Assembly: GCA_033816765.1 (NCBI GenBank)
Contig: CM066297.1
Span: forward strand, 2,536,573-2,600,572
Direction of reading: 5' to 3'
DNA: 64,000 bases
From: Nothopassalora personata
Lineage: Eukaryota; Ascomycota; Dothideomycetes; Mycosphaerellales; Mycosphaerellaceae
Shown here: positions 1 through 64,000 of the stretch, one piece after another
Numbering within the stretch: the first letter of the stretch is position 1
How the letters are laid out: every line of letters begins with the position of its first letter
Program-made: the position numbers and the translations under genes
Notes under the pieces: generated by a model
What the model was told of the DNA's origin: nothing
The model's database searches: none
What the model saw: only the letters and a program-made list of their open reading frames with translations

Positions 1-804
1 TAGCTTCTCCTTCAGCCATTCTCGTAGGGTCTGTAGCTCTTTCTCAGACATTTGATATAGGGGTCCCCATGGAGGCTCTTTCCCTGGCTGAATGTTGATC
101 TTGTGATCCCATGGGCGGTGCTTAGGTAAGGCGGTTTTGCCTCTTTCCTCTTCAAAGAGTCGCGACCACTTGCGATACTCCTTGGGAATACTCAACTCTG
201 AGATGTTAGTATTCTTCGATGGTGCGTTACTTCCATCACTTCCAGTGACTTCGTGACCCGGCGGCCCCACGCCAGTGTCTGTCCCGGTCGAAGGTGGTTC
301 TTCTGTCCTTCTATTCGGCGCAAGCTGTATCTCGTTTAGCTGTTTCCTTGCCTCATCTGCCAGTGAACGCTGCCACTGCGCAGGCTGAATGTCGACAACG
401 CAATCGCATTCCCTAAATGTGAGTACTCCTCTTCTCCAGTCGATTACTGGATTGTGCTTTCTCAACCAAGGCATACCTAATACTATGTCATGACTGGCCA
501 TATCAGTGACATCCAAGGTAATATTCTCGTGGTGCTGTTGGATAGCCAGTGGCAATGGTATCGTCTCCCATTCCACGCTAGGTAACGATAATCCGTTTAC
601 CGCGATCAACTCGTAACCCCATTTCTTCTTTAGGGTAGCTAACCCGTTTCTTCTTGTGAAAGACTCGGAGATAAAATTCCCCGCTGCTCCTGAGTCGATC
701 ATGACACTAGTCTTGTGTCCGTTAACGATTGCTTGTGTCTGGAAAACTGTGTTTGATGTCGATGCGTGAGCCTGAATATTGCATAACTCCCTCCGGTCGC
801 TCAT
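1..804 (-). CDS. pol: Gypsy Pol, N-terminal part (aspartic protease, start of RT)
   Basis: This is the partial polyprotein of element 1, cut by the window start. It is open from 804 to 1 on the minus strand. Near residue 40 is an aspartic protease active-site motif (VMIDSGAAGNFIS), followed about 60 residues later by the flap-side motif IVLGMPWLRKHNP, typical of retrotransposon proteases. After a variable linker comes the pattern that opens gypsy reverse transcriptases (HKINIQPG, then PLYQMSEKELQTLREWL). The in-frame ATG at 804-802 lies 2 nt past the gag stop, but the frame is open upstream to 858. Pol is therefore probably made by -1 frameshifting from gag rather than from that ATG. The catalytic RT core and integrase are not in the window. 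Confidence 0.88.
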   Translation of the reverse strand, partial: MSDRRELCNIQAHASTSNTVFQTQAIVNGHKTSVMIDSGAAGNFISESFTRRNGLATLKKKWGYELIAVNGLSLPSVEWETIPLPLAIQQHHENITLDVTDMASHDIVLGMPWLRKHNPVIDWRRGVLTFRECDCVVDIQPAQWQRSLADEARKQLNEIQLAPNRRTEEPPSTGTDTGVGPPGHEVTGSDGSNAPSKNTNISELSIPKEYRKWSRLFEEERGKTALPKHRPWDHKINIQPGKEPPWGPLYQMSEKELQTLREWLKEKL

Positions 805-806
805 TC

Positions 807-2825
807 CTAGGGAGCTGATCCTTTTCCCGAATGGTATGTGGTTCGCTGTGCTTCGTGCCTAGAGGCTTCGGCTAGAACCTGTAGCTCGTTGCCCTGTGTC
901 CACACTTGTAGTCTGTTGCGTTCCTGGATCTTCTGCGTTTCTGAGTAGAGTGCGCGTGCGTGCTGCACTATGTTGCGTAATTCATTCGATATAAATGTTC
1001 CTGACGGTGTAAGATATCCGGTTCCTGTTATTCGGCTTCCTATCGGTGGTCGTTCTGTAACGGTGGTTGCTAGATTCTCGGTTGTTTCCATGAGTGGGTA
1101 TCCCCAGGCCATGCCTCGTAGGGTGTCGAGTGTCTTGTCAAACTCAATGGAATGTAGCCTCCTTCGTCCACCTATCTTAGGTAGGAATTCCTCGTGCCTT
1201 CTTTGTAGGTAGATGATCATGTCGTACAGTTTTTTAGGTGCATCTACCGTGAAGGTAAGTTGTTCGTTGTCGCCGTCAGTGTCGCTCTCTTCTCCTTCGG
1301 AGGAATCTTCTTCGCTGGATTCTTCCGGATCCTGTTCTTCCTCGATGGTATCTAGCCCGGTGGTTTCTTGACTTTCTTCCTGTGGTTCTGGTGACCATGA
1401 TCCGTTCCATCCTGGGTCCTGATTTTCTTTATCGCTTCCATCTTCGTTGAAGTAGGATTCATCGATGTCCACTTCTCTGAGCGTGGCGTTTTGCCTATGC
1501 GTCGCTCCTAGGGTTCCTCGTGGTTGCTGAGGCCAATACCCTGCGCCTGATTTCGCGGCGTAGTGGATTTGACACGAGTCTTGGTAACAGAATCGCCAAT
1601 GAAGGCTTCCATGACCATTTCGAGACTCGGATTCGGTCTCGTAGTCGACTCTTCGTGTCATCATGTTGAACTGTCGTGGTTGGTTCTTCGCATCAAATGG
1701 AATGACCACCATTTGCTGCCCATGGTATCCTCCTCGTCCTTCTGAGGGGTCCAGGAGAGGCGTCGTGTTTCTGTTGCTAGCTCTCTCCTCCACTCTCCGA
1801 GTATAGTCGGTATCTCCTCGAGATCCAACGCTGCTCTCAGATTTACTAGTTCGGGGTTGCATCATATTGAATTGCTCGCGGCGCACCATATTTTTACCGC
1901 GGCAATCTCGCGCCATGTGGCCTTCCTTGCCACAGGCATAACATGTGAGTTTTCCTTTTCCTTTGAAGGGCTTTCCGTGGCCCCTACTCTTATCGATCTT
2001 CCGTCCTCGTTGGGTAACGTCCAGTTCCATTGGCTGTGGTCCATAGTAGGGTTGGCTTTGTCGTGAGAATTCTCCCTTCGCAACGTATCCTCCTAAGGGT
2101 CTGCGATCCGGAGCGTATCCTGCTATTCCTCCTACTTTGGAGTCGTATTTCTTCTCCTGGTGTCGTTCCCAGAGCTGGTCATCGATGTTGATCGACGCCT
2201 TCATTAGCTCTTCGAGGTTGGTGATCCGTCCCCCGTGTCTTATCAACTCGTCCTTGACGGAGTCCTTAAGTCCACGTCGGAACATAGTCATCAACGCCGT
2301 CTGGTCCCATCCGGTGATTTGTCCGTATTCTTCGAATTTGGCGGCATACTCTGAAGTAGACGTCTTCTGCTTTAGGTGTTGAATAATTCGTATGGCCTGT
2401 TGGACTTCGTTCGAGGTTCCAAAGATTGATTTCATCTTTTCTTTGAAAAGGGTGTAGCTCCTGAACATTCCAGTGGGGTCTAATCGTCCCATACCTTCAA
2501 GGTATTCCTTAAGGTAAGGTTTGATCCAGTTCTGCGCACTTCCGCGAAGGTACGTGATGGCGAAGATAGTCCTCTTATTAGCATCGACTGGGTTGAACAT
2601 GAGATACATATCCATCTGATTGATCCAGTCGTCGAACTTGGCTCTGTCTCCATGGAAGAGGTCTGGCTTGGCGGCCTTAACGTCGTTCTTCCTTGGAGTA
2701 GACTCGTCATCGTCATCAGACTCATCGTCCTTCGTGGTGGTAGTCTGTTGTGGTGGCGCACGGCGGATGCTTCCTGCTTCGCTGGGGGCGGGTGTTCCCC
2801 TACCAGCTGCTTGAGTAGCGCTCAT
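807..2825 (-). CDS. gag: Gypsy Gag polyprotein with CCHC zinc knuckle
   Basis: This is the structural protein of element 1, about 672 residues from the ATG at 2825, which lies just inside the internal region. An upstream in-frame ATG inside the LTR (2873) is a less likely start. The order is: Ser/Asp/Glu-rich N terminus; retrotransposon gag domain starting near DLFHGDRAKFDDW; CCHC knuckle CYACGKEGHMARDC at about residues 295-308 (nucleic-acid binding); then an unusually long C-terminal part of over 300 residues with a strongly acidic stretch (EEEQDPEESSEEDSSEGEE). That tail is also present in the RIPped copy E2, so it belongs to the family. Pol follows in the -1 frame. Confidence 0.93.
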   Translation of the reverse strand: MSATQAAGRGTPAPSEAGSIRRAPPQQTTTTKDDESDDDDESTPRKNDVKAAKPDLFHGDRAKFDDWINQMDMYLMFNPVDANKRTIFAITYLRGSAQNWIKPYLKEYLEGMGRLDPTGMFRSYTLFKEKMKSIFGTSNEVQQAIRIIQHLKQKTSTSEYAAKFEEYGQITGWDQTALMTMFRRGLKDSVKDELIRHGGRITNLEELMKASINIDDQLWERHQEKKYDSKVGGIAGYAPDRRPLGGYVAKGEFSRQSQPYYGPQPMELDVTQRGRKIDKSRGHGKPFKGKGKLTCYACGKEGHMARDCRGKNMVRREQFNMMQPRTSKSESSVGSRGDTDYTRRVEERASNRNTTPLLDPSEGRGGYHGQQMVVIPFDAKNQPRQFNMMTRRVDYETESESRNGHGSLHWRFCYQDSCQIHYAAKSGAGYWPQQPRGTLGATHRQNATLREVDIDESYFNEDGSDKENQDPGWNGSWSPEPQEESQETTGLDTIEEEQDPEESSEEDSSEGEESDTDGDNEQLTFTVDAPKKLYDMIIYLQRRHEEFLPKIGGRRRLHSIEFDKTLDTLRGMAWGYPLMETTENLATTVTERPPIGSRITGTGYLTPSGTFISNELRNIVQHARALYSETQKIQERNRLQVWTQGNELQVLAEASRHEAQRTTYHSGKGSAP
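822..828 (-). promoter_or_regulatory. Putative -1 ribosomal frameshift site GGGAAAA
   Basis: In the gag frame the sequence reads G GGA AAA, an X XXY YYZ slippery heptamer in the correct phase, 12 nt before the gag stop TAG (809-807). A one-base backward slip places ribosomes in the pol frame, which is open from 858 through the protease. The intact element B has GGGAAAT in the same position and phase. I could not evaluate a downstream stimulatory structure. Confidence 0.65.
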
Positions 2826-2830
2826 CCTGA

Positions 2831-2842
2831 GGGCGTTCAAAG
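2831..2842 (-). promoter_or_regulatory. Self-primer binding site of element 1
   Basis: Directly after the 5' LTR the minus strand reads CTTTGAACGCCC instead of a tRNA 3'-end complement (TGG...). Its core TTGAACGC is complementary to GCGTTCAA inside the LTR (plus-strand positions 2992-2999 read TTGAACGC). This is the Tf1-type arrangement, in which the 5' end of the transcript folds back to prime reverse transcription. Confidence 0.6.
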
Positions 2843-3251
2843 TGTTATTGTCTCGTTCCAGGGCTAGTCTCAAAAGAGAGATAAGTCAAGTCACGTGGCG
2901 GTATTATTCTTTGGAGAGGCTGAAGCAAGCTGAGCGAAGATGAATGATAGGAATAAGAGTTGTATTCCAATCAGTGAGATAGTAACATGAGTTGAACGCA
3001 TCAGAACCATAAGGGTTTCTAGCGTTCCTAAATACAAAGGAGATAGAGCGTTTGCTCTCCGTGCTCTCCATGCTCTCCATGCTCTCTCGAGATCACCGAG
3101 ATCAACGAGATCAAGGAGATCACTTCAGTTGCTCTCTCGGTTCCTTGGTTTTATTCCTGCGGGTGAGAGAGCACTTCTCGGGCGGAAGCGCCCACCAATT
3201 GTGGAGGTCTGATTGGTTAGCTTCCTTCAGCCCCAGATCAGAACCGTAACA
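2843..3251 (-). repeat. 5' LTR of element 1 (409 bp)
   Basis: On the minus strand the LTR begins TGTTACGG and ends CAATAACA, directly before the self-primer site. The right-hand part (3050-3185) is rich in GCTCTC and GAGATC simple repeats. The solo LTR at 16295-16613 and the RIPped LTRs at 44874-45235, 45296-45655 and 62897-63258 start with the same TGTTACGG (or its mutated form) in their own orientation, so they form one LTR superfamily. Confidence 0.82.
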
Positions 3252-3256
3252 CGTAG

Positions 3257-3949
3257 CAGTCCTCTACGTAAGGGCTTCCTATCTCTAGTTCTATACTCTC
3301 CTAGCATAAGTACCTCTAGATATAGTCTTTAGATGCTACCTACCTAGCTTATTCCTAGCGATGTGGACTGGCGCCTAAGCATCCCTAGGGCTCCTAGTAA
3401 TAGTTCTAGAACTATCCTCCTAGAGCTTCGCCTCCTATTCTCTAACTCCCTCTCTTAGGATAAGGTTACTACCTTAATTCGTTAGTTCCTACAGCGCTTA
3501 GGCACTAATAATGACTTTTAGGAGGGTACTATGTTAAACTCGACTTCCTATAAGAGGGGTTCTAGAGGCTCTAGTGGTTTTGGTAGTAAGTAGTAGTCTA
3601 GATAGTGTACTTGCATTAGGTCTTAGTAATTTAGTTAGGGCTAAAGGATAAAATAGCCGTTATAAGCAAGGGCGGTCTACTTCTCTATTTCCTTTTGTTT
3701 TAATACTATAGCTCCCCTAAATTAGAGTCTATAATAATAAACTAGATCTTGCCTTAAAAGGCAGTTCTAAAGTAGGCCTCTCTATAGTCTAGTTACATAA
3801 GCATAGCAAGATATGCGATACCCTAAATAAATCTAGCCCTTAAGGCTAATAAATAAAAACTTTCTTCTACTGTCTCTAAACAAATAAGATATTTGAATCC
3901 TTGTAAACAAATAAAGGTCTTGCTATGTACAAATAAAAGTGTAGTTAGT
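3257..3949. other. RIP-altered sequence, no domain seen
   Basis: This stretch is TpA-rich with almost no CpA/TpG and lies between element 1 and the readable RNase H end of the copia element. It is probably the 3' tail of the copia element, whose 3' LTR I could not find. Neither strand gives a recognisable domain. Confidence 0.5.
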
Positions 3950-5560
3950 CTCTAGAAGCCTCCCTTAGAGAATGTGGTTTAGTGACTTTAGCTTTGTAAG
4001 CTAATCTACAAGCTGCTATATAGTAGGGATATACTTAACTATAATTAAGCCTTCTTTATAAACATGTCTACAAAAGTGGTTCCTTAGTCTAATATACTTA
4101 GTTCTTCTATAGTTAGTGTAATCTCTAACTAGCTTAATAGTAGACTAGTTGTCTATAAAGATCTTAAAGGCTTAAGCTTTATAGTTAGTTATTTTCTAGG
4201 TTTTATAGAGTAGATTTCTTAACTACATTACTTCCCTATAGCATTTAGTTAAGGCTACATACTCTACTTTAGTGCTTAACAGCACTATCTCCTTCTATAG
4301 GTTGGATTTCTAGATAATAGGACTTCTAGCCATTTTAACTAGGAGTCCTAAGGTAGATCTGCCTATTAGATCTCTAGAGAAATTAGAGTCTATGTAGATC
4401 TCTAGCTTTAGGGATTATGTTTTTCTAAAGATTAGGCACTTGTTAATTGTTCTAGCAATGTATCTCTAAACATGCTTTACTGTAGCAATATGTTCTACTA
4501 AAGGATTAGCTAAGAATTTAGCTAAGTGGTTTGTTACATAGGAGATATCTAGCCTAGTCTAGTAGCTAGGTACTAGAATTCCCTAATTAATGTGTTGAAT
4601 AGATTGTAATCCTATATGTTGCATTGCTCTTTATAAGCTTTATATAGGCGGTTAAGGGGATACTTAACACTTTTAGCTAAGTCTAGGCTATGTTTCTAAA
4701 GTTTCTCTAAAGCATAGTGCTTTTAGGAGACATAGAGATCTCTATTCTTTTTACTCTTTAGTTGTATACCTAGGAAAAGGTTAGTGTTAACAGTTTTAAT
4801 AGAGTACTTGTTCTTTAGTCTAGCAATAAACCCCTTAATCTTCTAATTACTGTCGCTAAAGATCTAAAAGTTATCTATATATAGGAGAACTAAAAGATTC
4901 TCCCCCTAAAAAAGACATGCATTAGAATTAAGTCTCTTTAGGCCTAATTCTTCTAGAGCTTCCTTAGCATTATAGTACTAGAGGTTTGCAGCTTATTTCA
5001 ATCTATATAGTCCCTTCTTGATTTCTAGGACTTTGTTAGATAGATCTTTCTTAATAAGTTCTGCCCCTTCTAGTAGTTTAATATACAAAGGTCTATTAAT
5101 GTTAGGGTTTATAAATGCTGTTTTAATATTAATCTATCTCCTCTTCTAGCTAAGAACTATGCATAGGGCTAGGAGAATCCTACTTATTAGTGGCCTTAGG
5201 GTTAACGTAAAGGTTTTAATATAGTCTGTCCCTTACTTTTAAGTAAACCCCTTTACTACCTATCTAGCTCTACGCTTCTTAATAGACCTATTAGGAAGAT
5301 ACCTATAGTGCAGGACCTATTTTCCTATAAGCAGTTTCCTACCCTTAGGGACTTTCTATAATAGAATCTATATAACACATTCTATGTCTTCTAAGGAGTT
5401 AAATTCCTTTCTAATTGCCCTAATCCATTTAGCTCTATTAGGTCTGTTTAATGCTTTAGTTAGGGTAGTAGGATCTGTAAGCTTCCCCTTCTTTATATTA
5501 TCTATAGCTATTGTAGCGAATACTTTCTTAAGTTTGCTGTAATTATAATAGGATCTATTC
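3950..5560 (-). pseudogene. Copia reverse transcriptase and RNase H (RIPped)
   Basis: Conceptual minus-strand translation gives the copia RT pattern: AFINPNINRPLY, then LLVLLYIDNF at the catalytic YxDD site (YIDN at 4881-4870, second Asp changed to Asn), then the RNase H motifs YIDSNFSRD and STKVEYVAL, and a DLLTK terminus near 3960. Many TAG/TAA codons stand where Trp or Gln is expected. The frame is otherwise well kept, so point mutation rather than indels killed it. Confidence 0.88.
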
Positions 5561-5758
5561 TATCTTAAACTTCTCCTAGTTAGCTTAGGATAGACCTTAG
5601 CTTATTTAGTCTTTACAGGCTTATAAGTCCTATCTCTCTTCCTCTTACTAATGTGTAGGGTAGGGTAGAATAGTGTTATAGCCTAATTAGGGTCTTCTTA
5701 CATAGCTAGGGCTATGTCTTCTTAGTATAGTTCTTTAGACTATGAAGTCTAAGGCTTA

Positions 5759-5890
5759 TGCTCTATAGGGGATTGTTCCTAGAGCTAGGTGTGCTCTATA
5801 GGAGATTGTTCCTAGAGCTAGGTGTGCTCTATAGGAGATTGTTCCTAGAGCTAGGTGTGCTCTATAGGAGACTGTTCCTAGAGCTAGGGG
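5759..5890. repeat. 33-bp tandem repeat, four copies
   Basis: The unit contains GCTCTATAGGAG, ATTGTTCCTAG and AGCTAGGTGT and is repeated four times with one or two changes per copy. Its length is a multiple of three and it lies in the integrase-RT linker of the copia element, so it would have encoded an 11-residue repeat in frame. Confidence 0.85.
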
Positions 5891-5999
5891 GATGTGTCTC
5901 TAAATAGTAGACGTAAATCTTCTGTCCTATGCTCCCCCTAAGACTAACCTTAGTTAGGGGAGTCTTGTTACGAAGCCCTTTATGTTTTAGGTTAGTTAC

Positions 6000-7708
6000 T
6001 ATACTACTATAGCTCCCCCTCTAGCTACATAGCTCCCCTTAAAGGTTTATAGGGTTAGTGACTCGCTTCTAGCTCGTATAGCCCTTTATAAGGCATATAA
6101 ATACCTTTATAGTAAGGGTCCTTAGGGTTATTATAGGGGTGTCTAAGGAAGGTGATCTCGTTATCTAGGACAGCATGCTTATTACTAGTAGTAAGCTAGG
6201 AGCTCTTAACAGTCTGCCCTATCTGCTCCCCCTAAGCGACCTACTTACCTACAGGGATTTAGTATTGCGAGTTCTATAAGAAATCTTTATTAAAAGTTAT
6301 ATAGGGAGAATAGGTTATCTTATAGACCTATTTTCCCTTCTCCTACTATAGCTTCTATAGTAGGTAGTTGGTTAATAAACTACCCTAGAATCCTATATGC
6401 TACTATATATCCGCCCTTATAGAGAACTTTTTAGACTTAGTGTAATTGTCGTTATGTTTATATGCTTTACATCCAAACCTCCTTACATTCCTTAAGTCTA
6501 TCTCTTTAACATTAATGCCTAGGTCCTTCTTAAAGTTAATCTATAGTACATTTTTTATTGTTAAGTTAAAGAGGCGATTTGTAATATAGCATACAAAATC
6601 TATAGCCTAGGGCTAGAGGTTCTGTAGCAAGCTAGAGTCTATAAGTATAGCTCTAGCCTTATTAATAATAACTTTATTCGAAGCTTTAGCAATTCCATTC
6701 TACTTAGGTATGTATAGTAATGCAAAATCCTATCTAATTCCTTTATATTAGGCATGTGTTCTAAGTTTAATGTTATTAAATTCCCTACTACTATCTAAGA
6801 ACTAGATCTTAGGTTCCTTCTTATAGTGGTTCTATATTATAGTAAGCTAAGTCTTAATTACTATTAGAGCATCACTTTTCTTTAGAAGTAGCAAGCACTA
6901 TCTTATCCTAGTTTTGGCACACGTAAGCATAAGGCAATATGCGTAACTATTATAAGAGAGTAGAGTAATTAGACTAACTAGGTTAGCATAGATTTTATCT
7001 AATGCCTCTAGTATAGGTCTCCTAGGGATTCTTAAAACAACTCTTTGTGACCTTATAAGCTTGCAAGTCTTATAATGCCCTAACTCTATAGTATTAACAT
7101 CTTCTAGGCCCTTAACTGCTTCTTTTATAGTATTAAGTAGTGTGCTTCTAATATGCCTAAGCCTTTAATGCTATCTAACTATGTTAGTTCTTAGCTTAGC
7201 AAATGTAAGAGCAGTAAGTCCTTTTAGTGCTAATCTATCTTTATCCTTCCTAGAACCCCTCTTTACCCTAAGGTTCCTAAAGACAATAACATTTTTTATT
7301 ATCTTAACTAAGCCTACAGGCTTGTCCTTCTAGAACAGCATTTTAGATAGTCTGTCTAGGTAAACTCTATATTTCTTATATAGGAGTTCTGTAGAGATTA
7401 GTGTTATATCTAACTCTAGTAAGTAAAGTATATTACGAAGAAGGAGGGTAGTCTCTTAACTAAGATAGTTCTTTATAACCTACTCTAATTCTCCTTTAGT
7501 TGTAAGAGATCCTTGCCTAACGGCCTGTAAGAAGTATATAGGCCTTAGTCTTAGCCTAACATTCTAAAGGTCTATAAGATTATTGTAGATATAGAAGGAT
7601 GTGCCTATGTTATAGACTTTGTCTATTAACATTAGGTTTAATGCGGTAGCTACTGTCCTTCCTATATATACTAGTTATGTAACTACAATAGCTACTCTAG
7701 ACCTCCTA
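6000..7708 (-). pseudogene. Copia integrase region (RIPped)
   Basis: Conceptual minus-strand translation around 7085-6890 gives CKLIRSQRVV, then IPRRPILEALDKIYANLVSL, close to the copia integrase zinc-binding C-x-x-C and the start of the catalytic core (K-I-H-x-D-L-x-G-P in active relatives). The Asp of that core reads Asn here. Stops are frequent. The region runs into gag on the far side of the retroposon inserted at 7723-8483. Confidence 0.78.
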
Positions 7709-7722
7709 TATAGTTATCTCTA
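7709..7722. repeat. 14-bp target-site duplication (left), retroposon copy 1
   Basis: TATAGTTATCTCTA here is repeated exactly at 8484-8497 on the other side of the 761-bp retroposon. A 14-bp duplication fits target-primed reverse transcription by a non-LTR element and differs from the 5-bp duplications of the gypsy elements in this window. Confidence 0.9.
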
Positions 7723-8483
7723 TTGATTGATTATTCCATTAACGTGCTATTTGAGTCAAAGACTATGCAACACGGGTCTCGAGAACGAGACCAAAATTTG
7801 AGAGAAGGAGAAAAGCCCCGTCGTACCCCGGACGTAAAAACTCCTTAAAAGATGCGAGCAACGCTCGCTATTCGAACCGTAAATCGAATATATTGCGGCG
7901 TAGTACGCGCGTACCCGGTAGTCGTGTCTTGTCGAGAATTGCGGTTTGTCGCCTTGCCCCGGGCGAGACAAGTTTTGCGCCCGTGTCTCGTTCTTGTTTT
8001 AAAAAGCCAAGCCGGCCGTACCCGTACGCACCGAGCAAAATCCCAAGAAACACCCGTTGCCTCTGTTTCAATCCAGTCGCGTTCTCCAGTCTCGAGTGTA
8101 GCTCCTCGGTCGCAGTGGCCTCGCTGTCGTCCCCCCCTCGGCCTCTCTTGGTTCCAGCCGTGCAGTATACGTGGTTTGCGCCCCTAAACGCCTCTCTTGG
8201 TTCCAGCCGGCAGTTTACGTGGTTTGCCGGGACGACAGGTAGACAGCGCCTTCGTTGTTCGAGCGACGTGTACGCTATGTACGTCGCTTTCCCTTCTCGC
8301 AGTTCCGGAGTTCTTGTTTGTAGATTTTGAGCGTATCTCGTTCGTTCGGTTCGTCCGACCTGTCTTTTCTTGTTTCGAGTCGAGTAGGCTTGTATTTTTC
8401 GAGAGAGAGAGTCTTAGTTTCTCTTCGTCGTAACGAAGATACTTACGTCGTCCGCCGCGTGAAGGCGCTCTCTATAGGACGAC
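7723..8483 (-). mobile_element. 761-bp non-autonomous non-LTR retroposon, copy 1
   Basis: This insertion in the copia element is exactly 761 bp, the same length as the inverted copy at 23347-24107. I see one difference (8088 A, which would be G in the other copy). There are no terminal repeats, and 14-bp target duplications flank it (7709-7722, 8484-8497). Orientation is minus: the 5' end at 8483 is a predicted HDV-like ribozyme, and the 3' end at 7723 is a short AATCAATCAA-type tail preceded by a hairpin. No ORF has a recognisable domain, so a LINE elsewhere in the genome would have to supply the enzymes. It is not RIPped although the host element is, so it is a late arrival. Confidence 0.85.
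8406..8483 (-). ncRNA. Predicted HDV-like ribozyme, retroposon copy 1
   Basis: This is identical to 23347-23424 read on the minus strand. P1 is GTCGTCC/GGACGAC, with the first base of the element as its first base, so predicted cleavage lies exactly at the element boundary. P2 (AGAGAG/CTCTCT), P3 (GCC/GGC), P4 and a CTAA J4/2 segment are all present; the details are given under copy 2. Confidence 0.66.
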
Positions 8484-8497
8484 TATAGTTATCTCTA

Positions 8498-9730
8498 GTC
8501 CCTATTACTATTAGAGCTATGCTCCTAATTAGATAATAAGTCTAACTAGTTATTAATTGCTATAGCAATCCTCTTCCTAGGGGATTTACTGCCCTTTACC
8601 TTCTTTACCCTATCCTTTAGGGTGTCTTTACCCTTCTCAGACCTGTTCCTAGGATTCTTCTCTAGATGCTACTTATAGCAGTTCGCGTTAGTGTGCTTAT
8701 ATAAGCACTATATGCACTGCTTATTATTATTCTTACTTAAGAATGCTCTAATAAAGCTATTGCTAGGCTTGTAGGTAGTAGGTACTTGCTCCTTCCTAAG
8801 AGTTATAAACATTCTCTCTAGGGTAGTTAATTCTAGGGGATTGTTGTGTCTCTATGTCCTAAGCTATTCGACATAGTTTAGACCTTTAATAAAGTACAAT
8901 CTATAGATGCTATCTAGGAGGATAAAAAAGGATTTAAGCCTTAACTTGTTATTAACTAGGGAAGATCTAATAAATTGCTCTGTAGCAGTCTTGTTGTTAT
9001 TTACCTATACTTAAAAGTCTTTATAGTACTTTAATATATTAGGTCTTGTAGCATCTAGTTTAATGTGCCTTACTGCCTTTAGAGTGTTATATAGATCAAT
9101 TGTAATAACTAGCTTATATATTACCTTAATTAAATTATACAATTCCTTAGCTAACTTACCTATATCTCTAAAGTTTGGCCTTAGGGTAGAATCTAATCTA
9201 GCTATAATAATGCTATATGCTTATATGTCCTCTTTCTTCTATCGCTTGTAGGCAGCTTTATATCCTACACTACTAGTAATGTCCTAAGGGGCTTTATTCT
9301 AGGTAGTCTTATCTTAGACATTCTTAGTTGCATCTTAGGGTTGATTATAAGCTACCCTGTTTAGAGCGTACTTTAGGTTAACCTAGTCTAGATTATAGAT
9401 TACGTATCTAACTAGATCCTTCTCTAGTAGTGCGCTAATTAGCATAGATTTCTATGCCTAGAACTGCACGCCTTTCCTAAGCACCTAGTTGTCCTTAGCG
9501 GATCTTACTAGGTTGCTAGAGGTGTTGTTTCTAAACTCTATACCTAGTCTAGCTCTTTTAGATGCTATACTACGGTACTAGTGCTTAGTGCCGATCTCCT
9601 ATAGTAGTTCTTAAATCGATTAGGTAGTTGTCCGTAAAACAAATGTAGGGTCGAGTCCGCTAGCAAGGTAAGCTAATCCTTAATAGAGCTTCGATGACGA
9701 TTTAGGTTTTAAATTAGATAGGTAGAGGAG
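8498..9730 (-). pseudogene. Copia Gag with CCHC-like knuckle (RIPped)
   Basis: Conceptual translation on the minus strand from about 9260 gives a helical gag-like stretch (SIIIARLDSTLRPNF, then YNTLKAVRH), followed near 8720-8675 by a knuckle of form C-x2-C-x3-H-x4-C (CI-stop-CLYKHTNANC). Several stops are explained by CAG/CAA or TGG mutated to TAG/TAA. The retroposon insertion separates it from the integrase part. Confidence 0.75.
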
Positions 9731-9747
9731 CACCCGGGCTTATAACC
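9731..9747 (-). promoter_or_regulatory. Copia primer site complementary to the iMet tRNA anticodon arm
   Basis: The minus strand reads GGTTATAAGCCCGGGTG directly after the LTR. Allowing one RIP change (TGA to TAA) this is GGTTATGAGCCC, the complement of the CAU anticodon arm of initiator Met tRNA. Some copia elements are known to use a half-tRNA cut in that loop, so this is a primer site unlike those of the gypsy elements here. Confidence 0.55.
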
Positions 9748-9851
9748 TGTTGTATATAGGTATTTAACGAGTACAAGCTTCTAGATTAAAACGATAGGGT
9801 GGATTAGTAACCCTTATAAATTGCTACAAGGTATGAGACTATCTAGCTACA
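9748..9851 (-). repeat. 5' LTR of the copia element (about 104 bp)
   Basis: On the minus strand it begins TGTAGCTAGATAG and ends TATACAACA, giving TGT..ACA ends next to the primer site. To the right, composition changes at once to ordinary CpA/TpG-containing sequence. Without a second LTR in the window the outer boundary is an estimate. Confidence 0.5.
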
Positions 9852-10603
9852 GAAAACAGTGTGATATAGTGTGTGTGTGCCAAGTCCTGACTAACATAGA
9901 CCTTGGTTACCTGATTCACAACAAACCTTGATCTTGATTGTTCTTTCCCGTTCTGGACTACGCGGGTCAAGCCGAGGATTGAGGGTACAGGCTACACACG
10001 GGGGTGAGGGTGCTGGGTGTGTGGATTCTAGGCGACTGTTGCGACGTGGTAGTGAAGATACATGAATGCTGGAACTTCTGTCACAGCTGCACAGCTTCAG
10101 TCAAACATTCCGGGGGCCCAGCCCCTGACAAAACAAGTGAAAACACGCCAGCCGATACCAGAGAAGACCACTATAGTTGCGACTCTTGTATACTAGATAT
10201 CTTGCGCATTAATTGCTATAAACAAGGAGGAGTCGAGCGTTCGACTATCGCACAGTTTAGTGCCACTTTTGGAATTAATTGTTGACGTCCTAATCTCGCC
10301 CTACCGCAGTCTAGTAAGGAAATCCGTTGTCACTTGTTTTTGCGGGGGCTGTGGCATCGTCATGCTTATCGATCAAGATTGGCGAATGAGAATGTCGGTG
10401 ATGGATATTCAGGTCGTCTTGCTGGCTTCAGGAAGGTGCCCATTCGATGTATCGGTGATGATACTGCGTTGGGAAGAAGATTCGCTCGGAATAATGCCCT
10501 ACGTTACGCTAGCGGCCCCATCCTTGCGTGAGCGGAGATGGTCACTCCACCTCTGTGCAGCTGTGATACTGGGTGATGTCATATTGATTAGGCTCATTCA
10601 GCT
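9852..10603. other. Unique intergenic DNA of ordinary composition
   Basis: CpA and TpG are at normal levels, so this is single-copy host DNA. It is downstream of the nucleoside hydrolase gene and would hold its 3' UTR. Open frames at 10004-10285 and 10260-10628 show no family resemblance or coding bias, and I do not call them. Confidence 0.6.
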
Positions 10604-11777
10604 TCACAAACCCGTGTGTATCGTATGATTCATGCAAGACAGTGACATGGGGTCGTGTGCATAAAACTGAGTGAGGAGGCTTGCCACACTCGTGTTTGAT
10701 ACTCCGTCCGCCAGCTTGAGCCAGTGTTGGTTGGTGACGCTCGTGTCGTTGACCCATGCGTTGGAAGCATTTGTGGCAGTGATCGAGTTGTAACCATGGT
10801 CGTTTGCATACGCGAACGGTGACTTGATGCCGAGTGCAGAATATTCATCCAGTCCGAGGATTCCATACAGCACTGTGACAGGATCCCAGCTTTGTCGGAC
10901 CGTACTGCATCGCCCATTATACCACTCGTATGCTGCAAGTACGGGAGAGTCAACCGGCGCATGCTGCTTCAGATCAGCTCCGGACATGATGTTGTTCCCG
11001 AGTTCAGAGCCTGAATACGTTATCGGAATACTCCTTGGCCAGTCCTTGATCACTTTCGCGGTAGAGGCTGGATCGGCGCCACCGAAGTTGTACTCCCAGC
11101 CAGAAGGATACTGACCACCCATAATGACCAACTCAGCCACCTTAGAGGAAAGCAAAGCGGGACCATCAGATGTTTCGAGGAACGCTGCGAGGTTCGTGAG
11201 AAATCCGATAGAGATTATCGTGACGCTGCTGTTGCTTGCTGACTCCAAGACACTCCGATAGAGCTCCAAGGGTGTGGCAGCATGCTCTGCATATTCCAGA
11301 ACTCGCGGGAAATTGTAAGCCACCTTGCTCGCATATTCGCTCAGCCTGACTTGTCAGATTGCAGCCTCCGCTGGGAGCCGTTGGGTCGTACGTACAAGAA
11401 GGTGCGTTGATCGAAGTAGGTCTCGTTTGTAAGGGGTTTGATGGCGGCGATAGGGATGTTTCCGTTGCCAAAGTAGGTATTCACGACCTAGAAACGATGT
11501 CAGCGAGAACCTGTGCCTTGACACATGGTCGTTGGCCACTCACGCTCGCAGCTAGAGCGCCGTATCTGGAGTGGGTGTTTACTACCACTCCGCTTAACTC
11601 ACACAAGCCGCAATTATTCAGAACGTTAGCGATTGCCAGGGCACCGACATCGTCAACATCTGTCATGATGTCTGTATCGATGATGATGGCCTTTGCATTG
11701 TTGGCAGTCGCGTTGGTGGCGAGGGCTGCATGTCGTACTGTCAATAGCAGCAACGAGCACAGGCTGGCAAAACGCAT
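10604..11777 (-). CDS. Secreted inosine-uridine-type nucleoside hydrolase, 3 exons
   Basis: The product hydrolyses the N-glycosidic bond of nucleosides (IUNH family). The exons I derived on the minus strand are 11777-11544, 11487-11396 and 11345-10604, giving 355 residues. The introns are 56 nt (GTGAGT..TAG) and 50 nt (GTACGT..CAG, with CTGAC as branch site). The N terminus is a signal peptide (MRFASLCSLLLLTVRHAALA). The Ca-binding motif DTDIMTDVDD follows, then NTHSRYGALAAS across the first junction, NGNIPI and GFLTNLA, all characteristic of the family, and an ANDHGYNS segment in the region of the catalytic His. No stop or RIP damage is visible, so the gene is probably functional. A secreted form suggests salvage of external nucleosides. 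The nearest genes are mobile elements and a hypothetical, so context adds nothing. Confidence 0.9.
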
Positions 11778-11886
11778 CTTGTTCTGGCTGCTTGTGCGTG
11801 GAAGGAAAGCTCAAGCACCCATTATTAGAGAAGGATGATACAGATATATGGGCGGCCTGTATGCTGTCGACGAGCTAGGACTTAGC

Positions 11887-12170
11887 AGTGCAAGATTTTT
11901 GCAATCCATGTATTCACGCTTTACCCTATCAGGCTATTACTTGTTTATTCTCAAGGTGTTGCTGTTCCTCTAACCAACTAACCGCCTTATCAACCACCTC
12001 TCTATATAGCTCGTAGGCGCGACTTTACTAAGTTCAAGAAGGACCAGATATGGGCACTATACAAACACGCTTACTGGCCATTACAGCGCATTGCGGAGGC
12101 CCTGCAGACGATAGCCTGATGATAATCTTATAGTAAAGCGTGAATACAGGGGCTGCAAAAATCTCGCACT
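11887..12170. mobile_element. Short DNA transposon (MITE) with 38-bp inverted repeats
   Basis: The left end (11887-11924) and the reverse complement of the right end (12133-12170) match at about 33 of 38 positions, sharing AGATTTTTGCA and TGTATTCACGCTTTAC. The 284-bp element lies in the unique island upstream of the nucleoside hydrolase gene. About 12025-12117 on the plus strand translates to a helix-turn-helix-like stretch (FKKDQIWALYKHAYWPLQRI) that could be a transposase remnant, perhaps Tc1/mariner-like. I could not define a clean target duplication, so the superfamily is open. Confidence 0.72.
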
Positions 12171-13042
12171 AGACTGTATTACAGCTCCACATTGCACCCT
12201 AAGGACTCAATAACAGTGTTCTTTTCCGCGCAATTGGGCGGGCAAGCTATGGGATGGGGGCTCGCTATCGAGGCGGCGAGACGAGCGGGCATACTACCTA
12301 CGCTATTGTTTAGTTGTTTGTACGTTGATTCTTCGAGGCTACGAAGTGCCTCCGCCCGTACGTCCTCCCTCGAAAATCGCGACGATACTGCGGAGAGTGA
12401 ACGACAGAGTTCTGAGTGGGGGCCATTTTCCGTTTTGCTGTCCACCACTTGGGGGGGTTAAGGGGGCGGTTGGGGGGGGGGGGGGGGGGGCCTCACCAGA
12501 GAGGGACAGGTCACCCCAATGTGCCGACCCCAGCGCGTGCAAGACAGTCGTTAGCCTAGTGTATGCAGAAAACTGGAAGTCGACAACGCTCACACCCGGT
12601 TCAGCGGATGATTAGCGTATCGACGAGATGCAGACTACCGATAGATGTGCATTGAAAAGTGACGACAGAGAGATAGTACGAGGCCAAGGGAGGAGTAGGA
12701 GAGTCAAGCAATGAAGGAGAGCTCATGCAAGCACTTGCCGAACACCCACTAGATGCAGTACAATCGCGTGATAGACTGTTGCGCAATTGTGATTAGATAT
12801 TTGCTAGGCATGCCGTGCGGCAATGCTCCCAGAACACATTCACTACCATCCAGCTACCAACTTTATGTTGACACTTTCCTCTCTACGGGGTTAGATCCCG
12901 AGGTTAGGGTGTTATCATCTAAGGCAGAGTCGTATTGCCGTCGCCGCTTACCGAGCAGTGCTTTTGGCTGTTTGCGATCAGCCATCATCCGCGCAAATAT
13001 TGATTGAGCTGGCTTCACCTTCGTGGGAGGCTCGAAGTCTGA
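12171..13042. other. Unique intergenic DNA with a 19-G run
   Basis: This is ordinary-composition sequence between the MITE and the hypothetical gene. It has G-rich clusters at 12451-12469 and an uninterrupted run of 19 G at 12472-12490. Short overlapping frames on both strands (60-96 codons) have no recognisable content. Confidence 0.6.
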
Positions 13043-14020
13043 TCACACGTCTTTGGGTTCATGGTCACTCTTCTCGTCGTCATCCTCTTGTGCGTCGTCC
13101 TTTGCCTCCTCTACAGACTCCGATGCATGGCCAGGACTTGCCGATTGATCGGCCTGCATCACGTCGATGTCCCCGTCGCGGTCCGCAAGAGCAGGGATGA
13201 AGTCCGGATTGGTGCGTTGCTTGCGCTTCGTGCTGCCACCACGCTTCTTGGGCGATATCGGGCCCTCAGGATGCTCCATCCTATTAATTGGCACGCCGTT
13301 GGCCTTCTGCGCAGCTCGCAAATCCTGCAGCAGAGCATCTCGAGGCTTACCGTCGCGCTCAGCCATGATACCAATGTCGCGGGACAGACGGTTCGAAAGT
13401 GCCTTCTGGTTCATGATCTCTGCGCCGTGAGCAGCGTTGACCTTCTCCGCAATCTTTGTGATCGTCCAGTGCTTGGCTAGTCGGAAGAGGTTGTTACGAT
13501 GGAGGTTCTTGATATCTCCCGGGAAGAGCGCTTGGTGGTCTCGAGGAATGTTGGTGGCGATGTACCGGATTCTGGTCGGCGTGCTGTTTTTGCGCCTTGG
13601 CGACTCTTCCTGCTCTTCCTGGTCCTCTTGTTCCTGCTGCTGCTGCTCAATCTACTTTGCTTACAAGTATGCGACGCCATTGCCAGGCGTCCAGCTAGAG
13701 ACCTTTGCGAGAGGCGCCGAGGAGTCATCCGAGGCAGCTGGAACCCCTTCTGCTCTTCGAGGAGTGATTCTCGGCTTCTCCTCAAGAATATCTGTGGTAT
13801 CTGCGCCAGTCGTTGTACAGCACTTCATGATCTGGTCATGAAGTTGAGCAAGTTTGATAAGGTGCCGGAATTCAGACTTCCCATTCACTGGTGGGGTGTT
13901 ATTTCTGCGTGTGACCGGAGACTCGAGCGGGGCATTCGGAACACCTAGAACCATCACGATGTCCATAGCACTCCCCTCGCATGACGGAGGCGTGAAGTTA
14001 ATGACCACTGCAGGTCTCAT
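13043..14020 (-). CDS. Hypothetical fungal protein, probably two exons
   Basis: I do not recognise this gene. A 5' segment starts with MRPAVVINFTPPSCEG (ATG at 14020) and stays open past 13670. A 3' segment has no stop from about 13637 down to the stop at 13043. The second half reads like real protein: a Gln/Glu-rich stretch, TRIRYIATNIPRDHQALFPG, then LFRLAKHWTITKIAEKVN (possible helix-turn-helix), a basic patch (SPKKRGGSTKRKQR) and an acidic Asp/Glu tail. The halves are in different frames. Candidate introns are 51 nt (GTCTCT..TAG, keeping the Gln-rich part) or 69 nt (GTAAGC..AAG, removing it). An upstream in-frame ATG exists at 14197. The basic and acidic segments suggest a nuclear protein, but that is inference only. 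Confidence 0.55.
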
Positions 14021-14520
14021 TGTAGCTTGCTGTCGCGTATTGACCAAACATGGCAGTGGTTGTCTTACCAGAAGGTCGGGTGACATAAAGATATGGTTTG
14101 GATCAGTCGCTGCTCCAAGGGCATCCCTCTCTCGAACCATAAGCCAGCCGCATCTGAGCATCACCTTTCTTGGCCCGACGGATGCTGGCAGGCGCAAGAG
14201 CCACGTTCAATACCCGGACATATTCACATATTCAACGTTATAGGGGCATGCATCGAGCGTGCACTGCTCCATACTCGCGGTTACAATTTCGTAGCCAGAG
14301 GCCTTCATTTCGTCAGTACAATCGCCAAACGGCCTTGCCTCGTCGTCTCGTTTACTGCTCGTTCGGAGGAGGATTGTGTGGTCACGCTAAGACCGTTTTC
14401 CGGGTGACTATCCCAGGCGCCTTAGAAACCAGTCAACTTGCAAGATCTCTTCGCGTCGTAAGCATACGAGATGGTGCTGGTCGGTGTGCCGCCCAGGTGA
14501 GGCCACGAAGTCTCTTCTAA
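14021..14520. other. Flank of the hypothetical gene; edge of the unique island
   Basis: Ordinary composition continues to about 14520, then changes sharply to TpA-rich RIPped DNA. No gene is convincing here. The stretch probably contains the promoter and 5' UTR of the hypothetical gene. Confidence 0.5.
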
Positions 14521-15705
14521 AGCTCTCTACCTAGAGTATTGGGTAGTCGTAGTATCTCTAGTACGGCAGGTAAGACAGCGCTTTGTGATGCGATTTGTTC
14601 GGGAATTAATAAAATCCCTGGTAGGCTTTGTTTGTCTATATCGCGAACAGTAGCTAGTACTTAATTCGCCTTCTATTATGCCTAGTTTCCCTCGGCTAAA
14701 GGGATTTCGAAGGGTAGTCTCCCTAAATTATAATAGACGGTAATTAATATACGTTTAAATTTTATTTTAGATAAAATGTCTAAAGCCGTCTGTTATTTAG
14801 CTACGAAGTGATCTTTGATTCGGATAAGGATAGTTGAAAAGCTCTTTAGTAGGGAGGGAGCGGAGCGATTAGCTAGAACCTTATAACTACGCTAAGCTAG
14901 AACCTTATAACTACGCTAAGCTAGAACGGGTAACTTTAGCTTTAAAGCCGGGTAACCTCTAATTCTCGAACTTTATAACACTATATAATATATATATACT
15001 ACACCTATAGATACTACGTCTAATACCTATATAACTAATGTCTATATAGCCGCTATTTAGTCTAGGGAAGTGTAGATAATAGTAGGCTAACCTATAATAG
15101 ATGTAATATAGTAGATACTATAATATTTAAAACAATACTATCTTTAAAACATAGTAAAAGAGTATTATAACAATAGCTTATATAGCTTCCTTTAATATAG
15201 CTAATTGTAATTTATCTAGGACTAATAATTTTATCCTAATTATACTAAGGCCCTTAGCTCTATACGCTAAAAGGCGCGTTTTTAAGATAGAAATATATTA
15301 TAAGGGAATGTTGTAATATATAGTACGCCTATAACCTCGTAGTTATAGATAAACTAAGTCTTTCCTTCTTCTATAGACATATTACACGTTACTTTATATA
15401 TATACGCATTACGTACGGCTTACTAAGCCGGGTATAGCCGTATCTTATATATAAGGGTTAGCTATAGGCTACCCTTATAATAAGGTTAAGAATACTATAG
15501 TTAGCGTACTATCGCTTACTTATCTCTCCGCTAAGATATATAATCTTATATAGGATCTTTAACTTACTTATTATATATATAGTACCTAAGAGAGTAAAAA
15601 TAAGTACGAGTTCTCTAAGGAATACCCGTACCTTCTTTATCGAGTTCCCCTTAAAAGGCGTTAGTTCTTTTAGGCGCGGTCGAGTAGTATAGGCTATAGC
15701 TACGC
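14521..15705. repeat. RIPped repeat DNA with a 24-bp tandem array and a dispersed repeat
   Basis: TpA-rich sequence. A 24-bp unit (GCTAGAACCTTATAACTACG plus CTAA) is repeated 2.3 times from 14872. The segment 15296-15490 is clearly homologous to 63264-63450 in the same orientation, sharing ATATATAGTACGCCT, TTCTTCTATAGAC and GTTAGCTATAGGCTA. It is an old dispersed repeat into which later elements inserted. No coding remnant was recognised. Confidence 0.7.
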
Positions 15706-15901
15706 TATAAGGGGCAGCCTAGTAGCTAACCCTTACATGTAGCCTTACATGTAACATACGGTCGCGACCGGCTACTAAGCCGCACGTGACACGCATGCGT
15801 ACACCTTGCGACGCGCGATGCGTCTTGAACAAAAGGCAAGAATTAGTTCATCTACGACTAGTAGGTCGTAGGCGTGCTATACATTACGACATCCCTTAAC
15901 A
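15706..15901 (+). repeat. 5' LTR of element A (196 bp)
   Basis: It begins TATAAGGGG (from TGTAAGGGG) and ends CCCTTAACA. The target duplication TACGC lies at 15701-15705. It contains AAGAATTAG at 15838-15846, which is complementary to the primer site just outside the LTR. Confidence 0.93.
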
Positions 15902-15916
15902 GTTCTAATTCTTCTC
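15902..15916 (+). promoter_or_regulatory. Self-primer binding site of element A
   Basis: The sequence after the LTR is GTTCTAATTCTTCTC, with no tRNA-type TGG start. CTAATTCTT (15905-15913) is the exact complement of AAGAATTAG in the LTR (15838-15846). This implies self-priming with R starting near 15838. Confidence 0.6.
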
Positions 15917-15949
15917 TTCGTTGCAATCTATACACGCTATAGAGTCCGA

Positions 15950-17460
15950 ACGCGACGACAGCAGCGCTACGCCTACGGCTCCCCTAAGCCCTAGGGCCTA
16001 GCAACAAGCGAGGCGTGTAGCCTTAGTCGTAAGGAGGGATGCCCTTCGGGTAGAGGTTAAGGAGAAGGGGATATAGAGGGAAATTAAGTAGTTAGAGATC
16101 TTACGGGACGTAAGCGTGCCGCCGGCGGACCCTTAGGGCGAATCCGGCGGAGAACTATCCCCTACTCCCCCTCCTCTATCTATAGTAACTAACGATAATA
16201 TCGTAGCTCGAGGCGCGGTCGCGTCGCATGCGATATGTTTACGTCTTAAAGAACCTACGCCTTTTAGAGGGGACTCGATTAAGAAAGTACGGGTTGTTAG
16301 GAACCGCTGTACGTTATCACAACTCGGGCTTGGATCTTTGCAGGGATGTCTCAATCAGTTATGAAGGTAGTGGTTCCAAACAGTATATGGTGTATACTTA
16401 AAATGAGTTGAGCACGAGGCTCCTATCTACTTGCAAAAGAGCGTCGTCTATATAGTGCCGTGTCTTGGCGTGATCTTTCCTGCTCTCTCTGCTCTCTCTG
16501 CTCTCTCGAGAGAGCACCCGAGAGCACTGAGAGCACTCTGCATATCGGGTACATCCGCTGGTCTGCTGGCATCGATTGGTTGGCTATGGGCTTCCCCAGA
16601 CCGATCCGTAACACGGGTATTCCTAAGGGAGCTCTCTCTTGTCTTTACCCTCTTAGGCGGCACGTATACGACGAACGAGTTAAAGGTCCTATATAGGGTT
16701 ATGTACCTAAGCGGAGAGGCAAGTAAGCGATGGTACGCTAACTATAGCGTCCTTAACCTTAAAGGGTATATATACTAGGACTTTAAGGAGTTCTATCGAG
16801 ACGTATACGGTAACCCTATAAACCGCGTACTTAACGTAATGTTAGAGTATAAGGCGGTGAAATAGAAGAATAACTAGATAGTACGTTAGTTTACGACTAA
16901 GCTAGATGTTATAGAGGATTAGTTAAGGGACTATACGGAGGCGTAACGCGTGCGACACATGCTCGCTAAGCTTACGCCTAGCCTACGGTCCGCAATCGTT
17001 AAGTTTTATAACATCCTAATAACTAGAGAGGAACTAGTAATCCTAGCTTCGCGTATTAAAGGCACGGAGCGTAGTAGCGGAGGGCACGACCGCGGGTAGC
17101 ATAGTCGCCGTAGGCGAGAGACTAAGGGCGACTAAGGGCGAAGCGATCGTAGCTCGAAGTAGTAGAAGCATAGTTAGGCGTCGCGCGACCCGGGTGCGAG
17201 TCACTAGCGGGACGCCGGCGGATCGTCTATAACCTTCGATAGGACTAAAGCGGAGTGCTATAGATGCTATAAGAAGGGTTACATTAAGACGGATTGCCCA
17301 AATAGGCACCTATAGAAGGACCGTAACGCGTAAGCGGTTCGTAGGGTAGACGCTACGAAGGCTCTAACTAAGAAGGGTAGCGACTAGGGAAAAGGTAGAG
17401 GACTAGAAGTAGGTCGCTCCTAAGTCCGAGTTTTCCTAAAGTCGACCCTTTAAGGCGAGT
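15950..17460 (+). pseudogene. Element A gag (RIPped, split by a solo LTR)
   Basis: A gag frame can be followed on both sides of the solo LTR at 16295-16613. On the right, around 16640-16950, translation shows gag-type helices with stops. Near 17254-17300 is the nucleocapsid knuckle CYRCYKKGYIKTDC, a CCHC motif whose His reads Tyr (CAC to TAC, a RIP change). No full reading frame survives. Confidence 0.75.
16295..16613 (-). repeat. Unmutated solo LTR (319 bp) with TSD CGGGT
   Basis: The plus strand begins TGTTAGGAACC and ends CCGTAACA; on the minus strand it starts TGTTACGGATCGG, like the LTR of element 1. CGGGT flanks both sides (16290-16294, 16614-16618). It interrupts the gag of element A but keeps normal CpA/TpG, so it came after RIP of A or was too short to be recognised. 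GCTCTCTCT repeats lie at 16482-16510. A mutated partial copy lies at 47380-47558. Confidence 0.92.
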
Positions 17461-20400
17461 AGATATGTGTCTAGTACGTCACTTACGAGGCGTAGTCGAG
17501 ACTCGTAAGGGCTTTCGCGAGGCTACGTTTCTCCTAGATAACTGTACGGATCTTAGCCTAGTGTCGTATAAGTATATACTCCGATATTAAATACAACCCA
17601 TTAATAGGGTAAGGCTACCGAAGTTAGAGTCGTATACGCATAACCTAGGGTATTGCTACGGCGCCTTTACGGTTCGGCTACGACTCGCTAATAACGCGGG
17701 AGTAGAGCGCGTAAGTAACGCTATCTACTACGCGGTACCTATAGGTAGGCTATTAGTAATTTTAGGTAGACCCTAGAGGTACCGTAATCGGATCGTAAAG
17801 AGCGATTATAAGGACTAGTAGTACTACGGTATAGAGACGCCTACGATTTAGTAGCGTAACGCACGCGAGTTCCTTAAGGATCTCGAGAGCTTAAAGTAGG
17901 TTTATGCGATAAGTGTTCGGGCTATTACTATAGCAGTACCCGAAGGAGAGGGCCCCTCGTAGCCTAAAGAATTTATAGACTTCCGAGATGTATACGTACC
18001 TAATAAGTAGGCGAAGCGTAAGATGCCCGACGGGGTTAAGCATACGATTAATCTCGTTAAAGGAAAGAAACCCCCTTTTAAGCCGCTATACTACTAGTCC
18101 TTAACTGAGCTAGAGGCCTTAAAGAAGTACCTTACGTAAGCAATGGAGAAGGAGTAGATTAGGCGATCCGTAAGCGAGGCGGGTGCGCCTATTCTGTTCG
18201 TACTAAAGAAGAATAGTACTCTTAGGCTCTATATAGACTATAGAGGCTTAAATAAGATTATAGTAAAGAACCGATACCCCCTACCCCTAATTAGCGAGAT
18301 GCTAGATAGGCTGTTAGGTTCTAGGTTCTTTACTACAATCGATTTAAAGGACGCCTATCATCGTATCCCTATTAAGCGAGGCAATAAGTGGAAGACTACG
18401 TTTCGCACGCGATACGGATACTACGAGTACCTAGTAATGCCGTTCGGGTTAACTAACGCACTAGTAACCTTTTAAGGGTATATTAACAAGGCGCTAACCG
18501 GCTTAGTTAATAACATTTACGTAGTCTACCTAGATAATATCCTTATCTATAGCGAGACGCGTAAGGTACACGTACGAGCCGTGCGCGAAGTGCTTACGAG
18601 GCTACGGAAGTTTACTCTGTTCGTAAACCCTAAGAAGTGTCGCTTCTTCTAGGAGAGTGTAGAGTTCCTTAGATTTATCGTAAGCGCCGTAGGCGTATCG
18701 ATAGATAGGAGTAGGGTAGCCGCTATCGAGGAATAGCCTACACCTACGACCTTTTATAAGGTCTAGTCCTTCCTTAGGTTTTGCAACTTCTACCGGCGTT
18801 TTATAGAAGGATACTTAAGGGTCTATAAGCCCCTAACGGACCTACTAAAGGGATCTAAGGACGGTAAGAAGTAGGGCCCTCTTACGTAGACCTTAAGCGA
18901 AGAGTAGGCGTTTCGATAGCTTAAGGCCGGATTCTTAGGTGTACTAATACTTAGGTACTTCGATCCTACGCTACGTACGCGAGTCGAAACCGACGCGTTA
19001 GGTTTCGCGATCGTAGGTATTATATCCTAATTGTTTAGTACTAAGTAGCATCCTATCGCGTTCTATTTACGTAAGATAATACTAGCCGAGTATAACTACG
19101 AGACGCACGATTAGGAGCTACTTACAGTAGTTAAGGCTTTTAAGCATTAGAGGCTATACTTAGAGGGCGCTACGCATACGGTACGAGTGCTAGTCGACTA
19201 CGCTAACCTATAGGGCTTTATAATAGTAAAGTAGCTAAATGGGCGGTAAGCTCGATAGGCTACGTTCCTATAGTCTTTTAATTTTATAGTAGAGCATCGG
19301 CCGGGTAAGACTAACCTAGCCGACGCGCCTTCGAGACGTAGTAACTACGTAGCTATAACGTAACAAACTTCGAACTTACTGCCTACCTTATAAAGTAAGC
19401 TATCTTTCTAGAAGGAGTCTCTAGAAGGGATAAGCGAGCCGACGGTGAAGCGCGCGCTTACTACCTACGAGGCAATGTAGGGCGACATAGGCGCGGTAAT
19501 AGCAGTACGGAGAGGTAACCTTCCCTATTAAGATAAGCCGTCGTTACTAGTAGTAGTGTGCGCTATAGTAATATAGGGTTAAGCTTATAGCTCGACGGGT
19601 AAGTTAATCCTACTCTTAATAAAGATCGCGTAGTAGTAAGACAACTAGTATGTCGCATACTTAGCGTAGGCGCTAAGCGCGAGGGACGCTAAGGGATAGT
19701 ATATAAAGGATAACCTTATGTACTACGGAGACGCGATCGTAGTACCTAGGGATTACGTAATTAGGTCGCATCTAATTCGTATATACTACGACGACGTCCT
19801 CGTAGGTTACTTTAGAAGGACTAAGACTAAAGAGCTATTACGACGTAATTATTAGTAGGACTTACTTAGCACGGACGTAAAGCAATACGTCTAAGCCTAT
19901 AGAACCTACTAGGGTTCGAAGGCTAAACGCTATCGACCCTATAGTAGGCTATAACCGCTTCCTAGACTAGAGCGGCCGTAGTAGGAAATCACTATAGATT
20001 TTATTACGGACCTACCTCTAAGTACGCGAGCCGGTTACGTGTATAATGCGATCCTAGTAATAGTCGATCGCTACTTAAAAATGAGCTTATATATCCCGAC
20101 GACGAAGACTTATATAGCTATAGAGCTTACGAGGCTCCTACGAGACGAAGTCGTGCGACACTATAGTGTCCCGTTAGGTATAGTAAGCGACCGAGGTCCG
20201 GTCTTTACTAGTTAATTTTAGAGTAACTTCTACTTCGAGGCGCGTGTAAAGCGTAAGCTATCTACGGCCTTTTACCCTTAGACTAACGGCTAAACTAAGA
20301 GGGTAAACTAAACCCTCGAACAATATCTTCGTTATTACTATAGTAACAATTAAACTAAGTAGGCTAAGTGGCTTGTAGTTACTAAATTCGTAGCTAATAA

Positions 20401-21060
20401 CAGCATCTACCTAATACTACGGATAAGTCCGTTCGAGATAGCGTACGGTTAGCGACCTAAGATTGCCCCTACACTAACTAGATCTCGAGACGAGACCTAG
20501 GGGGGGGAAGTACTAGTAGCGGTAATAGCTACGAGTCGTATACGAAAACTACGCGCTACACTCGAGGAGCGATAGAAGGCTATAGTAGAAAGCTAGGCTC
20601 GCTACTATAATAAGACCTACTAAGCTAAGACCTACCGCGTAGGTAACTTAGTCCTATTATTAACGAAGAACCTTAAGTTAGTAGTGCTAAAGAAGAAGAT
20701 AGGTCCGAAGTTTATCGGCCTATACCGCATTACGGACGCTATCGGTTCGTAGGCGTACCGCCTAGCGCTACTAGCCGACTTAAGGCTCTATAACGTCTTC
20801 TATGTCTCTCTCCTCGAGCCGTATATCGGTAGCGATAAGGATAGACCCGTACCCCCTCTAGCTAATAAGGACGGAGAGTATAAGGTAGAGGTAGTACTAG
20901 ATAGGCGTAAGCGTAAGGGTAAGCTATAGTATCTAGTCTAGTAGAAGGACTAGCTAGAGGAGTATAATAGCTAGGAACCGGCGGAGGGCCTCGCGAATGC
21001 GGATCGTATAGTAGCCGACTATAAGGCGTTAAGGAGAAGTAAATAAGACTAGCATAGGAG
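17460..21060 (+). pseudogene. Element A pol: protease, RT, RNase H, integrase, chromodomain (RIPped)
   Basis: Plus-strand translation gives a nearly continuous gypsy polyprotein broken by TAG/TAA. Degenerate protease lies near 17520-17780. The RT core at about 18190-18700 has [30 protein letters not shown] and YLDNILIY (the YLDD site with one Asp lost). RNase H follows with YNYETHD-type motifs and ends LADAPSRR near 19345. Integrase is at 19900-20500. A C-terminal chromodomain-like segment near 20870-21050 (EYKVEVVLDRRKRKGK, then a Trp-rich part now full of stops) marks it as a chromovirus, a group that targets heterochromatin. Confidence 0.9.
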
Positions 21061-22427
21061 CACTAGAGTATAAACAAAACTTTTCTTAACTATAAATAAA
21101 ATAAAAGCTAAAGAGTAGCGCGCCTACTAGGGGCTACGTAGAGTAGTAGTAGGCAAGGAGCCCGCGAGCAGCGTATAAGGCGAGCGCCTTAGTTATCGTC
21201 GTTACGTAGTAACTTAGGTAGGAATGCCTAGTCGGCGGCGGTAGTATCGATGTTCTACGCCTATAGGAACTAGGACTACGGTTAGTAGGGTACACGTATA
21301 CGAGGAACATATAACTTACGGCGCGGCCGAGTTCAAACAGCCCATTAAGGGCGCGGTTCTACTCCTACTAGAGCGCAAGGGCTACGGCGGCGGGGGCGGC
21401 GGCAGTAGTAGCGGCGGCGGAGGCACGTATACGGGTTTCCCCGGCACGCTTATACTTATAGGTATTAAACTACCTAATAGCCTATAGAAAGGGTTAGCCG
21501 AAGTATAGGAGACGTACTAGAGCCTCCTCCCGCGAGTAGTAGTCGACTCGTAGGAGCGAAGTAGCGACTTACCTCCGTAATGTCGTTACCTAGCTAGGCA
21601 CATAGGCGGATCTACTCTACTAGCTCCTACTACTAGAGGTCTATAGGCGCCTAGCCTATTATAGCCGTAAGGAAGTCGCGCTAGGAGCGCGCGGCACGTA
21701 GGCGGCTTACTAGCGAGGCGATAGCGTAGCTAGTGTTAGGCGCGTACTTATGTCTATTACGCCTATAGCGGCCGCACTTCTTTAAGAGCTCGCCGGTAGT
21801 AATACTATTATAGTCATCGGCCTCGTCTAGTAAGTAGTTAGCATACGAATCGTAGGTAGCGCGCGTAGAGACTTACCCTTAACGAAGTATAGGAGGTACC
21901 CCGTATATATATTAATCCTCTACGAGAGCTTAGTAGCGGGCGAGGGCGTTAGTAGCTACGAGGGGGATACTAGTCGCTTACGACTACTAGGCGTTCTAGG
22001 TACGTCGCGTACTAGAGCCGCCTAGCGGCGCTCGTCTTCTAAGGCGCTAGTAGTACTATCGCTACTAATACTACGGAAGGAGGCGGAGCGGCTAGAGGAT
22101 AGAGGCGAGGAGGACCCGTCCGACATAATAATAATAATGCTAGCGAGGCGCTTACGGTAAGGGTGCGGTACGGGTACGTAGTAGTAGTGTAGCGGAGGTA
22201 GTGCGCTAGGGAACGTACTAGGAGAATAGGGCTAGGTTAGGCTAGAGTTTTATACCCCTAACTAGCTACGTCGGTATAGTAACTAAGCCTTACTTACCTA
22301 CACCTACATAACGACACGTACGTAACCCGTATATAGGCCGTATAGTAACTATAGTTCTAGAAGTACGTAGGAACCTCTACGTAGTAACTAGCGAGCTAAG
22401 GATAGCTCGTACGGGAGGGGAGGTAAT
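21061..22427 (-). pseudogene. Element A 3' tail with a possible antisense ORF
   Basis: The 1.37 kb between pol and the 3' LTR has no plus-strand domain. On the minus strand, about 21930-21590 gives a protein-like stretch with few stops (TRATYDSYANYLLDEADDYN, then GELLKKCGRYRRNRHKYAP). Near 21388-21420 there is a GGC-rich tract. E1 also has an antisense ORF in the equivalent place, which makes this worth recording, but the evidence is modest. Confidence 0.35.
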
Positions 22428-22623
22428 TGTAAGGGGTAGCCTAGTAGCTAACCCTTACATATAGCCTTATATATAACATGCGGTCGCGACCGGCTACTAA
22501 GCCGCACGTGACACGCATACGTACACCTTACGACGCGCAATACGTCTTAAATAAAAGGCAAGAATTAGTTCATCTACGACTAGTAGGTCGTAGGCGTGCT
22601 ATATATTGCGACATCCCTTAACA
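22428..22623 (+). repeat. 3' LTR of element A (196 bp)
   Basis: It begins TGTAAGGGG and ends CCCTTAACA. It has the same length as the 5' LTR and is followed by TACGC (22624-22628). It is preceded by the polypurine tract GGGAGGGGAGG. Confidence 0.93.
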
Positions 22624-22628
22624 TACGC

Positions 22629-22899
22629 CTTATACTATAATATTATTATTAGTAGCTATAGATATAGGGGTAGGGGTTATAGTAGGGAAGTAGTCTTCTC
22701 TAGCCGGTCCTTCTATAGAGCTTATAGTATATAAGATCTCTAACCGCTCGATCTCCTACTATATCTTCTACTCTTTACTCTTAGCCCGTAAGGCCTCTCT
22801 TCTCGTAGCTAAGGCTACGTAACGTACCTACTACTATACCTTAGGGCTTAAGGGCGCCGTAGGCGCTTCGCTATTACGCGCGGTATTAGACTCTATAGC
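22629..22899. other. Ancient RIPped DNA between elements A and C
   Basis: This was the insertion target of both A (left) and C (right). It is TpA-rich, with no domain seen. ATAGC at 22895-22899 is the left target duplication of element C. Confidence 0.6.
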
Positions 22900-23091
22900 T
22901 ATTACCGTACCGGCGCCGACTATTTACTTAAACCCGCGCGTACGTACGTGGACCCCGAGCGCGCCGCTAACTAAGCCGGCCCGAGGGCTTAGCGTATATA
23001 TATCTACCTCGCGCCCTCCGCGCCTCTCTTAGATAGACCGTCTATTCGACTTATACCTTATCCGAATACGTGCTTGCACCTACTTATAACA
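22900..23091 (+). repeat. 5' LTR of element C (192 bp)
   Basis: It begins TATTACCGTACC (from TGTTACC) and ends CTTATAACA. It contains GTCTATTCGA at 23040-23049, complementary to the primer site outside the LTR. Confidence 0.93.
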
Positions 23092-23105
23092 CTTCGAATA
23101 GACTA
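23092..23105 (+). promoter_or_regulatory. Self-primer binding site of element C
   Basis: CTTCGAATAGAC follows the LTR. TCGAATAGAC (23094-23103) is the exact 10-nt complement of GTCTATTCGA in the LTR (23040-23049). There is no tRNA-type TGG. Confidence 0.62.
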
Positions 23106-23332
23106 TTACTAGCGTATAGAGAGACACGAGAAGCTACGATCGGGAGATCGTAAGAGAAACGCGATAGTACTAGAGTACTAAGATATTAGGTACGCGACTT
23201 AAATCGAGTCGTACCTTAAGTAAGTCTAAGGCTAACACGACAGTTATAGCGAGAAAGAACGACGGTACCGGCGACGAAGACGCTACGACGTATACTAACC
23301 GGCGCGTACGTCGTGCGAATATTAGTAGATCC

Positions 23333-23346
23333 TCCCTCTTTATCCT
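23333..23346. repeat. 14-bp target-site duplication (left), retroposon copy 2
   Basis: TCCCTCTTTATCCT here is repeated exactly at 24108-24121. It ends directly before the first base of the retroposon and so fixes the 5' end to the nucleotide. Confidence 0.92.
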
Positions 23347-23424
23347 GTCGTCCTATAGAGAGCGCCTTCACGCGGCGGACGACGTAAGTATCTTCGTTAC
23401 GACGAAGAGAAACTAAGACTCTCT
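23347..23424 (+). ncRNA. Predicted HDV-like self-cleaving ribozyme, retroposon copy 2
   Basis: The first 78 nt fit the nested double pseudoknot. P1 is GTCGTCC (23347-23353) with GGACGAC (23377-23383). J1/2 is TAT. P2 is AGAGAG (23357-23362) with CTCTCT (23419-23424). P3 is GCC (23364-23366) with GGC (23374-23376) closing a 7-nt loop TTCACGC. P1.1 can form between AC (23370-23371) and GT (23384-23385). P4 is TCTTCGT (23391-23397) with ACGAAGA (23402-23408). J4/2 contains CTAA (23413-23416), matching the C-N-R-A around the catalytic cytosine. P1 starts at the first base after the target duplication, so cleavage would release the exact retroposon 5' end, as known for R2 and other non-LTR elements. 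Departures: the first pair is G-C rather than G-U, and J4/2 is long at 10 nt. Confidence 0.68.
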
Positions 23425-24037
23425 CTCTCGAAAAATACAAGCCTACTCGACTCGAAACAAGAAAAGACAGGTCGGACGAACCGAACGAACGAGATACGCT
23501 CAAAATCTACAAACAAGAACTCCGGAACTGCGAGAAGGGAAAGCGACGTACATAGCGTACACGTCGCTCGAACAACGAAGGCGCTGTCTACCTGTCGTCC
23601 CGGCAAACCACGTAAACTGCCGGCTGGAACCAAGAGAGGCGTTTAGGGGCGCAAACCACGTATACTGCACGGCTGGAACCAAGAGAGGCCGAGGGGGGGA
23701 CGACAGCGAGGCCACTGCGACCGAGGAGCTACACTCGAGACCGGAGAACGCGACTGGATTGAAACAGAGGCAACGGGTGTTTCTTGGGATTTTGCTCGGT
23801 GCGTACGGGTACGGCCGGCTTGGCTTTTTAAAACAAGAACGAGACACGGGCGCAAAACTTGTCTCGCCCGGGGCAAGGCGACAAACCGCAATTCTCGACA
23901 AGACACGACTACCGGGTACGCGCGTACTACGCCGCAATATATTCGATTTACGGTTCGAATAGCGAGCGTTGCTCGCATCTTTTAAGGAGTTTTTACGTCC
24001 GGGGTACGACGGGGCTTTTCTCCTTCTCTCAAATTTT

Positions 24038-24055
24038 GGTCTCGTTCTCGAGACC
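24038..24055 (+). other. 3' hairpin of the retroposon
   Basis: GGTCTCG (24038-24044) pairs perfectly with CGAGACC (24049-24055) around the loop TTCT, about 50 nt before the 3' end. The mirror copy lies at 7775-7792. LINE reverse transcriptases often recognise such 3' stem-loops, but whether this one is used is inference. Confidence 0.6.
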
Positions 24056-24544
24056 CGTGTTGCATAGTCTTTGACTCAAATAGCACGTTAATGGAATAAT
24101 CAATCAATCCCTCTTTATCCTACTATCCGACGTAATAAATAGCGACGCGACAAACGGCGACGCGACATAAACCTAAGGAAGAGAAGAGGAGGTTCTAGGT
24201 TAGCTTATTACTAAGAGTAACATCTACTATAAGTAGCATAAGAAGGTACTCGACCGACTCTAAGAGATCGAAGAGGAGGATGCCGAGGCTACCGAGCTTA
24301 ATTTAGCTAACCTGTGTAGTAATGTATATATCAAGGACATTACTAAGGATAAGAGCGAAGAAGCTCTTACCCTAGGTGCGAAGAAGAGGAGGGTTACTAT
24401 TAATTAGTTTTAAGATGCATTTAAGTCCCTTAACGGACTAAGCGCTAAGAAATTTAAGAAGCGAGTTAACGACTACCCGGTAGAAATATATAAGATCCTC
24501 CGAGACATCGAGTTAGATTATCGGCGTACTTATAAGACAATTGC

Positions 24545-24706
24545 TATTACGGGTAAACGACGTATATACTAAAGTTCTATAAAGTTTATAATAAGTTCGA
24601 TATAGAAGAAAGGGGAAGTTATACGCTGTCCGAAGAAAAGGTATCGGAAAGTAATCCGAACGTATAGGCGTAGCCTATGCTAAGAAATAGGCGCCCGCTC
24701 CTTATA
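24545..24706 (-). repeat. 3' LTR of element D (162 bp)
   Basis: The plus strand begins TATTACGGGTAAACG (from TGTTACGGG) and ends CGCTCCTTATA. The target duplication ATTGC lies at 24540-24544. On the minus strand it is preceded by the purine tract GGAAGGGGGGGGTAG. Confidence 0.93.
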
Positions 24707-26100
24707 CTACCCCCCCCCTTCCTCCTCCGCCCCTAGTTATAGCTCCGCCCTAGAGCCCATTGTCCTAGGTGTTCTCGTTAGGCTCGTAATAGGAAGTGCC
24801 CGAGCTTCTCTTCCTTATTGTCTAGCCCCGCCGACGCCGAGATAAAGTATTATTACCTAGGTAAGTGTAAGGTTTACTATCGTCCATTAAGTGACAATAG
24901 CTATTGTTACATATAAACAATAGGAGCCTAGAACATATCTTTAGGTTCTCGTTCTCTTTTTTTTCTTTTCTTTCTTTTCCTTATTACCTACCGTACGCGT
25001 AAGTCGCCCCCCCCTCCCCCTAGCTAAGCGTCTCTAGCCTTAGGGGCATATTCGCGTATCTTATGCCTATCGCTTAGGGAGACGACATTTTCCCTACGGG
25101 TTCCGACAGATACTAATAGCATGCCGTAAATAGAAACTACTACTACCACATCTCCTATTAATACTATTAAGTGAGTCCAAATAAATTCCTACGGAGACCG
25201 AAACGTTCTAACCGGAGCCTAGCATAAAATGTCCTAACGCCGCATCTACTACGTCCCCTACGCCTCTACTAGCGTAGACTACGTCTCCTAGCATATAAGT
25301 ACCGGTCATCGTCCTATTCTTATCGGGGTCCGCTAATTATCGTTAGGGCGCAACCGCGCGCGCCTACTAGGCCTATAATACTAATCGTAAGTATTGCGAG
25401 GACATGTATGTACCGCGCGGACCGCGAAGGAAAATTATCGCTAACCTCGCGTTTTAGGCCGGAGCTCGCCTACGCCGCCTATACTAAGTAGACCCGCGCT
25501 ACTAACTAGAACCGCGCGTAAGCATCTTCCCTAGCGTCCTCCGCCACTTTTCTACCGGCTAACGGTCTTTTAGCGACGACGCCCGTACTAAGCTCCGCGC
25601 CGTCCTTAAAGCCTAGAAGGCTTTAAAGCCTCTCTAGCGTACTAGCATGCTCTCCCGGTAAGTTTCCACGGCCTCCGCCTCTTTATACGCGCTTTAGGTA
25701 GACGTATGTACTACGGGCCCCGTTATAAAACTATCGCGTACGTTAGGCCTTAGCCTCCACTAACTAGCCTTCGGGCACCCTCGTCTTTCGCGCGGGCCGT
25801 AACCGGGCTATTATAGTATATAGCTATCTCGAAAGGGATCGGGCTCCGCTACTTTTACGGCGGACGCCGCTAAAATGAAACGCTCTTAAACTTACCTATA
25901 CCTTCTTACTTCTCCCTATCTCCTAAAAAGACTCCCTAACCTAAAAGAACGCCTACCTTTTCCTAAACGCCTATGTCTACGCTAAATCCCTAGTAATCCT
26001 TACCTTTTCGCCTTCTCCCCCTTCTATTCGTATCCTATACCTCCTTCGGTCCGTTATGCGTTATTAGGTTACTATATCTCCTCTTAAAGTTATCCGCGGC
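24707..26100 (-). other. Element D 3' tail
   Basis: About 1.3 kb between the chromodomain end and the 3' LTR with no recognised domain in the pol direction. It is GC-rich with many TpA stops. The relative at 59380-60976 carries the same tail. A fairly open plus-strand stretch at about 25370-25880 may be a remnant antisense ORF, but I could not identify it. Confidence 0.5.
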
Positions 26101-29100
26101 TACTGTGTCCGCGAGGTACCCTAATAGTTCCTATGTAGGCTTATAGTATCCGGTCCATTTTACTAGGACTTCGCGTACTCGGCCTCTACCTCTAACCTTA
26201 GTTCTAGCGTAAAGGATCTCTTCTATCTACCACTCTTCGTAAGACTCAATTATTATAGGGTCCGGCTATTTGTTATCGATCTCCTATCTAGGTAAGGGGT
26301 CTTAGCTTATAGGTCGTAGTAAGTTAGGATAGAAGACCGGGTAGATCCCGTCGGGGATCCTAGATAAGCGTATAGATAACGGTAAGATTACTTCTACTAC
26401 CGTATACTTCGCGTGTCTATAGTCGAGGCTCTTCTTTAGTCGTATAGTGACATAGTTACGTAGATCTAGCTAAACTTTATCGCCTACACGATAGATTAGT
26501 ACGGGCTTCCTATCCCGGTTAGCGTAGTCCTCCTGTTTTTAGGCGGCTTCCGCTATACTTGCCTAACATAGGTCCGTAATCCTTTACATCCTTTCTACGA
26601 ATAGCGTTGCCCGTTACGCGGCGTCTAACTAAGAGGTCTCTAGATCCGGTTATAACTAAACGGGTAATAGTGCCTCGTATCCGTGTACCGCAAAGAAGGG
26701 GCTTATTCCTAGCCTAGCGTAATACCGCGCGTTTAGAGCAAGTTGCGCCGTAGGGAGCTAGCGTTTCTAGTCGGACTGCTTATAGTTAATGTAGTTACGG
26801 AGGTAAGCCTAGACTTCCTAGTTTAACCGTTCCGGGCCTCCGTCGGTTTATAGGTAGTAAGCGGAGCTAAGCCTCCGTTTTATACCGGTTAAACGATAGA
26901 AGGTCCTCTAGAAGGTACTCGTCCAGTTAGTACCCCGGTTACTCGTAATAGCTTAAGGGAGGCCGTAGTATCTTACCTAGTAGTCTAAGAACCTTTTAGC
27001 GCAGTCCTCGGCTTTTATAGTAGGCATCGCTTCTAAAACGACGGTCTTACTTAGTCGATCCTTAATTACCTAGAGGTAAGTGTTCCCTTACGACTCGGGC
27101 ATGTCCGTTATAAAATCTATCGAGATCTCCTAGAAGAATTGGTCGGGGACCGGTAAGGGTTGTAGGAGGCCGTGTTTTTATTCTCTCTACACCTTATTCC
27201 TACCGTAGTAGTTACAGTTCCTTAAGAACTGCCTTACGTGCTTAGACTATAGGGGCTAGTAGAAGTTACGACTTAGTATCGATACTATAGAGTCCCGGCT
27301 AGGGTAGCCGTATACCGGTGAATTGTGCACGGATTAGATTAGCTTAGTTCGAAGGGTGTCGTTCTATAGAATCGCTGTGTCCGCCTCCTTGTAGTCGGAC
27401 TCCGTAGAACTAGGAGCTCTAGGTACCTAAATCCTACCGCGGTAGCGGAGATATCCGTTACGGTCGATACTATAGTTACCTACTTGCACCTTAAGTTTTA
27501 CCTCGCTAGGAAGTGAACGCGCTCCTACCTTAATCGCGCGGTGTACCGCTTAGAACGTACTGTCCTTCTCGATAGTTCTTTCCTAGAGGTCGTTTAGCTC
27601 TTAGTCTTAGAAGGGTCCCTATAGTACGCCCGGTGAATCCGCCTCTTCTATAGCGGATAGTCCTTCGAACTACGTAGCTAAGATTCGTACTAACGAAACC
27701 TTTATAGTCGAGCTAACGTCTACTACCTTCGAGCCCGGCCAATTCTTTACGATGTCCGGTTTAAGAAACCTGCGATACCGTAATAACTTATCGTCCTACC
27801 TAAGTGTGTCCTACTCCCTTTGAGAAAGGGCGTCCGGTATAATCGCCTCGGTACCCGGCCTATATACTAGTAAAAACTGGAATTTTATAACTTCCTTAAC
27901 CTACCGGATCTACCGTTCGGAAAGCTGTCTCTTCGTTATAAAGTATTCTAGGTTCTTGTAGTCCGTCTAGATTATAAAGGGCCTATATGTTTTTAACTCG
28001 GGAGCCTATTCTTTAAGATAGGACACTACCGCGAGCATCTCCTTATCGTAAATGTCGTAGTTAATCTTAGCCTTATTAAGCTTCTCCGAGTAGAATCCTA
28101 CTAGTTTTACGACTCCGTCCTTTTCTTATAGGAGGGCGCCTCTAAGCGTAAAGCCGCTATAGTCCGTCTCTAAAAAGGTAGGGAGCTCCGGGTTCTAGTA
28201 GGCTAAAACTAGTACTTTGTAGTACTTATCCTTTAGGGACTTAAACGCATTAGCCTAACGATCTCCCTAGGAAAACACCTTGTTCTTACCGGTTAGCGAC
28301 GTTAAGGGCTCGGCGAGCTTCGAATAGTTTAGAATAAACATCCGGTAGTAGTTCGCGAAGCCTAAGAAACGCCGTACTTCCTTCTAGGTAACTAGTGCCT
28401 TCTAGTCCTTTACTACTACTACCTTCTCGGGGTCGGGTCCTACTCCTATCCCGTCGGTATGTATAATAAACCCGAGGTACTTAACCTTCTTCTATACGAA
28501 CTTATACTTCCCTAGATCTAGGAAAAGGCCTCCGTCCTAAAGTTTCTAGAGCACGATACGAACCTTCTAGAAATGGTCCTTTTTTGTTCCGTCGGAGTAA
28601 ATAACGACGTCGTTAGCGTAGGCCGAGGCAAATTCGTCTAGGTAGTCCCGTAATAAACTATTAATATACCGCTAGAATGTTGTAGGGGCCCCGGATAAAC
28701 CGAACGGACATACTAGCTACTCCTATAGACCAAATCTAGTTCGAAAAGCCGTCTTATACTCTTCGCCTCGAGCTATCCGAAGGTGATGGAATACGGTAAC
28801 AACGTCTACCTTCGTAATCTATCTAGCGCCCGTTAGGTTCCGAATAGTTTCCGGGATTAATAGTAGCGGATAACGGTCCTACTTAGTAATCGAGTTTAAT
28901 GCTCTATAATTATAGTAGAACCTAAGTCCTCCCCCGGACTTCCTTACGAACAAGACGGGAGCCGCCGCTTCTAAGGTAGAAGGGCGAATATAACCCTTAC
29001 GCTATAGTTCCGTTAGTGACTTCCGGAGGATAAGTAGCTCGTCTTTAGACATGCTATAGAGCGGTCCCTAGGGCAATGGTTCCGGGCTTCCGTCGGCTTT

Positions 29101-29400
29101 CGTCCGTATCTCGATCTTATAGTTAAGGTCGCCGCGGTGCGGAGCTAGCTTATTAGCTTCCCTAGTAGAAAACAGCGGTAACATATCCTAAAGTTCCGGA
29201 GGCAAGCCCTTCTTAAGTTCCCCTCGCGTAGGCGGCTCCTTCTTACTAAGGGCTTTCTTAATATCTTCTACGGTCGCCGCGGCAATCGTAGCGAAACGCT
29301 TACCCGATTTGTATTCTTCGTAGTTACGTCCTTCGGGTACCTATTTCTTTACTAAGTTATAGAACTCTTAACTACGTTCTACCCCTTTACTAGTGCTTCT
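26100..29400 (-). pseudogene. Element D pol (RIPped)
   Basis: Minus-strand translation recovers RT near 29060-28560, with FQRYINSLLRDYLDEF followed by YANDVVIYSD (catalytic YxDD with Asp changed to Asn). RNase H lies near 28250-27750, integrase near 27250-26500 and a chromodomain-like end near 26290-26120. Stops are TAG/TAA at Trp and Gln positions. No frame survives beyond about 60 codons. Confidence 0.85.
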
Positions 29401-30684
29401 TTATCTCCTAGTTCTAGCTTTCGACTAGGAGCTAGTCTTTTCCTATCTCTTCGGGATCCGACTTAAACCCGTCGTCCTCTAGGATCGGCGCGACCGAGGC
29501 CGCATTAATCCTAGTAGGATTAACTGCTACGGCGTACGGGCATTCCTTTACTCGATGTCCGCTCGCTCTATAGCGGAAGTAGAGCTATTCTTAGCGCCTA
29601 CGATCCCTCTCCGCGGTGTCTACCTATTTTACTCTCTACCTCCCTTTATCCTCCTTCCGATCTCTACGACTTCTAGAGCGGCCTCCGCTTGTCCGGGTTA
29701 GTGCTATAATAGTGTTACTATCGGCATTAACCTAGCTACTAGCCGTTCTCGTAAAAGAACGGGTAGTAACTATAGCGGTCGCACTAGAGTTCTTATTGTT
29801 GTCCTTCTACCTCTTATAGGCTATTTTAAACTAGTCCGTGTCCTCGAGGTTAGTTATAATCCGTTTGACCTCCCCCGCAAACTCGTAGTAGTCCTCCTTC
29901 TTCGGTATAGCCGCCGTATACATCCGAACGGGGTTCGAGAAGGTGTTACGTAAGTAACTAATCTTCGCGTCGTCGCTCTAGTTCTCTCCGCCGGCGCTTA
30001 GTAGGAGTCCGTCGAATTTCATCTAGTAATCGTGCTAAGGTTAACCGTTCGCATGTTTAATCTTAGTAAGCTACTCTAGGGCCTTAGCGCGCTCGTTGCT
30101 ATTACCGAAGACTTTATCGAGTTACGTAAAGAAAGTAACGGGGTCCTTCCTAAGTTCGCCGTCTCCCTTATCCTAGAAGTGCCGTATCCTAGTACGCTCT
30201 CTCGCTAGTAAGGTGTCGTTAATCGCGTCCTAGTAATACTCCTTAGAGAGCGTCGGTTTTAGGGCGGATCGCACCCTAAAAGAGCTCTTTAACCTTAAGA
30301 AGTAATCGCGGAATGTCTCTACCTTACCGTCCTAGGAAGGGGGGTTCTAACCTCTAGGACCCGACGGTTCTTCTCCGGTACGCGGCGAGGGCGCGGCGGC
30401 GTTTAGCGTCTATAGTAGCTGTCTTATTAGGTTACTAGTAGTCGTCTTATTATAAACTAGTAGCGAGACTATAGGTATTAACTAACGTCGAGCGTCTTCC
30501 GATTCTTTTAAAGCGGCGCGCGTTCCAATTAACTCGGCTTACATCTCTTCCTATCGCTAGTACAGTTACTATAGTATAAGTTAGAAGTTTTTATTCGGGG
30601 TACTAGTCCCGGGGTTCTCGCTACCCGGCGACGTTATTACGTATCCCGTCTCTTTAATAGTAGGTGCCTAGCTAATTCGAATGG
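29400..30684 (-). pseudogene. Element D gag (RIPped)
   Basis: This is the gag region on the minus strand next to the 5' LTR. Near 29590-29530 is a decayed knuckle (YFRYRASGHRVKECP), a CCHC motif whose first two Cys read Tyr (TGC to TAC). Upstream there are helical gag-type segments. Confidence 0.75.
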
Positions 30685-30695
30685 ATCGAACTTAA
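30685..30695 (-). promoter_or_regulatory. Self-primer binding site of element D
   Basis: After the 5' LTR the minus strand reads TTAAGTTCGAT. Plus-strand ATCGAACTTA (30685-30694) is the exact complement of TAAGTTCGAT in the LTR (30743-30752), a 10-nt self match. Confidence 0.62.
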
Positions 30696-30857
30696 TGTTA
30701 CGGGTAAACGACGTATATACTAAAGTTCTATAAAGTTTATAATAAGTTCGATATGGAATAAAGGGGAAGTTACACGCTGTCCGAAGAAAAGGTGTCGGAA
30801 AGCAATCTAAACGCATAGGCATAGCCTATACTAAGAAACAGGGGCCCGCCCCTTACA
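30696..30857 (-). repeat. 5' LTR of element D (162 bp)
   Basis: The plus strand begins TGTTACGGGTAAACG and ends CCGCCCCTTACA. It is followed by ATTGC (30858-30862). It contains the self-primer partner at 30743-30752. Confidence 0.93.
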
Positions 30858-30862
30858 ATTGC

Positions 30863-32420
30863 TACACTCGAGATAGCTAACCGCATTAACATACGTAAGG
30901 CTAAGGATATAAAGGAGTAGATAGACCGACTCGAGGACGAAGCTAGCACTATATAAGCTAAAGTAGACTAGAGATAAGCGAAGGTAGATAAGCTAAAGGC
31001 CGAGCTTACTAAGCATAACGATAAGGTTATTATCGACCTAGACGAGCTAGATAAGGCTAAGGAAGTAAAGAGCTTATACTACTAGTAGTATAAGGATATA
31101 GAGTCTAAGCTAGCTAATACCGAGAAGCGTATTAAGGAGCTTAAGAAGGAAAAGCGCGACAAGCGTAAGAAGCGTAGCCGTTCGAAGTAGCGTAAGGAGT
31201 CGCGTAAGGAATCACTACCGCTAAGGACTAAGTCTAAAGAGTCGCTCGAGCGTCGATAGAACGGCGGTAAGCTAAAGCCGACTAGCGAAGATAATAACCT
31301 ATTATTAGACTCCTCCGATTCCGATTCCTCCGATAGCGACGACGAGCGTAGTCACCGCCGGGGCTATAAGCGTAAGAGCTCTAAGTCTAAGAAGAAGGGT
31401 AGTAAGGAGCCGAAGTCCCGTTACACTACATACGACTCTACTATAACTACTAGTATTAAGTCGTTAAGTAAACCGAAGGCGCTAAAGGAGTTCGACCCTA
31501 GAGACGAGAAGGGCATTAAGTTTGAAGAATAGCAGCGTGCTATAGAGGCTAAGCTAGTAGCATCTAAATATCGCACCGTCGTAGCCTCGCTATAGAACGT
31601 CTAGAGCTAGCTTAAGAACTTAGCCTAGAAGTATGTCGACTCTAAGATCCCTAGTCTTACTAAGACTATAGGCATAACCCTATTATACTCTTTAGTCGAT
31701 AATATAATGGACGATCTAGCACAACGCTATAGCACCCGTAACGCTTATGTTAATGTAATAACTAAGCTTACTACCCTAGAGTAAGGTACTAACGAGAAGT
31801 TTAGCAAATTCTACCCTAACTTCCGCGAGAATGTAGACATTGTCGACCTAGATAAAGGCGCTATAGAGAAGAAGCTCGAAAAGGACTTCCTATTACGTAA
31901 GCTAAATGCGAGGTATAAGAACCGCATTATAAACGACGACACCGCTAGCATAACCCTCGAGCAAGTCGTAGCTACGTTATATAACTACGAGAACAAATTT
32001 GAACAATATAACCTTAAGTATAATAAGAAGACCCCTAGTAAGAACACTAAGGGCAATAACGATAAGAAGGACGGTACTATAGGAGGAGGCGGTAGTAGAG
32101 GCGCGAATAATAACAATAACACGCCTACTAACCCTAATGTAAAAACTAAGTAGGCCGACCGTCCTTAGAAGTACTAACATCTTTAGCCACTTAACGCCGC
32201 TAAGGCTTAAGAATGCATTAACTAGAATAAGTGTATAAAGTGCGAAGAGGTAGGTTACCGTCGTGTCAATTACGACTAGTGCCTACTAAAGGACGTTAGC
32301 CGCCGCCCCTACGCGCTAGGCTATAACCCGAACACTAACCGACGTAATAGTAACACTATAGGCGGCGGTTCGGAAAACGTATAGTCCACTCCGTAAGCGT
32401 AACACGCGGTAGATAAGACG
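30863..32420 (+). pseudogene. Element C gag, second part, with coiled coil and knuckle (RIPped)
   Basis: This resumes directly after element D. The first 300 nt encode a Lys/Glu coiled coil, followed by an Arg/Lys/Ser-rich stretch (KEKRDKRKKRSRS) and an Asp/Ser-rich linker (SSDSDSSDSDDE). Near 32230-32290 is the knuckle remnant KCIKCEEVGYRRVNYD, with His and the last Cys changed to Tyr. The coiled coil plus basic linker layout is the same as in the intact Gag of element B. Confidence 0.82.
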
Positions 32421-32449
32421 AGTTAGTACGAGATCACGAGCATAAAAAG

Positions 32450-35284
32450 GAGCCTCCTAATAGAGGTAAGGGTTTAAGCATATCTACACACTCCCTACTA
32501 GTAGCAAACTACTCTATAGATAAATATAACCTAGTAATAGCTTCTTATCTAGTTATGCTATATATAGTGAATGGAAAGATCCCTACTTAATCCTTTTATA
32601 ACGATGGTACTAACTCTACGTACTTTAACATCGATTTTGCGTATAGAAATAACCTTAATTTAATATAGCTACCTAACCCACTAGGGCTAATGTTAGTAGA
32701 TAGCCTACCTACTAGTAAACTTATTACTTATAAGACAACGGCATAGATCCAGATCGGCGGTCACGTTAAGACGCGAGTTAGTTACTATACATCGTTAGAA
32801 TATAATGTTATCCTCGGCCGTCTATAGTACGACGAGCATTAGCCTATATTCTACTATACGTTAGGAACTATAACCCTATTTTTATAGTATTACCGAGAGA
32901 ATTGCATACGAGGAGAGGAACCTATATACGTGCAATCCATTAACGATAAGGGTACTAAGCTAGTAGGAATCTTATAGACCGAGATACCTATACCCGAGAC
33001 GCTACTAGTCTTAGTATAAAAGTATATAAGGCCTTTCGTTAAGGATAAGGAACTAGCGGCAGTGCACGACACGTACTCGACAAAGGCCGTAATAAGACAT
33101 ACACTACTAGTAGAGGTGTAAGATGAGGTAGAGTCGTTATAATACGTACGGCACCCTCTACCCGCGGACGGACCCGACACTCTAAAGCGACTAGCACGGC
33201 GCACCGAGAAGAAGGCTTCGGTAGCGTTAGAACCTAAAATCGACATCCAGCCCATTACTACTAAAGCCCTGAGGCGTATAAGCCGCCGTAAAGGCTTTAA
33301 GGGATGTAAGATTTACATAATGTAGATATTCGATCTAAAGGAAGACTTAGATAGGTAGGTAGCTCGTAATCCCCTATCTACGTATGCACTAAAGGCATTC
33401 GGCATGCGAGCGAAGCCAGTTCACGGTAGTAATGCGGCGATGTTAGTAGATAGTAACACTTAAGCCTACATAGACGGAGAGAAGGACTCCTAAGGTAAGT
33501 ACACCGAGCGAGAACTTAACGTATCCGCTATATCCGTAGATGATTATTAACGCTTTATAAATCCGAAGGATAAGGACTAGGATCCAATCCCGCTTTTACT
33601 ACCTAAGTTCCGAGAAATAGTAAGACTATTTAGTCGTAAGGAAGTAGATAAAGTACTACTACGACGACTAGGTGTTAATTACGAGATTAAGCTTAAGGCT
33701 AGCTAAACACTACCGTTTCGAAGACTATACTCCTTCTCTACACGAGAGAACGAGGTGATTAAGAAATAGCTCGATGACTAGCTTAAGAAAAGAGCTATCT
33801 AGCGTAGCGTGTTACTAGTAGCTACACTAGTATTAATCGTTAAGTAACCTAGTAGTAGGCTACGAGTTTATATAGACTACCGTGCACTTAACGCGATTGC
33901 GACGAAGAGCCGATACCCTATACCGCTATTTTAAGAGACACTTAACCGCATTATAGGAGCGTAGTAGTTCACTAAGCTAGACGTTATCGCCGCCTTTAAC
34001 TACATCCGCATTATAGCGGGCGACGAATGGAAGACAGCCTTCACGACGAGATACAGACAGTTTAAATGCGTAGTTATGCCCTTCGGCCTATGCAATGCCC
34101 CCGGAACTTTCCAGTTATTTATTAACGACACACTAAGAGAGTTCCTAGACGACTTCGTGTTATATTATCTAGACGACGCCCTAGTTTTTAGCAAAACCCG
34201 CGAAGAGCACGTGCAATACGTAATGAAGGTGTTAAAGAGGTTAGACGTAGCCGGGCTGTAACTCGACATTAACAAGTGTAAGTTCTTCTAATACGAGACG
34301 ACATACCTTAGTGTTATTATTACGAATGAAGGCATCAAGATAGACCCTAAGAAAATCGAATGCGTTAAGAACTAGCCTACACCTACTAATGTTACCGACA
34401 TTCTACCGTTTATAGGATTTACTAACTTCTACCGTAGGTTCATTAAGAACTTTAGTAAGATCTACTTACCTATAACTAAGCTAACCCGTAAGAATATACT
34501 ATAGGAATAGTTAGACGCTTACTAGAAGTCGTTCGATGCCCTTAAGTAAGCATTTATCGACGCGCCTACGCTAAAACACTTCTATCTAGGAAGAGAAACG
34601 ATCCTCGAAACGGATACATCGGACTACGTAATAGTAGTAGTCCTGTTATAGCGCGATAAGAACGGTGTTCTACACCCTATCGTATATATGTCTAAGAAGA
34701 TGGATCTATAATAGTATAACTACGACATCTACGATAAAGAGTTACTAGCTATTATGCAAGCCTTTAAAGAATAGCGCCTAGAACTTATAGTTAATAAGTT
34801 CGGCATAGATAATTACGAGAATCTACCTAATCCGGAGTTAGTAGAAGACAAGCCTACACTCGTGTACTCCGATTATAAGAATCTCGAGTAGTTTATAAGT
34901 ACTAAATAGCTAAACCGTCGCTAAGCGAGATGGGCTAAGTTCCTCTCCTAGTTCTTCTTTAAGATCGTATATCGACCGGGGGTGTAGGGTACTAAGCCTA
35001 ATAGTCTTACACGGAGATCCTAGGACTTGCTACTCCCTAGTAATCTAAGTGATCCGCGTAATCTATAGTAGCATTAGGTACTACTAGGACTAGACCGCAT
35101 TCTAAACCTATTATCGTCGCGAGTCCTAAACATTAGCGCGAATAACGTGGACACCCCGTTAACGAATGCGATCCGAGAGTTGTACGCCTAACTAGAAGTA
35201 GAAGAGGTAGTGCGCTAACTAGAGGTAGATTAACCTTACTCCCTACTACGCAAGTACCGCCTAGATAATAGGCACGCCGTACCT
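32450..35284 (+). pseudogene. Element C pol: protease, RT, RNase H (RIPped)
   Basis: The protease remnant lies near 32600-32830 (FYNDGTNSTYFN, the DTG/DSG site decayed). RT at 33780-34330 includes [27 protein letters not shown] and an intact YLDD in a 61-codon open stretch (34076-34261). RNase H lies near 34600-35000, ending KPNSLTRRS. The frame continues into integrase and is split at 35285-35290 by element B, resuming at 42602. Confidence 0.88.
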
Positions 35285-35289
35285 ATCGG
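35285..35289. repeat. Target-site duplication ATCGG (left) of element B
   Basis: ATCGG is repeated at 42602-42606. Joining across it restores the integrase frame of element C, which confirms the insertion. Confidence 0.93.
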
Positions 35290-35472
35290 TGTCACGGGCA
35301 GCCCGCGACCCTTCACTGACGATGCGTCGTCCCGGGTGAACCTCGGACCTTCTGCATCGGGACTAGCGGCTTGGCGTTAGCTTAAGTACCCGCCGCGCCT
35401 CGCGCTCCTCTTTCATAGCTTCGTAGAACAACAACTATCTCATTCGGACCCTTTGGTACGCGCGCCCTTACA
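35290..35472 (+). repeat. 5' LTR of element B (183 bp)
   Basis: It begins TGTCACGGGCAGCCCG and ends GCGCCCTTACA. GTAGAACAA at 35423-35431 is complementary to the primer site. By eye it is identical to the 3' LTR. Confidence 0.96.
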
Positions 35473-35484
35473 GTTTGTTCTACC
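35473..35484 (+). promoter_or_regulatory. Self-primer binding site of element B
   Basis: GTTTGTTCTACC follows the LTR. TTGTTCTAC (35475-35483) is the exact complement of GTAGAACAA in the LTR (35423-35431). As in Tf1, the transcript 5' end would prime. R would start near 35423, about 50 nt before the LTR end. Confidence 0.65.
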
Positions 35485-35616
35485 ACCCTACCCAGATCAC
35501 GGATCTAGGTAAGGGACGCGTAACACTCAGAACAGACAACAGAACGCGCACGGCGCAATAGCAGAGTCGCGCCCAGTCGCACTCGACACAGAACACGGCA
35601 AGGCGCAAAGGCGCAG

Positions 35617-37698
35617 ATGCCTAGAGAAACTAACGCAGCAAAGACCTCGACAGGTCGCGTTGACACCGACAACATGTCCCAGGACACACAGGCACAGAAC
35701 GGCATGCCGCCACCGGCAAAGCCACTAGGCAAGCGTACACGCACCTCTCTTTTCCCCGATCTTTCCTCTTTCCCTCAGAGTCAGACTCAAGGAGACGACA
35801 CCCGGCGAGTCACAGTAGACACCGGTGCCGCGCTTCAGCAAGAGTTGGACGAGGCTTACGAAGAGGCATCGGACAGCGAGGCAAAGGGAAAGGTTGACTT
35901 CACAGATCTCTTCGAACCGAAAGTCCTCCAAGAGGAGGGCCAAGAACATACGGTCTTCACATCGCTCGACGTACCCGAACACATCGCCGCTGCCGACTTC
36001 ACAGATGTCGAGCTAGACGACCTCGTCGAGTTGGTCAAGGACCACCCGAAGACCCTCTATGACTTCATCCTACGTGGATTCAACACAGCAGTGATGAAGG
36101 GTAAGCAGCTCAGTGTACTCGAGCGCGCGAACGCACATCAGAATAGCCAGTACCGCACCCTGTACGCCGAATACGACCGCATTCATGGAATGCTGCAGAC
36201 CGAGAAGGCCGCTTTGAGCAAGATGGCCCGAGACCTCAAGGACAAGAACGCCGACTCTACTAAGGCGCAGGAGCTTCGGAAGAAGTATGATGCTGCGAAC
36301 GACCTATGCAAGAAGTTCGCCGACATCACGAATCAAGAGAAGAAGAGGGCTCGAACAGCCGAGAACAAGAACAAGACACTACAAGACGAGATCACCCAGT
36401 TGAAGACTCGCCTGCAGGCAGCAGAGGACAACAACAATGCCCGCTGCTCACGCTCTCGAGGCCGCACCCATTCGCGACCACGCTCACACCGCTCCCAATC
36501 ACGCCCTGTCCTACGTGAGACTTCCCTTGAAGCTCTCCAGCGTCAGTATCGTGAGGCAGTGGGCGGCGGCGGCGGTGGAGGTGGGGACGATGGCGATGAT
36601 GACGACGACTCGGGTGACAAGGACAATGACCAAGGACGCAACAACCGACCACTGCCGCGTCGCAACGAGCGTCAAGAATCACACCGCACTGCTAGAGGCC
36701 GCAGCAACCGCACACAGACACCACTGGTCGACCTGCCAGAGCGCCTCCTCAACATCGACGACTTGCTGGATCGCAATATGAAGATCGGCAAGGGCGTGCC
36801 AGACCCACGCAAGTTCAAGAACGACGAAGAGCCCACCTACGACAGTTGGTACACCAGTATCCTACTAAAACTGACAGTGGCGACCTTTCGCACCGAGCAG
36901 GATGGCCTGCGCTTCTTGTATGGCTGGACTGATGGAGAAGTTCAGAAGACCATTAAGCCGCGCATTCCCATCCCCGGACATCTGGCCTACAACGAGTTCA
37001 AGACTGGCGAAGAACTGTTGGACTGGATGACTCGACAGTATGGCGCTCGTAATGAGGCCACCAAGGCTGCAGTGGACATTACGAGCTGCAAGCAGCAACA
37101 GAAGGAGACGTTTGTCGCATTCCACGCCCGCTACTCGAAGCTGCGAGCGTGGATGGACTGGAGCGATGAGACGGAGCTTATGTTGTTTCGAACCCGTCTA
37201 AATCGCAAGTACTATGTCAAGACCTTCGGCGACCGTGAAGTGGATCGCCGCCTACACAGCATGCTGGACGTCATCGAGGAGTGCACCGCATTGGACGAGA
37301 GCTTCTACGAGACTGAGCAGCTGTACCCTCAAGAGAGCCGTCCACGTGGCAATGGAGGCAACCAGAACCCCGGCAACCAGACCCAGGGCGACACTGCTGC
37401 TGCCGCCGCTGCTGGGGCTGCTGGCGCTGTCGTGCAGCGTCCACCACAGTACGCCGGCACCAAGAAGAAGGAAGACTTGCCAGCCTACCTTCAGAACCTT
37501 ACACCGCTCAACCGTGAGGGCCGTGAGGAACTGAAGAAACAGGGCAAGTGCTTCCGCTGCCGCACTGGACTGCACGTGTCAAGCAACACCGAGTGCCCCA
37601 TGTACGGCTACGACGGCGATTACCGCCCACCGCGTCCACGCAAGGACCCGAACCTCAGCTCCCTCGGCGCTGAGGGAAATGGCGAGACCGCTGCCTAA
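35617..37698 (+). CDS. gag: Element B Gag polyprotein (693 aa)
   Basis: This is the virus-like-particle protein of element B. Order by approximate residue: Ser/Thr-rich N terminus; long coiled coil at 185-275 (TEKAALSKMARDLKDKNAD, then KKRARTAENKNKTLQDEI); an Arg/Ser stretch (CSRSRGRTHSRPRSHR); a poly-Gly then poly-Asp segment near 315-335; retrotransposon gag domain at 370-580 (WYTSILLKLTVATFRTEQDG onward); an Ala-rich linker; and a zinc knuckle CFRCRTGLHVSSNTEC near 656-671 with wider than usual His-Cys spacing. The ATG at 35617 is 145 nt after the LTR. The stop TAA (37696-37698) overlaps pol in the -1 frame. Confidence 0.95.
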   Translation: MPRETNAAKTSTGRVDTDNMSQDTQAQNGMPPPAKPLGKRTRTSLFPDLSSFPQSQTQGDDTRRVTVDTGAALQQELDEAYEEASDSEAKGKVDFTDLFEPKVLQEEGQEHTVFTSLDVPEHIAAADFTDVELDDLVELVKDHPKTLYDFILRGFNTAVMKGKQLSVLERANAHQNSQYRTLYAEYDRIHGMLQTEKAALSKMARDLKDKNADSTKAQELRKKYDAANDLCKKFADITNQEKKRARTAENKNKTLQDEITQLKTRLQAAEDNNNARCSRSRGRTHSRPRSHRSQSRPVLRETSLEALQRQYREAVGGGGGGGGDDGDDDDDSGDKDNDQGRNNRPLPRRNERQESHRTARGRSNRTQTPLVDLPERLLNIDDLLDRNMKIGKGVPDPRKFKNDEEPTYDSWYTSILLKLTVATFRTEQDGLRFLYGWTDGEVQKTIKPRIPIPGHLAYNEFKTGEELLDWMTRQYGARNEATKAAVDITSCKQQQKETFVAFHARYSKLRAWMDWSDETELMLFRTRLNRKYYVKTFGDREVDRRLHSMLDVIEECTALDESFYETEQLYPQESRPRGNGGNQNPGNQTQGDTAAAAAAGAAGAVVQRPPQYAGTKKKEDLPAYLQNLTPLNREGREELKKQGKCFRCRTGLHVSSNTECPMYGYDGDYRPPRPRKDPNLSSLGAEGNGETAA
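37674..37680 (+). promoter_or_regulatory. Putative -1 frameshift site GGGAAAT in element B
   Basis: In the gag frame this reads G GGA AAT, a fitting X XXY YYZ heptamer, 15 nt before the gag stop. The pol frame has a stop TGA at 37671-37673 and opens exactly at 37674, so pol can only be entered at or after this heptamer. Element 1 has GGGAAAA at the matching place. Confidence 0.7.
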
Positions 37699-37700
37699 GC

Positions 37701-40700
37701 GTGGCAGACAGTGGTCAACCGAACATCCAAGGACAGAAAGAGCATGAGATTGAGAGACACAGAGTGCAAGAGATGGACTATGAGGAGGGGGAACTGAAGA
37801 TATCAGCCTGCGCGCTAGAGCCGCAGCAGCCAGATGTACACCCTCACATAGTCCTGCCAGTAAGGATACAACATGAAAAGGCAAGAGGCCTTGTAGACTC
37901 TGCTTCCACCTCTCTCTTTCTGGATTGGAAGTTCACACGCAAACATATAATACCCTTATCCCCTCTGGTAAAAAGCAAGAACCTGACCCTGGGCAATGGC
38001 AAGTCTAGCGGCCGACGTATCACCCATGCAGCCCTGGTTGATGTCGACATCAAGGGTCACCGCGAGCAGATGCTATGTTACGTCACCGACCTTGAATACG
38101 ACGTCGTCCTTGGCCTGCCATGGTTGAGTGCTCACAACCCCGACATCTTCTGGGAGACCGGCGAAGTGGCTTTCAGATCGGACTACTGCTTTGGTCACTG
38201 TCTTCATAACAAGACGTCGACAACCGTACAGTCACTGAACCACCAACACCGTGCTCGCAAGGACACAACGAAATACGGACCGGAGCCCTTCACTAGTGAG
38301 TCAGGGGGATTCACAGCAGGAGGGGCAGAATTGAACGTGTCATCCATGGACCTGGATGATGACGGAGAGGTTGAGTGCATTGAAGTCACGCAACGAGCCT
38401 GGGAGATGTACGCGCACCGGCCTGGGGCCAAGTGCTTCTACGTCCTGCCCACGGGTGAGGAGTGTGACGAGAATGGCAACCTAAAGCTGAGCGCAATGGC
38501 AGCTGATGACCTGGATCAGTTTCTGAACAAGGAGTTCAACCATAACCCGAAGGAAAAGCTGCCACCAGAATATCATCATCTGGCAGACACCTTCTCGGCA
38601 AAGGACCATGATGTGCTGCCACCGCACAGACCCGGCATCGACCATGAGATTCACATCAAGCCAGATGGCCCGCAGGAGCCGCCATATCGCAAACCCTATG
38701 GTCTCGCTCCGCAAGAAAACGAGGCCGTCAAGAAATGGATCACTGAGCAAGAAGGACCTGGCAAGATCAGACCAGCAGGGCAGAAGACAAGTCAATCCCC
38801 AGCACCTGTGCTTGTGGTGCGCAAGCCAGGCGGAGGACTGCGAGTGTGCATCGACTACCGCGGGTTGAATGCAATCACTATCAAGAACAGATACCCGATA
38901 CCGTTGATTCAGGAGACGCTAAACCGCATGCACGGCAAGAAGTACTTCACGAAGCTGGATATCGTCGCAGCCTTCAACAAGCTTCGCATTGCAGAAGGGC
39001 ACGAATGGCTTACAGCATTCGCTACACGGTATGGCGTGTACGAATGCCTCGTGCTGCCATTTGGCCTTTGCAATGGTCCCGCATCTTTTCAGTCTTACAT
39101 CAACAAGGTGCTGCAAGAACATCTAGACGACTTTGTGTCAGCCTACCTCGACGATGTGCTAATCTTTAGCGATACGCTCGAAGAGCACATCGAGCACGTG
39201 AAGAAGGTGCTCACGAAGCTGCGCGACGCTGGGCTTACAGTGGACATTGACAAGTGTGAATTCCACCAGCAGCGGGTGAAGTACCTTGGCCTAATCATCA
39301 CGCCTGAGGGCATTGAGATGGACCTAGAGAAGCTCGAGTGCATTCAGACCTGGGAAGCGCCTTCCAACCTGAAGGACGTACAAGCTTTCTTGGGATTCGC
39401 CAACTTTTATAGGAGATTCATCGAGGCATTCTCGAGGTTGGCGGCACCGCTGACAGATCTGACCAAATCAAATGGGCCAAGTAACCACAAGAACCGCAAG
39501 GTCAACTGGACACCAGAGTGTCAGCGGGCATTTGATGCACTAAAGGCGGCATTTAGCAAAGCTGGGATGCTTGCGCACTACGTGCCAGGGCGACAGACGG
39601 TTGTCGAAACGGACTCCTCCGACTTCGTCAACGCAGGCGTGTTGTCGCAATACGATGAGAACGGAGTACTGCATCCTGTCGCGTTCTACTCGAAGAAGCT
39701 AAGCCCGCAAGAGTGCAATTACGAAATCTATGACAAGGAGCTTTTGGCAATCATTAAGGCTTTTGAGGAATGGCGGCCAGAGCTGGCCTGTGAGGGTGAC
39801 GATGACACTATTGAACCAGTCAAGGTGTTCACTGATCACAAGAACCTCGAGTACTTCATGACCACGAAGCAGCTAAACAGGCGCCAAGCGCGCTGGGCTG
39901 AATTCCTGTCACAGTTCAACTTTCGAATCATATATCGACCAGGTGTCCAGGGAACGAAACCTGACAGCCTCACGAGACGCAGCCAGGACCTTCCGCAGGG
40001 GGTGGACGATCCGCGTAATCAGCATCAGCACCAGACGTTGCTGCCGCCTGAGCGATTCCTTAAGATCGACTCGATGCGCGCAACTATAGAGGACGTAGCT
40101 GAGGAGACTACACCACTGAACCTAGAAGCCACAGAGTTCACACGAACAGCAGCCACTGCTGCCGAGCCGCAGGCGGAGTCGGTCCAGGACGCAATACGAG
40201 AAGCCGAACTCGAATACCGCATGACAACAGCCTATGCCGTGGATACAGAGTTGAATGCAGCAATCAAGACACTGCAGAAGGGGGATGCCATCCCTACACT
40301 GCTTCAGAAGGCTAAGGTGCACCCAGTGCACTGCAAAGTAGAAGGTGATCTACTGTACGTACGCAATCAGTATGGTGGATGGAGCCTGTGGGTGCCGGAT
40401 GATCGAACACTGCGCACTCGCATTATCCGAATGAACCATGACCCGCCAGCCGCAGGACACCCAGGCAGAGCACGCACCTACGAGCTCGTGGCACGTGAAT
40501 TCTACTGGCCTGGCTTGGCACGGTCAGTGCGCAGGTACACCGGCAATTGCCGGCCTTGTCGCACGACGAAATCTCTGCACACCCAGCCACCGGGTTTGCT
40601 GCACCCACTTTCGGTACCAGAAAGACCATGGCAACACATCGCAGTAGACTTCGTAGTCGACCTGCCACCGAGCGAACTCGACGGCATGACCTACACTAAC

Positions 40701-42509
40701 ATCATGACTGTCACAGACAGGCTCACGAAGGAAGTGGAACTGATACCTATTGGCGCTATGACAGCGCAGAACGCTGCAAGGTTGTTCCTCAAGCACGTCT
40801 TTTGCCGACACGGCTTCCCTGACACTATCACTTCAGATCGCGGCAAGCAGTTCATAGCCACCTTCTGGAAACGCCTGTGCAAGATGCTCCGCACAGAGAG
40901 GAAGCTGAGTTCTTCCTATCACCCCCAGACCGATGGGCAGTCAGAACGTACTAACCAGGCAATGGAGCAGTACCTACGAGCCTTCATCAATGAGTCGCAG
41001 AGTGACTGGGCAGAATGGCTCCCCCTGGCCCAATTTGCAATGAACAACCACGTGTCAGAGACTACGGGTGTGTCACCATTCTACGCCAACCTAGGCTACA
41101 ACCCCGAGTTCACCGAGCGCATTGATCTGCAAGCCGGTAAAGACCGTAACCTCACGACTATCCAGCGACTCGACAGCAAATCAGCTGAGGCGTTCGCCCG
41201 ACGGATCTGTGAGCTGCATCGCAACCTTCAAGAGAACATGCGAATGTCACAAGCACTTCAAGCGGAAGCAGCAAACAGGCACCGCAGCATCTCGCCAGAC
41301 TACAAGGTTGGCGACTGGGTGTATCTGAGCACGAAGAACATCCGCACGACACGACCGTCGAAGAAGCTCGACCGCAAGTACGCCGGCCCATACCAGATCA
41401 CGGAGGTTATGCCGGCGAAGCTATCATATAAGCTGAACCTGTCTGATGCCCTTGCAGGACTAGACAATTGCTTTCACACGTCACTACTTCAGCGCGCTGA
41501 CAGCCCCGATCTCCTACCGCTCGAGGGACAACGGCTGGCGCCACCCCCAGCCATCACGATTGAACCAGACACGAGAGAAGCCGAAGCTGCAGCAGACGTT
41601 ACCGCACCAACACTCGAATACGAGGTGGACAAGATCTTAGACATGTACACCCGCAAGAGGGCTGGCAAGGTGAAGAAAGGAAAGAAGCGCAACGTGGACA
41701 CTTGGTACAAGGTGCGCTGGACAGGATATCAGGATATGGAAGATGGAGAAACCTGGCAACCAGCTGAGGACTTGCTTGTGAAAGCAGCCGCCGCTCTTGC
41801 AGACTTTCACCATAACCGGCCGGAGTTATCCACACCTGCAGGCTTTGCAGCTCCATCCGACTGGTCCCCACCAGACAATGAGGTGCTCGGACTCAACACG
41901 ATCAGGGTCAAGCAAGACACCGTCACGATTGAGCCAGCCGGAGCCTTGCCTCTGATGGAATCGGGTCAGCGCATGTTCACCACGCACCGCTGCACTGACC
42001 AGGTTACGAGACAGCCCGTCGTCACAACTGAGGTCACCGGCGCCAGCCGTCCTCAGCTCTGCGATAGCACAGGCAGTTGTACCGATGCTTTAGTAAGACC
42101 TGCAGAGCCTGCAATGATACCCAACCTTAGTCACAAGGATCAGACGCGAGTGTCCGCCGAAGACAGACTTAGGTCTAGGTCGGGCCAGCTAGCCAAGCAA
42201 TGCGAGTCTAAAGCAGACACCGCAGCGAAAGAGATGTGCGACGCGGAGATTGCAGTGAAGGAGATGGACGACGATCTGGAGGATGACTGGACGTTTGCAC
42301 GGTTATGGAGCTCGACAGGCAAAGGTGACAAGTGGCCACACAAGACGGAGCAAGTGAATAAACGAATGAAGGAGCGACACGCTCAGAGGACTGAGGCGAC
42401 TTTTGAGAGGGGGGGTACTGTCACGGGCAGCCCGCGACCCTTCACTGACGATGCGTCGTCCCGGGTGAACCTCGGACCTTCTGCATCGGGACTAGCGGCT
42501 TGGCGTTAG
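37701..42509 (+). CDS. pol: Element B Pol polyprotein (about 1600 aa)
   Basis: This makes protease, reverse transcriptase, RNase H and integrase; the frame is open from 37674 and is probably expressed by -1 frameshift. Protease: LVDSASTSLFLDW near residue 57 and VVLGLPWLSAHNP. RT: RVCIDYRGLNAI, KLDIVAAFN, LPFGLCNGPASF and YLDD at 482-485. RNase H: VVETDSSDFVNAG, then YDKELLAII and KPDSLTRRS. Integrase: His-Cys zinc site (H-x-GHPG...C-RPC), catalytic core with AVDF at about 981-984, TSDRGKQF, and the Glu in the YHPQTDGQSERTNQ helix. GPY/F module: RKYAGPYQITEV. Chromodomain at about 1300-1365: VDKILDMYTRKR, WYKVRWTGYQ, ETWQPAEDL. A 200-residue unassigned tail ends 91 nt inside the 3' LTR. No break is visible. 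Confidence 0.96.
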   Translation: MADSGQPNIQGQKEHEIERHRVQEMDYEEGELKISACALEPQQPDVHPHIVLPVRIQHEKARGLVDSASTSLFLDWKFTRKHIIPLSPLVKSKNLTLGNGKSSGRRITHAALVDVDIKGHREQMLCYVTDLEYDVVLGLPWLSAHNPDIFWETGEVAFRSDYCFGHCLHNKTSTTVQSLNHQHRARKDTTKYGPEPFTSESGGFTAGGAELNVSSMDLDDDGEVECIEVTQRAWEMYAHRPGAKCFYVLPTGEECDENGNLKLSAMAADDLDQFLNKEFNHNPKEKLPPEYHHLADTFSAKDHDVLPPHRPGIDHEIHIKPDGPQEPPYRKPYGLAPQENEAVKKWITEQEGPGKIRPAGQKTSQSPAPVLVVRKPGGGLRVCIDYRGLNAITIKNRYPIPLIQETLNRMHGKKYFTKLDIVAAFNKLRIAEGHEWLTAFATRYGVYECLVLPFGLCNGPASFQSYINKVLQEHLDDFVSAYLDDVLIFSDTLEEHIEHVKKVLTKLRDAGLTVDIDKCEFHQQRVKYLGLIITPEGIEMDLEKLECIQTWEAPSNLKDVQAFLGFANFYRRFIEAFSRLAAPLTDLTKSNGPSNHKNRKVNWTPECQRAFDALKAAFSKAGMLAHYVPGRQTVVETDSSDFVNAGVLSQYDENGVLHPVAFYSKKLSPQECNYEIYDKELLAIIKAFEEWRPELACEGDDDTIEPVKVFTDHKNLEYFMTTKQLNRRQARWAEFLSQFNFRIIYRPGVQGTKPDSLTRRSQDLPQGVDDPRNQHQHQTLLPPERFLKIDSMRATIEDVAEETTPLNLEATEFTRTAATAAEPQAESVQDAIREAELEYRMTTAYAVDTELNAAIKTLQKGDAIPTLLQKAKVHPVHCKVEGDLLYVRNQYGGWSLWVPDDRTLRTRIIRMNHDPPAAGHPGRARTYELVAREFYWPGLARSVRRYTGNCRPCRTTKSLHTQPPGLLHPLSVPERPWQHIAVDFVVDLPPSELDGMTYTNIMTVTDRLTKEVELIPIGAMTAQNAARLFLKHVFCRHGFPDTITSDRGKQFIATFWKRLCKMLRTERKLSSSYHPQTDGQSERTNQAMEQYLRAFINESQSDWAEWLPLAQFAMNNHVSETTGVSPFYANLGYNPEFTERIDLQAGKDRNLTTIQRLDSKSAEAFARRICELHRNLQENMRMSQALQAEAANRHRSISPDYKVGDWVYLSTKNIRTTRPSKKLDRKYAGPYQITEVMPAKLSYKLNLSDALAGLDNCFHTSLLQRADSPDLLPLEGQRLAPPPAITIEPDTREAEAAADVTAPTLEYEVDKILDMYTRKRAGKVKKGKKRNVDTWYKVRWTGYQDMEDGETWQPAEDLLVKAAAALADFHHNRPELSTPAGFAAPSDWSPPDNEVLGLNTIRVKQDTVTIEPAGALPLMESGQRMFTTHRCTDQVTRQPVVTTEVTGASRPQLCDSTGSCTDALVRPAEPAMIPNLSHKDQTRVSAEDRLRSRSGQLAKQCESKADTAAKEMCDAEIAVKEMDDDLEDDWTFARLWSSTGKGDKWPHKTEQVNKRMKERHAQRTEATFERGGTVTGSPRPFTDDASSRVNLGPSASGLAAWR

Positions 42510-42601
42510 CTTAAGTACCCGCCGCGCCTCGCGCTCCTCTTTCATAGCTTCGTAGAACAACAACTATCTCATTCGGACCCTTTGGTACGCGCGCCCTTAC
42601 A
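42419..42601 (+). repeat. 3' LTR of element B (183 bp)
   Basis: Same ends and length as the 5' LTR, with no difference found by eye. It is preceded by GAGAGGGGGGGTAC and followed by ATCGG (42602-42606). The last 30 codons and stop of pol lie inside it. Confidence 0.96.
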
Positions 42602-44648
42602 ATCGGAGGCATAATCTACATAAAGAATGTATACGGTAGGTATAGTCTCTTTATGCCCCCTAAGTTAGAAGAAGCACTCGACGACGGTGAAGTGCCCGTA
42701 CGTACCCGCATTACCTAGGCGTTCCATAATTACGTAGTCGTAGGTTATATAGGTAATAAGAAGACGTACGAGCTAGTAGTACGTAACTACGTCTAGCGGG
42801 GCATAGCACGTTTCGTTAAGTCCTATGTACGCGCCTATCGTATCTATCGAACGAATAAGAGTATAAACATCTAATTCCTAGGACTGCTAAAACCCTTACT
42901 AGTTCCCTTTATAGCATAGGAGGATGTTACGATAGATTTCGTAACCTACCTACTACTAGGTAAGAGTACGTTAGATAGCTAGACCTATAAAGATGCCCTA
43001 ACCGTTACATGCCGACTTACTAAGGAAAAGCATATAATTCCGGTCTAGTTAATGTCGGTAGAGTATACAGCTCTCGTGTACCTACGATACGTGTTTAGTA
43101 GATATGGACTCCTAAAGAGTATAGTCTCCGACCGTAGTACACAATAGGTTTCCGCGTTCTAGAGAAGGCTCTACGCGCTATTAGGTATTAAGTAGAAGCT
43201 GTTATTAGTATACTACCCTAAAACTGATAGACAATCCGAGAACACGAATAAGGCAATAGAGCAATATTAGCGTATGTTCGTTAACTACGCTTAAGACAAC
43301 TAGCTAGATTGGACTCTATTAGCCGAGTTCATAGCTAATAACGTAGTGTCGGCTACGACGGGTGTATTACCCTTCTACGCTAACACTAGTCGCAACCTAA
43401 GGTTCTCTAAACTCGAGCTAGATCTACTAATGCCACTTATGCCCCATAAGTAGCGCCTAGATGCCGAAGTAGTAGACCGCTTCGCGATAAAGATACACAA
43501 GATGTAGTAGTATCTACGATAGTAGATAGCCCTTGCCTAAGCTATGTAGGCCGAATACGCGAATTAGAACCGTATACTAGCACCTCGTTATTAGGAGGGC
43601 GATAAGGTATAGGTTAGCACTAAGAACTAGGCTATAGAACGCCCTTCGAGGAAGATAGATGTTAGGTAGTTAGGTCCGCACGTAATTATAAAGGTGCTCC
43701 CGGGTAACACTTATAAAGTGGAGCTCCTACCTACTATAAATATCGATAACTACTTCCACTCGTACCTTCTCGTACTAGTACACCTACCGGTTTAAGGATA
43801 AGTACAACCCGCTCCTCCTCCGATACGCATTATTAACGATAAATAGCACGAGACCGATCCCGCCAAACCCGACTAATGGGAAGTCGAGCAGATTCTAGAT
43901 TGTAAGAAGAGGTAGCCGCGTAGTAGGATACTAGTAGGCGGTAGACAGCCGTATTAGGAATACTTAGTAAAGTATATCGGATACAATCGGCTATCCTATA
44001 AAGCTACGGATTAGGTTATTAAGACTACCGCCGCCTCTATAGCCGACTTTTACTACAACTACCCGCGAGCGACTAAACCACCTAGTTTTTAACCTCTAGT
44101 AGATTAGGTGCCGAATGAGAATACTATAGGCATGCGTATAGCTCGCGTACTAGCGTTAGCCGTAATAACGACGCTTACACCTACGATAGTAGAGGCTCTA
44201 ATACCGATAGGACTAGGTCTCCGGACTTGTAAGAAAGAGAGCGATACGCGTCGCGATAACGATCTATCTTAATAAGTAGACCGAGTATCTAAAGCCGAGT
44301 TCCTACGTAACGCGAGTCACAATAGTAGCGGAGCTAATGATTATTAGAACATAGTATGTAGCCGCCTAGATAGCGCGAGTTACTACGGCATAGGGTACCT
44401 ATGCGATAAGCTTAGTACACACGAGAAGGACACCGTCCGGATAGTAACTAAGGTTACTACGCCGTGTCGCCGTAGAGGCTTACCTACGTCTCGTAGCATT
44501 ATAGATAGTTACGAAGAGACGAGAGAGTTAACGACGAATAACAATAATATAGATAACGACCTAATGGATAATAAGACATTTGTAACGGTAATAATAGATG
44601 TAAGAGGAAAGAGTGCTCCGGAGCGCACTCTAAAAGGGGGGGGGGTAG
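42602..44648 (+). pseudogene. Element C integrase, chromodomain and 3' end (RIPped)
   Basis: This continues the polyprotein cut by element B. Integrase core at about 42930-43300 includes VTIDFVTYLLL, SRYGLLKSIVSDRSTQ and YYPKTDRQSENTNKAIEQY. The GPY/F-like LGPHVIIKVLPGN lies near 43675. A chromodomain remnant near 43880-44070 includes VEQILDCKKR and EYLVKYIGYN. Then comes a 0.5-kb tail, and a G10 polypurine tract (44636-44645) followed by TAG and the LTR. Confidence 0.87.
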
Positions 44649-44840
44649 TGTTACCGTACTGGCGCCGACTATTTACTTTAACCCGCGCGCACGTACGTGG
44701 ACCCCGAGCGCGCCGCTAACTAAGCCGGCCCGAGGGCTTAGCGCATGTATATCTACCTCGCGCCCTCCGCGCCTCTCTTAGATAGACCGTCTATTCGACT
44801 TGTACCTTATCCGACTACGTGCTTACACCTACTTGTAACA
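44649..44840 (+). repeat. 3' LTR of element C (192 bp)
   Basis: It begins TGTTACCGTACTGG and ends CTACTTGTAACA. It has the same length as the 5' LTR and is followed by ATAGC (44841-44845). Confidence 0.94.
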
Positions 44841-44873
44841 ATAGCGTATATAGATTATAACGAGGGAAAGATT

Positions 44874-45235
44874 TATTACGGTTCGGTCTAGACTATACGA
44901 TTATAGCTAACTATTAGACGTAAATAATCACGTGTACTACACGCAATTACTCGCTTACTAGCGACTTAGTAATCTATAAGCATAGCAATGCTATCTCCTT
45001 TATATTTAAGAACGCTAAGAATCCCTTATAGTTTCGATACGTTTAACTTACTATTTAATATTACTATTTAGAATATACTATAACCTAACCTCTACCTTAC
45101 TACTACTTAGTCTTTACGAGACAAGATAGCTACTACTTTATTATTCTTCCTTAACTTCCTATTGGCCTAAGAATAAACCTAATTAAGCTTAGTCTTCTAA
45201 TCTTATAATATTATTAGTTTATACTAAACCTAATA
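44874..45235 (+). repeat. 5' LTR of element E1 (362 bp)
   Basis: It begins TATTACGGTTCGG (from TGTTACGG) and ends AACCTAATA (from ...AACA). CGTTTAA at 45040-45046 is complementary to TTAAACG (45239-45245) in the primer site, the mutated form of the self-match in element 1. Confidence 0.9.
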
Positions 45236-45295
45236 GCTTTAAACGCCCTCTACGATAGGAGATTAATAGAGTAATAGGGGAACACCCGCCCCTAG
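45236..45295 (+). pseudogene. E1 primer site and gag start (RIPped, truncated)
   Basis: The sequence CTTTAAACGCCCTC plus what follows corresponds to the self-primer site and gag N terminus of element 1. The phrase RGTPAPS of element 1 Gag aligns with GGGGAACACCCGCCCCTAG at 45278-45295. It stops where the LTR of E2 begins. Confidence 0.7.
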
Positions 45296-45655
45296 TGTTA
45301 CGGAATAATTCCTATAGACCCTAGAATTATAATAACGAGATAAGCACGTAACTTATCCTACCTAAGCGCTTAGACTTAGGGCGATTAGACTACTTATGCT
45401 TAGATTAATTAGGCTGCTTATGCTTAGAATAATTAGACTAATTACCGAGATCTACGAATCTACTTTATATTTAGGAACGCTAAGAATCCCTTATAGTTTT
45501 AATACGTTTAACTTATGTTACTATCTCACTAATTAGAATACACTCTTATCCCAATTATTTATCTTCGCTTAGCTCGCTTTAGCCTCTCTAAAGAATACCG
45601 CTACGTAACTTAACTTATCTCTCTTTTAAGACTAGCCCTAGAACGAGACATAACA
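45296..45655 (+). repeat. LTR of element E2 (360 bp)
   Basis: It begins TGTTACGGAATAATTCC directly inside the gag start of E1 and ends GAGACATAACA, before a second CTTTAAACGCCC primer site. It aligns with the LTR of element 1 through TATTTAGGAACGCTA and AACTTATCTCTCTTTT. Confidence 0.83.
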
Positions 45656-47379
45656 CTTTAAACGCCCTTAGGATAAGCGCTACTTAAGTAGCTAGTAGGG
45701 GAACACCCGCCCCTAGCGAAGTAGGAAGCATCCGCCGTACGCTACTACGATAGACTACTACGAAGGACGATAAGTCTAATAACGATAACGAGCCTACTCT
45801 AAGAAAGAACGACGTTAAGGCTACTAAGCTAGACCTCTTCTATAGAGACAGGGCTAAGTTCGACGATTAGGTTAACTAGATAGACATATACCTTATGTTT
45901 AACCTAGTCGATACTAATAAAAGAACTATCTTCGCTATTACGTTCCTTTACGGAAGCGCGTAGAACTAGATTAAACCTTACCTTAAGGAATACCTTAAAG
46001 GTATAGGACGACAAGACCCTACCGGAATGTTTAGGAGCTACACCCTTTTTAAAGATAAGATAAAGTTAATCTTTAGAACCTCGAACGAAGTCTAATAGGC
46101 TATACAAATTATTTAACACTTAAAGTAGAAGACGTCTACCTTAGAGTATGCCGCTAAATTCGAGAAATATAGACAGATTACCGGATAGGACTAGACGGCG
46201 TTAATAACTATATTCTAACGTAGGCTTAAGGACTCCGTTAAGGACGAGTTAATAAGATACGGAGGAACGATTACTAACCTCGAAGAGCTAATGAAGGCGT
46301 TAATTAATATCGACGACTAGCTTAGGAACGATACTAGGAAAAGAAATATAATTCTAAAGTAGGAGGTATAGTAGGATATACTCCGGATCGTAAACCCTTA
46401 GGGGAATACGTTACAAAGGGGGGATTCTTACGATAAAGCTAGCCCTATTATAGACTACAGCTAATAGAACTAGACGCTACCTAACGAGGACGGAGGATCG
46501 ACAAGAGTAAGGGCTACGGAAAGCCCTTTAAAGGAAAAGGAAAACTTATATACTATGCCTATAGTAGAGAAGGCTATATAGCGCGGGATTGCCGCGGTAA
46601 AAATATAGTACGCCGCGAGCAGTTTTATATAATACAACTAAAGGTAGGTAAATCTAGGAGCAGTATTAAACCCCGACAATTTAACTATACCTAGAGAGTA
46701 GAGGAGATAGATAGCAACCGGGTTACGACGCCTCTCCTAGACCCCTTATAAGGACGAGGAGGATACTATATTCAATAACATACACTACTACCGAATAACT
46801 AATAATTAAAGACTATTAGATTGTTTAGTATAATAGTACGAGGAGTTAACTATAAAGTTAAGAAGGAATCTCGATACGGTTACGGAAGCCTTTACTAACA
46901 ATTCTATTACTAGGACTCGTGTTAAACCTACTACGACGCTAAGTTAGGCGTAGGGTACTAGCTACGATAGCTAGTAGGAACCCTAGGAGCTTAATACGGA
47001 CGGAATAAGCTCTAAGAAGTAGATATAAACAAATCTTACTTCGATAACGACAATAAAGAAAACTAAGATCTAGAATAGAATAGACGTTAGTTACTAGTAC
47101 CGGAATAATAAATAAACGAACTAGATACTATCGAAGAAGATTACGTACCGGAGGAGTTAAGCGAGGACTTATCCGAAGAAGAAGAGAGCGATACCGACGA
47201 CGAAAACGAAGTATATATATTTACGGTAGACGCGCTAAGAAAACTCTATAAGTTAATTATCTACCTCTAACAAAGGCACGAAGAATTCCTACTAAAGTTC
47301 TTAGGAAAACGATACCTAAACCCTAACGAGTTCGATAAAACACTCGATACGATAAGGGGTATAGTATAGGGCTACCTAA
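45656..47379 (+). pseudogene. gag: E2 gag, RIPped copy of the element 1 Gag
   Basis: Plus-strand translation aligns along most of the intact Gag at 807-2825. DLFYRDRAKFDD, YLMFNLVDTNKRTIFAITFL, IKPYLKEYLKGIGR and the knuckle CYACGKEGHMARDC (now YYAYSREGYIARDC, about 46550-46600) are all visible, as is the acidic tail. TGG became TAG and CAA/CAG became TAA/TAG. It breaks off at 47379 where a reversed LTR begins, so pol is absent. Confidence 0.9.
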
Positions 47380-47558
47380 TGTTAGGAACCGCTATACATT
47401 ATTACAACTCGGGCTTAGATCTTTATAGGGATGTCTTAATTAGTTATAAAGGTAGTAATTCTAAATAGTATATAGTGTATCCCTAAAATAAGTTAAGCAC
47501 GAGGCTCCTGTCTACTTATAAAAGAGCGTCGTCTATATAGTGCCTTCTCTTAGCGTAA
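47380..47558 (-). repeat. Reversed partial LTR, cut by element F
   Basis: TGTTAGGAACCGCTATACATT begins a 179-bp stretch matching 16295-16475 (the unmutated solo LTR) with RIP-type changes. It ends exactly where the LTR of element F starts. It lies in opposite orientation to the E2 gag before it. Confidence 0.85.
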
Positions 47559-47929
47559 TATTAACGACTGATAGGTTGTGTTAACCTTAGGTTTAGAGGG
47601 GGGTCCCTTAGGTCTAACTTACCTAAATTTCATTTAGGTTTAATTAGACATTTAAGTAAGCTAGTAGGACCTAGTATAGCTGTTAAGATATATACTACGC
47701 AGTTAAGCATTGTAAGCGTAGCATTAAGGTAACAATTCAATTCATACCTCTCGTGTAGAGGGTATAAGGGTTTAGGTCCGCTAATCCTCTTCTTTATCTA
47801 GCTACTACGCTACTCGTCACGTGACCTGATTTCACGGTCCCGGGACCGGCAAATACCCCTACTTACATAAGCGCCGCTCTATACTACCATAACTCGGACA
47901 GGCCTACATAGGGTAGTTAGTAGACATTA
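47559..47929 (+). repeat. 5' LTR of element F (about 371 bp)
   Basis: It begins TATTAACGACTGATAGG (from TGTTAACG) and ends GTTAGTAGACATTA. It aligns over its whole length with 59010-59379. The palindrome core is at 47835-47849. Confidence 0.85.
47835..47849. promoter_or_regulatory. Palindromic motif in F, copy 1 (5' LTR)
   Basis: CGGTCCCGGGACCGG, followed by CAAAT. The same 15-bp core is at 51207-51221, 55037-55051 and 59285-59299. It reads as CGG-N8-CCG, a layout bound by dimeric Zn2Cys6 fungal activators, though no binding protein is known here. Confidence 0.75.
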
Positions 47930-48179
47930 TTCTAGTAGTTAATAAGGGGGGTATTAAGTGTACACCCGGTAGCGTATTAGCATCCAGTTTATAAGGTTAA
48001 AATTACGGTTTAAGGTCTAAGGTTCACGGTTAAGGTTATTACTTAAGGTTAAGGTTTAAGGTTAAGGTTTACAGTTAAGGTCGACTAAGGTCGAAAACAC
48101 TTAAGATCTAAGATATTTAGTAACAATTACGGTTACAAGGTCCTATTAAGCAACAACTAGTATTAGCGCATTCTAAAGT

Positions 48180-51080
48180 AAGTACTACGTAACAATAGAT
48201 ACGGCTACATTACTAGAAAAACTTAGCACCTTTACCGACATAGGTAGAGGCTACGAACAGCCTATAAACCCTATAAAAATAGAAGGGGTCTATGGGGATT
48301 CTGCCCCTTATAAGGGAATAGAGGAATCGGAGGAAGGGGAAACACCTAAATCTAGTAAAGAAGGGAGAAGCGGAATTAGCGCCGCTAAATTAGGTATAGG
48401 TATAGGAACGAATAGCACAATTGGAATAGATGCTATAACTGCCCTCTTTAGACAATTAGCAGTAGTAATAGAAAACGCTAGCCCTCGCTTTCTACCTCTA
48501 GGAGGTGCTAAGAATCCGTTCTTTAATAGCACTAATGCTACTAAGTTCTAGGAGCGGTTTAGCGACCTAATAGACTAGTATCCGCCTCGGGCATCTATTA
48601 AGAAGGATGATTTCTAGGGTAGGTTTAAGCGCAATTGCGAAACTGCTATCCGGCGTATAGTTATAAGACTACCTAGGTAGCTTACTAACAAGGCACGTTT
48701 TAGGAGGGCGTTCTTATTAGAGTTCTTAAGGTTTAACGCCTACTCAATATTAGGGAGTCGGGAATATCTTAAGGAGATTGTTAGGGCGTAGTAAGGCAAG
48801 AGGCCCGAAGAATAGGATATAAAGGAATTTATCCGCCTATTTATATCCTTAAGTGACCTAATTGAACCTAAGGATTTAGATAACAGCTCCCGGAGTTGCC
48901 TCCTCCTTTAGGGATTGCTAGAGGCAGTCGCGAAAGCGGTCTATAAGGCTTACGGGCTTTACCTAAAGTAGCCTAAGAAGTTTAGGGACTTTTAGAGAAT
49001 CCTCGATAAAGCTACTAGCATCGTAGATAGTAAGGAGGGATAGAAAGCTATATATATAGATTTCCCTCTTACTTTACCTTAGCTACACCGCTTAGTCGTG
49101 AAGTAAATGCCGCGCCTTAAGCCTAAGATTAACACGCTCAAGAAGGCTACCTCTAGGACTGTTATTAATAATAACCTAATCTAGAAGGTAGCTAAAATAA
49201 GCATACGTATATACTAGCGCGGTCGCGTCGCGGACGCGGGTGCCTTCTACCCGAGCGAGAATTAACGCTCTATATAACCGGAGAGGCCCGACCTAGACAC
49301 TAAACTATAGGTTTACGTAATGTAGCGTCCCCTATCGTAGAATCGCGAACAGTCTAAAGCGATAGATAGTTATTACTATAACTATAGCAGTTCGAAGTAC
49401 TAGGCTAGTAATTGTAGGGCGATAAGGTCCTTAATATCCCGGGGCTACGTATACCTCGCCCCGAATAACTAGTAGTATCTAGGGAAAGAAGGCGATTCGC
49501 GTCCTACTAAGTCTAACTTTCGGAGGGACTATAGTAAACCGAAACTGCTCTATATACTCCCTCTACTCGAAGAACATTATAGGCCGATCGAGTTTAATAA
49601 CTAGTATAAGATTCCCGTACTACGTAAGCAATAGATAGGTAGGGACTATACTAGGGTAATAAAGGTTACGCCTCCTAATTATTCTAAGCCCCCTCCTAAC
49701 TTTAGGCATTTAATAGAGTATAGCCCTTAGGACGCACGGTCTAGCTAAACGGAGAAGGCTACTAGGATATATTAGGTCTTATTCGGAGAAAGTAAAGCGG
49801 AGTAGGCGATCGACTTAGGCGAGCTTAACGAGGTATCTACCTACCCTATATAGTCTAATAAAGTAAAAGGGAAGGCACCCGTAGACATTCTAAAGAATCC
49901 GTACCCGAGGACCCGGCCCTTAGCCTAGGACCTACGAGCCCGAGCTAAGGCTACTAAGAAAGTTCGCCTATAATTAGAATAGGAGATCCGGTAAGCTAAG
50001 ATTAACTAGTAGGAGGTTAAAATAATTAACGAAGTTAGTGCTTAAATAAGCGAAACTTAATTATTAGCTAAATCCGGGGTAACTATAGGAAGGGGAAATA
50101 ATGTCTAAGTAAATAAACTAGGGAACGATACTAGTAAAGGACTGCCTAAGGATATGCCTATTAGTCCCGTAAACGCCCCCTTCGCATAAAGGAAGCGTAT
50201 ATAGAATACTAAGACTATAAGAATTAATAACTACGTCCGATAATATAGTTTAGCTACTAATAGCCCGGTTATAAAGGAAGAGGGTATTATCTACTAGATT
50301 GATTAGATCCTCTAGACGACGTTTCCTAATGTGAATGCCTAGGATTAGTTTCGATATAGTCGCTAGTTCGAGGCTGCTCTCCTCGGTCGCGTTACTAACA
50401 CCCCCGCTCTTTAGGAGAAGCTCGCTATAGTACGACGCCTTATAGGAAAGGACCCTAAGGTTCTCACTAGATAAGTAGTTACCTATAAAGATAAACCTAA
50501 GTATAATAAGGAGGTCTTCCGCGAAGATAGTTAGGCCTAGTATGTCGGAGTGTATTTAACTATGCTTTACTCTAAAGGTGCGGTCCCTACTACTAAGCTA
50601 TATAAGGACGTTAAGAAAATCGGGCTCTCTAGTGTCCTTAACAACTTTACTATAGTCCCTAGGCCTTAGGTAGTAGCGGAGTTTAGAATAAATAAGAACT
50701 AGATTAGATGCCTAATTAATAAGGGTTCCGAGGTAAATATTATCGGCTAGAGGAACGCTTATAGGTTTAGGTTACTAGTAATGTTAAGTGCTTAGCTTAC
50801 CTTTCGAGGTACTAGAGGGCAAGCCTAGTTTAAAGGTGTTATAGGCAATTTAGATGTTTAGGTATTTAGGGTTTACTACTAGGTAGATATGTTTATCTCC
50901 TCGGATCTAAACTTACTAATAATCCTAGGACGTCCGTAGGCCCGTAAGGTGCGGCTTACTACCCGTAACTACGATAATAGTTTATAGGAGGGGACTATTG
51001 CTAGCCGTAAAGGTGAAAGTGTTATGTTTACTACCCTAGTTAGCTCGGACAGGTATAAGACCCTTTAAGAACTGTTAAAA
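48180..51080 (+). pseudogene. Element F ORF1: Gag plus aspartic protease (RIPped)
   Basis: Translation shows an N-terminal acidic/Ser region, a helical gag domain near 48500-48860 (NPFFNSTNATKF, then FRRAFLLEFLRFNAYSILG), and a knuckle near 49372-49417 whose Cys/His read Tyr (YYNYSSSKYWASNC fits C-x2-C-x4-H-x4-C). Near 50700-50745 is a protease-like stretch, IRCLINKGSEVNIIG (D-T-G decayed to N-K-G), followed by LLIILGRP. Stops are TAG/TAA of RIP type. Confidence 0.75.
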
Positions 51081-51206
51081 GCGTCGGGAAATAGAAGGGT
51101 AGGTTAATTTACGGCGCTTAACCTACCGGTAACTTGCTAAAGCCGGATTTAACAAAATTAGTAAGGTTCTCGTACTATCTCGGAGAAACCTCGGACTTTA
51201 ATTTAC

Positions 51207-51221
51207 CGGTCCCGGGACCGG
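51207..51221. promoter_or_regulatory. Palindromic motif in F, copy 2 (before ORF2)
   Basis: CGGTCCCGGGACCGG inside ATTTACCGGTCCC/GGGACCGGCAAAT, in the gap of about 400 bp between ORF1 and ORF2. Confidence 0.78.
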
Positions 51222-51479
51222 CAAATAGCTATAGTAAGGAAAACGGATACAACTACGACACGACGTGTCTATAGGAACCCGGCAAGGCTCTAACGCCTAG
51301 CAACTATTTAGCTCACTTATTAGGATTGCTTAGGAGTACTAGAATAAAGGAACGAGTTATAGAAATTGGAATAGGCGCGTTTAAGGGAGATTCTATTACT
51401 AACGTTTATTTAGTTTAAGGGGATTAGCCCTCCGAGATCTTAAGGCAATCTACATTAAATGCTTAGGCACGGAAGTAAT

Positions 51480-54400
51480 AAGTAGGCTAACATATAGCTA
51501 ACATTAGGATGCCGTAGGTCTTTACGATATATAAGCGTAAGGCGGATAAGAAGAAGCTAGTAGACGCGAGCGTTTACGAGCGCCTAGAATTACGAGTTAA
51601 GGGAGATATAGAATAGAAGCGTAGGGCACTATACCTAGAGTCTAAGATGCCTAAAGGACAAGGTCCGTTTAATAGGAAGTACTTTACTAAGAAATTCTTA
51701 AGTATAGAGCGAGGTAGCCGGATTACTCTAGAACGGCTTACCTTAATTAAGGTTAGCATTAAGCTATTACTAATAGAAAGGGCCTTATTCGATAAGATGC
51801 TCTATAACCGGTAGGCAGTCCTCGCTTAGGATTTTAGTTATATAAGGCAAATTAGGCACGACGTTGTGCTACCTTAGAAGATTAATACGGTCCCTTATAG
51901 GCTATAGTAGGCACGCCCTATCCGGTTGCACCTAAGTCTTAGGGCGATTATTAAGCGTATAATTAGAGCCCGGATTAAGAACAACATCCTAGAATACTTA
52001 TAAGGGGTATATTCTAATAGCTAGTTCCTAGTCGTAAAGAAGGTTAATGCCTCTAGAAGAGATGTGCTATATTAGTTAATTAATTTAGCTATGCTCCTAG
52101 ATAAGGTTACTATACGCGATACTAACATTCCACCGGATACGGATAGCTTCTTAGAGGATTTTGCCGGGTACTAAGTCGCTTTACTTATAGACCTGTTTTT
52201 AGGTTATAATTAGATTACTTTAGATAAGTCCTACCGGGACTTAATAGCCTTTATAACTCCTCTTAGCCTAGTACGCAACACGACTCTACCTTAAGGAGCT
52301 ACTAATTTAGTTACTTAGTTCGTGCGTACGGTAACAAAGATTCTACTTAATTATATCTCGTATCGAGCGAAGCCGTTTCTTAATAACATTAGTATTAAGG
52401 GACTAACTAAGGACTATAGGAATATAGAAGTAGAGCCTAGGTTAAGGAAATAGGTCGTTAAGTACATTTTTCCCCTAGATCTAGTTCTTACTAAATTAGA
52501 AAGAGCTAGTGCGGTAGTTGCTAGAGGCAAATCCTAATAGTTATACGAAAAGCTTAAGATTATTAGGTACGTTACTAGCCCGGATAGTCGCTATCCTAAC
52601 CTAAAGGTTATAGCTAAGATCCTAGATTAGCCTACGCCTACCTATATTAAGGAGGTCCGCACCTATGTAGGGCTGTATATGTACTTCCGGATATAGATCC
52701 CCTAGTTTGTTATTATCGCTCGACTAATGTATAAGCTACTAAAGAATGACGCCGAGTTTACCTAGATAGAAAATAAGCAGTTCTCGAAAGAAGAGGTTAC
52801 TAGATATCTTATATAGGCTCTAGGCTTAGTTACCCTCTACTACTTACCTAGTGCTAGGTCTATCTTTGTCTTAGTTAATGCTAGCGGTACTAGATAGGGA
52901 TGTATCGTTTCTTAAGAATTAATAGACAGTACCCGACGGCGTTACCCGGTGCGGTATAAGAGTAGAATCTAGAACGCGTTAGAATCTAGATATAATACTA
53001 GTAAGCGGGAATACCTTAGGGTCCTTAAGGGGCTTAAGAAGATCTAGAGATATATTACTAGCGTTAATTTTGTCCTTAAGGTTAATGCTAAGACACTTAT
53101 ATAGTAGCTTAACCGGCCGGCTTCGGACCTACCGAACTCGGTAATAGCCCAGTAGGTCGTATAGATTAGGCTATTTACGTTCGAAGTAAAGCACGTTACG
53201 GGAGCTAGGTATACTAGCCTAGATGCCCTGTCTCGTAGGCCCTCTACACCTTAGGAACCTATAGACGCTAACGAAGACGAAGTCGACCGGATAATTAATA
53301 ATAAGCTATTCGGGTACCTAGAGCCGGTTGACACCTATCTAGTTAAAATCTAGAAAACACGACATCTCGGAGACTAATACTCTAAGAGCTCTTAGTAACT
53401 TGCTTAGGTTATAGAAACTAGGACCCGGCCCGATAGTGTTACCCGTACTAAGTACCGGCGGCTAGTAAAGAAGAGCGTCAATTTCTTTATCCGGGACTAA
53501 TTACTGTTCTTCTAGAAGCGCCGAGGAGTACCGTTACAACTTATAATTAACGATAATAAGGCTTAGAAGGAGATCGTTATAGAATGCTATAAGAGACACG
53601 GTTATCGCAGCGCTAAGGTCGTGTATAACCTTATTTCCGATCGGTATTACTAGGACGGGTACTTTGCCGATGTCTCTATATAGGTTTAAAGTTATGCTCC
53701 TAATAGGTTTTACGAAGGCAACTAGCGCGCTAGTAAGCTTTACTTATCGACCCCTTAAGTTATTAGTAAGAAGTAGTACTCGGACCCCGTCTAGATATAT
53801 AAAAATAGATACCTCCTAGTTACGCGCGAAGCACTTAGTAACTAGATCGAGGCTAGAGTAACGAGGGCGCCTCCTAGCTCTAAGACGGTTACTAAGTTTC
53901 TATACGAGGATGTCTTCTATAGGCACGGCTACTATACTAAAGTTGTGCTTAATAACGCTACGGTTTATGTAGCTAAGGTTAAGCGGTTGCTCGTAGGACT
54001 TAGTGTTCGAAGGATCCGAATATTACCGTACTATCCGTAGTCTAATACTCCGGTCGAGGTTAGGCACCGTCCGATTCTTATAGCGTTAGTAAAGCTTACG
54101 AGGAACATATACCGCGGATAGGAGCAATAGGTACCCGCTATGTTATAGTCTAATAGGGCTACGACCTATCGTACTACTAGAATAACGCTAGCTTAGGTCC
54201 TATATAGCTATCGCACGATTCTACCAATTAAGGTTAAGTACCCGACGTAGGCGAATTATTAATAGGGATCGGTTAAGACGACTAAGGACCTACTTACAAT
54301 ACGTGCGCGTTAACTCTAGGCTCGAGACCTTAGTTTAGAAGAGCTACATACTCGAAGGAAGCGACTAAGAGAACTTAGTAAGGACTACTTTAATTCTTAC

Positions 54401-54890
54401 CGGAATGTTAACTTTGTTAGTTTCTAGAAGGGCGACCTTATTATAAGGTTCGATAAGCTATATAAGGATAACTTTTTACGCAAGATCGGTTACCAATAGT
54501 AAGGTCCATATCGGGTGTCTAGTATCTCTAGGGAGTTTAGTACCTATATTCTTAAGGAACTTAATAGCATGCTAATAAAGGGAGTTTAGGCACGAGAAAA
54601 CCTTAAGCTAGTTCTAGAGCTTCGCCCGGATAACATAGGAGTACTAGGCCTAGATAATAGGATCGATCTCGTAATAGGGGAGGGAGAAGTCGCTAATAGC
54701 GTCGCTAATAGCGAAGACAGTAGTAATTCGGACGAGATCGAGCCTGTCGCCGACGAAGACGTACTACCTATAGGAGTTAACAAAAGGGGATCGTATCCTA
54801 AACCGGAATCTAAGAAGCTATAGGTTAGGCCTTATAACCTTTCTATAGCCGAAATTATATAGTTTAGTAGGATCGAGGCTAAGAACTAAT
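51480..54890 (+). pseudogene. Element F ORF2: RT, RNase H, integrase (RIPped)
   Basis: RT motifs are clear: INTVPYR near 51880, VTIRDTNIPPDTDSFLEDF (52108-52165), LIDLFLGYN, ITLDKSYRDLIAFITPL, and PFLNNISIKG at the catalytic site (52371-52400), where F-L-D-D would be expected. RNase H lies near 52860-53240, ending GARYTSLDALSRRP. Integrase is at about 53480-54320. The signature places it in the fungal gypsy clade that uses F-x-D-D rather than Y-x-D-D. Confidence 0.83.
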
Positions 54891-55030
54891 TAGTTAGTAA
54901 TAGCGTACGGAGTTCACTTCCCTTAGGCATGTGTTGCGTATGCCCTTTAGTTTATTAAGCCGATTCGGTTATCTAGACTTCACTTTATAGGGTGTTCTTA
55001 CCTTAGTTAGACCTTAGTTAGTAGAGTTAC

Positions 55031-55056
55031 ATTTACCGGTCCCGGGACCGGTAAAT
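55031..55056. promoter_or_regulatory. Palindromic motif in F, copy 3 (before ORF3), perfect 26 bp
   Basis: ATTTACCGGTCCC is followed at once by its exact reverse complement. It contains no CpA or TpG, so RIP cannot change it. It lies in the gap between ORF2 and ORF3. Confidence 0.8.
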
Positions 55057-55569
55057 CGGATTACGTAATAGTATAGTATGTCCCTACCGAATGCTCACCT
55101 AGGTAGTTACTAGTACTGATTTTCGGTTATATGGAGGGTTATCGGACCTTTAGTGTAACCTTAATAGCACTGCTCTTACTACTTATAAGACCGGTCTCGG
55201 CGCTGCTGCCTTATAACGGTTATAGGGATATACGATAAGAGGCATACTTAAGCGTAGCTCTCTACCTACTACTTCCTCTCTTTTTTCTTTAAACATTAAT
55301 ACTATTACTAGAACTACTAACACATCTATCTACTACTACTATACGCATTAGACGGTTCTTTAGCCTCTCTCTTTACGACCTTAACCTTCTTTAAAGCCCC
55401 TACCCCGATACTAAGCTTTTAAAGCTTACTAACACTCTAGAGTAGTACTACGAGATAGCTAGCTCTTACGATCTCACTAATAGCGAATCCTAGTTATTAT
55501 AGCTTTAGCTAGTCTATCGTTACGCCCGGCTAGCTCGAGCATAGCGCTTACTAGTACTGTTACTACGCT

Positions 55570-58440
55570 TACCCGCCTACCTTAGACCTTGTTCGAGTCC
55601 CTTCGTCTACCGGATAACGTTAAGCATGTCCTTACTAATACGAACACGCCGAAGTCCGCCGCTAATGTTATATTCCGGGAGCTTAGTCCTTAGAAGCGGG
55701 TTAAGGTGTTAAAGGACTTCTATAAGGGCTTCGAGAAGGTGTTCGAAGACTACTCCGTCTAGGTTAACCTATTTTTCGAGGAAGTTAAGAGCGGTATAGG
55801 CAAGAGCTACTAGGATAAATTCCTTAGTAAGAAGAAGCTCGATGTCTTATTTCCTATCGTCGGTAAGATTCGTAAGACCGGTTTAGAGATTCGTAACCGA
55901 GAGAAGACTCTTCGAGCTACGCTTACCCGCTACTAGCTATAGTAGATAGATAACAAGATTCTTAATTGACGCGTCATCTCCGAGCTTTATAGTACTAACA
56001 GCGGGCGCCGCCAGTTTACGGCCTTTATTAACAAGTACCTAGACTATAGTAGGGCTATTAGTAGAATTTAGAGGGCACTAATCTAGCGTATAAGGATCGG
56101 CCGTAAGGGCATAGATCGTAAGCGAATTCTAGAGCCTAGTAATCTTACCCGGTGCGATAGGGAGGCTAAAGCACGTAGCATTAATCCGCAGTCGGCTAAG
56201 AGTAGGGAGATTATTAGAAGACACCGCCTAGCCGTCTATAAGGATAGCCTTCTATACTTTATAGAGGGTACTATTACTAAGAAGTCTACGTCCCTAGAGG
56301 ATAGTATAGATTAACCTAGACTATCTAGCTAGCAATAGCCTTAGCTACGTTAGCTACTACCGGGTAGTAAAGGTAAAGGACGTGTAAAGAGTACTACGCT
56401 AACTCTACTAGCCTCTACCTAGCCTATAGTCCTATCGAGAGGCGGTCGTAAGTCGAGTCGACTTAAGTAGCTCCGTATAGGCGAGAGTATAGGTAAGGGC
56501 ATAACTGCGCCTACTCGATCCTCGCCTAACCGAACGCTAGACGGCGCACCTATACGCGAAGGTAGTCCGCTAGGTATACCGGTTAGTACCCTACGATCTA
56601 CTCCGGCCCTAACTAAGAATAACAATCCGATACTTACTATATTACCTTCGGCTATAATTAGGGATGTATTAGTCTTTAAGGATTAGATCCTATAAGAAGA
56701 CGAGGCCCTCCGGATTAAGCGCGCTAACTACACCTATAATAAGCGGTATTATAGTATTAAGTTTAGAAACTCGATTAATGTAGATAGTATTAACTAGCTA
56801 CCTAAGCACCGGATAGCGGGCCTTAAGATGCTCGAACATACTGTCTCGTAGGTTCTTAAGAGGGATAGTAAGGTTAGCGCTATAATATACGATTAGTATG
56901 TTTGAGATTTCTACTATAAGGCCCTCTACTTTGTTACGAATCCCGGTATTACCGCTAATACCCTATATAAGCGCGCGCTTAAGGTCTAAGACTAGCTCTT
57001 TAAAGGTAAGAGTTTTTTAGCTATTAAGGTAAAAAATGGGTCGTGGTTTCGCCCTAATAAGCGTAGTTAGAAGACTATTAACCCGCTTAGCTACCTCCGC
57101 GTTCGAGGCAAAGTCGGCACTACGAGTAGTATCGTTACGTATACTAACTATAACTAGATCCTCGACAAATTCGGCATTAATAAAGCTAACTAAGCCGATC
57201 TTAATAGTACCGGTACCTATATTAATAGTAATATGCTATACTAGTATAATAACGCTAAACTAGCGCCGCGGGTTAAAATAGTTATAGAGATAATAAGTCG
57301 AGAATTCGACGTGTACCGATAGTACCTACGAGAATTGAATAAGGTTAGTAACGGCGGCGTCTACTAGAACATGTAGTATTCTCTAAGCTAATAGATTATA
57401 CAATAAGACCCCGGGCTATAGCTCTTATAAGTAGCGCTATACCCTTAATACTGTACTCGGTTTATCTCCTTTCCTAGGCCTACGATTTTTAGCTTTAATA
57501 GGGCTTATTAGGGGGGTAATACGAACGCTATAGTATAGTATACTAGGGTCGACTTAAACCTCGAAATTGAAAACTACTAGACTAGTAACCGGCTTAATAT
57601 ACTATACTCTCTTAACTTAGAGGGCACTAGTAGGCCGGAGTTTTTACACGGTTTTTATAAGTAAGAGAATGCTATAGAGTTTATCTAGTAGTGCCGGACT
57701 AACGACTATATAGAAGACGGCCGATTTAAGCGTTTCTTCTCGGTTAGGGTTTAGAATTACCTAAGTAAGAACAGTATTAGCTAGTTTAGAGAGGACCTAA
57801 GCGCTAGGCAAATGCGGGTAACTACTATAGGCGTTCTAATAAGGTAGGCCGCACATAAGAAGACGCTACGTTAGATTAACCCTTACTTTATCGAGATCCG
57901 CGACGATAACTATCTTAAACTCTAGAGAAGCTAGAGCATATACTAGGTAATAGACCTCTATCGTAACTTTAAGACGCTAAGTAAGAGCGCTATAGGGTTT
58001 AAGTATCGACGCCTAGTACCCGGCTATTCTTTCCCTACGGGCGTATACCTTAGTAGTATTAGCCGTCTATCCGATGCCCTAGCGGGTTTGAAGTCTTAGA
58101 ACGATAACGAAGTTATCCTTAATGCTAGAAGGTAGCTTAATGCTACGGTCCGCCTAGACTCGGAGCTCTTCTATAAGAAGATACATAATTAGCGCGTCCG
58201 AGCTATGAAATTAATAGACAAGTAGCTTAGCTTAGTTACTACTCTCGAGTAGATATGCTATATAAGCAAAGGGCGCGATAAGAGCTTCTTCCGTAACTAC
58301 TATAGGAACTTTACTAACTAGCCGCTTAGGGGCGCGTCTAATAAGACTAGTGTTAGCTACGATAACGAGTAGGTCTAGATAAAGGAGTTATGTAAGAATA
58401 AGTAGAACTAAGTAGTTAGTACGGGTTTATAGGCTCCTAG
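55570..58440 (+). pseudogene. Element F ORF3: unidentified accessory protein (RIPped)
   Basis: I do not recognise this protein. It is a long plus-strand coding remnant with the same RIP stops as ORF1 and ORF2. The N-terminal part is Lys/Glu-rich and helical (KVLKDFYKGFEKVFEDYSV, near 55690-55760), the middle is Ser/Thr/Arg-rich, and the C-terminal part near 57650-58330 looks folded (NDYIEDGRFKRFFSVRV, INPYFIEIRDDNYLKL, YRNFKTLSKSAIGFKYRRL). Ordinary gypsy elements have nothing between integrase and the 3' LTR of this size. An env-like, recombinase or DNA-binding role cannot be told from the sequence. Confidence 0.6.
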
Positions 58441-59009
58441 TTTCTAGTTGATTTTCCGGCTATAGCTATAGCCTATAGGTACTAGTTTCTAGTCCTAATT
58501 CTAGTTCTAGTTCTAGTTAATGCTTCGGGTACGGGTACTTCTAGTCCTTAGATCTTACTTGTTTCTTATAGTTACTTATCTTTCCTTAACTAACTTTCTA
58601 GCTACGCGATAGACTCGTCTTTAGATTTATTAGGTTACTAGTACTAACACTTACTTGTTTTATAGATGGCGTTTATATTATTCGACCATCTAGCCCGTTC
58701 GATTAATGCTAACATAGCTACCTATTCCCTCGCTAGTTTCGTAGTATACGTTAACGTAGTGCGACGGACGCGAGTCGCGGTTATTAACGTTACTATTACG
58801 GTCTCTATTAGAAGAATCCTTTCGATCTTTATAAACTATCGCTAGTAGGGCCTAGGATTGCCTAACATCTTATATGTTAAGCTAAATAATAGGGTGAGCC
58901 GCTATACTACTATAAGACTACCTTAGCTTATAGCGACTAACTACGCTACCTATAGTGCCCGGGCTTACTACTTTAGAACCTAAGGACAGGTTCGTAATAG
59001 GGGAGGATA

Positions 59010-59379
59010 TATTAACGACTAATAGGTTATATTAATCTTAGGTTTAGAGGGGGTCCCTTAGGTCTAACTTGCCCTAATTTCATTTAGGTTTAATTAGACA
59101 TTTAGGCAAGCCGGTAGGACCTAGTATAGCTATTGAGATATATACTACGTAGTTAAGCATTATAAGCGTAGCATTAAGGAAACAATTTAATTTATACCTC
59201 TCGAGTAGAGGGCATAGGGGATTAAGTCCGCTAATCCTCTTATTTATCTAGCTACTACGCTACTCGTTACGTAACCTAATTTTACGGTCCCGGGACCGGC
59301 AAATACCCCTACTTACATAAGCACCGCTCTATACTACCACAACTCGGACAGGCCTACATAGGGTGGTTAGTAGACATTA
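59010..59379 (+). repeat. 3' LTR of element F (about 370 bp)
   Basis: It begins TATTAACGACTAATAGG and ends GTTAGTAGACATTA. The palindrome core is at 59285-59299. It abuts the truncated D copy. Confidence 0.85.
59285..59299. promoter_or_regulatory. Palindromic motif in F, copy 4 (3' LTR)
   Basis: CGGTCCCGGGACCGG followed by CAAATACCCC, as in the 5' LTR. Confidence 0.75.
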
Positions 59380-60976
59380 GTAGGCATTTCTTTTAGGTTA
59401 GGGAGTCTTTTTAGGAGATAGAGAGAAGTAAGAAGGCATAGGTAAGTTTAAGAACGTTTTATTCTAGCGGCGTCCTCCGTAAAAGTAGCGGAGCCCGATC
59501 CCTTTCGAGATAGCTATATACTATAATAGCCCGGTCGCGGCCCGCGCGAAAGACGAGGGTGCCCGAAGGCTAGTTAGAGGAGGCCGAGGCCTAACGCACG
59601 CGGCGCTAACCTAGCTAGAGGTCGCGTAGGGCGCCCCCGGGACTAAAGAGTCGGTTAGCGATAGTTTTGTAACGGGGCCCGTAGTATATACGTCTACCTA
59701 AAGGTAAGCTAGGCATTAGCTATAGTGCCTATAACCTTAGCGGCGACCGTACTAAAGAAATCGGTTAGCGCGTATAAAGACGCGGGGGCCGGGGAAACTT
59801 ACCGGGAGATCACGCTAGCACGCTAGAGAGGCTTTAAAGCCTTCTAGGCTTTAAGAACGGCGCGGAGCTTAGTACAAGCGTCGTCGCTAAAAGACCGTAA
59901 GCCTATAGAAAAGCCGTAGAGGCCGCCGGGGAGGATACTTACGCGCGGTTCTAGTTAGTAGCGCGGGTCTACTTAGCGTAGGCGGCGTAGGTAAGCTCCG
60001 GCCTAAAATGCGCGGTTAGCGATAATTTCCCTTTAGGGTCCGCGTAGTATATACATATTCTCGCAATGCTTACAATTAGTATTATAGGCCTAGTAGGCGC
60101 GCGTGGTTGCGCCCTAATAATAATCAGCGGACCCCGATAAGAATGTAACGGAGGCCGGTACTTATATGCTAGGAGACGTAGTCTACGCTAGTAGAGGCGT
60201 AGGGGACGCAGTAGATGCGGCGTTAGGCCATTTTATACTACGCTCCGGTTAGAACACGTCGGTCTCCGCAGGAATTTATTCGGACTTACTTAATAGTATT
60301 AATAGGAGATATAGTAGTAGTAGTTTCTATTTACGGCATGCTATTAGTATCTATCGGAACCCGTGGGGAAAACGTCGGCTCCCTAAGCGATAGGCATAAG
60401 ATACGTAACCGTATACCCCTAAGGCTAAAGACGCTTAGCTAGGGGGAGGGGGAGGGGCGAGGGGCGACTTACGCTTACAGTAGGTAATGAGGAAAAGAGA
60501 GAAAGAAAAAGAGAACGAGAACCTAAAGATATATTCTAGGTTCCTATTGTTTATATATAATAATAGCTATTATTACTTGTTAGACAATAGTAAACCTTAC
60601 ACTTACCTAGGCGATAATACTTTGCCTCGACGTCGGCAGGGCTAGACAATAAGGAAGAGTAGCTCGGGCACTTCCTATTACGAGCCTAATAAAAACAGCT
60701 AGGACAATAGGCTCTAGGTAGGACAATAGGGCGCACCGGCGTAAATACGTATGCGGCCGGTATCTATACGGCGGAGCTAGGGCTAGAGGCGGCGAAGGTA
60801 GAAGGGGGGGGTAGTATAAGGGGCGGGCCCCTGTTTCTTAGCATAGGCTACGCCTATGCGTTCGGATTGCTTTCCGACACCTTTTCTTCGGACAGCGTGT
60901 AACTTCCCCTTTCTTCTATATCGAACTTATTACAAACTTTATAGAACTTTAGTATATACGTCGTTTACCCGTAACA
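59380..60976 (+). mobile_element. Truncated D-family element (3' tail and LTR)
   Basis: This is the reverse complement of 24545-25960: the GC-rich 3' tail of element D, the polypurine tract GAAGGGGGGGG (60801-60811) and a 162-bp LTR (60815-60976, TATAAGGGGCGGG to CCCGTAACA). Its pol side is missing where element F begins. It lies in the integrase region of E1. Confidence 0.9.
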
Positions 60977-62110
60977 AGATAAAAGGTGCTACGTTATATT
61001 AAATAATACGTACACTACTAACGAAACAAGGCTCTAAGATACGTAAAGTATAGTTACCTATAGTTTAGAATACTACTAATAAAACCATAGGACGAAGTTA
61101 TAATAGACTTTATTACGAAACTCCTACCGTTAAGGGACTAAGTTACGAAATAACTAAATAACATAATACTAGTTATAGTTAATAGACGTATGAAATACGT
61201 ACACTTTATTCCTACATTAGAAACATATAATGTAGAGTAGCTCGGACACCTTATACTAGATAGACTTATCTAATATTACGGATTCCCCTAAGCGTTTATA
61301 ACGGATAGGGATAAGCTATTTACATTAAACTACTAGAAAACACTTATAGGAACAATCGAAATTAAACATAAACTGTTAATAGCATATTATCTAGAAATAG
61401 ACGGATAAACTAAAAGGATAAATTAGACGCTAGAATAACACCTACGACACTACATTAACTACGTATAAGACAACTAGGTTTTATTACTACTAATAGCGTA
61501 GATCGCACTAAACAACTATAAATCGGAGACAACTTTAACGACGCTATTCTATACGAACTTTAGTAAAGATCCTAACCTATTCGGAACACCTAGATCCTAC
61601 CTATAAGCCGAAAGAGCAATCGTAACGACAAATACTCTTAAGGAAGTGAATAAAGAAATACGTAAGGCAATCGAAGATATATAATAAAAATTGTTTTAAT
61701 AACAGTAAGACACGAGAAAAATAGCACCTCTACTAAAAGAGAGGAATAAGGTCTATCTCCTTATAAAAAAACTTAAGAATAAGAAGATAGACTAAGAAAC
61801 TAGATTACGTTAAGGTCGGACCATTTTCTATCGATAAAGTTATAGAACTAGTTAACTACCGCCTACGACTACTAACCGACGCGAAGATCTATCTAGTCTT
61901 CTATATCTCTAAGCTAGAACCCGTAGACGCTAGAACACCCTACTAGGAAAGCTTCTATTTCGAGCCGGAAGTAGAAAACGAATCTAAAGTTAAAAGAATC
62001 CTAGATAAAAAGGGTTAGCGATACCTAGTTAAATAGAAAGGATACGACGATTTAGAAAATACCTAGGAACTAAAACAAAACCTATATAACTATTAGTAGA
62101 AACTCTAGGA
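60977..62110 (+). pseudogene. E1 integrase and Pol C terminus (RIPped)
   Basis: Plus-strand translation shows the integrase core: VIIDFITKLPPLRD near 61090, GFP-stop-AFITDRDKLFT near 61280-61320, YYLEIDG (from YHPETDG) near 61390, and LRHYINYV. The rest leads to a basic C terminus and a chromodomain-like end near 61980-62090 (KRILDKKG...YLVKWKGY pattern with stops). Upstream RT is absent, replaced by the nested elements. Confidence 0.8.
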
Positions 62111-62173
62111 ATACTAAAAAAGGTAGTAGGGGAAGACTAACGTATACGAATATATCAGTTTCCCCTACTAAAG

Positions 62174-62302
62174 TAGCTAAGGTAGGAATCGAACCTACGA
62201 CCTCCCTTCTAAACGGTAAGTATAAGGAAATATTTAAGGGTATAAGCCGAAAAGATTCCTATATAACGCTAGAAAGACGCTCTACTACTAAGCTACTTAA
62301 CC
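62174..62302 (-). tRNA. RIP-altered tRNA-like gene with intron (anticodon AGC, Ala?)
   Basis: On the minus strand: acceptor GGTTAAG pairs with CTTAGCT; D arm GCTT-AGTAGTA-GAGC (canonical AGTGGTA with TG changed to TA); anticodon stem TCTTT pairs with AAGGG; loop begins CTAGC; T arm GTAGG-TTCGATT-CCTAC is perfect. About 55 nt separate the two anticodon-arm halves after position 37, where nuclear tRNA introns sit. The anticodon would be AGC (Ala), or GGC before RIP. It lies in the 3' tail of E1 and is probably dead. Confidence 0.55.
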
Positions 62303-62389
62303 GATTATAAGGATAAAGGGAAACTTATAAAATTATATCCCTTACGGCGCCGAGATAGAGAAATTAATCGTACTATTAATAAAATTAAT

Positions 62390-62830
62390 AGACGACTAAA
62401 CTGTAGGAGACAAGCTAACGGTCGTATCCGTAGCGGGACAATTAATATCCTCGATCTCTCTAGAAGCCTCTATCTTAGCCTCGAGATACTACGCCTTCTT
62501 TCGCGTACGCTCCTCCGCCTAACGAAGTATAGCTTTATCCCGTATTAACCGCGCTAGGACCTTAGTAAGCTCCTCCTTATCCCTTTTAATTTTCTTCCGA
62601 TATTCTTCGCGAGTCTTATCGAGAGACTCCTAGGAAAGGTTTACGTATTTACGACCGCGACGAACGTACTTAGAATACTAAAGTCGAAAGTTACCCTCTA
62701 TCGCAATATAAGGAAGGCTATTTAAGAAATAATAGTTATAAGTAAGATCGACGGGACGCCCGTGTTTATTAATTTCTTTCGTAAGACGAAGACGATTCTT
62801 AGAAGAAGAAGAAGATATTGTTACCCGTAC
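62390..62830 (-). pseudogene. Antisense accessory ORF in the E1 3' tail (RIPped)
   Basis: Opposite to pol there is a nearly open frame of about 145 codons with only four stops, all at positions where W or Q would fit. It starts at a former ATG (now ATA) with a run of Ser, followed by KNRLRLTKEINKHGRPVD. The centre reads YSKYVRRGRKYVNLS, which suggests a C-x2-C-x-RRGRKC motif before RIP, and a Lys/Glu coiled coil follows (KIKRDKEELTKVLARLIRDK). A TATA-like box (TATATAAG on the minus strand, about 62855-62862) precedes it. From memory, short fungal transposon-associated proteins share the RRGRKC plus coiled-coil layout; I cannot check this. Confidence 0.55.
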
Positions 62831-62896
62831 GAAAAAAGGGGATTATATAGCATCTTATATAAGCTTCGGGACGAAGCTAGACTAGAAGGGGGATAG

Positions 62897-63258
62897 TATT
62901 ACGGTTTAGTTTAGACTATACAATTATAGCTAACTATTAGACGCAAATAATTACGTATACTATACGCAATTACTCGCTTACTAGCGACTTAGTAATCTAT
63001 AAGTATAGCGATACTATCTCCTTTATATTTAAGAACGCTAAGAATCCCTTATAGTTTCGATACGTTTAACTTACTATTTAATATTACTATTTAGAATATA
63101 CTATAATCTAACCTCTACCTTACTACTACTTAGTCTTTACAAGATAAGATAGCTACTACTTTATCATTCTTCCTTAACTTCCTATCGGCCCGAGAATAAA
63201 CCCGATTAAGCTTAGTCTTCTAATCTTGTAATATTATTAGGTTATACTAAACCTAATA
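62897..63258 (+). repeat. 3' LTR of element E1 (362 bp)
   Basis: It begins TATTACGGTTTAGTTT and ends AAACCTAATA. It has the same length as the 5' LTR, is preceded by the polypurine tract GAAGGGGGATAG and followed by AGATT (63259-63263). Confidence 0.92.
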
Positions 63259-63263
63259 AGATT

Positions 63264-63689
63264 TAGAGCTATAAGGGAATATCGTAATATATAGTACGCC
63301 TACGACCTCGTAGTAGTAGATAAACTAAATCTTACCTTCTTCTATAGACGTATTACGCGTTGCTTTATATACGTATATACGTTATGCACGGCTTACTAAG
63401 CCGAGCGTAGCTATATGTTATATATAAGAGTTAGCTATAGGCTATCCTTATAAGATCGTAATAAAAAATAGGTAGCTTTAATTAGTTATCTATAGCCTTT
63501 TTATTCTATAGTAATCTTTAGTCTTAAATAGATATATATAATATACTACTAGATTTTAAATTATCTAATATATAGGCCTAAACTAAGTAAATAATTTAAC
63601 TAATTAGCTTACTATAACGCGGTAGTTTATGCCTAAGACTAAATAGGCTAAAGCCTAATTGCACTTAGATTGTAACATTAGGAAGCTAT
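63264..63689. repeat. Old dispersed repeat and AT-rich RIPped DNA
   Basis: 63264-63450 matches 15296-15490 in the same orientation and was the target of E1. The rest to 63689 is TpA-rich with no recognisable content. Confidence 0.7.
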
Positions 63690-64000
63690 GCTCGAGATCG
63701 GGAGAACGCGACCGGGAAAGAAATAGAGGAGACGGGCATTTCAGGATTTCGCTCGGTGCGTACTACGGATAAAACCGGCGCGGCAATTCGAGAATTTTTT
63801 CTTTAGGGCACGACGTAACACTTATCTTACCCGGTGTAAGGCGACAACCCGTGTTACGATACAAGTACAAGACTACCGGGGGCGGCGTACTACCGTAACA
63901 ATATTCGTTGACTCTCTTACGCGAATTTGTGTCCTTTCGAAGAGTTCTTATGTCCGGGTACGCGGGGATTTTCTCTTCATAATTTTGAATTTCGGTCGTG
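63690..64000 (+). mobile_element. 5'-truncated, diverged retroposon copy 3
   Basis: This aligns with about 23728-24045 of retroposon copy 2 in the same orientation (CTCGGTGCGTAC, GTCCGGGTACGCGGGG and others) with many substitutions. The first 380 nt, including the ribozyme, are absent; 5' truncation is typical of target-primed reverse transcription. It runs off the window end. Confidence 0.8.

What the first reader, a model, noticed from the sequence alone, without database searches (positions are those of the whole stretch)
23347..23424. HDV-like ribozyme exactly at the 5' end of a fungal non-autonomous retroposon
The 5' boundary is fixed independently by a 14-bp target duplication, and the very next base starts P1 (GTCGTCC/GGACGAC). 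P2, P3, the two-pair P1.1, P4 and a CTAA J4/2 segment all fall in the right order and at plausible distances. Non-LTR elements such as R2 and RTE are known to release their 5' ends with HDV-like ribozymes. A 761-bp non-autonomous fungal element that does so would be a compact SINE-like parasite of such a LINE. The second full copy (8406-8483, minus) has the same sequence and boundary.
Basis: partly seen in the sequence, partly recalled or inferred. Interest (0 to 1): 0.93.

Follow-up and report, generated by a model that had tools for sequence, protein, structure and literature searches.

The report
Ribozyme-headed SINE-like retroposon in a fungus
A short, recently active jumping sequence in a fungal genome begins exactly with what looks like a self-cutting RNA of the hepatitis-delta type, which would trim the element out of longer host transcripts before a partner element copies it back into DNA.

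Summary
Window 23347-23424 (and 8483-8406, minus) has the helices of an HDV-like double pseudoknot, starting at the first base of a 761-bp retroposon. In 9 of 10 copies a 12-14-nt target duplication abuts that base; the tenth has one extra nucleotide. The genome holds 290 copies of the first 37 nt (reversed control 0) and 312 matching 3' ends. Diverged subfamilies keep the fold, with double compensatory changes in P1 and P4 but no clear signal for P2. Two of three features published for cleaving fungal HDV variants are present (PMC5640933): an extra C between P2 and P3, and a loop E-like motif by P4. Rfam gives only sub-threshold HDV hits (19.9 of 44 bits). A LINE with seven intact 1110-aa ORF2 copies shares the element's last 55 bp at 94.5%. 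No ribozyme was found in the 11 LINE copies examined, and LINE 5' ends are ragged (10-94 copy-specific nt in five copies). So this is not an internally deleted form of that LINE, but a retroposon with ribozyme head and LINE tail. Cleavage is inferred, not shown. Eight literature searches listed no paper tying fungal HDV variants to retroposons.

The parts
23333..23346 (.). 5' target-site duplication TCCCTCTTTATCCT, abutting the ribozyme
23347..23424 (+). HDV-like ribozyme domain, 78 nt; predicted cleavage 5' of G23347
   Evidence: sub-threshold RF02682 match starting at 23347, 19.9 bits
23347..23353 (+). P1 5' strand GTCGTCC (pairs with 23377-23383)
   Evidence: compensatory changes
23357..23362 (+). 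P2 5' strand AGAGAG (pseudoknot with 23419-23424), followed by the extra C23363
23364..23376 (+). P3 GCC / L3 TTCACGC / P3' GGC
   Evidence: RNAalifold prefers a register shifted by one, CGC/GCG
23377..23383 (+). P1 3' strand GGACGAC
23386..23417 (+). AAGTA - P4 (TCTTCGT TACG ACGAAGA) - GAAACTAAG: loop E-like AGUA/GAA around P4, and J4/2 with the catalytic-C candidate C23413
   Evidence: loop E in fungal HDV variants from PMC5640933; the AGUA/GAA consensus is recalled
23419..23424 (+). P2 3' strand CTCTCT
23425..24052 (+). element body; no sense-strand ORF with an ATG/GTG/TTG start above 71 aa, stop-to-stop frames up to 181 codons without a Pfam match over cut-off; two related units of about 40 nt at about 23603-23640 and 23651-23690
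24053..24107 (+). 3' end (element 707-761) shared with the partner LINE at 94.5% identity, ending in an (AATC)n tail
24108..24121 (.). 3' target-site duplication
7723..8483 (-). second full copy of the element (ribozyme 8483-8406), with target duplication TAGAGATAACTATA

Best explanation
The 78 nt are an HDV-like self-cleaving ribozyme, close to the fungal loop E type, forming the head of a non-autonomous, SINE-like retroposon. Proposed mechanism: (1) the element is transcribed as part of host read-through RNA (inferred). (2) The ribozyme cuts immediately 5' of G23347, freeing an RNA with a fixed 5' end (inferred from fold, boundary and covariation). (3) The 3' end, nearly the same as that of a LINE with endonuclease and reverse transcriptase, recruits that LINE's machinery (supported by the shared tail and similar target-duplication lengths). 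(4) Target-primed reverse transcription runs to the ribozyme-made end and inserts a usually full-length copy flanked by a 12-14-nt duplication (the shared first base and the duplications are shown). Each full-length insertion again carries the ribozyme, so it can be released from whatever transcript it lands in.
For: Target duplications abut G1 in 9 of 10 copies read, with one extra A in the tenth. One family C copy (L155) has ACTACTATAAGTA abutting its P1. 290 places match the 5' 37 nt within 3 mismatches, control 0, and 312 match a 32-nt 3' stretch within 2, so few are 5'-truncated. On 25 chosen rows 90.4% of cells pair against 35-52% when slid, and 38 double-changed cells against 17.7 in shuffles, 0 of 500 reaching; only 4 of the 7 P1 pairs could be counted there. 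On 63 distinct rows P1 has 35 vs 18.2 and P4 45 vs 23.0 double-changed cells, 0 of 500 each. RNAalifold, given no structure, finds P1 (4 pairs), a P3-like helix and P4, with both-side changes in 8 of 11 pairs. In the 40 fetched loci found by a P3-L3 pattern alone, AAGTA is at its place in 35 of 40, the J4/2 catalytic C in 37 of 40 (T in 3), and P1 pairs 7, 6 or 5 of 7 in 17, 13 and 10. Both viral-contig matches to a similar half-pattern lacked the other half. RF02682 (an HDV ribozyme) was the only Rfam family matched in 7 related sources at E up to 5: three sources, two distinct copies, starting at P1 base 1. Fungal HDV variants with loop E and an extra nucleotide cleave in vitro (PMC5640933). 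In the 26 rows found without a pattern fixing it, that extra nucleotide is C in 19. Partner LINE: shared tail, 13-14-nt duplications in five copies.
Against: No cleavage assay. Rfam scores are far below gathering. P2, the key pseudoknot, does not covary beyond shuffles (6 vs 5.6 double-changed cells in 63 rows), nor does P3. The first P1 pair is mostly G-C, whereas published fungal variants typically have C-G; it is unpaired in 17 of 64 rows. P1.1 unresolved, P3 register ambiguous. Many old copies have broken P1 pairs through RIP-like changes. In the 26 rows found by the loop E half alone, only 11 have all three P3 pairs, 20 at least five P1 pairs, 18 at least five P2 pairs. MFE is not better than shuffles. 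Shuffle controls ignore relatedness, and the P1 register was chosen by best pairing.
Confidence: 0.86

Rival explanations
1. The precise 5' end is a Pol III (or other) transcription start, as in ordinary SINEs, and the terminal structure serves something else, such as RNA stability or protein binding.
For: Precise 5' ends also arise from fixed transcription starts; published A. fumigatus SINEs have tRNA- or 5S-derived heads (PMC5063351 passages). One loose A-box-like match at element position 207.
Against: No Rfam gathering-level match in the element; the window's only one is a tRNA elsewhere. No B-box match; a GGTTCGA lies only at position 606; T5 runs at 479 and 644 would tend to stop Pol III (the terminator rule is recalled). 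P1 and P4 covary in the layout of a self-cleaving class.
Confidence: 0.06
2. The conserved block is a mini-intron: GTAAGTAT as 5' splice site, ACTAAG as branch point, the CT tract before the 3' splice site.
For: GTAAGT fits a 5' splice site, and CTAAG followed by CTCTCTCTC looks branch point-like (sequence).
Against: The first G of GTAAGT is A in 14 of 64 rows. The branch-like motif ends in G in 39 of 40 loci found without selecting for it, against a CTRAY-type branch point (recalled). No conserved 3' AG was seen in the 40 loci printed (by eye). Does not explain P1 and P4 covariation or the element boundary.
Confidence: 0.02
3. HDV-like fold by descent, but catalytically dead: conservation within the window copy's family reflects one recent burst.
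For: Family A copies are nearly identical, so conservation within the family says little; P2 lacks significant covariation.
Against: The A, C and G copies compared have largely different bodies but keep head and tail; P1 and P4 show double changes; the 5' boundary is exact in 9 of 10 family A insertions.
Confidence: 0.06

Closest known systems
Fungal HDV ribozyme variants (PMC5640933; 230 representatives in 26 species, constructs from two species shown to cleave)
   Same: Extra nucleotide, mostly C, between P2 and P3; loop E-like AGUA/GAA next to P4; P1/P2/P3/P4 order
   Different: First P1 pair mostly G-C instead of C-G; here fixed at the 5' end of a multicopy retroposon, whereas the paper reports widely variable gene associations and its main text has no word beginning with transpos, retro or sine
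L1Tc / NARTc / SIDER HDV-like ribozymes of trypanosomatids (PMC4035085, passages seen)
   Same: HDV-like ribozyme at the 5' end of short non-autonomous non-LTR elements
   Different: There the short elements are truncated or degenerate relatives of LINEs with the same 5' ribozyme; here no such head was found in the tail-sharing LINE
R2 ribozyme and R2 SIDEs (PMC3414825, PMC3774820; only the start of the abstracts seen in search listings)
   Same: Ribozyme makes the precise 5' end of the element from a co-transcript
   Different: R2 inserts site-specifically in 28S rDNA and its short forms are internal deletions; here the target duplications of the ten copies read all differ
AfuSINE2-1a of Aspergillus fumigatus (PMC5063351, passages seen)
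   Same: Fungal SINE whose 3' end resembles a Tad1-type LINE
   Different: tRNA-related head; the word ribozyme does not occur in that paper
RF02682 HDV-F-prausnitzii
   Same: Best HDV-type Rfam match, starting at base 1 of P1
   Different: Family named for a bacterium; 18-20 bits against a gathering score of 44

Membership tests
HDV-like self-cleaving ribozymes | Nested pseudoknot P1-P2-P3-P1'-P4-P2' in order | tested here: met
   P1 and P4 covary, P2 and P3 not beyond shuffles
HDV-like self-cleaving ribozymes | Cleavage site at the 5' base of P1 | tested here: inconclusive
   P1 starts at the target-duplication boundary in 9 of 10 copies; cleavage not assayed
HDV-like self-cleaving ribozymes | Catalytic C in J4/2 | tested here: met
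   C in 37 of 40 loci found without selecting for it, T in 3; the 60 of 63 come from a parse that allowed only C or T
HDV-like self-cleaving ribozymes | P1.1 two-pair helix | tested here: inconclusive
   several registers fit
HDV-like self-cleaving ribozymes | Score over an Rfam HDV gathering threshold | tested here: not met
   19.9 bits vs 44 for RF02682; no HDV family at gathering
HDV-like self-cleaving ribozymes | Self-cleavage to 5'-OH and 2',3'-cyclic phosphate | not testable with these tools
   needs in vitro transcription
Fungal HDV variant (PMC5640933) | Extra nucleotide, mostly C, between P2 and P3 | tested here: met
   present in the window copy (C23363); C in 19 of 26 rows found without a pattern fixing it; the 57 of 64 include rows selected for it
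Fungal HDV variant (PMC5640933) | Loop E replacing part of P4 | tested here: met
   AAGTA at its place in 35 of 40 loci found without selecting for it, GAA before ACTAAG in most; consensus AGUA/GAA recalled, the paper's figure not seen
Fungal HDV variant (PMC5640933) | C-G pair at the cleavage site (typical, not universal) | tested here: not met
   G-C 33, G-T 7, A-T 6, C-G 1, unpaired 17 of 64 rows
SINE mobilised by a LINE | Non-coding, target duplications, 3' end shared with a LINE of the same genome | tested here: met
   mobilisation itself not tested
SINE in the strict sense | Pol III-transcribed head (tRNA, 5S or 7SL derived) | tested here: not met
   no such Rfam match, no B box; transcription itself not tested
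SIDE / NARTc type (internally deleted LINE) | 5' end derived from the partner LINE | tested here: not met
   no ribozyme hit in sequence held for 11 LINE copies, 9 of which include the common 5' core; no element 5' match in L057/L058

The most novel reading that the evidence does not exclude
A class of fungal retroposons in which a self-cleaving HDV-type ribozyme replaces the Pol III gene as SINE head, so that each copy is born by being cut out of host transcripts. The HDV variants reported across fungi would be heads, or stranded heads, of such elements.
Probability: 0.5. Interest if true: 0.85.

Novelty: new variant of a known kind. Interest (0 to 1): 0.77.

Why it matters
Cleaving HDV variants are known from 26 fungal species with widely variable gene associations (PMC5640933); I saw no role assigned to them in what I read. 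Here a close match to that type sits at the first base of recent insertions of an element with some 290 copies. That suggests what such ribozymes do, and it is checkable by asking whether the published ones also abut target duplications. It would also show that a LINE parasite can do without its own promoter by carrying a ribozyme, with a natural comparison in the same genome: precise 5' ends on the ribozyme-headed element, ragged 5' ends on the LINE whose machinery it appears to use.

Tried and rejected
Generic HDV descriptor as sole proof: rejected, chance-level over the window. The first bracket string for pair counts was misregistered; its counts are ignored and the count was repeated. Ribozyme-model hits at window 15294 (E 0.063) and 63295 (E 1.4) lie in another RIP-degraded repeat family and were rejected on alignment. 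Loop E-pattern matches L120, L129, L137 (look like internal SINE units), L151, L152 (unrelated) and L153 (looks like a degraded LINE 5' region) were rejected on reading. Short matches between the element and the LINE 5' region are at chance level (best E 0.72; the 9-mers touching the ribozyme core E 2.5). Four viral-contig matches to half-patterns are taken as chance; the 3' tail pattern gave none. Weak Pfam matches in the element's open frames are below cut-off. Mini-intron: see rivals. Literature: eight searches ran; for only 30 of 61, 15 of 992 and 15 of 23 papers were listed. Two older HDV papers are not held.

Rows dropped before counts: one search parsed 65 places, 64 distinct; one search counts 63 rows distinct after trimming. 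Its parse required an AAGTA-like and a GAAACTAAG-like motif and at least two P3 pairs, so the near-invariance of those motifs is partly by construction; one search gives the counts without that filter. A1 holds 25 hand-chosen rows, picked as diverse and less degraded (including L112). All 44 places were read (two in L054, 40, two); 36 of the 56 places were fetched.

Full report
What was checked. A nucleoside hydrolase exon in the window has best named relatives in Zasmidium cellare (73%) and Dothistroma septosporum (70%), so the host is probably a relative of the Mycosphaerellaceae (inference). The element occurs twice in the window. A whole-genome DNA search scored 40 of 460 candidates, and all 40 matched 1-761 at 100%. 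The first 37 nt occur 290 times within 3 mismatches (141 + 149), with no match for the reversed pattern. A 32-nt stretch near the 3' end occurs 312 times within 2 mismatches, reversed control 0. The thresholds differ, but the two counts suggest that few copies are 5'-truncated.

Boundary. Of ten copies read with both flanks, nine have a 12-14-nt target duplication abutting the first G of P1. In the tenth (L007) a 13-nt duplication is followed by one A (read by eye; the script reported none). The tail is about two to four AATC units. The ten target duplications all differ.

Fold. The 78 nt parse as P1 (7 bp), J1/2 TAT, P2 (6 bp), an extra C, P3 (3 bp), L3 of 7 nt, P1', GT, AAGTA, P4, GAAACTAAG, A, P2'. 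MFE folding contains P1, P3 and P4, but the energy equals that of shuffles (z 0.19). Rfam at gathering threshold finds nothing here. At relaxed threshold RF02682 (an HDV ribozyme) is one of four weak matches and begins exactly at 23347 (19.9 bits, E 0.09). In seven related sources RF02682 was the only family matched at E up to 5, in three sources that are two distinct copies (L119 and L156 overlap), each from P1 base 1. A loose generic descriptor gives 7 start positions in the window and 38 in 12 shuffled windows. It has no force by itself, although its chance of starting on a stated base is about 2.5e-5.

Comparative evidence. A pattern covering only the end of P2, the extra C, P3 and L3 (with T in L3, which excludes the window's exact sequence) found 44 places, reversed control 0. 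A pattern covering only the loop E/J4-2 half found 56 matches, reversed control 2. For the 40 loci of the first set fetched, and without any filter on the other half, AAGTA stands at its place in 35 of 40, the catalytic-C position is C in 37 and T in 3, and P1 has 7, 6 or 5 of 7 pairs in 17, 13 and 10 loci (P1 register chosen by best pairing). For the 26 parsed rows found by the second pattern alone, 20 have at least five P1 pairs, 18 at least five P2 pairs, 11 all three P3 pairs, and the extra nucleotide is C in 19; many are degraded. Viral-contig matches to either half did not carry a convincing other half.

The loci show several subfamilies with different P1, P2 and P4 letters. On 63 distinct rows P1 is 85% and P4 80% paired, with 35 and 45 double-changed cells against 18.2 and 23.0 in shuffles (0 of 500 each). 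P2 (6 vs 5.6) and P3 (1 vs 0.7) do not exceed shuffles. On 25 hand-chosen rows the structure with pseudoknots is 90.4% paired, against 35-52% when slid; 38 double-changed cells against 17.7, with 0 of 500 shuffles reaching; only four of the seven P1 pairs could be counted because the alignment gapped the rest. RNAalifold, given no structure, returns P1 (4 pairs), a P3-like helix in a register shifted by one, and P4, with both-side changes in 8 of 11 pairs. Relatedness of rows weakens the shuffle test. RIP-like C-to-T and G-to-A change degrades many old copies.

Architecture and partner. BLAST of the element against a LINE found by an endonuclease profile shows its last 55 bp in the LINE at 94.5% identity. 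This LINE has two ORFs (open frames of 431 and 1110 codons); ORF2 carries endonuclease and RT domains, with no RNase H found by Pfam. Seven copies have an uninterrupted 1110-aa ORF2, among 50 matches including degraded ones. Relatives include Sclerotinia RT proteins with RNase H; I did not test the clade. LINE target duplications are 13-14 nt in the five copies where they were found. One family C copy (L155, about 842 bp) and one family G copy (L156, about 587 bp) also have the ribozyme head and a LINE-like tail, with bodies that align only in part to the window element. In L155 the duplication abuts P1; in L156 a 10-13-nt match is separated from P1 by three nucleotides (AAG). For L154 (family D), L157 (family H) and L158 (family B) no tail was found in the 1.15-1.2 kb fetched.

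The contrast. In the five LINE copies (of 11 examined) where both ends and a duplication were found, 94, 46, 10, 41 and 15 nt of copy-specific sequence separate the duplication from the common LINE core. The start of the 94-nt spacer is unique in the genome within 3 mismatches. The ribozyme model finds nothing up to E = 1 in the sequence held for the 11 copies, 9 of which include the common 5' core. The LINE therefore has ragged 5' ends and no similar ribozyme that I could find, while the element, which appears to use its machinery, has fixed ends. This is what a ribozyme-made 5' end predicts. The element has no B-box match, one loose A-box-like match at 207, and T5 runs at 479 and 644, so I infer transcription by read-through.

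Known work. PMC5640933 (the section on HDV variants read whole, other passages by word search) reports 230 fungal HDV variants in 26 species, in vitro cleavage of constructs from two, a loop E in P4 and an extra nucleotide, mostly C, between P2 and P3, with widely variable gene associations. Its main text has no word beginning with transpos, retro or sine. Our motif meets those two features and not the third (C-G at the cleavage pair). PMC4035085 (passages) documents HDV-like ribozymes shared by trypanosomatid LINEs and their short forms. PMC3414825 and PMC3774820 (only the start of the abstracts in search listings) do so for R2. PMC5063351 (passages) describes a fungal SINE with a Tad1-like tail and a tRNA head; the word ribozyme does not occur in it. 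The eight searches that ran listed no paper tying fungal HDV ribozymes to retroposons; papers not listed or not held may exist.

Shown: boundary, copy number, covarying P1 and P4, shared LINE tail, no ribozyme found in the LINE copies examined. Inferred: self-cleavage, read-through transcription, mobilisation by this LINE. Unresolved: P1.1 register, P3 register, P2 by covariation, origin of the head.

Noticed in passing
L057, L058, L062, L064, L074 (partner LINE 5' ends): Between the target duplication and the common LINE core lie 10-94 nt of copy-specific sequence, beginning with CA in four of five; the one tested is unique in the genome. Origin unknown (5' transduction, template jumping, upstream transcription start).
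   Followed up: partly
L148 / L157 (G000:C9, about 1445870-1445990, minus): A ribozyme with 7-bp P1 and P4 and no LINE-like tail found in the stretch read, a few hundred bases upstream of an open, GC-rich, gene-like sequence (by eye): perhaps a stranded head in a host 5' region.
   Followed up: no
L081, L085, L103, L105-L107, L110, L115, L116: Nine ribozyme copies share nearly the same 25 nt upstream (up to three differences), so a larger repeat carrying the insertion seems to have been multiplied.
   Followed up: no
window 23347-24107; L057:1067-6411: The near-identical, apparently young SINE and LINE already have RIP-like dinucleotide composition (TA/AT 1.61 and 1.73; CA+TG over AC+GT 0.57 and 0.60), although these copies are not visibly degraded: they may be poor in RIP targets.
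   Followed up: partly
window 63684-63975: Piece 68% identical to element positions 381-676: body of a related family; no head found with model R1 beyond a rejected weak hit.
   Followed up: partly
window 23603-23690: Two related units of about 40 nt (AAACCACGTA..ACTGC..GGCTGGAACCAAGAGAGGC) in the element body; similar units seem to recur in family C (L155).
   Followed up: no
window 62174-62302 (minus): tRNA match spanning 129 bp by Rfam (43.8 bits), not called by ARAGORN.
   Followed up: no
window 35617-42509: Long, open Gypsy-type retrotransposon (RT, RNase H, integrase, chromodomain).
   Followed up: no
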